A stretch of DNA of 53,023 bases from Actinomycetes bacterium (GTDB taxonomy: Bacteria > Actinomycetota > Acidimicrobiia > Acidimicrobiales > GCA-2861595): assembly GCA_023264975.1 (NCBI GenBank), contig JAHFUS010000012.1:9308-62330 (forward strand), read 5' to 3'. The position numbers and the translations under genes are program-made. The notes below the pieces were generated by a model that made no database searches, was not told the DNA's origin, and saw only the letters and a list, made by a program, of their open reading frames with translations. This document shows positions 1 through 53,023 of this stretch, piece after piece (within the stretch, counting starts at the first letter, position 1; each line of letters begins with the position of its first letter).

Positions 1-1
1 C

Positions 2-331
2 GCCGCTCCGTCGCGAACCGTCGCCGGTGCCGCTCCTGCCGTGACGACGGCGCCCGCCCCTGCGGAAAGCGCGAATCCTGTCGTCCAACCTGCTGCGGCC
101 GCGGCGGTAACGGAGCCGGCCGTCTCGCCCGCTTCGCCTGTCACCACCGGCGCGGGCATGTGGGAGAAGACGAGTTCGTCAGAGGAACCCGCCTCGTCGG
201 ACGGCAGCTCCTCTCGAAAGGGCCTCGGCCTCGCCCTCTTGGCGGCTGGCGTGGCGGTGCTGTTGTTGGGGAGTGGCGGCGTCGCATTGCGTTGGCGCCG
301 GAACGTGCCCCCGGTGCCCCTGACCGAGTAG
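2..331 (+). CDS. C-terminal part of a membrane-anchored Ala/Pro/Ser-rich protein (5' truncated by window)
   Basis: The frame is open from the first bases of the window, so this is the 3' end of a larger gene; the GTG at 41 is only an internal candidate. The visible part is a low-complexity Ala/Pro/Thr/Ser stretch, then a single hydrophobic segment (LALLAAGVAVLLLGSGGVAL) and a basic stop-transfer tail (RWRR). This layout suits an extracellular linker followed by a C-terminal membrane anchor. No catalytic domain is visible and the family is not recognisable from this part. Confidence 0.55.
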   Translation, partial: AAPSRTVAGAAPAVTTAPAPAESANPVVQPAAAAAVTEPAVSPASPVTTGAGMWEKTSSSEEPASSDGSSSRKGLGLALLAAGVAVLLLGSGGVALRWRRNVPPVPLTE

Positions 332-588
332 CGGGGCACCACGACCCGTCGGTACCGACGTACCTCGTCGAGCAGTTGGTGAGGTTCGCCAGGGTCCGGA
401 GGCCATCGAGCACCGGGTCGTCGATCGGGCACCGAAGCGGCCGACTTCCAGATGGGCCAGGTGCACGACGGCACTCTGTCGCGAGCCACATGCGGCTCGC
501 CGAGGCAAGGCAGGCGAGGCTCGCGCCTGGTGACGGTCGAGTCGTCGGTTCTCGGCGTGAGGCGTCTCGATTGCAGCGGCGATGGCCC

Positions 589-765
589 GCAGGGCCCGGT
601 GCTGCAGCGATTTCACGGCGCCCACCTGCGGCTTGGTGATCCGGGCAACGGCGTCGAGCGGCGGGTCGGCCACGAAACGCAGGGTCACGACCTCGCTCTG
701 GTCGGCGGTCAACCGGCCGATGGCGGCGGCACCTCACCGAGCACATCCTCGCTGTCGCAAGCCCC
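589..765 (-). pseudogene. Remnant of an ECF sigma factor, region 4
   Basis: Reading leftwards from about 735, the frame encodes a recognisable sigma-70 region 4 helix-turn-helix: IGRLTADQSEVVTLRF, then a segment ending GAVKSLQHRALRAI. A stop lies just upstream at 734-736. The acidic linker typical of ECF factors (DSEDVLGE) is found about 750-765 in a shifted frame. Regions 2 and 3 are absent. After the HTH the frame runs into sequence without family features. I read this as a frameshifted and truncated sigma gene, not a functional one. Confidence 0.5.
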
Positions 766-777
766 CGACGCCCGCGC

Positions 778-1015
778 CTAGCCGAGCGGGGCGCCGCCCA
801 TGGTGGCGAACACGTCCTCGACCGTGCACGCCGCCTTGCCGGCGCCGGCCTTCACACGGCGCAGGGCCGGGACACCGATGGCGGTCACGGAACAGTAGTC
901 GTCGCAGGGGCCTCCGGAGTTGAGATGGCCGTGGTCGAGGTGGTGGTCGTGGTGGTGGTCGAAGGCACCGTCGTCCGGCTGGGGACGATGGTCGTGGTGG
1001 TAGTCGGACCGGCGG
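778..1015 (-). pseudogene. Unrecognised coding remnant with Thr- or His-rich run and Cys-containing tail
   Basis: Directly downstream of the RsbW-like gene, one minus-strand frame is Thr-rich (stop near 885). A second frame reads through a His-rich stretch into a C-terminal tail containing GGPCDDYC and TVEDVFATMGG and ends at a TAG at 778-780. The tail has strong G/C in codon third positions, as real genes here do, but no start codon is visible. A plausible history is a secreted protein with a Thr linker broken by a frameshift. The function is unknown. Confidence 0.35.
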
Positions 1016-1390
1016 TCAGCTGCGGATTTCGAACCACACGCGGGGCCCGGTGCCGTCCCGGTCGAACCCCCACGCCTCGGACATCGCTTCGAGCATGAGG
1101 AGCCGTGCCCCGGAAGGCGCCTCGGGCAACGATGTGCCGGTCGGCGCGGTCGCGGGCTCAGCGTCGAGCACCTGGACCTCCACCCTGCCCATCCGGGGCT
1201 CGGCCGCCACCTGGACGGAAATGGACGAACCGCCCTGGCCGACGGCGTAGGTGACCACTTCGCTGGTCAGCAGGACGGCGTCGGCGATGGACCCATCGGG
1301 GAAGCCACGCTGGAGCAACACGTCCGCCACGAAGCGCCGGGCGACCGCTGCGCTGCCCGCCTCGGCCGGCAGGGTCGTGCGAGCAGTCAT
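1016..1390 (-). CDS. RsbW-like anti-sigma / HATPase_c_2 ATP-binding protein
   Basis: This is a 124-residue protein starting at ATG 1390. It resembles the small GHKL ATPases (HATPase_c_2) used as anti-sigma serine kinases in actinobacteria. Family features are an N-terminal helix with ARRFVADVL, an N-box-like LLTSEVVTYAV where the family usually has E-x-x-x-N, and a C-terminal RVWFEI strand. The usual N-box Asn appears replaced (SEVVTYAV), and the G-box region is weak, so ATP binding or kinase activity may be reduced. Its neighbours are sigma-factor debris on the left and tRNAs on the right. Partner sigma factor unknown. Confidence 0.7.
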   Translation of the reverse strand: MTARTTLPAEAGSAAVARRFVADVLLQRGFPDGSIADAVLLTSEVVTYAVGQGGSSISVQVAAEPRMGRVEVQVLDAEPATAPTGTSLPEAPSGARLLMLEAMSEAWGFDRDGTGPRVWFEIRS

Positions 1391-1503
1391 TCGGGGACCG
1401 TTCCCTGGCCTACGGGACGCCGAAACCAGCCGATCTCCGGTGGGGGTTACGGCGACCCCGCTAGAGTGGCCGGGTTGTACTCCTTGGAGGTGCAGCGCTC
1501 CAG

Positions 1504-1578
1504 GGTCCTGTGGTGCAGTTTGGAGTGCACGCCGGCCTGTCAAGCCGGAGGTCGCGGGTTCAAATCCCGTCAGGACCG
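1504..1578 (+). tRNA. tRNA-Asp (GTC)
   Basis: The acceptor arms GGTCCTG (1504-1510) and CAGGACC (1571-1577) pair fully, with discriminator G at 1578. The anticodon loop CTGTCAA sits between GGC/GCC stem arms and gives anticodon GTC. The T-arm carries a standard GGTTCAAATCC. CCA is not encoded. The gene is separated by one base from tRNA-Phe, so the two are probably one transcript. A TAGAGT box at about 1463 is a possible -10. Confidence 0.93.
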
Positions 1579-1579
1579 C

Positions 1580-1655
1580 GGTCGGGTAGCTCAGTTGGTA
1601 GAGCGCGCGCCTGAAAAGCGCGAGGTCACCGGATCGACGCCGGTCCCGACCACCA
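1580..1655 (+). tRNA. tRNA-Phe (GAA), integration target
   Basis: The acceptor arms GGTCGGG (1580-1586) and CCCGACC (1645-1651) pair, with discriminator A at 1652 and encoded CCA at 1653-1655. The anticodon stem is CGCGC/GCGCG with loop CTGAAAA, giving anticodon GAA. The T-loop reads ATCGACG, where T is normally first. From 1609 onward the sequence is repeated at 10761-10811, so the 3' half was probably supplied by the integrated element while the gene stayed intact. Confidence 0.93.
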
Positions 1656-1659
1656 CAAA
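1609..1659 (+). repeat. attL: tRNA-Phe 3' half direct repeat
   Basis: It runs from the anticodon stem of tRNA-Phe past the CCA end. It matches 10761-10811 over 51 bp with a single difference (G at 1632, A at 10784). Similarity continues imperfectly just beyond the repeat (GGTCAGCGGGG shared), which is one clue to a second element on the right. Confidence 0.9.
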
Positions 1660-2165
1660 ACCGCAGGTCAGCGGGGGTGCGGGGGTCTGGTTGGGGCAAG
1701 CGATGGGCCCGGCGTGCCAGATCCGTGCCAGAACGTGGCGGGTAGTTCTGGCACGTGCCAGCCACTCCCGGTCATCAGGGGTCACCGACTCACTGACCCC
1801 GTCGGCCGAACTCGGCACGTGCTCGTACTGGACGGAGCGGAAGACGGCCAGCGCTGCTCGTTCTACATCCGCCCAACTCCGCCGCAGCGAGAGGACGGAC
1901 GCCGAGACTCGGAACTGCTCTCCGGCGTGGCTCCAGACGATGTACGCCCCGAGGCTCGCGCCTCACATGGTCCCGGTAGACGGACGGCCGGCCTCAACCC
2001 TGCTCAAGCTGCGCGTCGACCTCCTCGCCACCTGACACTCTTGGCGATGCGCCGGCCGCGGTCGTGGCGTTGTGCCAGAAACTGCCGGACCCCGCGGGCA
2101 AGAGCGGGCGGTCCTGGCACGCCGCCGCCCACCTGGAGGTCGCCGTCCCGCCCCGCCGGCCGACG
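1656..2165. other. Element left end: arm-type repeats, no convincing gene
   Basis: The stretch between the tRNA and the first toxin gene contains GTGCCA repeats at 1714, 1725 and 1755 and the reverse TGGCAC at 1749. Several open frames cross it, but none has a family match or a convincing start. The left part is best read as the integrase-binding arm of attL. Confidence 0.6.
1714..1760. promoter_or_regulatory. GTGCCA arm-type sites, left end of element 1
   Basis: GTGCCA occurs at 1714-1719 and 1725-1730 (11-nt period), then TGGCAC at 1749-1754 and GTGCCA at 1755-1760. The first site is 55 nt from the end of the att repeat. The identical pair CGTGCCAGATCC-GTGCCAGAA recurs inside the right end. 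Repeated short sites flanking the core are typical of tyrosine-integrase arm-binding sites; their role here is inferred. Confidence 0.55.
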
Positions 2166-2525
2166 TCAGTGGTCGCCGTGGAGGATCAGGCGATCGTGGG
2201 CCAGTTCGACGAAGCGGGCCTCTTCGAGCGCGACGACGACGGCATCGAGGTGGCGGTCGAACAGGGCGAGGAGGTCGTCGTTGGTGATGTTGCCGGTGGC
2301 GACCACCAGCAGGCGCCCGGGCGTGCCACGCAGGAGGTGGCCGTCACGGAAGTCCCGGTCCTTGGTGACCACCACCCGGTCCTGGGCGTCGGCCAGGCGG
2401 GCGATCTCGCCGTCGTTCGTCCTGTTGGCCTCGGGCAGCTCGGAGGTGTGGACGGCGTCGTGGCCCGCCGACGCCAGGCTGCGGGCCAACCGAACGGGAA
2501 GCTGCGCGTCGACGAGGAACTTCAC
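2166..2525 (-). CDS. DUF5615-type PIN-like toxin
   Basis: This 119-residue protein starts MKFLVDAQLP and matches the PIN-like DUF5615 family, predicted Mg-dependent RNases of toxin-antitoxin pairs. Acidic residues at expected places are D6 (FLVDAQLP), the H/T-x-E segment (AVHTSELPE) and D in TKDRDFRDGHLL. The start overlaps the stop of the upstream DUF433 gene by 4 nt (ATGA), as usual for coupled toxin-antitoxin operons. It sits between the element left end and the integrase and probably stabilises the element. Activity is inferred from family and context only. Confidence 0.85.
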   Translation of the reverse strand: MKFLVDAQLPVRLARSLASAGHDAVHTSELPEANRTNDGEIARLADAQDRVVVTKDRDFRDGHLLRGTPGRLLVVATGNITNDDLLALFDRHLDAVVVALEEARFVELAHDRLILHGDH

Positions 2526-2755
2526 GCAGCGCCGAGGGGCACCACTCGCCGCATCCCGGTCGCAAGGGCGCCGAACTCGAGAGCGGCGAGCAGGTCGTCA
2601 CGCTCGAGGTCCGGGTGGTCGGCGATCACATCCTCGATCGTCATCCCGGAGGCCAGCAGCTCGAGAAGGTTCTCGACCGGGTAGCGCAGCCCCCGGACGG
2701 TCGGCTTGCCGTGGCAGACCGAGGGGTCCGACGTGATCCGGTCGAGCCGCGACAT
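2522..2755 (-). CDS. DUF433 antitoxin
   Basis: This 77-residue protein has the DUF433 pattern: RLDRITSDPSVCHGKPTVRG, then a helix (ENLLELLASGMTIEDVIAD) and a HTH-like HPDLERDDLLAALEF. DUF433 proteins pair with DUF5615 PIN-like toxins and act as DNA-binding antitoxins. It is the first gene of the pair and is translationally coupled to the toxin. It would neutralise the toxin and probably autoregulate the operon; an operator is not obvious in the 40-nt gap to the integrase gene. Confidence 0.87.
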   Translation of the reverse strand: MSRLDRITSDPSVCHGKPTVRGLRYPVENLLELLASGMTIEDVIADHPDLERDDLLAALEFGALATGMRRVVPLGAA

Positions 2756-2795
2756 AGGGAGGAAGCGTACCCATCGCCCGTCTTCGGCTCGGACA

Positions 2796-3932
2796 TCACG
2801 GGGACGGTGGGCGCAGGCCGGCCTCCTCGGCCATGGCGTCGAGTCCTTCGGCGATGCGCCGGTCGCGGTCGTCGGCGGCGTGCTGGTAGATCATCGCCGC
2901 CCGGGGGCTGGCGTGGCCGAGACGGGCCATCAGTTCCTTGGTCGTGGCCCCGGTACGCGCCGCCAGCGTCCCGGCCGAGTGGCGCAGATCGTGGAATCTC
3001 ATTCCCTCCAGGCCGGCGGCCCGGGCTGCCGGGAGCCAGACCCGCTGGCGGAAGTTGCTGCGCTCCAGCGGCGTGCCCTCCTCCGAGGAGAACACGTAGC
3101 CGTTGGCGTGAGCGCCGTACCGGGCCCGGTGGCACTCGAGCTCAGCCACCAGCACGGCGGGAAGCGCGATGGTGCGGCGCCCGGCGCGGCTCTTGGGGTC
3201 GTCCTCGATGACCTCCCCCGAGGCCAGGCGGAGGCGCTTGCGGCGCACGGCGATGCTGGCCGCGCCGAGATCGATGTCGTCCCAGCGCAAGGCGAACAAC
3301 TCCCCCTGGCGGAGCCCACCGAGGCCGGCGGCCAGGACGAGGGCTCGGTAGCGGTCCGGCACAGCGTCGGCCAGCGCCGCCAGCTCGGCCATGGTGGCGA
3401 AGCGCTGCTCCGGGTGGTGCTCCACCCCTCCGCGCTCGACCCGGCACGGGTTCTTGGCGATCCGGTCGTCGTTCACCGCGACGGTGAGCACCTGGCGCAG
3501 CCGGACGTAGGCCTTGGCTGCTACCGATGGGCTGTGGCGCTCGACCAGCGCGGCGTACCACTGGCGCACCAGTTCGGGCGTGAGATCGGTCAGGTCGACG
3601 GTGCCAAGGGCGGGCACGCCCGGGGCGATCACCGGGAGCACGTGGAGGCGCAGTTGGGCCTCGTAGATCTCCCTGGTCCGCTTGGCCAGCCGGGCGTGGC
3701 CACGGAGCCAGGCCCAGGCGTAGGCGTCGAGCGACACCCGGCCGGCCAGCGGGTCGACCCAGGCGCCCTTGGCCTGATCCGTCTCCACGCCGGCCAGCCA
3801 GCGGGCGGCGTCGGCCTTGGTCGCGAACGAGGTCGGGGCGGCGATGCTGCGCCCGCCCTCCACCTCGTAGCGGGCCTGCCAGCGGCCCGAGGACAGCCTG
3901 CGGACGTTTCCGAACTGGCGTCGCCGGGACAT
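2796..3932 (-). CDS. Tyrosine recombinase / integrase
   Basis: The protein has 378 residues. It has an N-terminal arm-binding domain (about 1-60), a SAM-like core-binding domain (about 65-160) and a catalytic domain (about 175-365). The active-site set is complete: R208 (GLRQGEL), H314-x-x-R317 (HDLRH), H340 (LGHAS) and nucleophile Y349 (AMIYQHA). It is read towards tRNA-Phe and should catalyse integration and excision between attL and attR. An excisionase-like gene lies 66 nt upstream. A C-terminal fragment of a close relative lies at 11789. Confidence 0.97.
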   Translation of the reverse strand: MSRRRQFGNVRRLSSGRWQARYEVEGGRSIAAPTSFATKADAARWLAGVETDQAKGAWVDPLAGRVSLDAYAWAWLRGHARLAKRTREIYEAQLRLHVLPVIAPGVPALGTVDLTDLTPELVRQWYAALVERHSPSVAAKAYVRLRQVLTVAVNDDRIAKNPCRVERGGVEHHPEQRFATMAELAALADAVPDRYRALVLAAGLGGLRQGELFALRWDDIDLGAASIAVRRKRLRLASGEVIEDDPKSRAGRRTIALPAVLVAELECHRARYGAHANGYVFSSEEGTPLERSNFRQRVWLPAARAAGLEGMRFHDLRHSAGTLAARTGATTKELMARLGHASPRAAMIYQHAADDRDRRIAEGLDAMAEEAGLRPPSP

Positions 3933-3998
3933 TCCGGATCCCTTCTCGTCGAACCGAAGGGCTCGGCCTTGGGCGGGCCGGCGACGCCTGCGACGAGG

Positions 3999-4205
3999 TT
4001 ACGCGGACCGGCGGTGGCCCCGGCGGGCGCGGTCGAGCCACGCCTCCACCTCGGCCGGGTCGAAGCGGAGCAGGCGACCGACCTTGTAGAAGGTGATGCG
4101 ATCCTCGGCCACGAGGCGGCGCACGAAGCGGTCGGTCACGCCCAGGCGGGCGGCGACGGCGGGCAGGTCGATCAGCGGCAGGCGGTCGGGGGTTTCGTTG
4201 GGCAC
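3999..4205 (-). CDS. Excisionase-family helix-turn-helix protein
   Basis: This is a 68-residue MerR/excisionase-type winged HTH: LPAVAARLGVTDRFVRRLV (helices), ITFYKVGRLLRFDPAEVEAWL (wing and recognition), with a basic C-terminus. Proteins of this kind lie upstream of integrases in actinobacterial integrative elements and act as recombination directionality factors or regulators. It is transcribed in the direction of the integrase and is probably in the same operon. Its DNA target is unknown; the GTGCCA repeats are candidates. Confidence 0.87.
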   Translation of the reverse strand: MPNETPDRLPLIDLPAVAARLGVTDRFVRRLVAEDRITFYKVGRLLRFDPAEVEAWLDRARRGHRRSA

Positions 4206-4254
4206 GGCTCCTCCAGGACGTCGATGGTCACCCCAGGTATGCCGCTGAGGGAGC

Positions 4255-4272
4255 GATTCCTCGCGAGGAATC
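4255..4272. promoter_or_regulatory. Perfect 18-nt palindrome between relaxase and xis-like gene
   Basis: The bases GATTCCTCG followed by CGAGGAATC form a perfect palindrome without a loop. It lies just after the relaxase stop and about 50 nt upstream of the xis-like start. The lack of a loop suits a dimeric regulator site better than a terminator. Confidence 0.45.
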
Positions 4273-4273
4273 T

Positions 4274-7075
4274 TCAGCGTCTTCGAGCCCGGTGCGGCGG
4301 CCGTTGCCTCTCCACCTGGCCGAGCCGCCGGCGCATGCGGGCGACCACGTCGTCGTCGTCCTGGGCGTCAGCCGGCGGGGCGCCGGGAACCGGCTCGGCA
4401 GCGGGCACCGAGGCTTCGGCGGCGTCCGGCCCAGCCGGGCCCGGTTCGACCGGGCCGGCGGTTCGAGACCCGGCGCCCGGGACCGAGATGGTCATCGCGA
4501 ACGCCGGCAGGCCAGTCGCCGGCAGGGTGACCGCCCGGTCGCCGGCCAGGCGGTCCCGCACGGCCAGGGCGGTGCGGGCGTTGGCCGGCCGGGCGATGAC
4601 GGCGGCGAAGGCCTCCTCGGGGTCGGCCATCCCGGAGGGGTCGACGACCAGGCCGAGGTTCTGGCCCCGCCCCCTAGTCATGCCCACGTAGACCCCCGAG
4701 CGTGTGCTGGAGGGCTCCAGCACACAGATGCCGTCGTCGGTGGTGTCGCCTTGGGTGCCGTAGCCGGTCACCGCCCAGCCCAGCTCCACGTGCCTGGACA
4801 CGTAGGTGGCCGACAGCCGGGCCCGGCCCCGGGTTGGATGCGACACCACCAGCGAACTGTCGGCGCCGACTGCCTCCACCTCCCAGGTGTGGCGGTTGCG
4901 CACCGCCTGGCCGGCGTCAGTGCGGGTGCGGTCGTTGCGCCGGGTGGCCACCCGGTCGCCGACGAAGGCAGTGCTGCCGTCGGCCAGGGCCACCGACGGC
5001 CCGGGCCGGCCGGGGTTGGTCCGGCGCTGGATGGCCACGTTGATGTCCCGGGCCATGCCGGCCGAGGCGGTGGTGATGGCCAGGCTGCGACCGGCCTGGG
5101 AGCGCAGCTGGTGGACCCGGGCCACCCGCTCGGGCAGGAGGGCGGGGTGGACGGCGTCGAGGCGGCCGTGGGCGGCGTAGGCGGTGGCCGCCGAGCGCTC
5201 CCCCCGGCGCAGGGTCAGGCTGGCCTCGGCCTGCCATCCCTCGTCGAAGCGGCGCACCTCCTCGAGGGTGTGGGCGCCCACCCGCTCGCACCACAGCTCG
5301 AACCCCCCGCCCCGGCCCACAGCGGGCAGCTGGGCGGGGTCACCCACGCACACCAGGCGCCACCCGTGGCGCTTGACCATGCCCACCAGGGCGTCGAGGT
5401 CGTCGGTGGCCGCCATCCCGGCCTCGTCCAGCACAACCGTGGTGCCGGCCGGCGGGGGCCGGTAACCGGGGCGGCCGGCGTCGGTGAGCAGCTTGGCCAG
5501 GGTGGTGGCCGGCCAGCCCGTCTCGGCACCGAGCACGTCGGCCGCCTTGCCGGAGGGGGCCAAGCCCACCACTGGCCGTCCCTGGGCGGCCAGGTGGCGG
5601 GCGACGGTGCCGAGGGCGGTGGTCTTGCCGCTGCCGGCCGGTCCCACCACCAGCACCAGGCGCTCGGCGCCCGCCACCGCCTGGACCGCCGCTGCCTGGG
5701 CGTCGTCGCCGTCGGGCAGCGGACGCGGACGGGCAGCGCCTCCCGCCCAGCCCAGCAGGCGGGTCTCCTGGTCCAGCACGGCGGCGGTGGTGAGATGGCG
5801 CTCGGTCACCGCCTCGCTCACCGGCCGCCCATCCCGGCGGCGGGCCACGCCGGCCGGGGCCTCAGGCTGCAGCTCGACGCACTGTCCGGCGGCCAGGGCG
5901 GTGAGCTCCTCGACCAGCGCCACCGCCTCGGCCCCACTGGCGGCGGCGCCGGCGGGCAGGAGGGTGGCGATGTGGCGGCTCAGGTCGGCATGCAGCCAGG
6001 TGGAGGACTCGGCCGCCACCCGGGCCAGGGCCTCGGCCACGATCCCCGCCCGGTCGATGCCGTCTAGGTCTAGGCCTGGCAGCCCCGCGCTGCTGGCGAC
6101 CACGTCGATGGACTCCACGCCGGCGGCGGCGGCCTGGGCCCTCCAGTCGGCCCGCAAGGCCTCGGGGTCGCCCACGGCGTGCTTGGCCGGGCGGCTGTCC
6201 ACCGCCGCCCACCGCTCCAGGCGGTACAGGGTGCGGGGGTCGGGCTCGGCTCCGTCGTGGTCCTCCACCCACCGGGCCACCGCCTCGCCCAGGCGCTGCT
6301 TCACCTGGGCGGCCCGCGCCGAGAACACCCGGAGGGCCTCGGCGGGGACGCCCTCGATGTCGGCGTGGCCGTTGCTGACCGCTCCCCAGCCCACGCCCAG
6401 GCGGGCGGTCAGCTCCGAGCGCAGGGCGCCGGCGTAGACCCAGCCGATGCTGCACTGCTGGCGCTTGAGGAACCGGGCGTCGAGGGAGAGCCACTTCCCA
6501 CTCTGGTCCTGGACCTTGGCCACCACGATGGCGTGGGTGTGCAGCTGGGGATCCGAGGAGCGGCTGGTGTGCTGGCGGAACAGGGCCACCGACAGGCCCT
6601 TGGTGTCCACCTGGTCCACGCCGTCGGTGCCCCGCCGTGTCACCGAGCCGTGTCGGGCGAAGAAGGACAGGGCGGCCTCCACGGCGGCGTCGTGGGCGGC
6701 GGCCACCTCGGCGCGCACGAAGGGGTCCTCGGCCAGTCCCCACAGCACCGACACGGACTTCGGGGCCGAGAAGCATGCGTCGAAGGCCCGGGCCGAATCG
6801 GTACCGAAGCCCCGCCCGAGGCGCGAGCCGGTGCCCGGGTGGCGGGCGGTGAGGAGGGCCTCCAGCTCCTCGGGGGCCACCTCGGCGCCGAGTCCGAGGG
6901 CGGCGGTGCCGTCGCCCCACCACCGCCCGGGCGGCTCGTCCTCGGCCAGGTAGTAGTCGACCGGGCCCCGGCAGGCGCCGTCTCGCTTGGCCTGGTCGGC
7001 GGCCAGGCCGGCGTAGTAGGCGACCATGGCCTCCACGCCGTGGGCGCCGGCCTTGATGGTGGTCACCCGCATCAC
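4274..7075 (-). CDS. MobF-family relaxase-helicase (TrwC/TraI/TraA-like)
   Basis: This 933-residue protein has an N-terminal TrwC relaxase domain (about 1-290): tyrosine pair Y20/Y21 as nucleophile candidates and the metal triad H169, H179, H181 (QLHTH). A RecD/Pif1-like helicase follows, with Walker A GPAGSGKT (478-485), Walker B DEAGM (550-554) and motif III GDPAQLPAVG. The C-terminus (about 850-933) is Pro/Ala-rich and then basic. MobF relaxases nick oriT, stay covalently bound to the strand and unwind it for conjugative transfer. No T4SS or coupling protein is nearby, so transfer would rely on a helper element. The oriT is probably in 7076-7191. Confidence 0.95.
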   Translation of the reverse strand: MMRVTTIKAGAHGVEAMVAYYAGLAADQAKRDGACRGPVDYYLAEDEPPGRWWGDGTAALGLGAEVAPEELEALLTARHPGTGSRLGRGFGTDSARAFDACFSAPKSVSVLWGLAEDPFVRAEVAAAHDAAVEAALSFFARHGSVTRRGTDGVDQVDTKGLSVALFRQHTSRSSDPQLHTHAIVVAKVQDQSGKWLSLDARFLKRQQCSIGWVYAGALRSELTARLGVGWGAVSNGHADIEGVPAEALRVFSARAAQVKQRLGEAVARWVEDHDGAEPDPRTLYRLERWAAVDSRPAKHAVGDPEALRADWRAQAAAAGVESIDVVASSAGLPGLDLDGIDRAGIVAEALARVAAESSTWLHADLSRHIATLLPAGAAASGAEAVALVEELTALAAGQCVELQPEAPAGVARRRDGRPVSEAVTERHLTTAAVLDQETRLLGWAGGAARPRPLPDGDDAQAAAVQAVAGAERLVLVVGPAGSGKTTALGTVARHLAAQGRPVVGLAPSGKAADVLGAETGWPATTLAKLLTDAGRPGYRPPPAGTTVVLDEAGMAATDDLDALVGMVKRHGWRLVCVGDPAQLPAVGRGGGFELWCERVGAHTLEEVRRFDEGWQAEASLTLRRGERSAATAYAAHGRLDAVHPALLPERVARVHQLRSQAGRSLAITTASAGMARDINVAIQRRTNPGRPGPSVALADGSTAFVGDRVATRRNDRTRTDAGQAVRNRHTWEVEAVGADSSLVVSHPTRGRARLSATYVSRHVELGWAVTGYGTQGDTTDDGICVLEPSSTRSGVYVGMTRGRGQNLGLVVDPSGMADPEEAFAAVIARPANARTALAVRDRLAGDRAVTLPATGLPAFAMTISVPGAGSRTAGPVEPGPAGPDAAEASVPAAEPVPGAPPADAQDDDDVVARMRRRLGQVERQRPPHRARRR

Positions 7076-7191
7076 CGCCGGCGACCCCTGCGGGCCAATG
7101 CACTCGTCTGTTGGATCTCGGGGTAGATGTCGGAGCTATGCCTGCGAAGGCCCGAAATCTCGCGAGGGAATCTGAGAAACTTCTCCGGGCC

Positions 7192-7607
7192 CTACTGGTC
7201 GCCGATCGTGAGGCGCTCGATGCGGCGTTGGTGCACGGAGTAGACGAACGGACCCTCACCGGCGCAGGCCGCGACGATGGCGTCGAGGTTGTCGAGGAAC
7301 CGCTCTGCCATGGCATTGCCAGTCAGGCTCTGGTTGGAGAGGCAGAAGCAGCGGGCGCGGTGCGCCTTCACCGCCTCGCGCTCGGCGACGTTGTACCGGA
7401 CCCGGGCGTCCTTCATGAACACCACCCACCCACGAGCCCCCGCCAGTCCCAGCCACTCCTCGTCGCTTACCGCTTCGTCGGCCGGGATGCCGTAGTGCTC
7501 GGCTCAGTCGTCAGCCGGAGCCCAGCGGCGCGCAGCAGCGACGGGACGATGATGCGGCCCAGGCTGCGGTCGAGGAAGAGGTCAGGCAGCGCGTCGGGAT
7601 GCGACAC
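7192..7607 (-). pseudogene. VapC45-like PIN toxin with a frameshift
   Basis: The 5' part (GTG 7607) reads SHPDALPDLFLDRSLGR and on to LRAAGLRLTT. The 3' part, in another frame, reads HYGIPADEAVSDEEWLG, then GWVVFMKDARVRYN and so on to the stop at 7192. Joining them at about 7502-7507 by one added base gives about 138 residues, close to the usual length of VapC45 (PIN-like). The conserved D at LFLDRSLGR and K/D at MKDARVRYN sit on opposite sides of the break. The start overlaps the antitoxin gene by 26 nt. Either the toxin is inactivated or the sequence has a one-base error. Confidence 0.75.
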
Positions 7608-8307
7608 GCAGCACGTCCTCGAGCTGGTCAGCGGGGACGCCGAACTCGGCCGAGAGCTCGTCGAGCGACTCCCCGGTCCAGAAGCGCTGGAGAACGTCGT
7701 CGACTCGGGCGCCGCCGCGCTCGAAGATCGGTGCGCCGAACGACCTGGACGGGTCGGCCACCACCTCGGCGTGGCCATAGGCCGGGAGGTGGATCAGCGA
7801 GGCGTAGCCGTCGGCGCCGTACTCGATGCGGCGCAGGTAGTCGTGAACGACGTCGGCGAACACCCGTTGCCCGCTGCGAACGACGACGAGCGTTCGTACT
7901 CCGGCGCCGTCGGGCGTGTCAGCGTGGGACTCGCCGTAGTCAAAAAGCAGCTCGGCTCCGTCCGTGTAGAGGCGCCGGGAGGCCAGGGCGTGGTCGAGGC
8001 CGATCTCCCGCTGCAGGTGGGCAAGGGCGGGCCTGATCCGCTGGAGCGGGACCTCGCTCCGCCGTAGCGCGGAGAGGACGAGCGCCTCGGCGAGCCCGAC
8101 GAAGGGCACGCACGGGTCCGCGTGGCGATCGGTCGGTACGCAGGTCACGACCGGGTCACCGGTCACGGTGGCCCGGCCAGCAAAACGGCGGCTGTACCCC
8201 TTGGCCCACGCGGCCAGCGTCGAGGGTGGAACGGCAACGATGCGCGCCGCCTCCGCCACCGTGTACAGCGGGACCTCAAAGCGTGTGCGGTCGGTCGTCG
8301 AGTCCAC
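7582..8307 (-). CDS. VapB45-like antitoxin (HTH plus DUF433)
   Basis: The protein has 241 residues from GTG 8307, preceded by a purine-rich GGAGAGGAG. The N-terminal MerR-like HTH is PLYTVAEAARIVAVPPSTL. The middle part matches the VapB45 pattern (LRRSEVPLQRIRPALAHLQ, HALASRRLYTDGAELLF). A DUF433-type HTH closes the protein (WTGESLDELSAEFGVPADQ). Size and order match VapB45 of mycobacteria. It is intact although its toxin partner downstream is frameshifted, as expected when an antitoxin is kept while the toxin decays. Longer upstream starts exist but add no family sequence. Confidence 0.88.
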   Translation of the reverse strand: MDSTTDRTRFEVPLYTVAEAARIVAVPPSTLAAWAKGYSRRFAGRATVTGDPVVTCVPTDRHADPCVPFVGLAEALVLSALRRSEVPLQRIRPALAHLQREIGLDHALASRRLYTDGAELLFDYGESHADTPDGAGVRTLVVVRSGQRVFADVVHDYLRRIEYGADGYASLIHLPAYGHAEVVADPSRSFGAPIFERGGARVDDVLQRFWTGESLDELSAEFGVPADQLEDVLRVASRRAA

Positions 8308-8486
8308 CTCCTCTCCACCATTCAACCAGCGGGACCCCGGCGGCGCCTCGTCCCCAGCGAACACCGCCGTTCGGTGCGGCTCCATCGGCCCCGGCCCGCA
8401 CCTACTTGGCGTTACCGCGCAGAGCCTCTCAGCCGGCGGCCGGCCACGGACCGCCGCGCGATCCGGCATTCGGGGCGGCCGTGCCG

Positions 8487-8774
8487 ATGCCTGGCAGCCA
8501 ATGTGGCATCGTCGACCTTGTGGATCGGGCACTGTCAGAGGAGCACCCTTACGTCGCCCTGGCTCTCGGCATCTTCCTTGTTGGGACCTCGTGGCTGTGG
8601 CTGCGATACGCAGAGCCCTGCAGCCGGTGGGTGATGCGGGCCGTCGGGGCGCGTTACCCGCGCATGGCTGAGGGACGCTGGTATCGCGTCGTGCACGTCT
8701 ACTTCGGAGCCGTGTTCCTGTTCGTCGCCGGCCTCGGCACGATCGTTGCGTCCGTGATCAACTTGGCCCGCTGA
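8487..8774 (+). CDS. Small two-TM membrane protein
   Basis: The protein has 95 residues from ATG 8487 (GTG 8520 is an alternative). It has two hydrophobic segments, YVALALGIFLVGTSWLWL (about 25-42) and YFGAVFLFVAGLGTIVASVI (about 72-91), separated by a basic loop (RWVMRAVGARYPRM). The family is not recognised. It is the first plus-strand cargo gene, divergent from the vapB45-like gene. A segment resembling the repeated upstream boxes of this region lies at about 8448-8470. Confidence 0.6.
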   Translation: MPGSQCGIVDLVDRALSEEHPYVALALGIFLVGTSWLWLRYAEPCSRWVMRAVGARYPRMAEGRWYRVVHVYFGAVFLFVAGLGTIVASVINLAR

Positions 8775-8851
8775 GCAGCGTCTACGTGCCGGTAGTCGCG
8801 CGCCACGGCGCCTGTGGCGCCTCCGCCGAGGTCGCGGGCCGGCCCGCTCGC

Positions 8852-8893
8852 GATCACCTGATCGGCGTGGCGGGCGGCGCCGCGACCCGGCAA
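8852..8893 (+). repeat. Dispersed upstream repeat, copy A
   Basis: This imperfect copy starts GATCACCTGATCGGCGTGG and ends GCGACCCGGCAAT. It lies 33 nt before the start of the 77-residue gene at 8926. Copies B and C are at 9667 and 10059. Confidence 0.5.
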
Positions 8894-8925
8894 TCGTCGC
8901 GCAGTGGTGGCCGTATCCTGGGCTC

Positions 8926-9159
8926 ATGGGATTTTCGCGGCGCCTGCGACGTCGAGCGGCCCAGCCGACCGGTCGGAAACGCTGGCGACGCTCCTACTCC
9001 TACCGCGAGGAGACAATCCCGAGCCACGCCAGGATCATCGTTCCTGTCAGCTCGGACGCGCCATACGGAGAAAGGGATGCTCGGTTCTGGAACCGCGTCC
9101 TTCTGACTCTGGTTGTCCTCATGGCGCCCGCGGCGGTCGTCCTTCTGCTCGCGAGGTGA
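8926..9159 (+). CDS. Small single-TM protein, unknown function
   Basis: The protein has 77 residues. It starts with a very basic N-terminus (GFSRRLRRRAA) and ends with one hydrophobic helix (LLTLVVLMAPAAVVLLLAR). The middle (about 28-55) is polar. It could be a tail-anchored protein. No family is recognised. Its codon use is like its neighbours, and a dispersed repeat (copy A) lies immediately upstream. Confidence 0.5.
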   Translation: MGFSRRLRRRAAQPTGRKRWRRSYSYREETIPSHARIIVPVSSDAPYGERDARFWNRVLLTLVVLMAPAAVVLLLAR

Positions 9160-9785
9160 AGGTGCGTCCCGACATGCCGTTCGCAGCGCCACGACGACGG
9201 GGTCTGTCAGGCAAACATCTACAGGTCAGCCGGAGAACCGTTTGCGCTGGCTGGGCGGAGACCCGAGGCAGTATGGGAGCGTGATTCTGTACAACGAGGG
9301 CTGCTTCGCTTGAAGCGTGACCTTGGCTGGGATGCGATCTTCACCGCGGCCGTGCGGCTCAGCCGTGGGATCACAGACTCGACGCTTCGGGTCCAGCCGG
9401 CCGGCGGCGGTCGCTCAAGAGGTGGCGAGTCGTCGAGGGCATCGAGGTCGTCGACAACTGGACCAACGTCTGGGAACCGGTGCGGTGAAGGCCGGTCCTC
9501 GGGTCACGCTGGAAGGAGGTTCAGCCAGTTCAGGAGGCTGCCTCTCGTGTCGGTTCTTTCCTGCGCGACCGGCCCGACCGCAAATAGCCGAGCGCACAGA
9601 TGTTCCGATCTCCGGCACCTCGCCGCCGGGCAGGCCGACCTACGCGGCGGCAACGACTTCGCTCGCGACCACCAGTTCGGCGTGGCGGCCGCGGCCGCGA
9701 GCCGGCAGTCTCCGCGCCGTTGCTCAATTCGGATGACACGCCACCGATGCATCCCTACCCTCGTGCCACCCAAGGAGGTCAGGCC
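9160..9785. other. No intact gene; decayed coding remnant at 9310-9488
   Basis: Between two small genes, one frame reads KRDLGWDAIFTAAVRLS from about 9310. Another, shifted, frame ends with WRVVEGIEVVDNWTNVWEPV and a stop at about 9488. Together they look like a short gene broken by a frameshift, but no family is recognised. The rest holds repeat copy B (9667-9709) and no convincing frame. Confidence 0.35.
9667..9709 (+). repeat. Dispersed upstream repeat, copy B
   Basis: This is the most diverged copy (GACCACCAGTTCGGCGTGG ... GAGCCGGCAGT). It precedes the 28-codon frame at 9786 by about 76 nt. Confidence 0.45.
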
Positions 9786-9872
9786 ATGAAGTGCGACGAC
9801 GAGGTGAGGTTTGAGTCGATGAGCAAGCGTCGCAGGGGGTTCCCTCAGCGAAGCTCGCGTGAAGCGCGGTGA
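9786..9872 (+). CDS. 28-residue open frame with a strong ribosome site
   Basis: A near-perfect Shine-Dalgarno (AAGGAGGTC) stands 5 nt before ATG 9786. The frame encodes MKCDDEVRFESMSKRRRG and ends in RSSREAR. It has an acidic start and a basic end, with no hydrophobic segment. It may be a real micro-protein, a leader peptide or the stump of a truncated gene; the strength of the ribosome site is the main evidence. Confidence 0.35.
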   Translation: MKCDDEVRFESMSKRRRGFPQRSSREAR

Positions 9873-10058
9873 CCGCTTGGTACACGGCGACAAGGAGCTC
9901 CTGGGCGGCTCGGTCGAAACGACCCCTGTCCTTGCGGTTCGGGCCGGCGCTTTCAAGCGTTGCTGCATGAGGTCCGGGCGTTTCGATGGGTCGCCTCGCG
10001 CCTACTACCGCCGCGACTGAAGTGAACATGAGCAGTGACGCCGAGGCCAGAGCCGACA

Positions 10059-10102
10059 GATCACCTGTTCGCGCTGGCCTCGGCGGCGCGCGACCCGGCA
10101 AT
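10059..10102 (+). repeat. Dispersed upstream repeat, copy C
   Basis: It starts GATCACCTGTTCGCGCTGG and ends GCGACCCGGCAAT, and lies 15 nt before the GTG of the 106-residue gene. The shared ending CGACCCGGCAAT with copy A is the best-conserved part. Confidence 0.5.
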
Positions 10103-10116
10103 ACTCTGCACCTCTG

Positions 10117-10437
10117 GTGGCGCCCTCCGACTACTCCGACTGGACCCCTGACCCGTTACCGGAGCCATGGATGATCGCCCCGAACGCCATGCGTCCTGGT
10201 CTCGTCGGCGAGCTCGTGGCAGAGGTCGGCGAGGGTCATCCGCTGCACGCCCTGACGCTGCTCCCGGTCGCGAAGTGCGGCGGGTGCGACGAGGTCGTCT
10301 TCCGCATCGAGGGAGGCCGATTCGTTCGCTGGGCGAGAGTTCACCTCACTTGGAGCAGTCGCCGGGAGTCACCGACCGTTCCACGGACGGAGATCTTCGA
10401 CTCCTTCCGCGAGGCGGTCGAGACGCACGCCCACTAG
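10117..10437 (+). CDS. Hypothetical 106-residue protein
   Basis: It starts at GTG 10117; ATG 10171 (MIAPNAMRPG) is an alternative. The protein has a C-x-x-C motif (VAKCGGCDEVVFRIEGGRF) followed by alternating beta-strand-like sequence and an acidic C-terminal helix (EIFDSFREAVETHAH). The CxxC could bind a metal together with His residues, but no family is recognised. It is the last gene before attR. Confidence 0.5.
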   Translation: MAPSDYSDWTPDPLPEPWMIAPNAMRPGLVGELVAEVGEGHPLHALTLLPVAKCGGCDEVVFRIEGGRFVRWARVHLTWSSRRESPTVPRTEIFDSFREAVETHAH

Positions 10438-10760
10438 CGCCGAAGTGCCGTTATCCGGCCCTCGACCGCGCCGGCCGAAGTGGCGGTGTGCGCCAATCTG
10501 GTTGTCGCGAGCGCCCCGGTGCTCGACGGCTCGCGCCGAACCCACCGGCCGACGTTCGGTGCGGCGGCCGGCAGGTCGGGCCACTCGGCGATCCGGTAGT
10601 CGCGTGTCTATTTCGTGCCAGATCCGTGCCAGAAGCACTGGCAAAGAGCGGCAAATCACGGTTCGTGGAGGTCACTCGCCAGACGCCAGAAATGGGGTCT
10701 GACCTGCACCTTCGCGCCGAACCCGCTGGTGAGCGGTCCGGCCGAAATCGGCCTCGGCCC
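10438..10760. other. Right end of element 1, no gene seen
   Basis: I see no frame with family features or a good start here. The notable content is the pair of GTGCCA sites at 10615 and 10626. This is the expected place for the attR arm. Confidence 0.5.
10614..10634. promoter_or_regulatory. GTGCCA arm-type sites, right end of element 1
   Basis: The 21 bases here equal those at 1713-1733, with two GTGCCA sites 11 nt apart, about 130 nt inside attR. This suggests that the integrase or excisionase binds both ends of the element. Confidence 0.55.
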
Positions 10761-10811
10761 GCCTGAAAAGCGCGAGGTCACCGAATCGACGCCGGTCCCG
10801 ACCACCACAAA
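10761..10811 (+). repeat. attR: truncated tRNA-Phe copy
   Basis: This is a 51-bp copy of the tRNA-Phe 3' half without a 5' half, so it cannot encode a tRNA. It marks the right end of the intact element and, by the argument in the findings, also the left junction of a second decayed element. Confidence 0.9.
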
Positions 10812-10865
10812 CGTGCTGGTCAGCGGGGTGCGGGGTCACCGGAGGAGGGCGGCGAAGGAGTCGGC

Positions 10866-10906
10866 GTGCCACCTGCGTGCCACTACGAGAGAGTGCCTGG
10901 TGGCAC
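10866..10906. promoter_or_regulatory. GTGCCA arm-type sites outside attR (second element)
   Basis: GTGCCA at 10866 and 10877 and TGGCAC at 10901 repeat the left-end layout of element 1. The first site is 55 nt after the att repeat, the next is 11 nt on, and the inverted site is 24 nt further. The intervening bases differ. This places a related element left end immediately right of attR. Confidence 0.55.
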
Positions 10907-10989
10907 ATGGCGGCTACCCCCGGGCACGGCGCGGCGGGCGCAACGGGCTGGAGCCGTTCAGCTACGCCTGGAGGCGCGGCGTGCATCCG

Positions 10990-11415
10990 TCACGGAAGCC
11001 TGGTCCATCGGCGGCCCTCGGCCATGAGTGCCTGTTCGAGATTCGGCGAGGGGGCGGAGAGGAAGACGTCGGCACCGAGGTGGTTGGCCGCCGCCAACGC
11101 CTCGCCGGCCAACAGGTTGAGCGAGTGCCGTTGCCGGAGACGACCGATGGCTGGCCCCAGGTGTCTCAGGCTGAGCAGCTCGACCTCGGCCGGGAGTTCG
11201 ATCAGGGCCTCGACGGCCTGGCGCCGCCGGGCTTCGGGAAGTTGCTCAAAGGGCCCAGACAGCACACCGGGCCGGCCGGTGGCGGCGAGGACGGCCTGGC
11301 ACAGCCGCACGTACCAGCAGCCCGTGGTCGCGAGGGCCCGCCCGGCGAGGAGGGAAAGCGTCTCGCCGTGGAGGACGGCGCCGAGCGCCTGGTCGTCAAT
11401 GAGGGCGACGGTCAC
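10990..11415 (-). CDS. VapC-like PIN-domain protein
   Basis: The 141-residue protein starts VALIDDQALGAVL, where a PIN domain has its first acidic residue. It ends with the pattern NLLAGEALAAANHLGADVFL, resembling the last helix-strand of PIN RNases. The C-terminal acidic residue usual in VapC (a D-x-x-L after the last strand) is replaced by SAPSPNLE, so activity may be altered. The start overlaps the AbrB-like gene by 4 nt. It probably is the toxin of a VapBC-type pair. Confidence 0.65.
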   Translation of the reverse strand: MTVALIDDQALGAVLHGETLSLLAGRALATTGCWYVRLCQAVLAATGRPGVLSGPFEQLPEARRRQAVEALIELPAEVELLSLRHLGPAIGRLRQRHSLNLLAGEALAAANHLGADVFLSAPSPNLEQALMAEGRRWTRLP

Positions 11416-11654
11416 CCGTCGGCGAGGTCGGGATCACCGAATCCGGACGCCGCCGCGCGCCAGTCGGCCCCGATCACGGCGTCGAGCACCTGGCGCCGGA
11501 GGGCGCCGACTCCGCCCGGCACGAGCAGGAGCGCGTCGCCCAGGTCGAGATAGGCGACGTCGCCTCCGGCGCCGAGCCCCCACCGCGTGCGGGCCGCGGC
11601 CGGGAGGCTCATCTGCCCACGGGAGGACACGCGCAGGTCGCCGGCGGAAGCCAT
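11412..11654 (-). CDS. AbrB/MazE-like antitoxin
   Basis: This 80-residue protein starts at ATG 11654. The N-terminal half is a SpoVT-AbrB swapped-hairpin DNA-binding domain (DLRVSSRGQMSLPAAARTRW, then a GGDVAYLDLGDALLLVP strand pair). The C-terminal tail is Ala-rich and acidic at its end, as in VapB antitoxins that wrap the toxin. It is coupled to the PIN gene. An inverted repeat just upstream is a likely autoregulatory site. Confidence 0.82.
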   Translation of the reverse strand: MASAGDLRVSSRGQMSLPAAARTRWGLGAGGDVAYLDLGDALLLVPGGVGALRRQVLDAVIGADWRAAASGFGDPDLADG

Positions 11655-11663
11655 ACGAGAAGG

Positions 11664-11694
11664 ATACAAGGTGTCTTCAGTGACCGCCTTGTAT
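11664..11694. promoter_or_regulatory. Inverted repeat upstream of AbrB-like antitoxin
   Basis: ATACAAGG (11664-11671) and CCTTGTAT (11687-11694) are a perfect inverted repeat, 15 nt apart, starting 10 nt before the antitoxin ATG. The position and the AT-rich arms suit an operator bound by the AbrB-like dimer or toxin-antitoxin complex. Confidence 0.55.
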
Positions 11695-11788
11695 AATGCT
11701 GCTCGCCGGAGACCGGTCCTGGCGGGCCGGTGGTCGGTCGGGGCCGGCGGGTCCTCGTCGGAGGCGGGCTCCGGAAGGCGCAGGCGGC

Positions 11789-11873
11789 CTACTCGGCCAT
11801 GGTGTCGAGGCCCTCGGCGATGCGCCGGTCCCGGTCGTCGGCGGCGTGCTTGTAGATCATTGCGGCCAGCGGG
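11789..11873 (-). pseudogene. C-terminal integrase fragment
   Basis: The last about 28 codons of a tyrosine recombinase are preserved with their stop (TAG at 11789): SPLAAMIYKHAADDRDRRIA and EGLDTMAE. This includes the catalytic Tyr (AMIYKHA). The integrase of element 1 has AMIYQHAADDRDRRIAEG at the same place. Upstream the similarity ends abruptly at about 11873, where another broken gene begins. Confidence 0.85.
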
Positions 11874-12048
11874 CTCGAGCAGGTCGGCCAGCCACGCCGG
11901 CTGGTCGACAGTGATGGGCCGGGCCGAGTCGATGCCGCCCCCGCAGGGGCGCTCGCACGAGCAGCCTGACCTCGACACGGACGCCCTGCTCAGCGCCCTC
12001 CTGGCCGGGGATCGGGTCTGGGTACTCGAAGTAGAGGTCGCAGGCCAC
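11874..12048 (-). pseudogene. 5' fragment of an unknown conserved gene, frameshifted
   Basis: From GTG 12048 the frame reads ACDLYFEYPDPIPGQEGAEQ and GVRVEVRLL. The sequence then continues in a shifted frame (break at about 11950) as GGGIDSARPITVDQPAWLAD and LLE. The two halves together look like the N-terminus of one conserved protein, possibly a small beta-rich actinobacterial family I cannot name with certainty. It is fused at about 11873 to the integrase fragment, so a deletion joined the two. Confidence 0.5.
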
Positions 12049-12180
12049 ACCCCGACACGCTCGAACCCGAAGGCGTACGACGCGCCGGGAATCCTCGCAT
12101 TACGGAGGCTCGCCACCGGGAGCGCTGGACCTCGGCCGATTAGCGTGCGTCGAGGCAATGCTGGCGCAGGGAGAGCGGTG

Positions 12181-13050
12181 ATGGCGCCGTCGGAGTCGGA
12201 GGTCGAGCGCAAGGGCGACAGCCCTTCGCACGCGCTCAAGCTCGACGAGCTGCGCAGCCGGCTCGACCAGTTCCGGCTCCTTTACGCCAGCGACGACGCA
12301 GCCACCGACCGCATGCTCAACGAGCTCGGCGGCCAGGGAAGGGTCGAGCGGGAGATGCTCGGCGAGCTGGCCACGGCCCGGCCGCTGTCCCGCCCGGATC
12401 GCATGGCCGAAGCCCACACCGTGGCCATGCACGCCCTCGAGGTGCTGGCCCGAAACGGGTCCCGGCCGCCAAGCCAGCTGCGGGCGGGGCCGTTCACACC
12501 GGTGGCCAGGTTCCTCGTGCAGCAGGTGATCCGCTTCATCGTCCGCACCCACCAGAACCACGTCATCGACGCCGTCCGGGACCTCTACACCCGCCGGGTG
12601 GCCTGGGTCCCGAGCGGCGACCCGGCCCGGATCACCCTCGTCCGGGCCCGCCTCGACGCCGAGCGGGCGAGCGATGCCTACAAGCAGAAGCCGGGCGGGA
12701 TCCCGACGTTCCTCGTCGGCGGAGCGGCCGTGTCGTCGATCGGCCAAGCCGTCCGGGGCGGCGTCAGCGCGGCGGCCGGCTCGAGCGCCGGCGCCGTCGT
12801 CGCCGTCCTCGTCACCTTCGTCCTCCTGGCCGTGTCCTCGTGGGTCATCCTGCGCGGCGCGGCCGTCGCCCGCCGGCGCATCCGCCTCACGCTCGACCGC
12901 CCGCTGGCCGCGCTGTGGGAGACCATCGGCTGGTGCGGTCACCCGCCGAAAGACCCGGCCCGCTCGTTCGCCCTGGTGGCCATCGCCCTCACCGTGGCCG
13001 GCTGGGTGATCCTGCCGTTGCTGGCCATCGGCGGGCTGGCACTTGTGTGA
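12181..13050 (+). CDS. Hypothetical membrane protein with C-terminal TM segments
   Basis: The protein has 289 residues. It has a charged, helical N-terminal part (about 1-175; LRSRLDQFRLLYASDDAA, ALEVLARNG). Then come two to three hydrophobic segments: AGAVVAVLVTFVLLAVSSWV (about 195-220) and FALVAIALTVAGWVILPLLA (about 262-285), with a basic loop (RRRIRLTL) between them. No family is recognised. It is the first intact gene to the right of the decayed element, so it could be chromosomal or cargo. A short purine-rich stretch (AGGGAGAG) precedes the ATG. Confidence 0.65.
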   Translation: MAPSESEVERKGDSPSHALKLDELRSRLDQFRLLYASDDAATDRMLNELGGQGRVEREMLGELATARPLSRPDRMAEAHTVAMHALEVLARNGSRPPSQLRAGPFTPVARFLVQQVIRFIVRTHQNHVIDAVRDLYTRRVAWVPSGDPARITLVRARLDAERASDAYKQKPGGIPTFLVGGAAVSSIGQAVRGGVSAAAGSSAGAVVAVLVTFVLLAVSSWVILRGAAVARRRIRLTLDRPLAALWETIGWCGHPPKDPARSFALVAIALTVAGWVILPLLAIGGLALV

Positions 13051-13269
13051 AGTCGATGTGCAGGGAGCAGAGCAGCGGGGTGACGGCCGGCGGGAACGAG
13101 AAGGCGACGCCACGGTGCCTGAGGTCGCTGACGAAGAGCCCGCCACCGCCGGTGACCGGGCAGCCGGTGAGCAAGGCCCGCGGCCCGCCACCCCCGGGTT
13201 TGCAGCGATGAGTCCCCGACCGTTGAACGTCTCCACCAGCACGAGCCGACCGAGAGAAGGACGGAGCCA

Positions 13270-13755
13270 ATGCAGACGAAGATCACCCCGAACCTGTGGT
13301 TCGACACCCAGGCCGAGGAGGCCGCCGATTTCTACATCTCGGTGTTCAAGTCCGGCCGCATCGTCAGCGTCACCCATTACCCCGAGAACGCCCCCCGTCC
13401 CGCCGGCATGGTGATGACGGTCGAGTTCGAGGTCGAGGGCCAGCGGTTCGTCGGCATCAACGGCGGCCCCGAGTTCACCTTCGACGAGGCCGTCTCGTTC
13501 CAGATCACCTGCGAGGACCAGGACGAGATCGACTACTACTGGGAGAAGCTCGCAGAAGGTGGCGGGCACGGGCCGTGCGGGTGGCTCAAGGACAGGTTCG
13601 GTCTCTCCTGGCAGGTCGTGCCCAAGGGCATGGACGACGTCTTCTCCGACCCGGACCCGGCGAAGGCCGCTCGCGCCATGCAGGCCATGCTCGGGATGAG
13701 CAAGATCGACGTCGCCGCCCTCAAACGAGCAGCCGAAGGCGGCGTGGCGGGCTGA
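13270..13755 (+). CDS. VOC-superfamily PhnB-like protein
   Basis: The 161-residue protein has a single PhnB-type (3-demethylubiquinone methyltransferase-like) domain. It starts ITPNLWFDTQAEEAADFYIS and has the usual VFKSGRIVSVTHYP, FEVEGQRFVGINGG and CGWLKDRFGLSWQVVP blocks. Members are beta-alpha-beta-beta-beta dimers; some bind metals, but for most the substrate is unknown. The 219 nt upstream (13051-13269) carry no intact gene, only a possible minus-strand remnant (GGGLFVSDLRHRG). A GAGAGAAGGA stretch before the ATG suits a ribosome site. Confidence 0.9.
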   Translation: MQTKITPNLWFDTQAEEAADFYISVFKSGRIVSVTHYPENAPRPAGMVMTVEFEVEGQRFVGINGGPEFTFDEAVSFQITCEDQDEIDYYWEKLAEGGGHGPCGWLKDRFGLSWQVVPKGMDDVFSDPDPAKAARAMQAMLGMSKIDVAALKRAAEGGVAG

Positions 13756-13821
13756 CCTGTGCGGCCAGGTGGTAGCGACATGACACCCGCAGCAGCGGGC
13801 CCGCCGTACCCTCATTCCACC

Positions 13822-15090
13822 ATGGCCCGCTGCGCCGGCTCCCGCCGACCTGCTCCCGCTCCCCTCGGCGTCGTTCTCGCCGCCTTCGTGACGCTGGCCG
13901 CCTGCGGCGGTGGAGGCAGCGGTGCCTCCACCGGGCCCACCGCCGCCGCCCCCAGGTCGCCGTCGTCGATCGCGAGCGGCACCACCACCCCCGGCGCAGC
14001 GACCGAGGCGACTGCGACCGCTACGGCTGCGCCCGCCGGCAACCCACCCCCGATGCGGGTTGTGAAGCTGGGGGACTTCTCCGAGCCCATCGCCCTCGCC
14101 GTGCGCGCCGGCGACCCGTCGCTCTACGTGGCCGAGAAGGGCGGGCTGGTCAAGGCGTTCCGCCACGGCGCCGTCGACCGGGCCCTCGTGCTGAACCTGT
14201 CCGGACAGGTGTCGAGCGGCGGTGAGCAGGGCCTGCTGGGGCTCGCCTTCTCGCCCGACGGCGACCACCTCTACGTCGACTACACCGACACCGGCGGCGA
14301 CACCAGGGTCGCCGAATACGCCTTCACGAGCGGCCGTGCGGACATCGGTTCCCGGCGCCAGCTGCTGGCCGTCGACCAGCCTTTCGACAACCACAACGGC
14401 GGCCAGTTGGTGTTCGGCCCCGACGGCTTCCTCTACATCGGCCTCGGTGACGGCGGCAGCGGCGGCGACCCGCGGGGCAACGGCCAGCGCCTCGACACCC
14501 TGCTCGGCAAGATCCTCCGCATCGACCCCACCCCGAGTGGCTCCGGCCCCTACACCATCCCTCCCGGCAATCCGTTCGCCGCCCGCGAGGGCGCCCGGCC
14601 GGAGATCTGGGCCTACGGCCTGCGCAACCCGTGGCGGTTCACGTTCGACCGCGAGACGGACGCCATGTGGATCGGCGACGTGGGCCAGGACGCCTACGAG
14701 GAGGTGGACGCCGTCGAGGCGTCCGCCGGCGGCGGCCAGAACTACGGCTGGAACCGACTGGAGGGCACCCACGAGTTCACCGGCGATCCGCCCGCCGGTG
14801 CGGTGGCGCCCGTCCACGAGTACACCCACGGCGACGGGAACTGCTCGGTGACCGGCGGCTACGTCTACAGGGGGGCCACGATGCCGGGCCTTCGGGGCAG
14901 CTACGTCTTCTCCGACTACTGCAAGGGCGACCTGCGCGCCCTGGTCCCCACGGGAAGGTCGGGCCAGCTGCGGTCGGTGGCTCTCGGGATCACCCTCGGA
15001 GCGGTGGCGTCGTTCGGTGAAGACGCCTCGGGCGAGCTCTACGTGGTATCGCTGTCATCGGGCGTCCACCGCCTCGAGCCCCGGGGCTGA
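13822..15090 (+). CDS. PQQ-dependent sugar dehydrogenase-like lipoprotein
   Basis: The protein has 422 residues from ATG 13822. It has a lipoprotein signal with lipobox LAAC (about 28-31), a Ser/Thr/Ala linker to about residue 75, then a six-bladed GDH-B/Yli-type beta-propeller. Family blocks include GLLGLAFSPDGDHLYVDYTD, FDNHNGGQLVFGPDGFLYIG (with the His and Gly pair expected near the active site), GKILRIDP and YGLRNPWRFTFD. These enzymes oxidise aldose sugars with PQQ outside the cell. PQQ use is a family expectation; some members lack it. Confidence 0.92.
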   Translation: MARCAGSRRPAPAPLGVVLAAFVTLAACGGGGSGASTGPTAAAPRSPSSIASGTTTPGAATEATATATAAPAGNPPPMRVVKLGDFSEPIALAVRAGDPSLYVAEKGGLVKAFRHGAVDRALVLNLSGQVSSGGEQGLLGLAFSPDGDHLYVDYTDTGGDTRVAEYAFTSGRADIGSRRQLLAVDQPFDNHNGGQLVFGPDGFLYIGLGDGGSGGDPRGNGQRLDTLLGKILRIDPTPSGSGPYTIPPGNPFAAREGARPEIWAYGLRNPWRFTFDRETDAMWIGDVGQDAYEEVDAVEASAGGGQNYGWNRLEGTHEFTGDPPAGAVAPVHEYTHGDGNCSVTGGYVYRGATMPGLRGSYVFSDYCKGDLRALVPTGRSGQLRSVALGITLGAVASFGEDASGELYVVSLSSGVHRLEPRG

Positions 15091-15155
15091 CGACCCTGCG
15101 GAACGCCTGAGCCGGCGACGGCAACCAGCGCCGACCAAGAACGTGCGCAGCCGGC

Positions 15156-16253
15156 TCAGAGACCGAGGATCGGGATCCCCAGAAGCCCGGCGCCACCGAC
15201 CGGCCTGCTGGTGACGACGGGCGTGGCGCCGGTGGCGGCGCCGGCGTTCAGCCGCCCGGCACACGTCGAGCCGAGCAGGCTCCCACAGGCGATGCCCCTG
15301 TCTGCGGTGGCCAGGACCCGGTCGACGGCCGCCTGCGGCGTGAGGCCCTGAGCCAGCAGCAGGGCGACGGTACCGGCCACGTGGGGCGTAGCCATCGACG
15401 TGCCCGCCAACGCCTTGTACTGGTGCTGCTGACCGGCCACCCAGAAGGTCGACAGCACGTCGGCCATCTCTCCGCCCGTTCCTGCGCCGCCCGGGGCCAC
15501 GACGGCCCAGCGGGCGTTGCCGAGCGGGCTCGAGTAGCCGGCCACCCGATCGTCGGGCCCGGAGGCGCCCACCACGATGGCGGGCAACGCGCCGTACTGC
15601 GAACTGCCGAGCAGGCCCAGGCCGAGCAGGTTGGTGTTGCCGGCGGCCAGCACGGGCACGGCGCCACGCGACCACGCGTACCGGATGCCCTCGTCGAGCG
15701 ACGTCCCGAACAGGCTGTCGATGAGGAAGTCCCCGCCCAGGCTGAGGCTCACCACCCGGGCGCCGTGGTCGACCACCCAGTGGATGCCGGCGTTGATGTC
15801 CTCGGTGGTGCCCGACCCCTCCGAGTCGAGGGCCTTGGCCACCACCAGGCGGGCGCCCGGGGCCACGCCGGCGATGCCCGTGCCGTTGTCCTTGGCCGCT
15901 GCCGCGATGCCGGCCACATGGGTTCCGTGCCCCTGGTCGTCCTGGCCGTTGCCCTTGCACCTGGCCGGGTCGCCGGCGGAACCGATGCAGTTGGTCGACG
16001 CCACCACCTGTGCGGCGAGGTCCTCGTGGGTGAGGTCGACGCCCGTGTCGACGATCCCGACACGCACGCCGATGCCGGTGCTCCTTGTCCACGCCGCCGG
16101 TGCCCCGATGCGCTTCAGCGCCCACTGCTTGTCGAACAGGGGGTCGTTGGACGCCTGGGCGGCGCCGGGCAGGAAGGCGGCGCCCAGCGAACCGGCCAGC
16201 GCAATGGCCAGGATCGAGGCTCGGAGCGGGGACAGCCGGGACGCGGAGTTCAT
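15156..16253 (-). CDS. Secreted subtilisin-like serine protease (S8)
   Basis: The protein has 365 residues from ATG 16253; an in-frame GTG at 16268 is possible. It starts with a signal peptide ending AAQA-SN (about 1-35). There is almost no propeptide before the S8 domain. The catalytic set is complete: D69 (VDTGVD), H109 (GHGTHVAG), N206 (AAGN) and S286 (GTSMATPH). There is no anchor or extra C-terminal domain. It ends 65 nt from the convergent sugar-dehydrogenase gene and lies downstream of the ECF sigma gene in the same orientation, so sigma-linked expression is possible. Confidence 0.95.
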   Translation of the reverse strand: MNSASRLSPLRASILAIALAGSLGAAFLPGAAQASNDPLFDKQWALKRIGAPAAWTRSTGIGVRVGIVDTGVDLTHEDLAAQVVASTNCIGSAGDPARCKGNGQDDQGHGTHVAGIAAAAKDNGTGIAGVAPGARLVVAKALDSEGSGTTEDINAGIHWVVDHGARVVSLSLGGDFLIDSLFGTSLDEGIRYAWSRGAVPVLAAGNTNLLGLGLLGSSQYGALPAIVVGASGPDDRVAGYSSPLGNARWAVVAPGGAGTGGEMADVLSTFWVAGQQHQYKALAGTSMATPHVAGTVALLLAQGLTPQAAVDRVLATADRGIACGSLLGSTCAGRLNAGAATGATPVVTSRPVGGAGLLGIPILGL

Positions 16254-16295
16254 GCGGGCACAACGCACGAGGGACCGATTTCTCGCGCAGATTCC

Positions 16296-17618
16296 CTACG
16301 GGACCGCCGGGGGCGGCGCCGGCGACAGGCCGAGCAGGCCGGCGACGGCGCCAACGACCTTGTCGACGTTCGACGTGAGGGTGACGTCGCCCACTGCGGC
16401 CTTCACGGTGTCGATTGCATGGCCTGCGGTCGACGTGACGGCGTCGGTGGTGTCGCTCACGGTCGACGTGACCGCGTCGCCCACCTGGCCGGTGGCGGCG
16501 AGGGGCGCAGCCAGTGCGGCGTCCGCGGCACCGCCGGTGGGCCCGGCTGTCCCGCCCAGCGACGGCGACGGCGACGGCGGCGCCGGAGCCAGGCCACCGG
16601 GCGTGGGGGCCGGCACTGCGGGAACCCCCGGCACCGGGAGAAGGGCGACGGCGGGCATGGCGGGCAGGGCCACGTCGGGCAGGGCCACGTCGGGCAGCGC
16701 CACCGACGCCAGCCGCGGCAGCGCCAGGTGGGCGAGTCCCAGCGCCGGCAGGACGGCGCCGGCGCCGCCCGGCCGGCCGGCCAAGGCCGCAGGAGCTGGG
16801 GCGGTGGCCGCCACCACCTCGGGGCCGGTGAGCGGCGCCAGAGGGGCGAGGAGCAGTGCGCCCGCCCCGATCAGCCCGGCGGCCTTCTGGGCGGCGGTCG
16901 GCGCCACCGGGCCGCCGGCGGCGGCGCCGGTGAGCGCGGCGCCCACGGCGTCGATCGCCCCGTGGAAAGCGGCGGCGAGGCGGGCAAGGAGCCGCAGCTG
17001 GGAGGCGGCCGACCCGGCGGCGAGGGAGGTGGTGGCCACCGAGGTGGTGGTGGAACCGTGCTCCAGGCCGTCCACTTGGCACGCCAGCGCCAGCTTCCGG
17101 CGGGCCCGTAGGAGCAGCGAATCGACGGCGCCCACCGACAAGGCCAGGCGGGCCGCCACGTCCCGCGGCCGGTGACCCTCCACGTCGCGCGCCACGATCA
17201 CCTGGCGCTGGCGGTCGGGCAGGGCGGCCAGGGCACGCCGCACGGCGGCCGTCCGCTCCTTGCGCAGCAATGCTTCGACGCAGGTGTCCGCGGCGCCGGC
17301 GGACAGGGCGAGCGCGGGGTCCGCCACCGGGGTGGTGCGGGCGCCGGCCCGCCAGGCGTCGCCGCACAGGCGCAGCGCGATGACCTGCACCCAGGCCCCG
17401 AAGCGGCGGTCGCCGGTGCACTGGTCGATGCGCTCGTAGGCCCGCACGAAGGCGGCCTGGGCCACGTCGTCGGCGTCGTCGGCGCTGGCCAGCCGACGGG
17501 CGCACACCCGCCGGACGGTGTCGTGGTGGCGCCGGAACAGCGCGGCGAACGCCTCGTCGTCACCCGCCTGTGCGGCGAGGACGAGCGAGGCGTCGTCGAG
17601 GTCGTACCCGTGCTTCAC
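16296..17618 (-). CDS. ECF sigma factor with a long Ala/Pro-rich C-terminal extension
   Basis: The protein has 440 residues from GTG 17618, preceded by GGAGGTGG. Region 2 is at about 12-80 (FAALFRRHHDTVRRVCARRL, DADDVAQAAFVRAYERID). Region 4 is at about 125-180 (LAALPDRQRQVIVARDVEGH, then SVGAVDSLLLRARRKLA). After about residue 190 comes a 250-residue extension. It has one or two hydrophobic stretches (AAGLIGAGALLLAPLAPL) and repeats VALPD/VALPA, encoded by 15-nt tandem repeats near 16661-16695. The end is amphipathic (VGAVAGLLGLSPAPPPAVP). Such extensions can act as built-in regulators or anchors. No separate anti-sigma gene lies beside it. Confidence 0.9.
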   Translation of the reverse strand: MKHGYDLDDASLVLAAQAGDDEAFAALFRRHHDTVRRVCARRLASADDADDVAQAAFVRAYERIDQCTGDRRFGAWVQVIALRLCGDAWRAGARTTPVADPALALSAGAADTCVEALLRKERTAAVRRALAALPDRQRQVIVARDVEGHRPRDVAARLALSVGAVDSLLLRARRKLALACQVDGLEHGSTTTSVATTSLAAGSAASQLRLLARLAAAFHGAIDAVGAALTGAAAGGPVAPTAAQKAAGLIGAGALLLAPLAPLTGPEVVAATAPAPAALAGRPGGAGAVLPALGLAHLALPRLASVALPDVALPDVALPAMPAVALLPVPGVPAVPAPTPGGLAPAPPSPSPSLGGTAGPTGGAADAALAAPLAATGQVGDAVTSTVSDTTDAVTSTAGHAIDTVKAAVGDVTLTSNVDKVVGAVAGLLGLSPAPPPAVP

Positions 17619-17747
17619 CAGTTCCACCTCCGCCACCCACCAGCGGCCCGAGACGCACGAGACGTCCTGCGTCGAGGTTCGACGGTCCCCCCGCCCGGCC
17701 CTGCGCAAACGGGCCAATCGCCCCCAACACCCGAAACGGACGAGGAA

Positions 17748-18500
17748 CTACTGCGGGGAGGTCGGGACGGAGATCCCGAGGACGGCGGGCAGGTCGTCGA
17801 AGTGGTCCACGACGTGATGGGCCTCGGGCTCGGGCTGGCTGTCGTCGTCCTCGACGCCCTTGTAGCGGACGGACACCATGCCCATGGCGAGAGCGCCGGC
17901 CACGTCGGTGCGCCGGATGTCGCCCACGTGGGCGACCCGCCCGGGCACCGGCCCGCCGAGGCCCTCGAGGGCGTGCTCGAAGATCGCCGGCGACGGCTTG
18001 TAGGCGCCCACCTCGTCGGAGAACGACCAGTGGTCGAACAGGGGCAGCACGCCGTGGCGGATGAGGTGGTCGCGCAGCATCGACGAGGGCGTGAAACCCA
18101 CGTCGCAGATGATGCCGAGCTTCATCCCGGCGTCCTTGAGCGTGTGCAGGCACTCCTCCACGCCGTCGGCCAGGTGCAGCTCCACGCCGCCTGCTGCGCC
18201 GGCGTCGCCGAAGGCCTGCACCAGCGCTTCTCGCACGTCGGGCGGCACGGTGAAGCCCAGGTTCTCGAGGATGTGCTCGGCCGCCTGGGCCGCCTGGAAC
18301 TGCTCGTTGGCGTGCCAGGAGGTCAGGTAGGCCTTCCACGCGCCGTCGAACACGGCTTCCAGCTGCACCCGCTCCAAGGCGAAGCCGGCCTCTTCAAGGA
18401 GGCCGGACCACGACTCGAGGCGGCGACCGCGCAACTCGCCCCGCACCTCGTAGACGAGGGTGTTCCAAAAGTCGAAGGTGACGGCTTCGACCGCCGTCAT
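17748..18500 (-). CDS. HAD-superfamily hydrolase
   Basis: The 250-residue protein starts at ATG 18500. Motif I is FDFWNTLV, in which the nucleophile Asp is kept but the second Asp of the usual D-x-D is Trp, as in some HAD families. Motif II is within GIICDVGFTP, motif III is K in YKPSPAIFE and motif IV is HVGDIRRTDVAGA. The alpha-helical cap lies at about 15-100. Substrate unknown. Spacing is 81 nt to bldC upstream and 129 nt to the ECF gene downstream. Confidence 0.9.
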   Translation of the reverse strand: MTAVEAVTFDFWNTLVYEVRGELRGRRLESWSGLLEEAGFALERVQLEAVFDGAWKAYLTSWHANEQFQAAQAAEHILENLGFTVPPDVREALVQAFGDAGAAGGVELHLADGVEECLHTLKDAGMKLGIICDVGFTPSSMLRDHLIRHGVLPLFDHWSFSDEVGAYKPSPAIFEHALEGLGGPVPGRVAHVGDIRRTDVAGALAMGMVSVRYKGVEDDDSQPEPEAHHVVDHFDDLPAVLGISVPTSPQ

Positions 18501-18581
18501 CGATGCACCATCCCTACAGGATGTCCTACCTGCGCATGGGTGGCGGACCACCGGGCCATGTGCCCGGCGGCATCTCAGGGG

Positions 18582-18779
18582 CTACAGGCCCTGGTGCTGC
18601 ATCTCCTCGAGCGAACGGCGGATCTCCGACGCACGGAAGCGGCGGTGACCACCGAGGGTACGGATGGCGGTGATTTTGCCCGCACGGGCCCACCGGGTGA
18701 CCGTCTTGGGGTTCACGCGGAACAGTGCAGCCACTTCTGCGGGTGTGAGGAGGGGATCGGGTTGGCTCTGCTCAGGCAC
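18582..18779 (-). CDS. bldC: BldC-family MerR-like regulator
   Basis: The protein has 65 residues from GTG 18779, close to the 68 of Streptomyces BldC. It is a single MerR-like winged HTH: PLLTPAEVAALFRVNPKTVT, RWARAGKITAIRTLGGHRRF, RASEIRRSLEE. BldC-type proteins bind direct repeats in head-to-tail arrays and time development in streptomycetes; in non-sporulating actinobacteria the role is less clear. Longer upstream starts (to 18863) are possible but would exceed family length. The gene diverges from the dehydrogenase gene, with a palindrome between them. Confidence 0.9.
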   Translation of the reverse strand: MPEQSQPDPLLTPAEVAALFRVNPKTVTRWARAGKITAIRTLGGHRRFRASEIRRSLEEMQHQGL

Positions 18780-18819
18780 GGATGTTTCCCTTCGGACGGT
18801 GTCCCTTATGTCCTTGGAA

Positions 18820-18834
18820 GGTACGGCCCGTACC
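18820..18834. promoter_or_regulatory. Palindrome GGTACGG-C-CCGTACC between bldC and the dehydrogenase gene
   Basis: Two 7-nt arms with one central base form a perfect dyad in the intergenic region of two divergent genes. It is a candidate operator for either gene. BldC itself prefers direct repeats, so another regulator is possible. Confidence 0.45.
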
Positions 18835-18927
18835 GTGTGAGGTCGATGGTCAGATCGCGTCATTCTGAGTGGTTAGGGGTGACTAGCCCGCCGGTCCGGC
18901 GTGGCCCGGCTGTACGCTCGTCAGGCG

Positions 18928-20016
18928 GTGAACGTCTTCGATCGAATCGGTGACGAGGACTACGAGCAGGTGGTGTTCTGCCACGACCGGCCGTCCGGCC
19001 TGCGGGCTGTGATCGCCGTGCACTCCACGCGGCTCGGCCCCGGCCTGGGCGGCACCCGCTTCCACCCGTACGCCACCGAGGACGCCGCCGTCGAGGACGT
19101 CCTGCGCCTCAGCAAGGGCATGACCTACAAGTCCGCCGTAGCCGGTCTCGACCTGGGCGGCGGCAAGGCCGTTATCATCGGCGAGCCCCGGGACAAGACC
19201 GAACCCCTGTTGCGCGCCTACGGTCGCTTCGTGGACTCGCTGGGGGGCCGGTACATCACGGCCGAGGATGTCGGTACCACCCAGGCCGACATGGACCTCA
19301 TCCTCAGGGAGACGCCCTTCGTCACAGGCGTGAGCCGGTCCCTCGGTGGCTCCGGGGACCCGTCGGCGGCCACCGCCACCGGGGTGCTCTACGCCATGCG
19401 GGCGGTGGCCAACGTCGTGTGGGGCGACACCTCGCTCGAGGGACGGGCGGTGGTGGTGAGCGGGGTCGGCAAGGTGGGCTACAGCCTGGTGCGCCACCTG
19501 GTGGAGGAGCGGGCGGTGGTGACGGTGAGCGACGTGAGCCCCACCGCCCTCGACCGGGCCGCCGCCGACTTCGAGGTCTCCGTCGTGCCGCCCGAGAAGG
19601 CTCACGCGGTCGAGTGCGACATCTTCTCCCCGTGCGCCCTGGGCGGCGTCCTGACCCCGACCACCATCGCCGAGCTGCGCTGCGCGGCGGTGGTGGGCAG
19701 CGCCAACAACCAGCTCCTCGACGCCGGCTGTGCCGGCCTCCTGGCCGATGCCGGCGTCCTCTACGCCCCCGACTACGTGGTGAACGCGGGCGGCATCATC
19801 AACGTGGCCGAGGAGCTGCTCGGCTACGACCGCGACCGGGCCGACGGCCAGATCCGCCGCATATTCGACACGACCGCCGCCGTGCTGGCCGCAGCGGCGA
19901 CCGAGGGCATTACAACGCTGGCGGCGGCCGACCGCATGGCCGAGCGCCGTCTCGAGCAGGTGGGCAGGGTCGGCCTCATCCGCCGGGGGGCACCCTTGCC
20001 CGTGCGGAGGCGCTGA
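18928..20016 (+). CDS. Leu/Val-type amino acid dehydrogenase
   Basis: The protein has 362 residues from GTG 18928 (GTG 18901 would add nine). It is a Glu/Leu/Phe/Val dehydrogenase: GPGLGGTRFHPY, KGMTYKSAVAGLDLGGGKAV (catalytic Lys and glycine-rich loop), TAEDVGTT, and the Rossmann loop VVSGVGKVGYSLVRHL. These enzymes convert branched-chain amino acids to 2-oxo acids with NAD. The next gene, 5 nt downstream, encodes the fused E1 that would decarboxylate these 2-oxo acids, so the pair forms a branched-chain catabolic (or primer-forming) operon. Confidence 0.95.
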   Translation: MNVFDRIGDEDYEQVVFCHDRPSGLRAVIAVHSTRLGPGLGGTRFHPYATEDAAVEDVLRLSKGMTYKSAVAGLDLGGGKAVIIGEPRDKTEPLLRAYGRFVDSLGGRYITAEDVGTTQADMDLILRETPFVTGVSRSLGGSGDPSAATATGVLYAMRAVANVVWGDTSLEGRAVVVSGVGKVGYSLVRHLVEERAVVTVSDVSPTALDRAAADFEVSVVPPEKAHAVECDIFSPCALGGVLTPTTIAELRCAAVVGSANNQLLDAGCAGLLADAGVLYAPDYVVNAGGIINVAEELLGYDRDRADGQIRRIFDTTAAVLAAAATEGITTLAAADRMAERRLEQVGRVGLIRRGAPLPVRRR

Positions 20017-20021
20017 GCCCG

Positions 20022-22196
20022 GTGGCCCGCACCGTCGAGGACCAGCGTCACTCGCAAGGGCCGCCGCCCGAGCCCCGGCTGCGGGGCATCCCCCACCGGG
20101 AGCTGGTGGAGGACTTCCGCCTGGCCTGCATCTCCCGTGCCCTCGACGACCGTGAGATCAGCCTCCAGAAGCAGAGCCGGGTCTTCTTCCAGATCTCCGG
20201 CGCCGGCCACGAGTCGCTGCTCCTGGCCCTGGCCCGGAACCTGCGACCCGCCTACGACTGGTTCTTCCCCTACTACCGCGACCGGGCGCTCATGCTCGGC
20301 CTCGGCGTCACGCCCACGGAGATCCTGCTCCAGGCGGTGGGCGCGGCGAACGATCCGTCGTCCGGCGGCCGCCAGATGCCGTGCCACTGGGGCTTCGCCG
20401 ACAAGAACGTCGTGACCCAGTCGAGCCCCACGGGCAGCCAGTGCATCCCCGCCGTAGGGTGCGCCGAGGCGGCCCGCTACATCTCGCGCCGCCCCGACCT
20501 GCCCGGCTGCACTGCCCACGGCGACGAGCTCACCTACGTCTCCCTGGGCGACGGCGCCACGTCCGAGGGCGAGTTCTGGGAGAGCCTGAACACGGCCTGC
20601 ACGCTGCACCTGCCGGTGCTGTTCGTGGTGGCCGACAACGGCTACGCCATCTCCGTGCCCGTGTCCGAGCAGGGGCCGGCGCCCATCTCCGAACTGGTGC
20701 GTGGCTTCCGCGGCCTCGACGTCCACCAGGTCGACGGCCGCGACTACTTCGCCGCCCGCCGCACCGCCACCAAGGCCATCGACCACGTACGGGCAGGCGT
20801 GGGTCCCGGCCTCATCCACGCCACAGTCACCCGGCCCTACTCCCACTCGGCGGCTGACACCCAGAGCAAGTACCGCCCGCCCGATGAGCTGGCCGAGGAG
20901 GCGTCGCACGACCCGATCCTGCTGCTCCAGCGCAGCCTGGTGAAGGGCAGGGCCCTCACCGAGGAGCAGGCCGAGGCCATCCGGATCGACGCCCGCGTGG
21001 TGGTGGCCGAGGCGGCCAAGGAGGCGCTGGGCGCGCCGCGCCCGGACCCGGCCACGGTGCTGGACCACGTGTGGCTCCTGCCCGAGATCCCCGACCCGCT
21101 GCCGCCCGTTCCGGCGACCTCGGCCAACGGCGCCGGCCCCCGGGCCGGCGCCACCACCGCCGACGGACCGGGCGACGAGGTCACCTTCGGCGAGGCCATC
21201 CGGCGCACGCTGCACGAGCAGATGGCGGCCGACGAGCGCATCCGCCTGTTCGGCGAGGACGTGGCCGACGCCCGTGAGGCGGTGCTGGCCAACGTGGAAG
21301 GCAAGGGGGGCGTGTTCGGCACCACCTTCGGCCTCCAGCGCTCCTTCGGCCTGGCGCGGTGCTACAACACGCCGCTGTCCGAGGCCAACATCGTGGGCCG
21401 GGCCATCGGCCAGGCCATCCGGGGCCTGCGGCCGGCGCCCGAGATCCAGTTCTTCGACTACATCTGGCCGGCCATGCAGCAGATCAAGAGCGAGGCGGCC
21501 ACCATCCGCTGGCGCTCCAACGGGGCGTTCAGCTGCCCCATGGTGCTGCGGGTGCCCATCGGCGGCTACCTGAGCGGCGGGGCCATCTGGCACTCCCAGT
21601 GCGGCGAGTCGATCTTCGCCCACGTGCCCGGGCTGCTGGTGGCCTTTCCGTCCCGGGCCCAGGACGCGGCGGGCCTCCTGCGGGCCGCATTCCGGGCCAA
21701 CGACCCGGTCCTGTTCCTCGAGCACAAGCACCTGCTGCGCCAGCCCTACGCCCGCGACCCGTACCCGTCCGCCGACTACGTGATCCCCTTCGGCCGGGCC
21801 GCCTTCGTCACCCGAGGTACCGACCTCACCATCGTCACGTGGGGCGCCACCGTCGAGAAGTCACGGCAGGCGGCGGCCCGGCTGGAGGCGGAGGATGGGT
21901 GCACGGTCGACATCGTCGACCTCCGCACGATCATGCCATGGGACCACGACACGGTGGCCGGGTCGGTACGCCGCACCGGCAAGCTGCTCGTCGTCCACGA
22001 GGACATCGTCACCGGCGGCTTCGGCGCCGAGGTCGCCGCCTGGGCCGCCTCCGAGCTGTTCTCCGACCTCGACGGCCCCGTCCGCCGGGTCGGCGCCAAG
22101 GACACCCACGTCGCCTACGAGCCCACCCTGGAGGCGGCCACCCTCCCCCAGGTCGACGACATCGCGGCCGCCGCCCGCCAGCTCATCGACTACTGA
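20022..22196 (+). CDS. Fused alpha-beta E1 of a 2-oxo acid dehydrogenase complex (branched-chain type)
   Basis: The 724-residue protein starts at GTG 20022. The alpha half (about 1-350) carries the thiamine-diphosphate motif from GDGATSEGEF to VADNGYAIS. A short Ala/Gly/Pro linker (about 360-385) joins the beta half (about 386-724; VTFGEAIRRTLHEQMAADER, GEDVAD, then the transketolase C domain with IVTWGATVEKS and VHEDIVTGGFGAEVA). Separate alpha and beta genes are usual for this enzyme, so the fusion is notable. E2 and E3 are not in the window. The substrate is inferred from the upstream dehydrogenase gene. Confidence 0.93.
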   Translation: MARTVEDQRHSQGPPPEPRLRGIPHRELVEDFRLACISRALDDREISLQKQSRVFFQISGAGHESLLLALARNLRPAYDWFFPYYRDRALMLGLGVTPTEILLQAVGAANDPSSGGRQMPCHWGFADKNVVTQSSPTGSQCIPAVGCAEAARYISRRPDLPGCTAHGDELTYVSLGDGATSEGEFWESLNTACTLHLPVLFVVADNGYAISVPVSEQGPAPISELVRGFRGLDVHQVDGRDYFAARRTATKAIDHVRAGVGPGLIHATVTRPYSHSAADTQSKYRPPDELAEEASHDPILLLQRSLVKGRALTEEQAEAIRIDARVVVAEAAKEALGAPRPDPATVLDHVWLLPEIPDPLPPVPATSANGAGPRAGATTADGPGDEVTFGEAIRRTLHEQMAADERIRLFGEDVADAREAVLANVEGKGGVFGTTFGLQRSFGLARCYNTPLSEANIVGRAIGQAIRGLRPAPEIQFFDYIWPAMQQIKSEAATIRWRSNGAFSCPMVLRVPIGGYLSGGAIWHSQCGESIFAHVPGLLVAFPSRAQDAAGLLRAAFRANDPVLFLEHKHLLRQPYARDPYPSADYVIPFGRAAFVTRGTDLTIVTWGATVEKSRQAAARLEAEDGCTVDIVDLRTIMPWDHDTVAGSVRRTGKLLVVHEDIVTGGFGAEVAAWAASELFSDLDGPVRRVGAKDTHVAYEPTLEAATLPQVDDIAAAARQLIDY

Positions 22197-22211
22197 CGCC
22201 CCACCCGCTTT

Positions 22212-22250
22212 CGAGTAAATAGGGTGTCATTTTGACACCCTATTTACTCG
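22212..22250. terminator. 39-nt palindrome, copy 1 (18-bp stem, TTT loop)
   Basis: The arm CGAGTAAATAGGGTGTCA (22212-22229) pairs perfectly with 22233-22250 around a TTT loop. It stands between two convergent genes and is a likely bidirectional terminator. The same outer arm occurs at 33031 and 49529. The 3' flank GGAACCGC is shared with copy 2. Confidence 0.8.
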
Positions 22251-22269
22251 GGAACCGCCTGCTGGGGCG

Positions 22270-23259
22270 TCAGCGGGTGACGGCGAACTCGCACCACAGC
22301 GGCATGTGGTCCGAGAGGCGCCAGCTGAGCTGCTGGCGGTCGAGTTCGGGGTAGACGTGGGGGACGAAGTCGAACCCGCCCGCCCTGCCGGTGTAGTCGA
22401 GCGACAGCTTGGGCTGCCCGTTCTCGCCGGTGAACCAGGCGATCTGGTCGTAGAAGCCGTCCGCCGTCTCGAAGATGGTGCGTGGGACGTCGTTGAGGGC
22501 CTCAGGCGCCCGCAGGCCGGTGGACGTGAAGGCCTGGAAGGCGGCGTCGTCCTTGCGGTCGATGTTGAAGTCGCCCAGGGCGATGAGGTTCTGGCCCCAC
22601 TGGTCAAGCTCCTCCGCCCAGTCGGACACGAACGAGGCGATGCCCCGCAGCTCGGGGATGCGGTCGCCCGGCACCTTGCCCCACAGCACGTGCAGCGTGA
22701 CGAGGATGAAGGTGCGGCCGGCGGACACGAAGCTCACCGCGTAGGGGGTGCGGGCGAACTGGCGGATGAGGGCGGCGGCGCCGGGCTGGCCCAGCTCCTC
22801 GTCGGAGAGGACCACCTCGCATGCCAGCCCCGACGGCCGCACCCGCCGCAGGTCGAACACGAAGGCCAGGCGCTCGTTGTTGCCGGCCTTGCCCCGCGTG
22901 ACATCGGTGAGGATGAAGCCCCAGTCGGGGCCCAGGTCCTTCATCATGTGGCGGAGGGCTCGCAGGTTGCCGCGCACCTCCTGGACGGCCACCACGTCGA
23001 AGCGGGACACGATCTCGGTGATCGAGGCCAGGGCCCGCAGGTCGCGCTTGGCCTTGGTGCTGCCGGCCGGTGCGGTGCCCCAGCTGTCGGCCAGGTCGCC
23101 GAAGGCCCGGACGTTCCAGGTGCCGATGAGCAGGTTGCGGTCGAGCTGCTTGGCCGGCACGGCAGCGTCGAGGGCGTCGTGCAGCCGGGCCACCTCGGCG
23201 ATCACCGACGGCGGCGGTCCCCCGCCGGCGCCCTCGCCCGCCTTGAGCCGCATCACCAT
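22270..23259 (-). CDS. Endonuclease/exonuclease/phosphatase (EEP)-family protein
   Basis: The protein has 329 residues with a DNase I-like fold. The key blocks are LLIGTWNVRAFG (first Asn), VVAVQEVRGN (metal-binding Glu), FVSAGRTFILVTLHV, LIALGDFNIDR (Asp and Asn) and LSDHMPLWCEF (final Asp-His). All catalytic positions of the family are present. The substrate (nucleic acid, phosphoester or lipid) cannot be told. Its start is 4 nt from the purM stop, so it is probably the last gene of a purF-purM-EEP operon. There is no signal peptide. Confidence 0.9.
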   Translation of the reverse strand: MVMRLKAGEGAGGGPPPSVIAEVARLHDALDAAVPAKQLDRNLLIGTWNVRAFGDLADSWGTAPAGSTKAKRDLRALASITEIVSRFDVVAVQEVRGNLRALRHMMKDLGPDWGFILTDVTRGKAGNNERLAFVFDLRRVRPSGLACEVVLSDEELGQPGAAALIRQFARTPYAVSFVSAGRTFILVTLHVLWGKVPGDRIPELRGIASFVSDWAEELDQWGQNLIALGDFNIDRKDDAAFQAFTSTGLRAPEALNDVPRTIFETADGFYDQIAWFTGENGQPKLSLDYTGRAGGFDFVPHVYPELDRQQLSWRLSDHMPLWCEFAVTR

Positions 23260-23263
23260 GCCG

Positions 23264-24355
23264 TCACCTCCTGGCGTCGCCTTCGAGGTGGACGCGACCC
23301 TCGCCGGCCGTCACCATACCGATTCTCACGGCCCGGTGGCCCTTGTCCCGCAACACGTCGAGAGCGGTGTAGAGCTCCTTGCCGGGCGGCACCGCCACCA
23401 CCATCCCGATGCCGAGGTTGAACACCCGGGCCATCTCGTCGCCCGCCACGTCGCCCGCCTTCTGGATCTCGCCGAAGATCGGCGGCCGCTCCCAGGAGTC
23501 CATGCGCACCACTGCGTCGAGGTCCTTGGGCAGCACCCGCACCATGTTGCCGGGCAGGCCGCCGCCGGTGATGTGGGCGACGGCACGCACGTCGACCGCC
23601 CCCAGCAGGGCAGCGACGGCCGGGGAGTAGATCACCGACGGCTCGAGCAACTCGTCGGCGAGGGTGCGGCCGGCGCCGTGCCATGCCGGCTCGTCGAGCG
23701 TGCGGCCGGCCCGCTCCAGCAGCACCTTGCGGGCCAGCGAGTAGCCGTTGGACCGCAGCCCGGGCGAGGGCAGGCCGATCAACTCGTCGCCAGCCCGCAG
23801 ACGCTCGCCGGTGACAATACGGTCGCGCTCGACCACCCCGACGGCGGTGCCCACCAGGTCGAAGTCGCCGGGCTCCATGGCACCGGGGTGAGCCGCCATC
23901 TCGCCGCCGATGATGGCGCAGTTGGCCTCCCGGCAGCCCTTGGCGATGCCCTCGAGCAGCTGGTCGATGTGGTCCTCGTCGAGGCGGCCGACGGCGATGT
24001 AGTCGAGGAAGAACAAGGGCTCGGCGCCCAGGCAGGCCAGGTCGTCCACGCACATGGCCACCAGGTCGATACCGATGGTGCGGAAGCGCCCTGTGGCCTT
24101 GGCGATGAGGGCCTTGGTGCCCACGCCGTCGGTGGAGCCCACCAGCACGGGGTCGCGGAAGCGGTCCTTGGGGAAGGCGAAGAGGCCGCCGAAGCCGCCG
24201 ATGCCGCCGATGACCTCCGGGCGGAAGGTCGACCGCACGTGCTCCTTGATGCGCTCGACGGCCCGGTCGCCGGCCCCGATGTCGACGCCGGCATCGGCGT
24301 AGGTGGCGGGCCGGCGGTTGTCCGCGTCCTCCGGGACGGGTGCCCCGTCAGCCAC
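23264..24355 (-). CDS. purM: Phosphoribosylformylglycinamidine cyclo-ligase (AIR synthase)
   Basis: The 363-residue PurM closes the imidazole ring of AIR from FGAM with ATP. Family marks are TYADAGVDIGAGDRAVERIK, LVGSTDGVGTKALIA, LACLGAEPLFFLDYIAVG, GGEMAAHPG and HITGGGLPGNMVRVLP. The first codons overlap the 3' end of purF (24348-24355), indicating translational coupling. The N-terminus has about 15 extra residues (MADGAPVPEDADNRRP) before the conserved start. Confidence 0.97.
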   Translation of the reverse strand: MADGAPVPEDADNRRPATYADAGVDIGAGDRAVERIKEHVRSTFRPEVIGGIGGFGGLFAFPKDRFRDPVLVGSTDGVGTKALIAKATGRFRTIGIDLVAMCVDDLACLGAEPLFFLDYIAVGRLDEDHIDQLLEGIAKGCREANCAIIGGEMAAHPGAMEPGDFDLVGTAVGVVERDRIVTGERLRAGDELIGLPSPGLRSNGYSLARKVLLERAGRTLDEPAWHGAGRTLADELLEPSVIYSPAVAALLGAVDVRAVAHITGGGLPGNMVRVLPKDLDAVVRMDSWERPPIFGEIQKAGDVAGDEMARVFNLGIGMVVAVPPGKELYTALDVLRDKGHRAVRIGMVTAGEGRVHLEGDARR

Positions 24356-25865
24356 GCTCTGTGCCGGCAGGGTCGTCCACGTAGGCGTCAGGGCCCGGGT
24401 CGGCGCCGTCGGACTCGAGCATGCCCTTGGTGAACCGGACGGGCACCTCGGTGGGGTAGTTGCCGGTGAGGCAGGCGTTGCAGAAGCCGGCCCCGGGGGC
24501 GCCCACCGCCCGCTCCAGGCTCTCGAGGCCGAGGAAGGCCAGGGAGTCGACGCCCAGGTAGTCCTGCATCTCGGAGACCGACATGTTGGCGGCCAGCAAT
24601 TCGGAGCGGGTGCCGGTGTCGACGCCGTAGAAGCAGGGCCACTTGTAGGGCGGGCTGGTGATGCGCACGTGGACCTCGGTGGCCCCCGCCTCCCGCAGCA
24701 GGCGGGCGATGGCCCGCTGGGTGGTGCCCCGCACGATGGAGTCGTCCACCACCACGAGGCGCTTGCCGGCCACGTTGCGCTTGAGCGGGTTGAGCTTCCG
24801 GCGCACGCCCTGGCTGCGCAGCTCCTGGCTCGGGGCGATGAAGGTGCGGTGGGCGTAGGCGTTCTTCACCAGGCCCTGGCCGTAGGGGATACCGCTGCGC
24901 TCGGCGTAGCCCTCGGCCGCCGGCACGCCCGACTGGGGGACGCCCATCACCATGTCGGCCTCGACCGGCGCCTGCTCGGCCAGCAGCTCGCCCATGCGCT
25001 TGCGGGCGCCGTGCACCTCCTTTCCGTAGAGGTTGCTGTCGGGGCGGGCGATGTAGATGAACTCGAACAGGCACAGCTTGGGGTCGATCCGCTCGGCCGG
25101 GAAGGGGCGCTCGGACCGCCAGCCCGTGGCGTCGATCACGATCATCTCGCCGGGGTCTATCTCCCGCACGAAGTGGGCGCCGATGACGTCGAGGGCGGGC
25201 GTCTCCGACGCCAGGACCCAGCCCGTGTCGGTCTTGCCGAGGCACAGCGGGCGGAAGCCGTTGGGGTCACGCACGCCGATGACGTGGGCGGTGTCCATCA
25301 ACACGAACGAGAAGGCGCCCCGGAGGCGGGGCAGTACCTCCACGAGGGCCCGCTCGAGGTCGCGGCCGTCGCTGTGGCTGTCCTCGTCGGCCGGGAAGGC
25401 GGCGCCGATCAGCTCGGCCACCAGGTCGCTGTCGCTCGACACCGTGCCCGGCAGCATCCCCGCCTCCCGGGCCAGCGCCTCGGTGTTGGTGAGGTTGCCG
25501 TTGTGGCCGAGGGCGAACCCTGACTCGCCCGGCTCCCGGTACACGGGCTGGGCGTTGCGCCAGGTGCTGGAACCGGTGGTGGAGTAGCGGGTGTGGCCGA
25601 TGGCCAGATGGCCCTTCAGCGGCGCCAGCGTGCGGTCGTCGAACACGTTGGTGACGAGGCCCATGTCCTTGACGATGGTGATCGTGTCGCCGTCGCTCAC
25701 CGCCATGCCGGCCGATTCCTGACCCCGGTGCTGGAGCATCAGCAGGCCGTCGTAGGTCAGGTGGGCGACAGGCGCGCCCGGGGCGTACACCCCGAAGACG
25801 CCGCAGGCGTCACGCGGATGGTCGTCTTCCACCGCGTCGGCAGGAACGGGAGGCCCAACCGTCAC
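24348..25865 (-). CDS. purF: Amidophosphoribosyltransferase
   Basis: This 505-residue enzyme makes the first committed step, PRPP plus glutamine to phosphoribosylamine. From GTG 25865 a 20-residue propeptide precedes the N-terminal nucleophile Cys21 (DACGVFGVYAP). The glutaminase blocks follow (GHTRYSTTG, HNGNLTN). Then comes the PRT domain with PRPP loop VVVDDSIVRGTT and the cysteines typical of the Fe-S class (KWPCFYG, FCNACLTG). Later starts such as GTG 25832 would shorten the propeptide. The 177 nt upstream separate it from the divergent PHP gene and must hold both promoters. Confidence 0.97.
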   Translation of the reverse strand: MTVGPPVPADAVEDDHPRDACGVFGVYAPGAPVAHLTYDGLLMLQHRGQESAGMAVSDGDTITIVKDMGLVTNVFDDRTLAPLKGHLAIGHTRYSTTGSSTWRNAQPVYREPGESGFALGHNGNLTNTEALAREAGMLPGTVSSDSDLVAELIGAAFPADEDSHSDGRDLERALVEVLPRLRGAFSFVLMDTAHVIGVRDPNGFRPLCLGKTDTGWVLASETPALDVIGAHFVREIDPGEMIVIDATGWRSERPFPAERIDPKLCLFEFIYIARPDSNLYGKEVHGARKRMGELLAEQAPVEADMVMGVPQSGVPAAEGYAERSGIPYGQGLVKNAYAHRTFIAPSQELRSQGVRRKLNPLKRNVAGKRLVVVDDSIVRGTTQRAIARLLREAGATEVHVRITSPPYKWPCFYGVDTGTRSELLAANMSVSEMQDYLGVDSLAFLGLESLERAVGAPGAGFCNACLTGNYPTEVPVRFTKGMLESDGADPGPDAYVDDPAGTERG

Positions 25866-26042
25866 CTCGCCAGTCTCGCACACCGCCGGCGGTAGCCGGC
25901 CGACCCGGTCGGGGCCGGGTTTCAGATCGCCGGCACCGAGTTCATCGAGCCCCTGTTGGATCCAGTCCGTCGTGCCACCGCCGGCCCTCGGGTCGCACGG
26001 AGCGGCCCGGGGCGGCGAGTCCCGGACGTAGCGTGGTACTGC

Positions 26043-26870
26043 GTGATCGACCTGCACACCCACTCGACCGTGTCCGACGGCTCCGATCCGCCCGGGCGGG
26101 TGGCGGAGCTGGCGGCGGCGGCCGGGTGCACGGCGTTCGCCCTCACCGACCACGACCGCCTCGACGGCCTGGTGGCTGCCGGCGTCCGGGCGGCCGAACT
26201 CGGCGTGCGGATGGTGCCGGGGTGCGAGATCTCGTGCCGCTGGACACTCGGCAGCTTCCACCTGCTCGTGTACTTCGTGGAGGCGGGCGACGGACCGTTC
26301 CAGACCGAACTGGCCGAGCTGCAGCGACTGCGGGACGAGCGCAACGTGCGCATGGCCGAGGTGCTCGGCCTCGACTACGGGGAGCTGCTGGCCGAGGCGG
26401 GCGGCGCCGGCGCCGGCCGGCCCCACGCTGCCGCCCTCCTCGTGCGCCAGGGCCGCGCCACCAGCGTGGCTGATGCCTTCGACCGCCACCTCGGGCGGGG
26501 CATGCTCGGCGACGTCGGCCGACATCGCACCGAGCCCGCCCTGGCCATCGACCTCGCCCGTGCCTCGGGCGGCGTCGCCGTCCTTGCCCATCCGCTCAGC
26601 ATGGGCCTCGAGCGCGCCGCCCTCGACTCGGCCGTCGCCGAGCTGGCCGAGCTGGGACTGGGCGGCGTGGAGGCCCACTACGGGCGCTACGACCCCGGGC
26701 AGCGGGCCGCCCTGGCCGCGCTCGGCATCGCCAACGGGCTGGCCGTCACCGGCGGCTCCGACCACCACGGCACCTACAAGCCCGACCTTTCGGTGGGCGT
26801 CGGCCGAGGCGACCTCGACGTACCCGACGACCTCCTCCCCGCCCTCGAGGCCCGCCGCCCCAGCGCCTGA
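26043..26870 (+). CDS. PHP-domain metallophosphoesterase (RNase AM / YciV-like)
   Basis: The 275-residue protein starts at GTG 26043, directly before the first metal motif DLHTHSTVSDG. The remaining PHP motifs are present: ALTDHDRLDG, VPGCEISC, VLAHPLSMG, VEAHYGRYD and GGSDHHGTY. YciV-type members hydrolyse 3',5'-bisphosphonucleotides and trim RNA 5' ends. The substrate here is inferred from similarity only. It stands alone on the plus strand between purF and purL. An upstream in-frame extension lacks conserved sequence. Confidence 0.9.
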   Translation: MIDLHTHSTVSDGSDPPGRVAELAAAAGCTAFALTDHDRLDGLVAAGVRAAELGVRMVPGCEISCRWTLGSFHLLVYFVEAGDGPFQTELAELQRLRDERNVRMAEVLGLDYGELLAEAGGAGAGRPHAAALLVRQGRATSVADAFDRHLGRGMLGDVGRHRTEPALAIDLARASGGVAVLAHPLSMGLERAALDSAVAELAELGLGGVEAHYGRYDPGQRAALAALGIANGLAVTGGSDHHGTYKPDLSVGVGRGDLDVPDDLLPALEARRPSA

Positions 26871-26879
26871 GCGGAACCG

Positions 26880-26916
26880 CAGCGATCTGTATCCGGATTC
26901 CGAACCCAGATCGCTG
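26880..26916. terminator. Bidirectional terminator-like hairpin
   Basis: CAGCGATCTG (26880-26889) and CAGATCGCTG (26907-26916) form a 10-bp stem with a 17-nt loop, between the convergent PHP and purL genes. There is no U-run, as usual for actinobacteria. Confidence 0.6.
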
Positions 26917-26953
26917 TGGAATGAAGGCGGCCCAGCGGCGACCAACGAATCGG

Positions 26954-29161
26954 TCAGTGAGAGGCGGCCACCGCGTTGAGGGCCCGGGGGATGGCGGTGC
27001 GCCACGCCTCCGTCGCCTCTGCCACGCCCACGTCGAGCATGCCCGCCACGGTCAGGCGGTCGCCGCCGGCGATGCCGAGCGTGGACACGGGCACGCCCGC
27101 TGCCGACGCCCGCTCGACCACCCCTGACACCCGGTCCGGTGGCACGCACACGACCACCCTGGAGGGGGACTCGGAGAACAGCTCGGCTGCCCCGCCGGCG
27201 CCCACACCGTCGACGGTGAAGCCGACGCCCGAGCGCACCGCCATCTCGGCCAGGGCGACGCCGAGGCCGCCCTCCGAAACGTCGTGGACGCCGGACACGA
27301 CGGCGTCGACAGCGAGGCCCCGCACCAGGTCGAGGAGGCGGGCGTGGGCAGCGAGGTCGAGCGCCGGCAGGGGGCCGCCCCGGCGACCGTGGGCCCGCAG
27401 GGCGTAGAGAGAGCCGCCCAGGCCGGGCCCGGTCGTGCCCAGCAACAGCAGCACCCCGCCGTCGACCAGGGCCACACCCGGCGGGCGCCGGTCGAGGCGG
27501 TCGATGAGGCCGACCACGCCCACCACCGGGGTGGGGTCGATATCGCGCCCGCGGCTCTCGTTGTAGAGGCTGACGTTGCCGCCCACCACCGGCAGGGCGA
27601 GCGCGGTGCACGCCTCCGCCATGCCGTCGATGGCCTCCGACAGCTGCCACATGACCTCAGGGTGCTCCGGGTTGCCGAAGTTGAGGCAGTTCACGACGGC
27701 CGCCGGCCGGGCCCCGGTGCACGCCACGTTGAGGGCGGACTCGGCCACCAGCATGGCCGTGCCGGCCCGGGGGTCGACGGCGCACCAGCGGTTGTTGCCG
27801 TCGGTCGAGATGGCGATGCCGCGGCGGCCCTCCCTGGCGGCGGGCGGCAGGCCCGGGGCCTTCAGGAGCAGCACGGCGGCGTCGGCGCCCGGCGCCTCGA
27901 CGGTGTTGAGGAACAGCTGGTGGTCGTACTGGCTGTAGACCCACGACGGGTCGACCAGCATGTCGAGCAGCTCGGCGCCGGCGTCGACCGATGACAGCTC
28001 GCCCACGTCGGCGACCGGCGCCGGCTTCTCCATGGGGCGGGCGTAGAGCGGTGCGTCCTCGTGCAGCGACGACGCGGGCACGTCGGCCAGCACCTCGCCC
28101 CCCTCGGTGTCGAAGATGCGCAGGCGGCCGCCGTCGACCACCGTTCCCACCACCATCGCCCGCACCTCCCAGCGGCCGCAGACGTCGAGCACATGGCCGA
28201 GCGACTCCGGCGTGACGATGGCCAGCATGCGCTCCTGGCTCTCGCTCGTCATCACCTCGAACGGCTCCATGCCCCGCTCGCGTTGGGTGACCTTGTCGAT
28301 GTAGACGTCCATCCCCACGCCGCCGCGTGACGCCGTCTCGCTGGTGGCGCAGGTGAGGCCGGCGCCGCCGAGGTCCTGGATGCCGACCACCAGGCGGGCG
28401 TCGAGCAGTTCCAGGCACGCCTCGATGAGCCGCTTCTCCTCGAACGGGTCGCCCACCTGCACGCTGGGGCGCTTGTCGGCGTCGGCCTGTGCATCGCCGA
28501 AGCCGGCCGACGCCAGCACGCTCACGCCACCGATCCCGTCGCGCCCCGTCGTGGAACCGAGCAGCACGGCCAGATTGCCCACGCCGGTGGCGGCGCCCAG
28601 CACCAGTCGCTCCACCGGCATCACGCCGAGGCACATCACGTTGACGAGCGGGTTGTCGGCGTAGCACTCGTCGAACACCACCTCGCCGCCCACCGTGGGG
28701 ACGCCCACCGAGTTGCCGTAGCCGGAGATGCCGCTGACCACACCCTCGAAGATCCAGCGGGTCCGGGGCTCGTCGAGGGGGCCGAAGCGCAGGGGATCGA
28801 GCAGGGCGATGGGACGGGCGCCCATGGTGAAGATGTCCCGCAGGATGCCGCCGGCGCCGGTGGCGGCTCCCTGGTATGGCTCCACGGCGGAGGGGTGGTT
28901 GTGGCTCTCGATGCGCACGGCCAGGGCGACGCCGTCACCGGCATCGATGACTCCGGCGTTCTCGCCCGGCCCGACCAGCACGTGCGGCCCTTCGGTGGGA
29001 AGCCGGCGCAGGTGCATGCGGGACGACTTGTAGGAGCAGTGCTCGCTCCACATCACCGCGTACATGGCCAGCTCGAGGTGGTTCGGCGCCCGCCCGAGTA
29101 TGGAGGCGATGGCCCGCGTCTCCTCGTCGGTCAAACCCAATGCCCGTGCGACCTCGTCCAT
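26954..29161 (-). CDS. purL: Phosphoribosylformylglycinamidine synthase subunit PurL
   Basis: The protein has 735 residues, the small PurL form that works with PurQ and PurS. Conserved parts are the N-terminal [12 protein letters not shown], the metal and ATP site [36 protein letters not shown] and the second-half [10 protein letters not shown]. It amidates FGAR to FGAM using ammonia from PurQ. It is a separate minus-strand gene, divergent from a small unknown gene 91 nt away, and is split from purS-purQ by that gene. Confidence 0.97.
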
Positions 29162-29252
29162 CCGGCAACCCTACGCGACCGTCTGCAAGACGGGTATGTG
29201 TCTTTGGTCTTGCGGTTTGGTTGAACGACCGAGTTTGTGGAATATTGACGGT

Positions 29253-29672
29253 ATGGCTCCCCGTGCAAAGAAGAAAACCCCGATGACGAACGAGCACAAG
29301 CAGGCCCTCGCACTCGGACGAGAGCAGGGTCGAGCTGTGCGTCGGTACCTGGAGGCCCTGGAGGCCCATCGTCCCAAGCGTGGCCGCAAGCGCACCCCCG
29401 ACTCGATCAATCGGCGCCTCGACGACATCGAAGTAAGGCTCGAGACCGCTGATCCGCTCGGCCGCCTCCAGTTGGTGCAGGAGCGCATGAATCTCCAGAA
29501 CGAACTGGCCACCAAGTCCGAGGCCGTCGACATCGGCGCCCTCGAAGAAGAGTTCGTGGCCGCGGCCAAGGAATACGGCGAGCGCAAAGGCATCAGCTAC
29601 GGCGCCTGGCGGGAAGCCGGCGTCGATGCCGCCGTCCTCAAGCGGGCCGAGATCCGCCGGGGCGGCGCGTAG
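29253..29672 (+). CDS. Conserved actinobacterial protein of unknown function
   Basis: The 139-residue protein is very charged. The N-terminus is basic (MAPRAKKKTPM). Then comes a helix (EHKQALALGREQGRAVRRYL) and a Lys/Arg linker (HRPKRGRKRTPDSINRRL). A coiled-coil-like part follows (RRLDDIEVRLETADPLGR, LQLVQERMNLQNELA). The C-terminal block is KGISYGAWREAGVDAAVLKR. The pattern suggests nucleic-acid binding, but the function is not known. The upstream bases are less G/C-rich and include possible -35/-10 boxes (TTGAAC, AATATT). It ends 15 nt from the convergent purQ. Confidence 0.8.
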   Translation: MAPRAKKKTPMTNEHKQALALGREQGRAVRRYLEALEAHRPKRGRKRTPDSINRRLDDIEVRLETADPLGRLQLVQERMNLQNELATKSEAVDIGALEEEFVAAAKEYGERKGISYGAWREAGVDAAVLKRAEIRRGGA

Positions 29673-29687
29673 ACGTCCGCCCCGCGG

Positions 29688-30362
29688 TCAGCGGCGCACG
29701 CCGCCGCTGTTCAGCAGCGAACGCAGCAGCACCAAGCCGTCCCCGGACCCCAGCAAGGGGTCCGAGGCGCGTTCGGGGTGGGGCATGAGACCGACCACGT
29801 TGCCGGCCGTGTTGCAGATGCCGGCGATGTCGTCGATCGAGCCGTTCGGATTGTCGACATACCGCAGAACGACGCATTCGTCGCTCCGCAACCGGGCCAG
29901 CGTGGCCGGATCACAGGTGTAATTTCCCTCGAAGTGGTTGATGGGGATACGGAGGATGTCCCCCACAGACGCCGCAGATGTGAGCGTCGAGCGTACGCTC
30001 TCCACCCGCACCTCCACCGTCGTGCACATGAACTTCAAGCCGGAATTCTTCTGGAGCGCACCGGGGAGAAGTCCGGCCTCGGTGAGGACCTGGAACCCGT
30101 TGCAGATGCCGACGACCGGCCCGGCATCGCCGGCAAATCGACGGACCGCCTCCATGACCGGTGAGAACCGGGCGATAGCGCCGGGGCGCAGATAGTCACC
30201 GTGGGCGAACCCGCCGGGCAGGAGCACGGCGTCGACGTCGCCCAGCGTGGTGGCGCCGTGCCACACGATGTCGGCCTTGCCTCCCAGCGCTTCGACCGCT
30301 TCGATGGCGTCGTGTTCGCAGTTCGACCCGGGGAACAGCACCACGCCGACCCGTGCGCTCAC
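29688..30362 (-). CDS. purQ: Phosphoribosylformylglycinamidine synthase glutaminase PurQ
   Basis: The protein has 224 residues from GTG 30362. It is a class I glutaminase: oxyanion LLPGGFAHGDYLR, nucleophile Cys87 (VVGICNGFQ), and His195/Glu197 (GLMPHPERA) complete the triad. It supplies ammonia to PurL. The start overlaps the purS stop by 4 nt (GTGA). It is the last gene of the purA-to-purQ run. Confidence 0.97.
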   Translation of the reverse strand: MSARVGVVLFPGSNCEHDAIEAVEALGGKADIVWHGATTLGDVDAVLLPGGFAHGDYLRPGAIARFSPVMEAVRRFAGDAGPVVGICNGFQVLTEAGLLPGALQKNSGLKFMCTTVEVRVESVRSTLTSAASVGDILRIPINHFEGNYTCDPATLARLRSDECVVLRYVDNPNGSIDDIAGICNTAGNVVGLMPHPERASDPLLGSGDGLVLLRSLLNSGGVRR

Positions 30363-30616
30363 CGCCGCGTCACCTCGACCCGGCTGTCCTCGATCACCGG
30401 GTTGGTGAGGAAGCGGTGGCACAGGTCCTCGACCTGGCTGCGTGCTGCGGCCTCGTCGCCGGCCTCGATGCTGAACCGGATGGCCTTGCCCACCCGCACG
30501 CCCTCGACCCCGTCGAAGCCCAGCGCCGGAAGCGCCCGCTCGACCGTCGACCCCTGGGGATCGGCGATACCGGGCCGCAGCGAGACTTCCACCAGGACGT
30601 CGAACTGTGCGCTCAC
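30359..30616 (-). CDS. purS: Phosphoribosylformylglycinamidine synthase subunit PurS
   Basis: The 85-residue PurS bridges PurL and PurQ in the FGAM synthase complex. Typical sequence is DVLVEVSLRPGIADPQGSTV, ALPALGFDGVEGVRVGKAIR and the C-terminal NPVIEDSRVEV. The start is GTG 30616. It is coupled to purQ by a 4-nt overlap. A 211-nt gap with stable hairpins separates it from purC. Confidence 0.95.
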   Translation of the reverse strand: MSAQFDVLVEVSLRPGIADPQGSTVERALPALGFDGVEGVRVGKAIRFSIEAGDEAAARSQVEDLCHRFLTNPVIEDSRVEVTRR

Positions 30617-30712
30617 GAATCCATCCAACCAGGCGGGGACTGGGGACAGGGGGGGCACGAAGGGCCGCAGGCCGCAGGCGCCGCCAGAGGCGGGCCCCCC
30701 GGATGGCGGCCC

Positions 30713-30774
30713 CCGCCGGCGGAGCCGGCGGCGAGGACATGAGAGCGGAGGCCGGCCAGCTCCGCTGGCCGGCC
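30713..30774. terminator. Two stable GC hairpins between purC and purS
   Basis: CCGCCGGC-GGA-GCCGGCGG (30713-30731) is an 8-bp stem. GGCCGGCCAGC-TCC-GCTGGCCGGCC (30750-30774) is an 11-bp stem. Both have 3-nt loops and lie inside the gap of a same-strand operon, so they may partly terminate or process the transcript, or be stable mRNA ends. Confidence 0.55.
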
Positions 30775-30827
30775 GGAGCACCACCAGCTCGTCCGAACGG
30801 AGCGAAGCGAGTGAGGACGACGACGAC

Positions 30828-31709
30828 TCATCGGCGTACGCCGATGATCTCGTCGAACTTCTTGCCGGTGATGCGATCGTAGGCGCTGATGTAGCGGTCG
30901 CGCATGGCGTTGATGACCTCGGCGGGAAGGGGCGGCGGCGGCGGGGTCTTGTCCCAGTCGGAGGCGTCGAGCCAGTCCCTCATGGGCTGCTTGTCGAGCG
31001 ATGGCGGGGTGGCGCCGGGGCGCCAGTCGGCGGCCGCCCAGAACCGTGACGAGTCGGGGGTGAGCACCTCGTCGCACAGGGCCAGCGTGCCGTCGATGAA
31101 CCCGAGCTCGAACTTGGTGTCGGCCAGCACGATGCCCCGCTCCGCCGTCCAAGCCGCCGCCCGGTCGTAGGCGCCGAGGCTGATCCGTCGGGCCTGCTCG
31201 GCCACGTCGTCACCGACGATCTTGCAGGCCTGCTCGAACGTGATGTTCTCGTCGTGGCCGGTGTCGGCCTTGGTGGACGGCGTGAACACGGGCTCGGGCA
31301 ACTGCGACGACTCCTCGAGGCCGGCGGGAAGCGGCACTCCGTGCATGGTGCCCGTGGCCTTGTACTCCTTCCACGCCGAGCCCGACAGGTAGCCGCGCAC
31401 GATGCACTCGATCTTGAGCATCTCGGCCCTGCGCACCAGCATGGAGCGACCGGCACCGTCGGTGATGTCGCCGGCGCCGGCCGGGAAGTGGGTCGGGTCG
31501 GCCGACACCAGGTGGCTCGGCGCGATGTCGGCCAAGTGGTCCAGCCAGAACACCGTCATGGCGGTGAGCACGCGGCCCTTGTCGGGCACCGGCTCGGCCA
31601 TCACCACGTCGAACGCCGACACGCGGTCGGAGGCCACGAACAACAGCTGGTCGTGGCCCGCGTCGTAGACGTCGCGGACCTTGCCCGAGTAGATGTGGGG
31701 AAGCGTCAA
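30828..31709 (-). CDS. purC: SAICAR synthase
   Basis: The protein has 293 residues from a TTG start at 31709, which overlaps the purB stop by 4 nt (TTGA). It joins aspartate to CAIR. Marks are HIYSGKVRDVYDAG (ATP loop), SDRVSAFDVVMAEPVPDKG, CIVRGYLSGSAWKEY and LADTKFELGF. The length and SDRVSAFD pattern are those of the longer class of PurC. TTG is unusual but is fixed by the family start and the overlap. Confidence 0.96.
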   Translation of the reverse strand: MTLPHIYSGKVRDVYDAGHDQLLFVASDRVSAFDVVMAEPVPDKGRVLTAMTVFWLDHLADIAPSHLVSADPTHFPAGAGDITDGAGRSMLVRRAEMLKIECIVRGYLSGSAWKEYKATGTMHGVPLPAGLEESSQLPEPVFTPSTKADTGHDENITFEQACKIVGDDVAEQARRISLGAYDRAAAWTAERGIVLADTKFELGFIDGTLALCDEVLTPDSSRFWAAADWRPGATPPSLDKQPMRDWLDASDWDKTPPPPPLPAEVINAMRDRYISAYDRITGKKFDEIIGVRR

Positions 31710-33010
31710 CTGATCCCTTCCAGATGGTCGAACACCCGGCCGGCGTGGCGCACGGCCCGGGAAAGGTCGAATGCCTCGTCCATGGCGTCGGCGTCGAGGG
31801 TGACGTCGGGGTCGCCCTCGAGGAGGGTGCGGAAGCTCTTTCCCTGCTCCCACGCGGCCATGGCGTTGCGCTGCACGATCCGGTACGCCGCGTCGCGGGG
31901 GAGGCCGGAGGCGACCAGGGCCAGGAGCACCGGCTGGCTGAACACCAGGCCGTGGGATCGGTCGAGGTTGTCGAGCATGCGGGCGGCGTCGACCTCGAGG
32001 CCGTCGATCACCCGGGTCATGCGGCGCAGCACGTAGTACGCCAACAGGCTGGCGTCGGGCAGGATCACCCGCTCCACCGACGAGTGGGAGATGTCGCGCT
32101 CGTGCCACAGGGCGACATCCTCCAGGCCGGCGCCCAGGTAACCCCGCAGCACCCGGGCCAGGCCGGACAGGCGCTCCGTGGTGATCGGATTGCGCTTGTG
32201 GGGCATGGCCGACGAGCCCTTCTGGCCGGCGCCGAACGGCTCGAACGCCTCTCCCACCTCGGTGCGCTGGAGGTGGCGGATCTCGGTGGCCATCAGCTCC
32301 ACGCCGGCGCCCGCCGATGCGCACGCCCACAGGAACTCGGCGTGGCGGTCGCGGGCCACCACCTGGGTGGACGGCACCGGCTGCAGGCCGAGGTGCCCGC
32401 ACACGTAGGCCTCGATCGACGGGTCGACGTTGGAGTACGTGCCGACGGCGCCAGACAGTTTGCCCACTGCCACCGCGTCACGGCCGGCCCGCAGGCGGGT
32501 CCGGTCACGGTCGGCGTGCAGGCACCACAGGGCCAGCTTCGCGCCGAAGGTGGTGGGCTCGGCGTGGATGCCGTGGGTGCGGCCCGCCATCGGCGTGTCC
32601 CGGAACTCGAGGGCCCTGCGCTTGAGTGCCGCCACCAGTCCGTCGGACGCCTCCACCAGCAGGTCGCCGGCCTTGGCCAGGGTGGCGCCGAGGGCGGTGT
32701 CGACCACGTCGGACGACGTGAGCCCGTAGTGCACCCAGTTGCCCTCGGGCGCCCCGATGGCGTCCTGCACCACGTCGACGAAGGCGGCCACGTCGTGGTC
32801 GGTGACGGCCTCCCGTTCGGCCACCGCCCGCACCGTGCCGGCCGTCACCACCGGCGCCCGCTCCCGCACCGCCCGCGCCGCGTCCGAAGGCACGACGCCC
32901 AACGTCGCCCACGCCTCCACGGCCAGGATCTCGACCTCCAGCCACGTGGCCAGCCGGGCCTTGTCGGTCCACAGCGCCGCCATCTCCGGCATCGAGTACC
33001 GGGGGATCAC
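31706..33010 (-). CDS. purB: Adenylosuccinate lyase
   Basis: The 434-residue lyase acts twice in the pathway, on SAICAR and on adenylosuccinate. The start is GTG 33010 (IPRYSMPEM). Family parts are DHDVAAFVDVV, HYGLTSSDVVDTA, GRTHGIHAEPTTFG (catalytic His) and the signature GSSAMPHKRNP (flexible loop with the catalytic Ser). It is preceded by palindrome copy 2 and coupled to purC. Confidence 0.97.
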   Translation of the reverse strand: MIPRYSMPEMAALWTDKARLATWLEVEILAVEAWATLGVVPSDAARAVRERAPVVTAGTVRAVAEREAVTDHDVAAFVDVVQDAIGAPEGNWVHYGLTSSDVVDTALGATLAKAGDLLVEASDGLVAALKRRALEFRDTPMAGRTHGIHAEPTTFGAKLALWCLHADRDRTRLRAGRDAVAVGKLSGAVGTYSNVDPSIEAYVCGHLGLQPVPSTQVVARDRHAEFLWACASAGAGVELMATEIRHLQRTEVGEAFEPFGAGQKGSSAMPHKRNPITTERLSGLARVLRGYLGAGLEDVALWHERDISHSSVERVILPDASLLAYYVLRRMTRVIDGLEVDAARMLDNLDRSHGLVFSQPVLLALVASGLPRDAAYRIVQRNAMAAWEQGKSFRTLLEGDPDVTLDADAMDEAFDLSRAVRHAGRVFDHLEGIS

Positions 33011-33030
33011 CGGCCCCTCCCACCCGTTCC

Positions 33031-33069
33031 CGAGTAAATAGGGTGTCGTTTTGACACCCTATTTACTCG
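33031..33069. terminator. 39-nt palindrome, copy 2
   Basis: The arms are the same as copy 1 except for one base beside the loop (CGAGTAAATAGGGTGTCG, loop TTT), leaving a G-U pair there. The dyad extends outward by TTCC/GGAA. It lies between purE and purB, which have the same orientation, so it may act as an internal attenuator or processing site rather than a complete terminator. Confidence 0.75.
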
Positions 33070-33089
33070 GGAACCGCGAGAAGGGGCCG

Positions 33090-33536
33090 TCATCGGGAGC
33101 CGCCGGCCCGGAACTGGCCCAGCTTGGCGGCCAGGTGCTCGTCGGTGACGGAGAGGATCTCGGCGGCGAGGATGCCGGCGTTGGCCGAGCCGTCGACGGC
33201 GACGGTGGCCACCGGGATGCCCCGGGGCATCTGCACCGTGGCGTAGAGGGCGTCCACGCCGTTGAGGGCGCCACCCGACAGGGGGACGCCGATGACCGGG
33301 AGGGTGGTGTGGGCCGCCACCACCCCGGCCAGGTGGGCGGCCATTCCGGCGCCGCAGATGATGACCGCGAAACCGGCGTCGCGGGCCGAGGAGGCGAAGA
33401 CGGAGACCTCGGCGGGGTTGCGGTGGGCGGACAGGACCCGCTCCTCGACCTCGACGCCGAAGCGCCCGAGCATGGCCGCCGCGCCTGCCATCTTCTCCCG
33501 GTCGTTGGGCGAGCCCATGAGGACGGCGACCTTCAC
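33090..33536 (-). CDS. purE: N5-CAIR mutase (class I PurE)
   Basis: The protein has 148 residues from GTG 33536. It is class I PurE: VLMGSPNDREKM, VLSAHRNP (catalytic His), FAVIICGAGMAAHLAGV and GGALNGVDALYATVQMP. It normally works with PurK, which is not in this window. The start overlaps the purD stop by 4 nt. Downstream comes palindrome copy 2. Confidence 0.96.
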   Translation of the reverse strand: MKVAVLMGSPNDREKMAGAAAMLGRFGVEVEERVLSAHRNPAEVSVFASSARDAGFAVIICGAGMAAHLAGVVAAHTTLPVIGVPLSGGALNGVDALYATVQMPRGIPVATVAVDGSANAGILAAEILSVTDEHLAAKLGQFRAGGSR

Positions 33537-34696
33537 GCAGCAATGTCCTTCCTGTAGTGCACGCCGGGGAACGAGATGAGCGCGGCCGCCTCGTAGGCGC
33601 GGGCCCGGGCCTCGGCCAGCGTGGGCGCGACTGCGCACACGTCGAGGACCCGCCCGCCGGCGGTGACGGCGCGTCCCCGGTCGTCGGTGGCGACGCCGGC
33701 ACGGAACACCAGCACACCGTCGAGCGCCTCGGCCTCGTCGATGCCGGAGACCACGTCGCCCACCCGGGGCGTGGCGGGGTAACCGTCGACGGCGAGAACC
33801 ACGCACACACAGGCTTGATCGGTGAACGTCGGCTCGGTGCGCAGGTCGCCGGCCGCCGCCGCGGCCAGGAAGGCGGCCAGGTCACCGGCGAAGCGGGGCA
33901 GCACCACCTGCGCCTCGGGGTCGCCGAAGCGCACGTTGTACTCGATGACCTTGGGCCCTTCGGGCGTGAGCATCAGGCCGGTGTACAGAACGCCGCGGTA
34001 GTCGATGCCGGCGGAACGCAGGGCGGCCAGGGTGGGCTCGACGGCCTTGGCCATCACCTCGTCCACCACGTCGGGCCCGGCGTCGGCCACCGGCGAGTAG
34101 GCGCCCATGCCGCCGGTGTTGGGGCCGGCGTCGCCATCGCCCACCCTCTTGTAATCCCGCGCCGGGGCGAGGGCCATGGCGCGTCGCCCGTCGCACACGG
34201 CCAGCAGCGACAGCTCGGGCCCGGTGAGGCCCTCCTCGATGACGACGGTGCGCCCGGCGGGACCGAACGCCGATCCGGCCAGCTTGGCGGCCACGTCTTC
34301 CACCGCCTCGTCGAGCGACTCGGTGACGAACACGCCCTTGCCCGCCGCGAGGCCGTCGGTCTTCACCACGTACAGCCCGGGGAGCGACGTGAGGAACCGG
34401 ACGGCCGGCTCCAGGTCGGTGAACACCCCGTGGCGGGCGGTGGGCACGCCCGCGTCGGCCAGGACCTGCTTCATATAGGCCTTGGATCCTTCGAGCCGGG
34501 CCCCGTCGGCGCCCGGCCCGAACACCAGCTTGCCGGCGGCCCGGAGGCGGTCGGCCTCGCCGTCCACCAGCGGCTGCTCGGGCCCGATCACGTAGAGGTC
34601 GGCATCGTCGCCCGGCCCCACCACCTGGGCGGTGCGGCCGAGGACGTGGCGCAGGGCGTGCTCGCGGCCGCCGCTGCCGACAACCGCCACCCTCAT
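33533..34696 (-). CDS. purD: Phosphoribosylamine-glycine ligase, shortened N-domain
   Basis: The protein has 387 residues, while PurD is usually about 420-430. It begins [20 protein letters not shown], and after only a few residues reaches [20 protein letters not shown]. About 35 residues normally between these blocks, including the P-G-N-x-G-T loop, are missing. The ATP-grasp part is complete ([66 protein letters not shown]). Both ends overlap its neighbours by 4 nt, which fixes the frame. It probably works, as no second purD is seen. Confidence 0.94.
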
Positions 34697-35985
34697 ACCG
34701 CCGCCCCGGCGGGCATGCGCACGAACTGGTCGCGACCCGGGCCGACGCCCACCAGGTGGACGGGGACCCCCGACCGCTCGGCCAGGAATTCCACAAAGCG
34801 GCGGGCGGCGGGCGGCAGGTCGGCCGTCTCGGTGACGCCCGACAGGTCGGTCTTCCAGCCCGGCAGCTCCTCGAAGATCGGGACGGCCTTGTGCAGGTCG
34901 GACTGGTGGTACGGCAGGTGCTCGACCCGCTCGCCGTCCACGTCGTAGGCCACGCAGACGGGCAGCGTGTCGAGGGTGTCGAGCATGTCGAGCTTGGTGA
35001 GGGCCAGCTCCGTGAGCGAGTTGAGGCGCACGGCGTGGCGCATCATGACGGCGTCGAACCACCCCACCCGGCGGCGCCGGCCGGTGACGGTGCCGTATTC
35101 GCGGCCCCGCTCGATGAGGTCGTCGGCCACCGGTCCGTCGAGCTCGGTGGGGAACGGCCCCGAGCCGACCCGGGTGACGTACGCCTTGGCGATGCCGATG
35201 ACCCGCCCGATCCGCATGGGCCCGACGCCGGCGCCCGTGCACGCCCCGCCCGCCACCGGGTTGGACGAGGTTACGAAGGGATAGGTGCCGTGGTCGAGGT
35301 CGAGGAAGGTGGCCTGGGCCCCCTCGAAGAGCACATTGCGGTCCTCGTCGAGGGCCTCGTGCACCAGCCCCACCGTGTCGGCGACCAGAGGCGTGATGCG
35401 CTCGGCGTACTGGCCCAGGTAGGTGTCGGCGATCTCGTCGGCCGACAGCGGGAGCCGGTTGTAGACCTTGGCGAGGATGGCGTTCTTCTCCTTCAGCACC
35501 ACCTCGAGCTTCTCCCGGAAGATCTTGGGGTCGAGGAGGTCCTGCACCCGCAGGCCCACGCGGGTGGCCTTGTCGGCGTAGGCGGGGCCGATGCCGGACT
35601 TGGTGGTGCCCAACCGGTTCTTGCCGAGCCGGCGCTCGGTGACCCGGTCGAGCTCCTGGTGGTACGGCATGATCATGTGGGCGTTGCCGCTCACCCGCAG
35701 GCGGGCGCAGTCGATGCCCCGAGCCTCGAGCTTGTCGATCTCGGCCAGCAGGACCGAGGGGTCGACGACCACGCCGTTGCCGATCACCGGGGTGATGTGC
35801 GGGTACAGGACCCCGCTCGGGATCAGCTGGAGGGCGAACGTCTCATCACCCACCACGATGGTGTGACCGGCGTTGTGGCCGCCCTGATAGCGGACGACGA
35901 CGCTCATCTCCTTCGAGAGGAGATCGGTCAGCTTTCCCTTCCCCTCGTCACCCCATTGGGTGCCGACCACCACTGTCGCGGGCAC
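34693..35985 (-). CDS. purA: Adenylosuccinate synthetase
   Basis: The protein has 430 residues from GTG 35985, with GAGGAGA 6 nt before it. It converts IMP and aspartate to adenylosuccinate with GTP. It has the P-loop [19 protein letters not shown] with its catalytic Asp, [26 protein letters not shown] and [20 protein letters not shown]. It is first in the run purA-purD-purE-purB-purC-purS-purQ, and its stop overlaps the purD ATG. Confidence 0.97.
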
Positions 35986-36111
35986 GCGAGTCTCCTCGGG
36001 ACGAAAATTCCTGGCGGTCCGCCCGAGCATAGTGCGCACCGCCCCACCCACCCCGAACACGGCCGGACTCGGGTCGCCCACGGCGTTCCCGACCCGTGAA
36101 ACGGGCGCCTC

Positions 36112-38592
<2,481 letters not shown>

Positions 38593-38622
38593 TGGGCGCC
38601 TCTACCTCATGCAAACAGAAAA

Positions 38623-38643
38623 CTTGTACATGACCCTATCAAG
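38623..38643. promoter_or_regulatory. HAIR-like HspR site upstream of clpB
   Basis: CTTG (38623-38626) and CAAG (38640-38643) are separated by 13 nt, as in the HspR consensus CTTGAGT-N7-ACTCAAG. The inner positions match less well. Read on the minus strand, a TTGATA box inside the site could be the -35 of the clpB promoter, so HspR binding would block RNA polymerase. Confidence 0.6.
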
Positions 38644-38946
38644 GAATGCCGGCGCCGTCCGCACATCCCCGCCGGCACACCTACCTGTCGGGCGTCATCT
38701 AGAGGATTCGTGAATCCAGAGCCAACGTGTGACAGGATGGGGGTGCCTGGGTCAACCGCATCAGCTTTGTCAACGGCATCGGCTTCGTCAACGGCATTGG
38801 CCTTCGCGGTCGACCTCTGCACGTGTGTCAGAAGAAATCTGGGCTTTCACCGTCATAAGGCGCAGTGGGTGCCGTCTCTCCAGCGAAGCGTGGGAGCCGG
38901 CAGCGTCGGGCATGTCGGTCGTCTTCGGCAAGGGAAGAGGAAACCA
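38644..38946. other. Upstream region of the LPxTG-like gene; contains an 18-nt tandem repeat
   Basis: No gene is convincing here. At 38743-38814 about four imperfect 18-nt units follow each other (core GTCAACGGCATCGGCTTC). The minus strand could read them as a repeated A-V-D-x-A-D motif, but there is no complete frame with a start. The stretch just before 38947 has a good ribosome site (AGAGGAAACC). Confidence 0.4.
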
Positions 38947-40788
38947 ATGAAGCGAAGGTTCTCCATCGTAGCGAGCACGTTGCTGGTGGGAGTCACCACC
39001 GCCATGTTCGCTGGCGGCGCTGCACCGGTCGGGGCCCAGGTCCCCGTCGCGCAGGCCAACTACAGCGGGTACAGCACCGGGACGGTGGTGCACGCCGACG
39101 CCCTGACGGTCGGGCAGACGCGCGTGGCCGACACCGAACTGGCCTTCTCGGGCGCCTCGGTCGCCTCGAAGGGAACCGGCGGCATCACTCAGCCGTCGGG
39201 GGCGACCGCCGGCTCCATCGTCAACGAGCTCGACCAGGTCGTGCAGCCCCCGTTGCCGAACACCACGCTCGACTCCAACCTCCAGGGCGACCGCACCTTC
39301 GGGCGCGGCTCGGGCCTCGAGATCGGCGTCGCCACCACCGTCGGCACCGACGTCAACGCCAACCAGCTCCTGCTGGCCCAGCGGGCGCTCGCCTCGGCGC
39401 CGCCCAGCACCGGGCTGATCACCAAGGAGGTCGGGCCGATCAAGATCGACCCCGCCGCCTTCGCCTCGCTGGTCCGTGGCCAGGCCCAGGCCCGGTGGAA
39501 CGGCGACAACACCTGCGTCGTCGGCGAGGAGCTCAGCTCCGGCCTCGGCTACGCGGCCGACGCCCAGCTGCTCAACCTCGGTGCCCCCAGCGCCGGCAAC
39601 GACCCGTTCCCGGGCGCTCTGGTGGCGGCCGACGCACCCACCCCGGCGCGCTCGGTGTCGCAGTCGCGGTCGATCACCAAGCTGGTCCCGCAGACCGATG
39701 CCCAGGGCAACAAGATCGGCGACAACTTCGGCCTCATGACCGAGACCCGCATGACCATTGCCCCGATCACCCTGCTGGGCAACACGCCCACCCCCATCAC
39801 CATCGAGCTCCTCGGTGAGTGGGTGCTGCGTACCGTCGCCACCGGCCTTCCCGGCCAGGCGCAGGTGTTCTACGGCCCCGGCACCACCAACCTCGACACG
39901 CCGGTCCTCAGCATCATCCAGAGCGGCATCGTGAACGAGATCCTGAGCCTGCAGGACCTGCTCGGTCCCACCGGCCTCGGGCCCATCGAGATCCCCGGGC
40001 TGCTCAACATCGCCGTCGGCGAGGATCCCCGTGCCATCGGCAACACCAGCGCCGCCTCGGCCCCTACCACCTCCGCTGACGGCACCGTGGCTTCGGCCGC
40101 CGTCGACGTGGTGCGGGTGCAGCTGCTCGACGGCGCCGGCGCCGTGGCCGGTGCCCTGATCCCGGGCCTCAGCGCCCTCGACCTTCGGGTCGGCCACATG
40201 GAGTCCCGTGCCCAGGTCCCGGCCGGCGGCATCAAGTGCAACCTGCCGGTCTCCAAGACGGCCGACAAGCAGACGGTCAACGCAGGTGAGACCTTCACCT
40301 ACAACATCACCGTCACCAACCCGTTCGCCGACTGCGAGCTCACCAACGTGCGGGTCGTGGACAAGATCTCCGGCGGCCCGGGCGTGAAGTGGTCGGTCAC
40401 CGGCACGAACCCGGCGGCGAGCGCCACAAGCACCAACCAGGTGACGTTCAACGACATCGGGCCGATCGCGCCGAAACAGAGCAAATCGGTGACGATCACC
40501 ATCGCCGTGGCGTCCAACTCGGCCGCCGGCCAGTTCACCGACAACGCCACCGCAACCGGCAACTGCGCCACCGGCTCGGCCCAGGGTGGAGCGCGGATCA
40601 CCGTGCCCATCAGCGGCGAGACCACCGTCACCGTCCCGAGCGTCGCCGGCGGCCGCGAGCTTCCGGCCACCGGCGTGGCGCAGCTCCCGAGAACCGGGTC
40701 CAGCGGGCCCGCCCTCGCCCTCGCCGGCCTCGGCTTGCTGGGCACCGCAGTGGTCCTGCGCCGCCTCCGGCACGCGGCAGCGCAGTAA
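38947..40788 (+). CDS. Secreted DUF11-domain protein with LPxTG-like C-terminal anchor
   Basis: The protein has 613 residues. It has a signal peptide (about 1-31, ending VGAQ), a large beta-rich Gly/Thr/Ala region, and a DUF11-type domain (about 435-545; KTADKQTVNAGETFTYNITV, NVRVVDKISGG, TDNATATGNC). The C-terminal sorting signal has two candidate motifs (LPATG and LPRTG), followed by a hydrophobic helix (ALALAGLGLLGTAVVL) and basic tail RRLRHAAAQ. It should be exported and attached to the wall by a sortase; no sortase gene is visible. The caspase-like gene starts 5 nt downstream. Confidence 0.85.
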   Translation: MKRRFSIVASTLLVGVTTAMFAGGAAPVGAQVPVAQANYSGYSTGTVVHADALTVGQTRVADTELAFSGASVASKGTGGITQPSGATAGSIVNELDQVVQPPLPNTTLDSNLQGDRTFGRGSGLEIGVATTVGTDVNANQLLLAQRALASAPPSTGLITKEVGPIKIDPAAFASLVRGQAQARWNGDNTCVVGEELSSGLGYAADAQLLNLGAPSAGNDPFPGALVAADAPTPARSVSQSRSITKLVPQTDAQGNKIGDNFGLMTETRMTIAPITLLGNTPTPITIELLGEWVLRTVATGLPGQAQVFYGPGTTNLDTPVLSIIQSGIVNEILSLQDLLGPTGLGPIEIPGLLNIAVGEDPRAIGNTSAASAPTTSADGTVASAAVDVVRVQLLDGAGAVAGALIPGLSALDLRVGHMESRAQVPAGGIKCNLPVSKTADKQTVNAGETFTYNITVTNPFADCELTNVRVVDKISGGPGVKWSVTGTNPAASATSTNQVTFNDIGPIAPKQSKSVTITIAVASNSAAGQFTDNATATGNCATGSAQGGARITVPISGETTVTVPSVAGGRELPATGVAQLPRTGSSGPALALAGLGLLGTAVVLRRLRHAAAQ

Positions 40789-40793
40789 CACCT

Positions 40794-41687
40794 GTGCAAC
40801 GGGCTCTGTCTGCGGCAGCGGCGCTGGCGCTGGCGGTCCCGATGCTTCTGGTCCTCGCAGGGGGGCCCGCTTCGGCGGGTCCCCCTGCGTCGTCCCAGCG
40901 CTCGGCCCTCATCGTGGGAGTCAGCGTGCACAAGGGCGGTCGCCCCGCCAGCCCGGTCGGTGGCGCCGGAGACGCCACCGCCATGAGCGAGGCGCTGCGC
41001 CGGGCGGGGTGGTCCGGCGACCAGGTCCGGGTCCTCACCGGCACTGCTGCCACCGGTGCCGCCATCCGGGCCGGTATCCAGTGGCTGGCCGGCCGGGCCG
41101 GACCCGATTCCTTCTCGGTGTTCCACTACTCGGGGCACGTCTACCAGCGCACCGGCGACCTCGACCGCGACGGGGAGGACAAGGACGAGTTCCTCGTCCC
41201 GTGGGACGCCACCAGCATCATCTCCGACCGGGAGCTAGGCGAGAGTCTCGGCGCCGTGCCCGGGTGGCTGTGGACCAACATCTCCGGCTGCGAGGCGGCC
41301 GGGTTCAACGAGGGCGGCAGGCTCGAGGGCCCGAAGCGGCTCTTCACCGGCTCCTCCCTCGAGCACGAGAAGTCCTACGAGCGCCCCGACTGGAGGCGGT
41401 CGGTCTACACCGGCCTGCTCGCCCAGGAGGGCATGATCAACGGCCAGGGCGACGCCAACGGTAACGGCGTCGTGTCGATCCAGGAGGCGTTCCGGTACGC
41501 CGAGCGGGGGACACCGGTCATGACGGCCGGCCAGCGCAAGGGTGTCCAGCACCCCTACATGGCCGGCGGCGACAACACCGAGTGGTTCCTCAAGTCTCCT
41601 CCCCCGCCTCCGGCATCCCCGCCCCCGGGCGTCGGCGCCCCCGGCCGGCCCCAGAGGCTCTGCATCCTCCAGGGCATCTGCCTGTAG
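40794..41687 (+). CDS. Secreted caspase-fold (C14-like) protein
   Basis: The 297-residue protein starts at GTG 40794 with a signal peptide (LALAVPMLLVLAGGPASA). The caspase-like domain has ALIVGVSVHKGG, GDATAMSEALRRAGW, the His block SVFHYSGH, DEFLVPWDATSIISDREL and the Cys block NISGCEAAGF. These give a candidate His-Cys dyad. A later DANGNGVVSIQEAF resembles a calcium-binding loop. The C-terminus is Pro-rich and has two Cys (LCILQGICL). It is probably cotranscribed with the surface protein. Substrate unknown; processing of that partner is a guess. Confidence 0.82.
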   Translation: MQRALSAAAALALAVPMLLVLAGGPASAGPPASSQRSALIVGVSVHKGGRPASPVGGAGDATAMSEALRRAGWSGDQVRVLTGTAATGAAIRAGIQWLAGRAGPDSFSVFHYSGHVYQRTGDLDRDGEDKDEFLVPWDATSIISDRELGESLGAVPGWLWTNISGCEAAGFNEGGRLEGPKRLFTGSSLEHEKSYERPDWRRSVYTGLLAQEGMINGQGDANGNGVVSIQEAFRYAERGTPVMTAGQRKGVQHPYMAGGDNTEWFLKSPPPPPASPPPGVGAPGRPQRLCILQGICL

Positions 41688-41690
41688 TCG

Positions 41691-41738
41691 GGAACCGGAG
41701 GTTCCGGGTCGAGTGCCCTACCGCTTGCGGTAGGGCAC
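41691..41738. terminator. Paired hairpins between convergent genes
   Basis: GGAACC-GGA-GGTTCC (41691-41705) is followed by GTGCCCTACCGC-TT-GCGGTAGGGCAC (41713-41738), a perfect 12-bp stem. The second hairpin overlaps the last codons and stop of hspR. Together they can end transcription from both the caspase-like gene and the dnaK operon. Confidence 0.75.
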
Positions 41739-42101
41739 CGGGAACCGTGTGACCGGGACGAGGTCGCGGCGGTGCTGGCGGTGGGCGAGCTCCACGGCCT
41801 GCTCGGCGTCGAGGCGGACCTGGCGCAGGGCCTGGCGGAGCACCTCGTTCTCGTCCTCCAGGGAGATCACCCGGCGCACGCCTTCGAGGTTGAGGCCGGC
41901 GGCGGTGAGCTCCTGGATGCGGCGGAGGCGCTCGATGTCGCGCTCGGAGTAGCGGCGGCTGCCGCCGACCGTGCGGGACGGGTACACCAGGCCCTTGCGC
42001 TCGTAGATGCGCAGCGTCTGGGGGTGGACGCCGGCCAGTTCGGCCGCCACCGAGATGACATACACGGCGCGCATACGGGCGTCGGGGGCCGGCGGTGTCA
42101 T
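41718..42101 (-). CDS. hspR: HspR, MerR-family heat-shock repressor
   Basis: The 127-residue protein has a MerR-type winged [43 protein letters not shown], then the helix [22 protein letters not shown]-terminal coiled-coil part follows ([20 protein letters not shown]) and a basic end. HspR represses dnaK and clpB by binding HAIR sites, with DnaK as corepressor. It is the last gene of the dnaK operon, with a 4-nt ATGA overlap with dnaJ. HAIR-like sites stand before both dnaK and clpB. Confidence 0.95.
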
Positions 42102-43210
42102 TCGACCCCCAGGTGACGGCGGGGCGAGTCCGTGGTCGCCGCGGCCAACGCCTCGACGGCGGCCCGCTGGGCGTCGGTGAGCGTCTCGGGCACGGCGACC
42201 TCGACGGTGGCCAGCAGGTCGCCGGCGGCTCCGTCGGCGCGGGTGCCCCGGCCCTTGACCCGGAAGGTGCGGCCGGACCGGGTGCCGGCCGGGATGCGCA
42301 GGGTGACGGGCTCGTCGAGGGTGGGGATCTTCACCGTGGTGCCCAGGGCGGCCTCGGCGAAGGTGATGGGCACGGCGAGGGTGATGTCCCTGCCCTTGCG
42401 ACCGAACAGCTCATGTGAACCCACCCGCACCACCACGTAGACGTCTCCCGGAGGACCACCATTGTGCCCTGCGCCGCCCCGACCTTTGAGGACGATGCGC
42501 TTGCCATCGTCGATGCCGGCCGGCACACGCACCTTCACCTGCCGGGGTCGGCGCTCGAGGCCCGAGCCGGCGCATGTCGGGCAAGGCGTCTCCACCCGCA
42601 TGCCGGTACCGCCGCATTCGCGGCACGGCTGGCTGAACGAGAACAGGCCCTGGTTCTCCTCCCGCACGCCCCGGCCGCCACAGCCCGAGCAGATGACAGG
42701 CGACGTGCCAGGCGCCGACCCCGTGCCGCTACATGTCGAGCACGAGGTGTCGCTCGTGACGTTCACCGACGTGATGACACCCTCGACGGCGTCGGCGAAC
42801 GAGAGGTTGAGGGTGGCCTCCAGGTCGGTACCGCGGGTCGGGCGCGACCGCGTCGGCCCGGCCCGGCCGCGGCCGAACAGGCCGCCGAGGAGGTCGCCCA
42901 GGTCGTCGACCTTGAACGACGACGACGTGGTTGTGTACCCGCCGCCACCGCGGCCCTGGCCGCCGAACGGGTTGGCGGCCGGGCCGAGGCGGCGGACCTC
43001 GTCGTACTCCTTTCGCTGGGCCGGTTCCCCCAGCACGTCGTAGGCGGCCGATATCTCCTTGAAGCGGTCCTCCGACCCGGGGTTGTGGTCCGGGTGGTAT
43101 TGCTTGGCCAGCCGCCTGTAGGCGCTGGTGATCTCCTTCTCGGTCGCCTTGTCGGCCACGCCGAGAACCTTGTAGTAGTCCTTCTCGTACCACTCGCGTT
43201 GCGCCGACAT
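42098..43210 (-). CDS. dnaJ: DnaJ (Hsp40) co-chaperone
   Basis: The 370-residue protein has a J domain with the HPD motif ([11 protein letters not shown]), a G/F-rich part (about 85-125), four zinc-binding C-x-x-C-x-G-x-G repeats ([32 protein letters not shown]) and C-terminal substrate domains. It stimulates DnaK ATPase. It is encoded 12 nt after grpE and overlaps hspR. The type and linkage equal those of the DnaJ1 operon copy in other actinobacteria. Confidence 0.96.
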
Positions 43211-43222
43211 AGGCGGCCCCGC

Positions 43223-43914
43223 CTAGCCCTTCACCTTCACCATGGCGGGACGGAGGACCCGGCCCTTCCACCGGTAGCCAGCGCGCAGCACCTCGATCAC
43301 CTCGGGTGCGGGCGAATCGCCGCCCGCTTCGTGCTGGACGGCTTCGTGCTCGTTGGGGTCGAACGGCTGGCCGGCGGGGTCGAGGCGATCGAGACCCGCA
43401 GCCTCCAGCACGCCGAGCAGGATGCGGTACACCGGGTCGAGCCCGGCGTCGCTGTCGGCGTGGGCCATGGCCAGGTCGAAGGCGTCGAGGGCGGGAAGGA
43501 GCGACTCCACCAGCTTCTCCGCCGCCCGGTCCGACAGCTCGGCGTTCTGGCGCTGGATCCGCTTCTTGTAGTTCTCGAAGTCGGCCTGCAGGCGGCGGAG
43601 CGAGTCGAGGTAGTCGTCGCGCTGGGCCTCCACTTCGCCCAGCGCGTCGATGTCGTGGGCGACGGCCTCGGCCGCCTCCTCGACCTGGGCGACGGTCTCG
43701 GCCGCCTCCTCGACCTGGGCGTCGGCCCCGGTGACCTCGTCGTCGCCGTCGACGCCGAGCATCTCGGCCATCCTGTCGGCCGCCTCCGAGGCCCGGGAGC
43801 CGCCCCTGACCTCAGCGGTGGACCGCTTCGGCGCGGGGGCGTCCGGCGCCCCCGGGCGGTTGACCCACCCAGGGGGCTTCGGAAAGTGGCCGGGGTGGCC
43901 CGGACTGGGCGCCA

Positions 43915-43915
<1 letters not shown>
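43223..43915 (-). CDS. grpE: GrpE nucleotide-exchange factor
   Basis: The protein has 230 residues from GTG 43915, which overlaps the dnaK stop by one base. The N-terminal part (about 1-90) is disordered and contains a duplicated acidic stretch (AQVEEAAETV and AQVEEAAEAV). The conserved part is the long dimer helix (RDDYLDSLRRLQADFENYKK) and the beta domain (EHEAVQHEA, EVLRAGYRWKGRVLRPAMVK). It exchanges ADP on DnaK. Confidence 0.94.
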
Positions 43916-45747
<1,832 letters not shown>

Positions 45748-45810
45748 GTGGTGCCTCCAAAGAGAAAGTGATCTACGTGGCTGGGTGGGTAACAGTCCGA
45801 CTCTAGCTAA

Positions 45811-45831
45811 GTTGAGTGCCTAGTTGTCAAC
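45811..45831. promoter_or_regulatory. HAIR-like HspR site and -35 box of the dnaK operon
   Basis: GTTGAGT (45811-45817) and TGTCAAC (45825-45831) are 7 nt apart, the layout of the HspR consensus. On the minus strand the site contains TTGACA, a perfect -35 box, with a possible -10 (TAGAGT or TAGCTA) 15-19 nt on. Binding would therefore cover the promoter. Confidence 0.72.
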
Positions 45832-45892
45832 GCGGGCCCGGGGCCGGGTGTTCCCTCGGAAAGCACGGGGCCGCTAGCGCTAGCGTCCCGAA

Positions 45893-46582
45893 ATGCCCTC
45901 GCTCGTCCTCTTGCGCCACGGCCAGAGCACCTGGAACCTGGACAACCGATTCACCGGCTGGCAGGAGTGCGGGCTGTCGCCCAAGGGCGTGGAGGAAGCC
46001 ACCCGGGCCGGCCGGCTGCTCGGATCGGCCGGGGTCGACGTCGACGTCGTCCACACCTCCCTCCAGGACCGGTCCATCGCCACCGCCAACCTGACTCTCG
46101 AGCAGTGCTCCCGGGCATGGGTGCCGGTTCGCCGGCACTGGCGGCTCAACGAGCGCCACTACGGCGACCTGGAGGGCCGCAACAAGGCGGAGACGGCCGC
46201 CCTCCACAGCGCCGAGCAGGTGCAGGTATGGCGGCGAAGCTACGACGTGCGACCGCCCCGGATCGGCCCCGACGACCCCCGTCACCCGTCCGCCAACCCC
46301 CGCTACGCCTCGCTGGCGGCCGACGTGCTGCCGACGGGCGAGTGTCTCGCCGACGTCGTCGTGCGGATGCTCCCCTACTGGTACGACGCCATCGTCCCCG
46401 ACCTCGACGCCGGCGCCGTGGTGCTGGTGGCGGCCCACGGCAACAGCCTGCGGGCGCTGGTGAAGCACCTCAAGGGCATCGCCGACGCCGACATCCCGAC
46501 GCTGGAGATTCCCACCGGGGTCCCCTGGCTGTTCGAGCTGGGCCCCGACCTCGCCCCCGTGTCGGACGAGCTGCTGGCGTAG
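45893..46582 (+). CDS. gpmA: 2,3-bisphosphoglycerate-dependent phosphoglycerate mutase
   Basis: The 229-residue protein has the phosphohistidine motif LVLLRHGQSTWN, RFTGWQECGLSPKGVEEA, LNERHYGDLEGRNKAETA (catalytic Glu), WRRSYDVRPP and the second His LVAAHGNSLRALVKHL. It interconverts 3- and 2-phosphoglycerate in glycolysis. The start is ATG 45893, shortly downstream of the divergent dnaK promoter region. Confidence 0.95.
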   Translation: MPSLVLLRHGQSTWNLDNRFTGWQECGLSPKGVEEATRAGRLLGSAGVDVDVVHTSLQDRSIATANLTLEQCSRAWVPVRRHWRLNERHYGDLEGRNKAETAALHSAEQVQVWRRSYDVRPPRIGPDDPRHPSANPRYASLAADVLPTGECLADVVVRMLPYWYDAIVPDLDAGAVVLVAAHGNSLRALVKHLKGIADADIPTLEIPTGVPWLFELGPDLAPVSDELLA

Positions 46583-46638
46583 CCCGCCCACGCCCGCAGG
46601 GCGGTGGGACCGTGCGCGGCGTGGACGGAGACCTCGGA

Positions 46639-47175
46639 TCAGGCGTGGCGGGCCCGGTCCTGCTGCCAGTCCGACACACCCGGCTCCAGCAGGTAGCCGC
46701 GGGAACGGACCGTGCGGATCACCAGTGACACCGGCGCCAGCCGGCGGCGGAGGCGCAGCACGTGGACGTCGAGGGCGTTGCGGCCGGGCGAGCCGTCCGG
46801 CCAGCCCGCCCGTGCCAGTGCCTCCCGGCTCACGACGGCGCCGAAGCGGTCGAGCAGGGCGGTCGTGAGGCGGGACTCGACCGGGGGCAGGGACACCCAG
46901 CCCGACGCAAAGCGCAGGACGCCGTCGCGGTCGAGCTCGGGCACGGTGGTGGTGTGCTCCTGGCCGCGACGGGCGAGGGCCCGCAAGCGCAGCTTCACGT
47001 CCGCCTCCGGCGCCGGCACCCGGATCCAGTCCTCCACGCAGTCCTCGGGCTCGGGCGGGGCCACACCGTCCTCCACCAGGAGCAGGCGGGCCGCCCGGAG
47101 GCGGGCCAGGACGTCGCGGCGCTCCCGCTCCAGGGGCCAACGGAGCAGCACAACATCGACTCGAGGCGCATCCAT
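46639..47175 (-). CDS. Winged-helix transcriptional regulator, receiver-like N-domain without phospho-Asp
   Basis: The 178-residue protein has a C-terminal OmpR/PhoB-type winged helix (about 90-165: RLTTALLDRFGAVVSREALA, NALDVHVLRLRRRLAPV, IRTVRSRGYLLEP). The N-terminal part resembles a reduced receiver (VDVVLLRWPL, ARLLLVEDGVAPPEPEDCVE), but the phosphorylatable Asp pattern is absent. It may respond to a ligand or protein, not to a kinase; no histidine kinase lies nearby. ATG 47175 is preferred over the upstream GTG/TTG. Confidence 0.85.
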   Translation of the reverse strand: MDAPRVDVVLLRWPLERERRDVLARLRAARLLLVEDGVAPPEPEDCVEDWIRVPAPEADVKLRLRALARRGQEHTTTVPELDRDGVLRFASGWVSLPPVESRLTTALLDRFGAVVSREALARAGWPDGSPGRNALDVHVLRLRRRLAPVSLVIRTVRSRGYLLEPGVSDWQQDRARHA

Positions 47176-47303
47176 CACCAACAACGTACGAGGCCGACGT
47201 TGCGCCCATGTTGCCTGGAGATGAACTCGCGCGGACGTGGCCGAAGAGGTCGAAATGCGGGTGCACCCACACGGGACCGCCGGGCGGTACGGTGCATCTT
47301 CCC

Positions 47304-49535
47304 ATGGCCCGTGACCCGGCCCGGCGGCTGTCGCCGTCGCACCTCGCCGTCGCCCTGGGCGTGGTTATGGGCGCCGTGGTGGCCCTGTCGGGGCTGACCG
47401 CTGCCTTCGCCGACGAGCACGACGTCCCGGGCGCCGGCCGGTCGGTGTTCGGGAACGTGCCGGGACCGCTCCGGGCCGTGTTCTACGCGGTGACGGCGGC
47501 CCTCGTGGTGTCGGTGGGCGTGCAGTTCGGGCGGCGAGTGCGCAACTGGCAGCGGGGCGGCCCCGAATCCCGCCCCACCACCCGGGCCAACACCGGCCGG
47601 CGCCTTCGGCGGTTCCGCCAGGGCGTCCTCATGGGCACCGTGGCCCAGGACCGGGCGGCCGGCATCATGCACTCGCTCCTGTACTTCCCGTTCCTGGTGC
47701 TGTTCGCCGTGACGGTGGTGCTCGAGGTCGACCACCTGGTGCCCGAGCGGTTCACCTTCCTGCACGGCGACACGTACCGGGCCTACAGCCTGGTGGGCGA
47801 CGTGGCAGGCGCCGCCTTCCTGGCCGGGGTGGTGTGGGCATTGGTGCGCCGGTACGGCCGGCGCCATTTCCGCCTGCGCACCAAGACCCGGCCCGAGGAC
47901 GCCGTGGTGCTCGGGACGTTCCTCCTCATCGCCGTCACCGGCCCACTGGTGGAGGGCATACGCATCGCGTTGGACGGGCGTCCGGAGTTCGAGCGCTGGT
48001 CGGTCGTGGGCTGGCCCCTGTCGGCCCTGTTCGACGGAATGTCCGCCGGCGCCCTGTCGACCGCCCACCAGGTGGCGTGGGTCGTGCACGTGCTCGGGTT
48101 TCTCGCCTTCCTCGTGCTGCTGCCCGAGACCAAGTTGCGCCACATGGTGACGTCGCCGCTCAACCTGTACCTTTCCGACCGCGACCGCCCCAAGGGCGCC
48201 ATGAGGCCCATGCCAGACCTCGCCACCACCGACCTGGAGCGCTTCGGCGCCGCCACGGTGGAGGACTTCACCTGGAAGCAGCTGCTCGACACCGACGCCT
48301 GCACGGTGTGCGGCCGCTGCACCGAGGTCTGCCCGGCCCAGCTCACCGGCAAGCCGCTCGACCCGCGGGAGATCGTGCTGAAGGTCGGCCAGGTGATGGC
48401 GGAGAGCGCCCCGGGCGCCGGCGGGCCCGTGGCGCCGGTGGCGCCGGTGGTCGGCCACGAGCCGTCGCTCACCGTCAGCGCGTCGGATATGTTCGCCCGG
48501 GTCACGGCCGAGGAGCTGTGGGCGTGCACCTCGTGCCGGGCGTGCGACGAGGTGTGCCCGGTCGACATCGAGATCCTCGACAAGATCCTCGACATGCGGC
48601 GCTACCTCACCCTGATGGAGTCGGAGTTCCCGTCGGAGCTCGGCAGGACGTTCCGCGCCATGGAGAACAGCGCCAACCCGTGGGCCATGGACCAGTCCAG
48701 CAGGGGCTCGTGGACCGACGCTCTCCCCGAGGGCGTGCCGGTGGTCGACGCGTCCGGTTTGTTCGACCACGAGTACCTCTACTGGGTCGGCTGCGCCGGT
48801 TCCTTCGACGACCGCAACCGCAAGGTCACCGTCGCCACCGCCACCCTCCTGCACCGGGCCGGCGTCGACTTCGCCATCCTCGGCCCGATGGAGCGCTGCA
48901 CCGGCGACCCGGCCCGGCGCACGGGTAACGAGTACCTGTTCCAGATGCTGGCGGGGTCGAACGTGGAGACGCTCAACGGGATGGGCGTGCGCAAGATCGT
49001 CACCCAATGCCCCCACTGCTTCAACACGCTGGCCAACGAGTACCCGCAACTGGGCGGCACCTACGAGGTCGTGCACCACAGCCAGCTGCTCGAATCGCTG
49101 CTGGCCGACGGCCGGCTCGACCTCGGCGACGCCCGTCTCGACGAGAAGGTCACCTACCACGACTCCTGTTACCTCGGCCGCCACAACGACGTTTACGACG
49201 CCCCGCGGCGGGTCATCGGCTCGCTCAAAGGGATCGAGATCGTGGAGATGGGCCGCAACCGGGCCGACGGCATGTGCTGCGGCGCCGGCGGTGGGCGCAT
49301 GTGGATGGAGGAGCACACCGGCACGAAGGTGGGCACCGAGCGGGCCGAGCAGGCGCTCGCCACCGGCGCCACCCGGGTCGCCACCGCCTGCCCCTTCTGC
49401 GCGGTGATGATCGACGACGGCGTCAAGGAGGCAGGCCGGGACGACGTGGTGGTGCAGGACATCGCCGTCCACCTGCTGGAGGCGCTCCGGAGGGGCGAGG
49501 CCGCGGGCATGCCCGGCCCGGCTGGTTTCGAGTAA
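47304..49535 (+). CDS. Membrane-bound (Fe-S) oxidoreductase, HdrD/GlcF-like
   Basis: The 743-residue protein starts at ATG 47304. The N-terminal half (about 1-300) has about five or six TM helices and resembles a NarI/HdrE-type b-type membrane unit. Two 4Fe-4S motifs follow (CTVCGRCTEVCP and CTSCRACDEVCP), then two CCG domains (second one CCGAGGGRMWMEEH, and TQCPHCFNTLANEYP). Proteins of this architecture pass electrons between soluble donors and menaquinone; in actinobacteria they are often linked to beta-oxidation electron flow. The stop codon lies inside palindrome copy 3. Confidence 0.92.
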   Translation: MARDPARRLSPSHLAVALGVVMGAVVALSGLTAAFADEHDVPGAGRSVFGNVPGPLRAVFYAVTAALVVSVGVQFGRRVRNWQRGGPESRPTTRANTGRRLRRFRQGVLMGTVAQDRAAGIMHSLLYFPFLVLFAVTVVLEVDHLVPERFTFLHGDTYRAYSLVGDVAGAAFLAGVVWALVRRYGRRHFRLRTKTRPEDAVVLGTFLLIAVTGPLVEGIRIALDGRPEFERWSVVGWPLSALFDGMSAGALSTAHQVAWVVHVLGFLAFLVLLPETKLRHMVTSPLNLYLSDRDRPKGAMRPMPDLATTDLERFGAATVEDFTWKQLLDTDACTVCGRCTEVCPAQLTGKPLDPREIVLKVGQVMAESAPGAGGPVAPVAPVVGHEPSLTVSASDMFARVTAEELWACTSCRACDEVCPVDIEILDKILDMRRYLTLMESEFPSELGRTFRAMENSANPWAMDQSSRGSWTDALPEGVPVVDASGLFDHEYLYWVGCAGSFDDRNRKVTVATATLLHRAGVDFAILGPMERCTGDPARRTGNEYLFQMLAGSNVETLNGMGVRKIVTQCPHCFNTLANEYPQLGGTYEVVHHSQLLESLLADGRLDLGDARLDEKVTYHDSCYLGRHNDVYDAPRRVIGSLKGIEIVEMGRNRADGMCCGAGGGRMWMEEHTGTKVGTERAEQALATGATRVATACPFCAVMIDDGVKEAGRDDVVVQDIAVHLLEALRRGEAAGMPGPAGFE

Positions 49536-49567
49536 ATAGCTCGCCAAAATGGCGAGCTATTTACTCG
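49529..49567. terminator. 39-nt palindrome, copy 3 (inner stem changed with its partner)
   Basis: The arm CGAGTAAATAGCTCGCCA (49529-49546) pairs perfectly with 49550-49567 around an AAA loop. The outer 11 bases equal those of copies 1 and 2, but six inner bases differ on both arms so that pairing is kept. The TAA stop of the oxidoreductase (49533-49535) and the stop of dcd on the other strand (49561-49563) are both inside it. Confidence 0.82.
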
Positions 49568-50133
49568 GGAGTGCGGAAGTTCTCCGAGTAGCGGCTCGGC
49601 GTGGGGCCGCGCTGGCCCTGGTACTTGGACCCGGCGGCGGCCGACCCGTAGGGGTTGTCCGCCGGCGCGGTCATGCGCAGGAAGCTGATCTGGCCGATCT
49701 TCATTCCCGGGTAGATCGTGATGGGCAGGTTGGCCACGTTGGACAATTCAAGGGTTAGGTGGCCGTCGAAGCCGGCGTCGACGAAGCCGGCAGTCGAGTG
49801 GATCAGCAGCCCCAGGCGGCCCAGGCTCGACTTGCCCTCCAGGCGGGCCACCAGGTCGTCGGGCAGGCGCACCCGTTCCGACGTCGACCCCAGCACGAAC
49901 TCGCCGGGGTGGAGGATGAACGCCTCGCCCTCGTGCATCTCGACCAGCTCGGTGAGGTTCTCCTGGTCCTCCTTCACGTCGATGACCCGCATTGTGTGGT
50001 TGCGGAACACCCGGAAGTAGCGGTCGACGTGGAGGTCGACGGAGGACGGCTGGATGCAGCCCGGCTCCAGCGGGTCGATCACGATCCGGCCGGCGTCGAG
50101 CTCCTCGCGGATCGTTCTGTCGGAGAGGATCAT
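49561..50133 (-). CDS. dcd: dCTP deaminase, probably bifunctional (dUMP-forming)
   Basis: The 190-residue protein starts [17 protein letters not shown] and has [58 protein letters not shown] (catalytic Glu) and [15 protein letters not shown]. The HSTAG-F pattern and the C-terminus are like the mycobacterial DCD-DUT enzyme, which turns dCTP directly into dUMP for thymidylate synthesis. The last codons and stop are within palindrome copy 3. Confidence 0.95.
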
Positions 50134-50286
50134 GACGGCGGCCAGGCTACCTGGAGCGGGTCGGCGTCAGTCGGGAGGAGGCTTGCCCCCTAGTGGCACG
50201 CGGCCTCGACCCCCTGTTGCCAGGGAAGAGCATCAGCAAGGGCCAGCAGCCCTGTGACAAGGGCTTTGCGAGAGAGCGAGACGGAG

Positions 50287-50333
50287 AGCGGGCGACGAGA
50301 ATCGAACCCGCGTTCTCAGCTTGGGAAAAGCTG
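50287..50333 (-). tRNA. tRNA-Gly (TCC) 3' fragment, att-like
   Basis: On the minus strand, the anticodon arm (CAGCT-TTTCCCA-AGCTG, anticodon TCC), T-arm (GCGGG-TTCGATT-CTCGT) and acceptor 3' strand CGCCCGC are present. The D-arm and acceptor 5' strand are absent: upstream of the anticodon arm the sequence has no tRNA features. This is the usual trace of integration into a tRNA 3' half, and the island should extend to the right of the window. Confidence 0.7.
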
Positions 50334-50546
50334 GGCGGAGGCTGTTTTCGACAAGCGTGTAATTCGGAAACCCGCAGCTCAGCCGCTATTTCGACTGTCC
50401 GGCCGTTGCCGACCGAGGACGAGCCGCTGTTCGTCGGCGGCCGCTGACCTCCGGCTGTGCCGGCGTCATGGCCATGGTGCCCTTCGACCGGCGAACCCGT
50501 CTGTCGGGCCAGGCGCGAGGAGGCGGCCATCGGGCACTCTGTATCG

Positions 50547-50885
50547 ATGGTGGCGGCAAGGAACCAAAGAGGGCCGGCCCCGAAGCGCGGCCGGTCGCTC
50601 ATTGGACGGCGCCTATGGGCACCGAAGATGCGACGTCCCCGCCGGAAGTCGGCGCAGCTCGCAGTAGGGGTCGGCACAGTCGGCCTGCTCGTTGCCCTGC
50701 TCGTCGGGGCGGAGATAACGGACGCCGTGTTGGGGTGCGGATCCGTCGACCCAACCGATCCGGCGAACTACACCGAGGCGCAGATCCTGAACGACACGCC
50801 GACTGTCGCCCGCCAGTCCGAAGGGACCACCCGTCCGCTAGTGGCAAGGGACCAGGCCCGGCCACCAACGTCGGCGAAACGATGA
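50547..50885 (+). pseudogene. Membrane/lipoprotein-like gene broken after its N-terminal part
   Basis: From ATG 50547 the protein has a basic N-terminus, a hydrophobic segment (LAVGVGTVGLLVALLVG) and VLGCGSVDPTDPANYTEAQI, LNDTPT. This is the start of a small secreted actinobacterial family in which conserved Cys and Trp blocks normally follow. After LNDTPT the frame runs into unrelated sequence and stops at 50885. I see the gene as truncated or frameshifted. It is the first coding trace inside the tRNA-Gly island. Confidence 0.45.
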
Positions 50886-50906
50886 TGGTCACGGGCCGGG
50901 CTGAGG

Positions 50907-51254
50907 TCAAGCGCGACGATGACCGCTGGGTCGTCCCGTCGCCTCAATAGCGACGTCCTGGCCGAGGAGATCCTCGATCGAGACAGGCTCTTCGCAGTTC
51001 GGACAGGTGCCACCGATACCGGCCCGGCGCATGAAGGTCCCGCACTCCTCGCACCGCTGCTCGCCGACGGCCCGGGCGCCGCAGCCGTCGCATTCATAGA
51101 CGGTGATCGGCTTGCGGAACTGGTTCCTGGGCACGACGACGGGCGGCCGATCCTCGTCCCGGCGCCGTCGGTAGGCGGCCGCCCGGCACGCGTCGCCGCA
51201 GTAGCGCTGTCGACCGACCGGCGTGAACGGGCCCTGACAGACGGGGCAGGTCAT
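50907..51254 (-). CDS. Zinc-ribbon protein coupled to istB
   Basis: The 115-residue protein has several C-x-x-C pairs: CPVCQGPF, YCGDACRAAAYRRRRDED (a FCS/HTH-like zinc motif), YECDGCGARAVGEQRCEECG and TCPNCEEPV. It starts with ATG overlapping the istB stop (ATGA), so it is translated with the transposase helper. Zinc-ribbon genes are seen next to some actinobacterial IS21-type elements, but a role in transposition is not established as far as I know. It may bind DNA. Confidence 0.75.
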   Translation of the reverse strand: MTCPVCQGPFTPVGRQRYCGDACRAAAYRRRRDEDRPPVVVPRNQFRKPITVYECDGCGARAVGEQRCEECGTFMRRAGIGGTCPNCEEPVSIEDLLGQDVAIEATGRPSGHRRA

Positions 51255-52078
51255 CGTGACGCTGTCGTGACACGACGGGATTTCGCCGCCGGCGTAGCGG
51301 GGCCCGTGGTCATGCCCCCGGCCTTGCCAACTGAGGGTTTCTGGCGGTGGCGGTAACTTTCGCCGTCGAGCACGAGCTCATGGGCCGCGGACTGCAGCCG
51401 GTCGATGGCGGACTGGGCCAGGAGGGCGTCGGCCATCAGGCCCAACCACTCCATGGGCTCCCGGTTCGACGTGGTCACCGTTGCCGCCCGGCGGTGGCGC
51501 TCCACGATGACCTCGTAGATCTCGGCGGTGTCGGTGGCGTCGAGGGCGTGGAGGCAGAAATCGTCGAGGATCAGGACGTCGACCCGCAACAGCTTGCGCA
51601 CCTCGGCGTCATGGCTGTTGTCGAGCCGTGACGCCTTCAGGCGCTTGAGCAGCCGGTCGGTGCGCTCGAAGGCCACGCTGTAGCGGCGACGGACCGCGGC
51701 GTGGCCGAGGGCGGTGGCCATGAAGGTCTTGCCGACTCCGACCGGGCCCATGATGACCACGTTGTGGGCGGCCTCGACGAAGCGCAGCGAGCACAGCTCG
51801 TCCCACATCGCATGGTCGTAGGTGATGGCTGCAGAGTCGTCCCACAGCTCCAGGCGCATGGAGGCGTCGAGCCCGGCGGACTTGGCCCGCAGGGCGGCCG
51901 AGGCGCTGTCGCGTCGGGTCACCTCGTCGGAAAGGACCAGCTCCAAGAACTCGCCGTGGCTGAGCGATCGGGTCTTGGCCAGGGCCAGTCGTTCGGGCAG
52001 GGTGTCGAGGCAGCGGCCGAGCTTGACCTTGCGTAACAACGTCTTCAGCTCCGGCGAGATCGTGGGCGGTGCGCTCAT
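51251..52078 (-). CDS. istB: IstB-like transposition helper ATPase
   Basis: The 275-residue AAA+ protein starts at ATG 52078. The N-terminal helical domain has LKTLLRKVKLGRCLDTLPER. Walker A is MGPVGVGKTFMATALGH and Walker B is VDVLILDDFCLH; the sensor is VTTSNREPMEWLG. It loads the IstA transposase on target DNA in IS21 elements. Its start overlaps the istA end by 4 nt (ATGA). Confidence 0.93.
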   Translation of the reverse strand: MSAPPTISPELKTLLRKVKLGRCLDTLPERLALAKTRSLSHGEFLELVLSDEVTRRDSASAALRAKSAGLDASMRLELWDDSAAITYDHAMWDELCSLRFVEAAHNVVIMGPVGVGKTFMATALGHAAVRRRYSVAFERTDRLLKRLKASRLDNSHDAEVRKLLRVDVLILDDFCLHALDATDTAEIYEVIVERHRRAATVTTSNREPMEWLGLMADALLAQSAIDRLQSAAHELVLDGESYRHRQKPSVGKAGGMTTGPATPAAKSRRVTTASR

Positions 52079-52940
52079 GCGGCACCGCCGGTGGCGTCGC
52101 CGGCAACGGCCTGCGGCCGGGTGGTGGCGAAGTGCTCGTCCTCCCGGGAGAAGCGGGCCTTGCCCGCCGGCTCGGGGGCCGGAGGCGGCGCCGGTGCCTT
52201 GGCCGGCGCCGACTCGGCCCCCTTCTCCAGCATGCGGCCGATGAGCCCGACGCTGACCGCCTCGGCCTCCAGCGCCCGGGCACAGGCGGCATCGACGCGC
52301 TGGGCTCCCCAGCGCTTGACCAGGCCCAGCAGTGCGTAGACCTGGCGCATCTTGGTCCACGGCAGCGGGTGGTCGAGCACCGCAATGGCGTAGGCGCCGA
52401 CGGCCGGGCCGGCCTTGGCCGCCATGCGGGCCAGGGCGTCGAGGTCTCGCATGGCATAGGTGGTGCGCTCGGCCGGCAGGTCGGCGGGATCGGTGACCCG
52501 TCCGCCGGGGGCGGTGCGGGGATGGACCTTGACCAGGGCGCCACGGCAGAACACCCGCACCAGCGCCGAATCGGCGCGGACGTCGACTCGTTGGCCGATC
52601 AGGTTGCCCGGTATCGAATACAGCGCCCTGGCCACCTCGATGTGATGGTCCCGGTGCACCTTCGCGTTGGCGTAGATCGGCAGGTCGTAGGGCGTCGTCG
52701 GCGCCGGGGCCAGCCGGGGTGCCTCCTCGAGGGCGAACAACTCGGCAGGGCGGCAGGCGATGGTGCCGTGGATGCGCAGCCCGGCTCTGGTGGCACACCA
52801 CGTCTGCGCCCGGCGCTGGGCGTCGGCCAGGTCGATGAAGCGCTCCCCGGCGAAGAAGGAGCCCCGGACGAACGGAACGGTTCTCTCGACTCTGGGCTTG
52901 GCATGACCCGTCGATTGCGCCTGATCGGGCGGCTGGGCAA
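52075..52940 (-). pseudogene. istA: IstA transposase, 5' truncated
   Basis: The C-terminal about 285 residues are present: STGHAKPRVERTVPFVRGSF, FAGERFIDLADAQRRAQTW, LRIHGTIACRPAELFALEEA, then the beta-barrel block PYDLPIYANAKVHRDHHIEV and ARALYSIPGNLIGQRVDVRA. The N-terminal HTH and most of the DDE catalytic core, roughly 200-250 residues, are missing. The frame is closed upstream by a stop. The element can hardly transpose by itself. Confidence 0.85.
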
Positions 52941-52946
52941 CAACGG

Positions 52947-53023
52947 GTGCGGATCACGCACCCGTTCCACCCGCTTGCCGGGCGGGAGTTCGACCTGATG
53001 GTGCGCAAGAACAACTGGGCCGA
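52947..53023 (+). CDS. DUF5372-like protein, N-terminal start (cut by window end)
   Basis: The frame from GTG 52947 reads VRITHPFHPLAGREFDLMVR and KNNWA to the end of the window. This matches the start of the small DUF5372 family, which is often seen near transposase genes. Only 25 residues are visible. It is opposite to and abuts the truncated istA, so it belongs to the sequence into which, or beside which, the IS fragment was joined. Confidence 0.6.
   Translation, partial: MRITHPFHPLAGREFDLMVRKNNWA

Follow-up and report, generated by a model that had tools for sequence, protein, structure and literature searches.

What does a partial tRNA gene near the end of a contig tell us about the DNA that surrounds it? 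We addressed this question for positions 50287-50333 of the window, by which we mean the whole analyzed stretch of 53,023 nucleotides (G000:C72:9308-62330, where G000 is the genome of the window, C-numbers are its contigs and other G-numbers are relatives). The initial annotation had read these positions as the 3' half of a tRNA-Gly(TCC) marking the edge of an island that, by analogy with tRNA-Phe, should run to the right and end with a complete tRNA-Gly outside the window. The feature in question is the following:

50287-50333, minus strand: 3' half of tRNA-Gly(CCC), with a 40-base core at 50288-50327, the discriminator at 50287 and two extra T at 50328-50329

That a tRNA 3' half lies on the minus strand here holds up. 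A 32-base probe taken from the half matches two places in the genome at up to 3 mismatches and zero in the reversed control. Neither ARAGORN nor Rfam at gathering score calls a tRNA at 50287-50333; in the window they report only tRNA-Asp and tRNA-Phe, and the half itself gives a sub-threshold tRNA match of 17.3 bits. The isotype has to be corrected from TCC to CCC: the 40-base core shows a single-base difference from the intact tRNA-Gly(CCC) of G001, G003 and G004, while the variable region and T arm of the genome's own intact tRNA-Gly(TCC), on contig C6, are unlike the half. The stretch CAGC-TT-TTCCCAA-GCTG contains two T more than in the relatives and in a second copy on contig C12, and the anticodon loop reads as TCC because of this insertion. 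We also considered the half as a piece of structured RNA and rejected this candidate, the fold of 50134-50400 being no better than that of shuffles (z 0.61). In itself the half is ordinary, tRNA 3' ends being classic docking sites, and the fragment is probably a leftover docking site, of a well-known general kind, for mobile DNA that integrates into a glycine tRNA gene.

The left side of the half provides the natural reference for its orientation.

49561-50133, minus strand: dcd (dCTP deaminase; TIGR02274, 5.9e-68), conserved neighbour of tRNA-Gly(CCC)
50216-50237, plus strand: possible remains of the tRNA 5' half, degraded but natively oriented, from shuffle tests

We searched 59 genomes for dcd and found a match in 55, giving 30 loci of which 29 come from other genomes. 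ARAGORN places an intact tRNA-Gly(CCC) near dcd in 14 of these 29, in every case divergent from dcd with its 5' end toward it, and the gap between the two is 31-39 bases in G001, G003 and G004. The half in the window is inverted compared to these relatives: its 3' end faces dcd. The Fe-S oxidoreductase on the other flank of dcd is kept in G001 (88%) and G003 (83%), and the change therefore sits to the right of dcd, with dcd in place and the half turned. Such an orientation, opposite to 14 of 14 relatives, requires an inversion or other rearrangement and not a plain insertion, which speaks against the simple island picture first drawn for this locus. Between dcd and the half, positions 50216-50237 resemble a tRNA 5' half with a score reached by 2 of 300 shuffles (as the best of six comparisons) and by 2 of 2000; this likeness is at most suggestive of a remnant of the native 5' half. 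G004 carries a complete tRNA-Gly(CCC) roughly 1 kb away from dnaB; none of the ORFs listed for that interval was recognised as an integrase, and the tRNA is oriented to dcd differently from the half in the window. As the other neighbour of the half in this genome, dnaB was rejected, since it is on contig C89 with no tRNA-Gly near.

To the right of the half, the DNA is of a different nature.

50334-50400, minus strand: arm upstream of the core, common with the start of contig C12 by sequence match (element side)
50457-50950, plus strand: frame-broken gene, of which the part 50802-50934 recurs at C137:356-490 beside istB
51251-52078, minus strand: IS21 istB (PF01695, 2.7e-49)
52075-52905, minus strand: IS21 istA, 5'-truncated, C-terminal part only (PF22483)
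52902-53023, plus strand: DUF5372 gene, of which only the start lies before the contig stops (PF17342, 1e-5)

The broken gene, the IS21 remnant and the DUF5372-like gene had all been proposed from the letters alone, and reading frames together with PF01695, PF22483 and PF17342 bear them out. With the element-side arm, IS21 and DUF5372 located there, an island right of the half is likely. The arm is 85% identical to contig C12 over 65 bp, or 87% over 117 bp including the core. A 22-mer of the arm occurs at up to 3 mismatches in 4 of 397 genomes, with an exact match only in its own genome. We rejected the arm as a widespread repeat, since an exact search with its 19-mer gave no match in genome_contigs or viral_contigs, where the own genome may be excluded. 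Contig C137 repeats the order seen in the window (C137:356-1101), a piece of the broken gene followed by istB (79% and 85%), without the stretch that holds a zinc-ribbon-like ORF (window 50907-51254). The same contig has two tyrosine recombinase matches.

The second copy of the half opens contig C12 (C12:1-120). Its core is identical to that of close relatives and its upstream arm is as in the window. Next on the contig come genes for a SIR2-like protein, a ParA-like ATPase and a transposase, and a cluster for conjugation. The conjugation genes include the SCO6880 family (8.2e-77), a VirB4-like match (7.7e-25, below the cut-off of the model) and a TrbL_4 match also below cut-off, and the contig has a Prim-Pol gene as well. 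C12 carries type IV secretion genes, as expected of an integrative and conjugative element; no relaxase family was found among the 16 C12 proteins scanned from this incomplete contig. The SIR2-like gene, whose best PADLOC match is ThsA (1e-20), overlaps the ParA-like ATPase gene (C12 937-2900), and it is possible that these two genes just inside the element are a defence pair.

We then examined the core as an attachment site across the order. The 40-base core is present in 193 of 298 genomes, and among the matches listed at least 10 genomes carry more than one copy on a single contig, without exception on one strand and 113 bases to 104 kb apart. Among 20 stretches with cores taken for comparison, nine genomes, all other than that of the window, have a complete tRNA and a half on one contig; each time the half is found 3' of the complete copy, which stands at the other end on the same strand. 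The window holds the corresponding displaced 3' fragment, the mark of a tRNA-targeted integrative element. Across the order, the tRNA-Gly(CCC) 3' half is an attachment-site core of integrative elements.

Two short sites, TGACC[AT]G (P) and C[AT]GGTCA (Q), form an inverted pair around the core. P is found 25-80 bp upstream of 12 of the 18 halves with enough flank, plus C12, mostly 50-52 bp ahead of the core, and before 2 of 25 complete tRNAs. Of 24 complete tRNAs, 14 have Q about 13 bp past the core, as do 5 of 19 halves. Halves that have both sites would be tandem junctions. The C12 half has an exact P and a Q with one mismatch. The window offers the following:

50375-50381, minus strand: TGAGCTG, a degenerate P site with one mismatch to TGACC[AT]G, displaced to 54 bp ahead of the core and weak alone
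50255-50261, minus strand: CTTGTCA, a possible degenerate Q site with one mismatch, displaced to 26 bp past the core and weak

Two single loci were noticed besides. In L190 (G010:C11, 1523-1636) a complete tRNA-Gly(CCC) is followed by an inverted part-copy of its 5' half and, 113 bp farther along, by a second 3' half. In L093 (G002:C64, 6080-7000) direct repeats GGTCACG stand directly ahead of the tRNA, and the interval between integrase and tRNA contains what we take to be DUF433 and PIN-like toxin-antitoxin genes.

Which enzyme would act on such a core? The tRNA-Phe island of the window provides a lead.

2799-3932, minus strand: tyrosine integrase encoded in the tRNA-Phe island, of the family that also occurs beside tRNA-Gly(CCC)
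1664-1671, plus strand: Q site CAGGTCAG, a motif match 8 bp after tRNA-Phe

The analogy with this island was apt, as its integrase belongs to the family found beside tRNA-Gly(CCC). We aligned ten integrases, from beside tRNA-Gly(CCC) elsewhere, from contig C4 and from the tRNA-Phe island, and nine of them are 46-61% identical to the first. Scanning genome_contigs for the family, we took the best 80 relatives, which are Actinomycetota by title apart from one labelled Hyphomicrobiales; the closest named relatives among these 80 are mostly Acidimicrobiia, which suggests this class for the genome of the window, and Desertimonas flava is a cultured example. In 60 of the 80, the integrase has a tRNA 3' end facing it at a distance of up to 600 bp. 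These 60 tRNAs correspond to Gly in 38 cases (TCC 22, CCC 15, GCC 1), Arg in 12, Ala in 6, Thr in 2 and Glu and Val in 1 each. The downstream site occurs at an offset of 4-20 from the tRNA in 47 of the 60 at up to one mismatch and in 26 exactly, compared to 0-4 at other offsets; at 23 other tRNAs of the same loci it occurs 5 times (up to one mismatch) and once (exact). The integrase may bind this downstream site. The literature listings consulted gave no description of the TGACC[AT]G / C[AT]GGTCA site. In L196 (G126:C90) the integrase frame runs into an opposite-strand tRNA-Gly, so the attachment core encodes the integrase C-terminus. The C4 integrase was considered as the missing enzyme of the window and rejected: it is a family member without a core nearby.

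No complete tRNA-Gly(CCC) was recovered from the assembly. The genome has 44 Rfam tRNAs, with Gly(GCC) and Gly(TCC) among them and no intact tRNA-Gly(CCC). A 30-base probe for its 5' half, at up to 3 mismatches, has no match in the whole genome, and a profile search for PF00589 found no integrase right of the fragment or on contig C12. Because contig C72 stops at 53023, the right end of any island cannot be confirmed. The assembly is a draft of 139 contigs, and at least 12 cores among the matches listed begin no more than 250 bases into a contig; cores being so often at contig starts, the loss of a junction to an assembly gap is to be expected.

We consider it probable that the half is one attachment junction left by an integrative element of tRNA-Gly(CCC), since decayed and rearranged. 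An element, or a tandem array, with a tyrosine integrase would have recombined inside the tRNA-Gly(CCC) 3' half. Carrying its own 3' half, it would have restored the tRNA at one end and displaced the old 3' half to the other. The junction would later have been mutated and rearranged and would now face dcd the wrong way, with element DNA extending from 50334 rightward past the contig end. What we observe is the core, the arm in common with C12, a matching architecture and integrase in other genomes, and the conjugative element beside the second copy in this genome; we infer the inversion, the identity of the element at the right and a tRNA restored in an assembly gap. Counting against a junction are the lack of a complete tRNA-Gly(CCC), of a 5' half (up to 3 mismatches) and of an adjacent integrase in the assembly, the orientation opposite to all 14 relatives, the one-mismatch state of the window's own P and Q sites and the C4 family member without a core.

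One alternative explanation is an assembly chimera, with dcd wrongly joined to an element end from elsewhere. The number of contigs, the repeated cores and arms at which contigs break and the conflict in orientation all speak for it, but the join would have to fall in the roughly 150 bp from dcd to the half, where neither the core nor the arm repeated at C12 lies, and this same gap may contain the native 5' half remnant; we regard a chimera as rather unlikely. Slightly less likely still is the unrearranged case, where the half is the displaced end of a single intact island that finishes rightward in a complete tRNA-Gly. It accounts for the mobile-type DNA (IS21, DUF5372) after the half and for the arm in common with C12, but not for a half that is reversed beside a dcd still in place next to its Fe-S oxidoreductase, when dcd and tRNA-Gly(CCC) are divergent in every relative with both. 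In favour of a simple pseudogene, with tRNA-Gly(CCC) decaying and no mobile element involved, Gly(TCC) is intact and in principle able to read GGG by wobble rules. This reading is very improbable, given that the place of the 5' half is taken by an arm which recurs next to the second half, on C12 with its conjugation genes.

In this genome as a whole, PF00589 has 45 matches. Of the 44 tRNAs, 18 have a match up to 3 kb away on the 3' side and 3 have one on the 5' side; neighbouring tRNAs share integrases, and the distinct tRNA-side integrases are therefore fewer than 18. Among the 41 tRNAs with enough flank, 16 carry a C[AT]GGTCAG-type site (up to one mismatch) 8-16 bp beyond their end, with the window's instance in 1656-1671, compared to 0-3 of 41 at control offsets. 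The site shows no significant association with an adjacent integrase in this genome (9/16 vs 9/25, p = 0.33), and part of the downstream sites could be relics, or the motif could serve another purpose. When integrase candidates were scored in 98 genomes, up to a ceiling of 31 per genome, G000 and G117 had at least 31 each and G013 had 30. It is conceivable, and we propose it tentatively, that a large actinobacterial integrase family uses a fixed inverted site pair, TGACC[AT]G / C[AT]GGTCA, around cores that vary by tRNA, and that this genome is near-saturated with tRNA elements or their relics. Family integrases beside tRNA-Gly, Arg, Ala, Thr and Phe have a common short site at a nearly fixed distance, which yields a testable rule. 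If the integrase binds the site, the rule separates what the enzyme keeps from what changes on moving to a new tRNA, and islands and relics become findable in broken assemblies.

How does this locus compare with known systems? The tRNA-gene genomic islands catalogued in Islander (PMC4383910) split their target tRNA, restore the gene with island sequence, leave the displaced fragment at the other end and use a tyrosine integrase. The displaced tRNA fragment and the split target are alike here; unlike in those islands, the displaced fragment alone is assembled, and it is decayed and inverted relative to its neighbour. The AICEs of PMC3218068, which reports none in Acidimicrobidae, the probable group of this genome, are actinobacterial elements with a tyrosine integrase, integration at tRNA 3' ends, tandem integration and Prim-Pol among their replication proteins. 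Our elements resemble them in the actinobacterial host, the tyrosine integrase, the tRNA 3' end target and Prim-Pol, and differ in the VirB4/SCO6880-type conjugation genes of C12. Closest at hand is the tRNA-Phe island of the window itself: unlike the Gly half it has a complete tRNA and its integrase present, and it is alike in the integrase family and in the C[AT]GGTCA site just past the tRNA.
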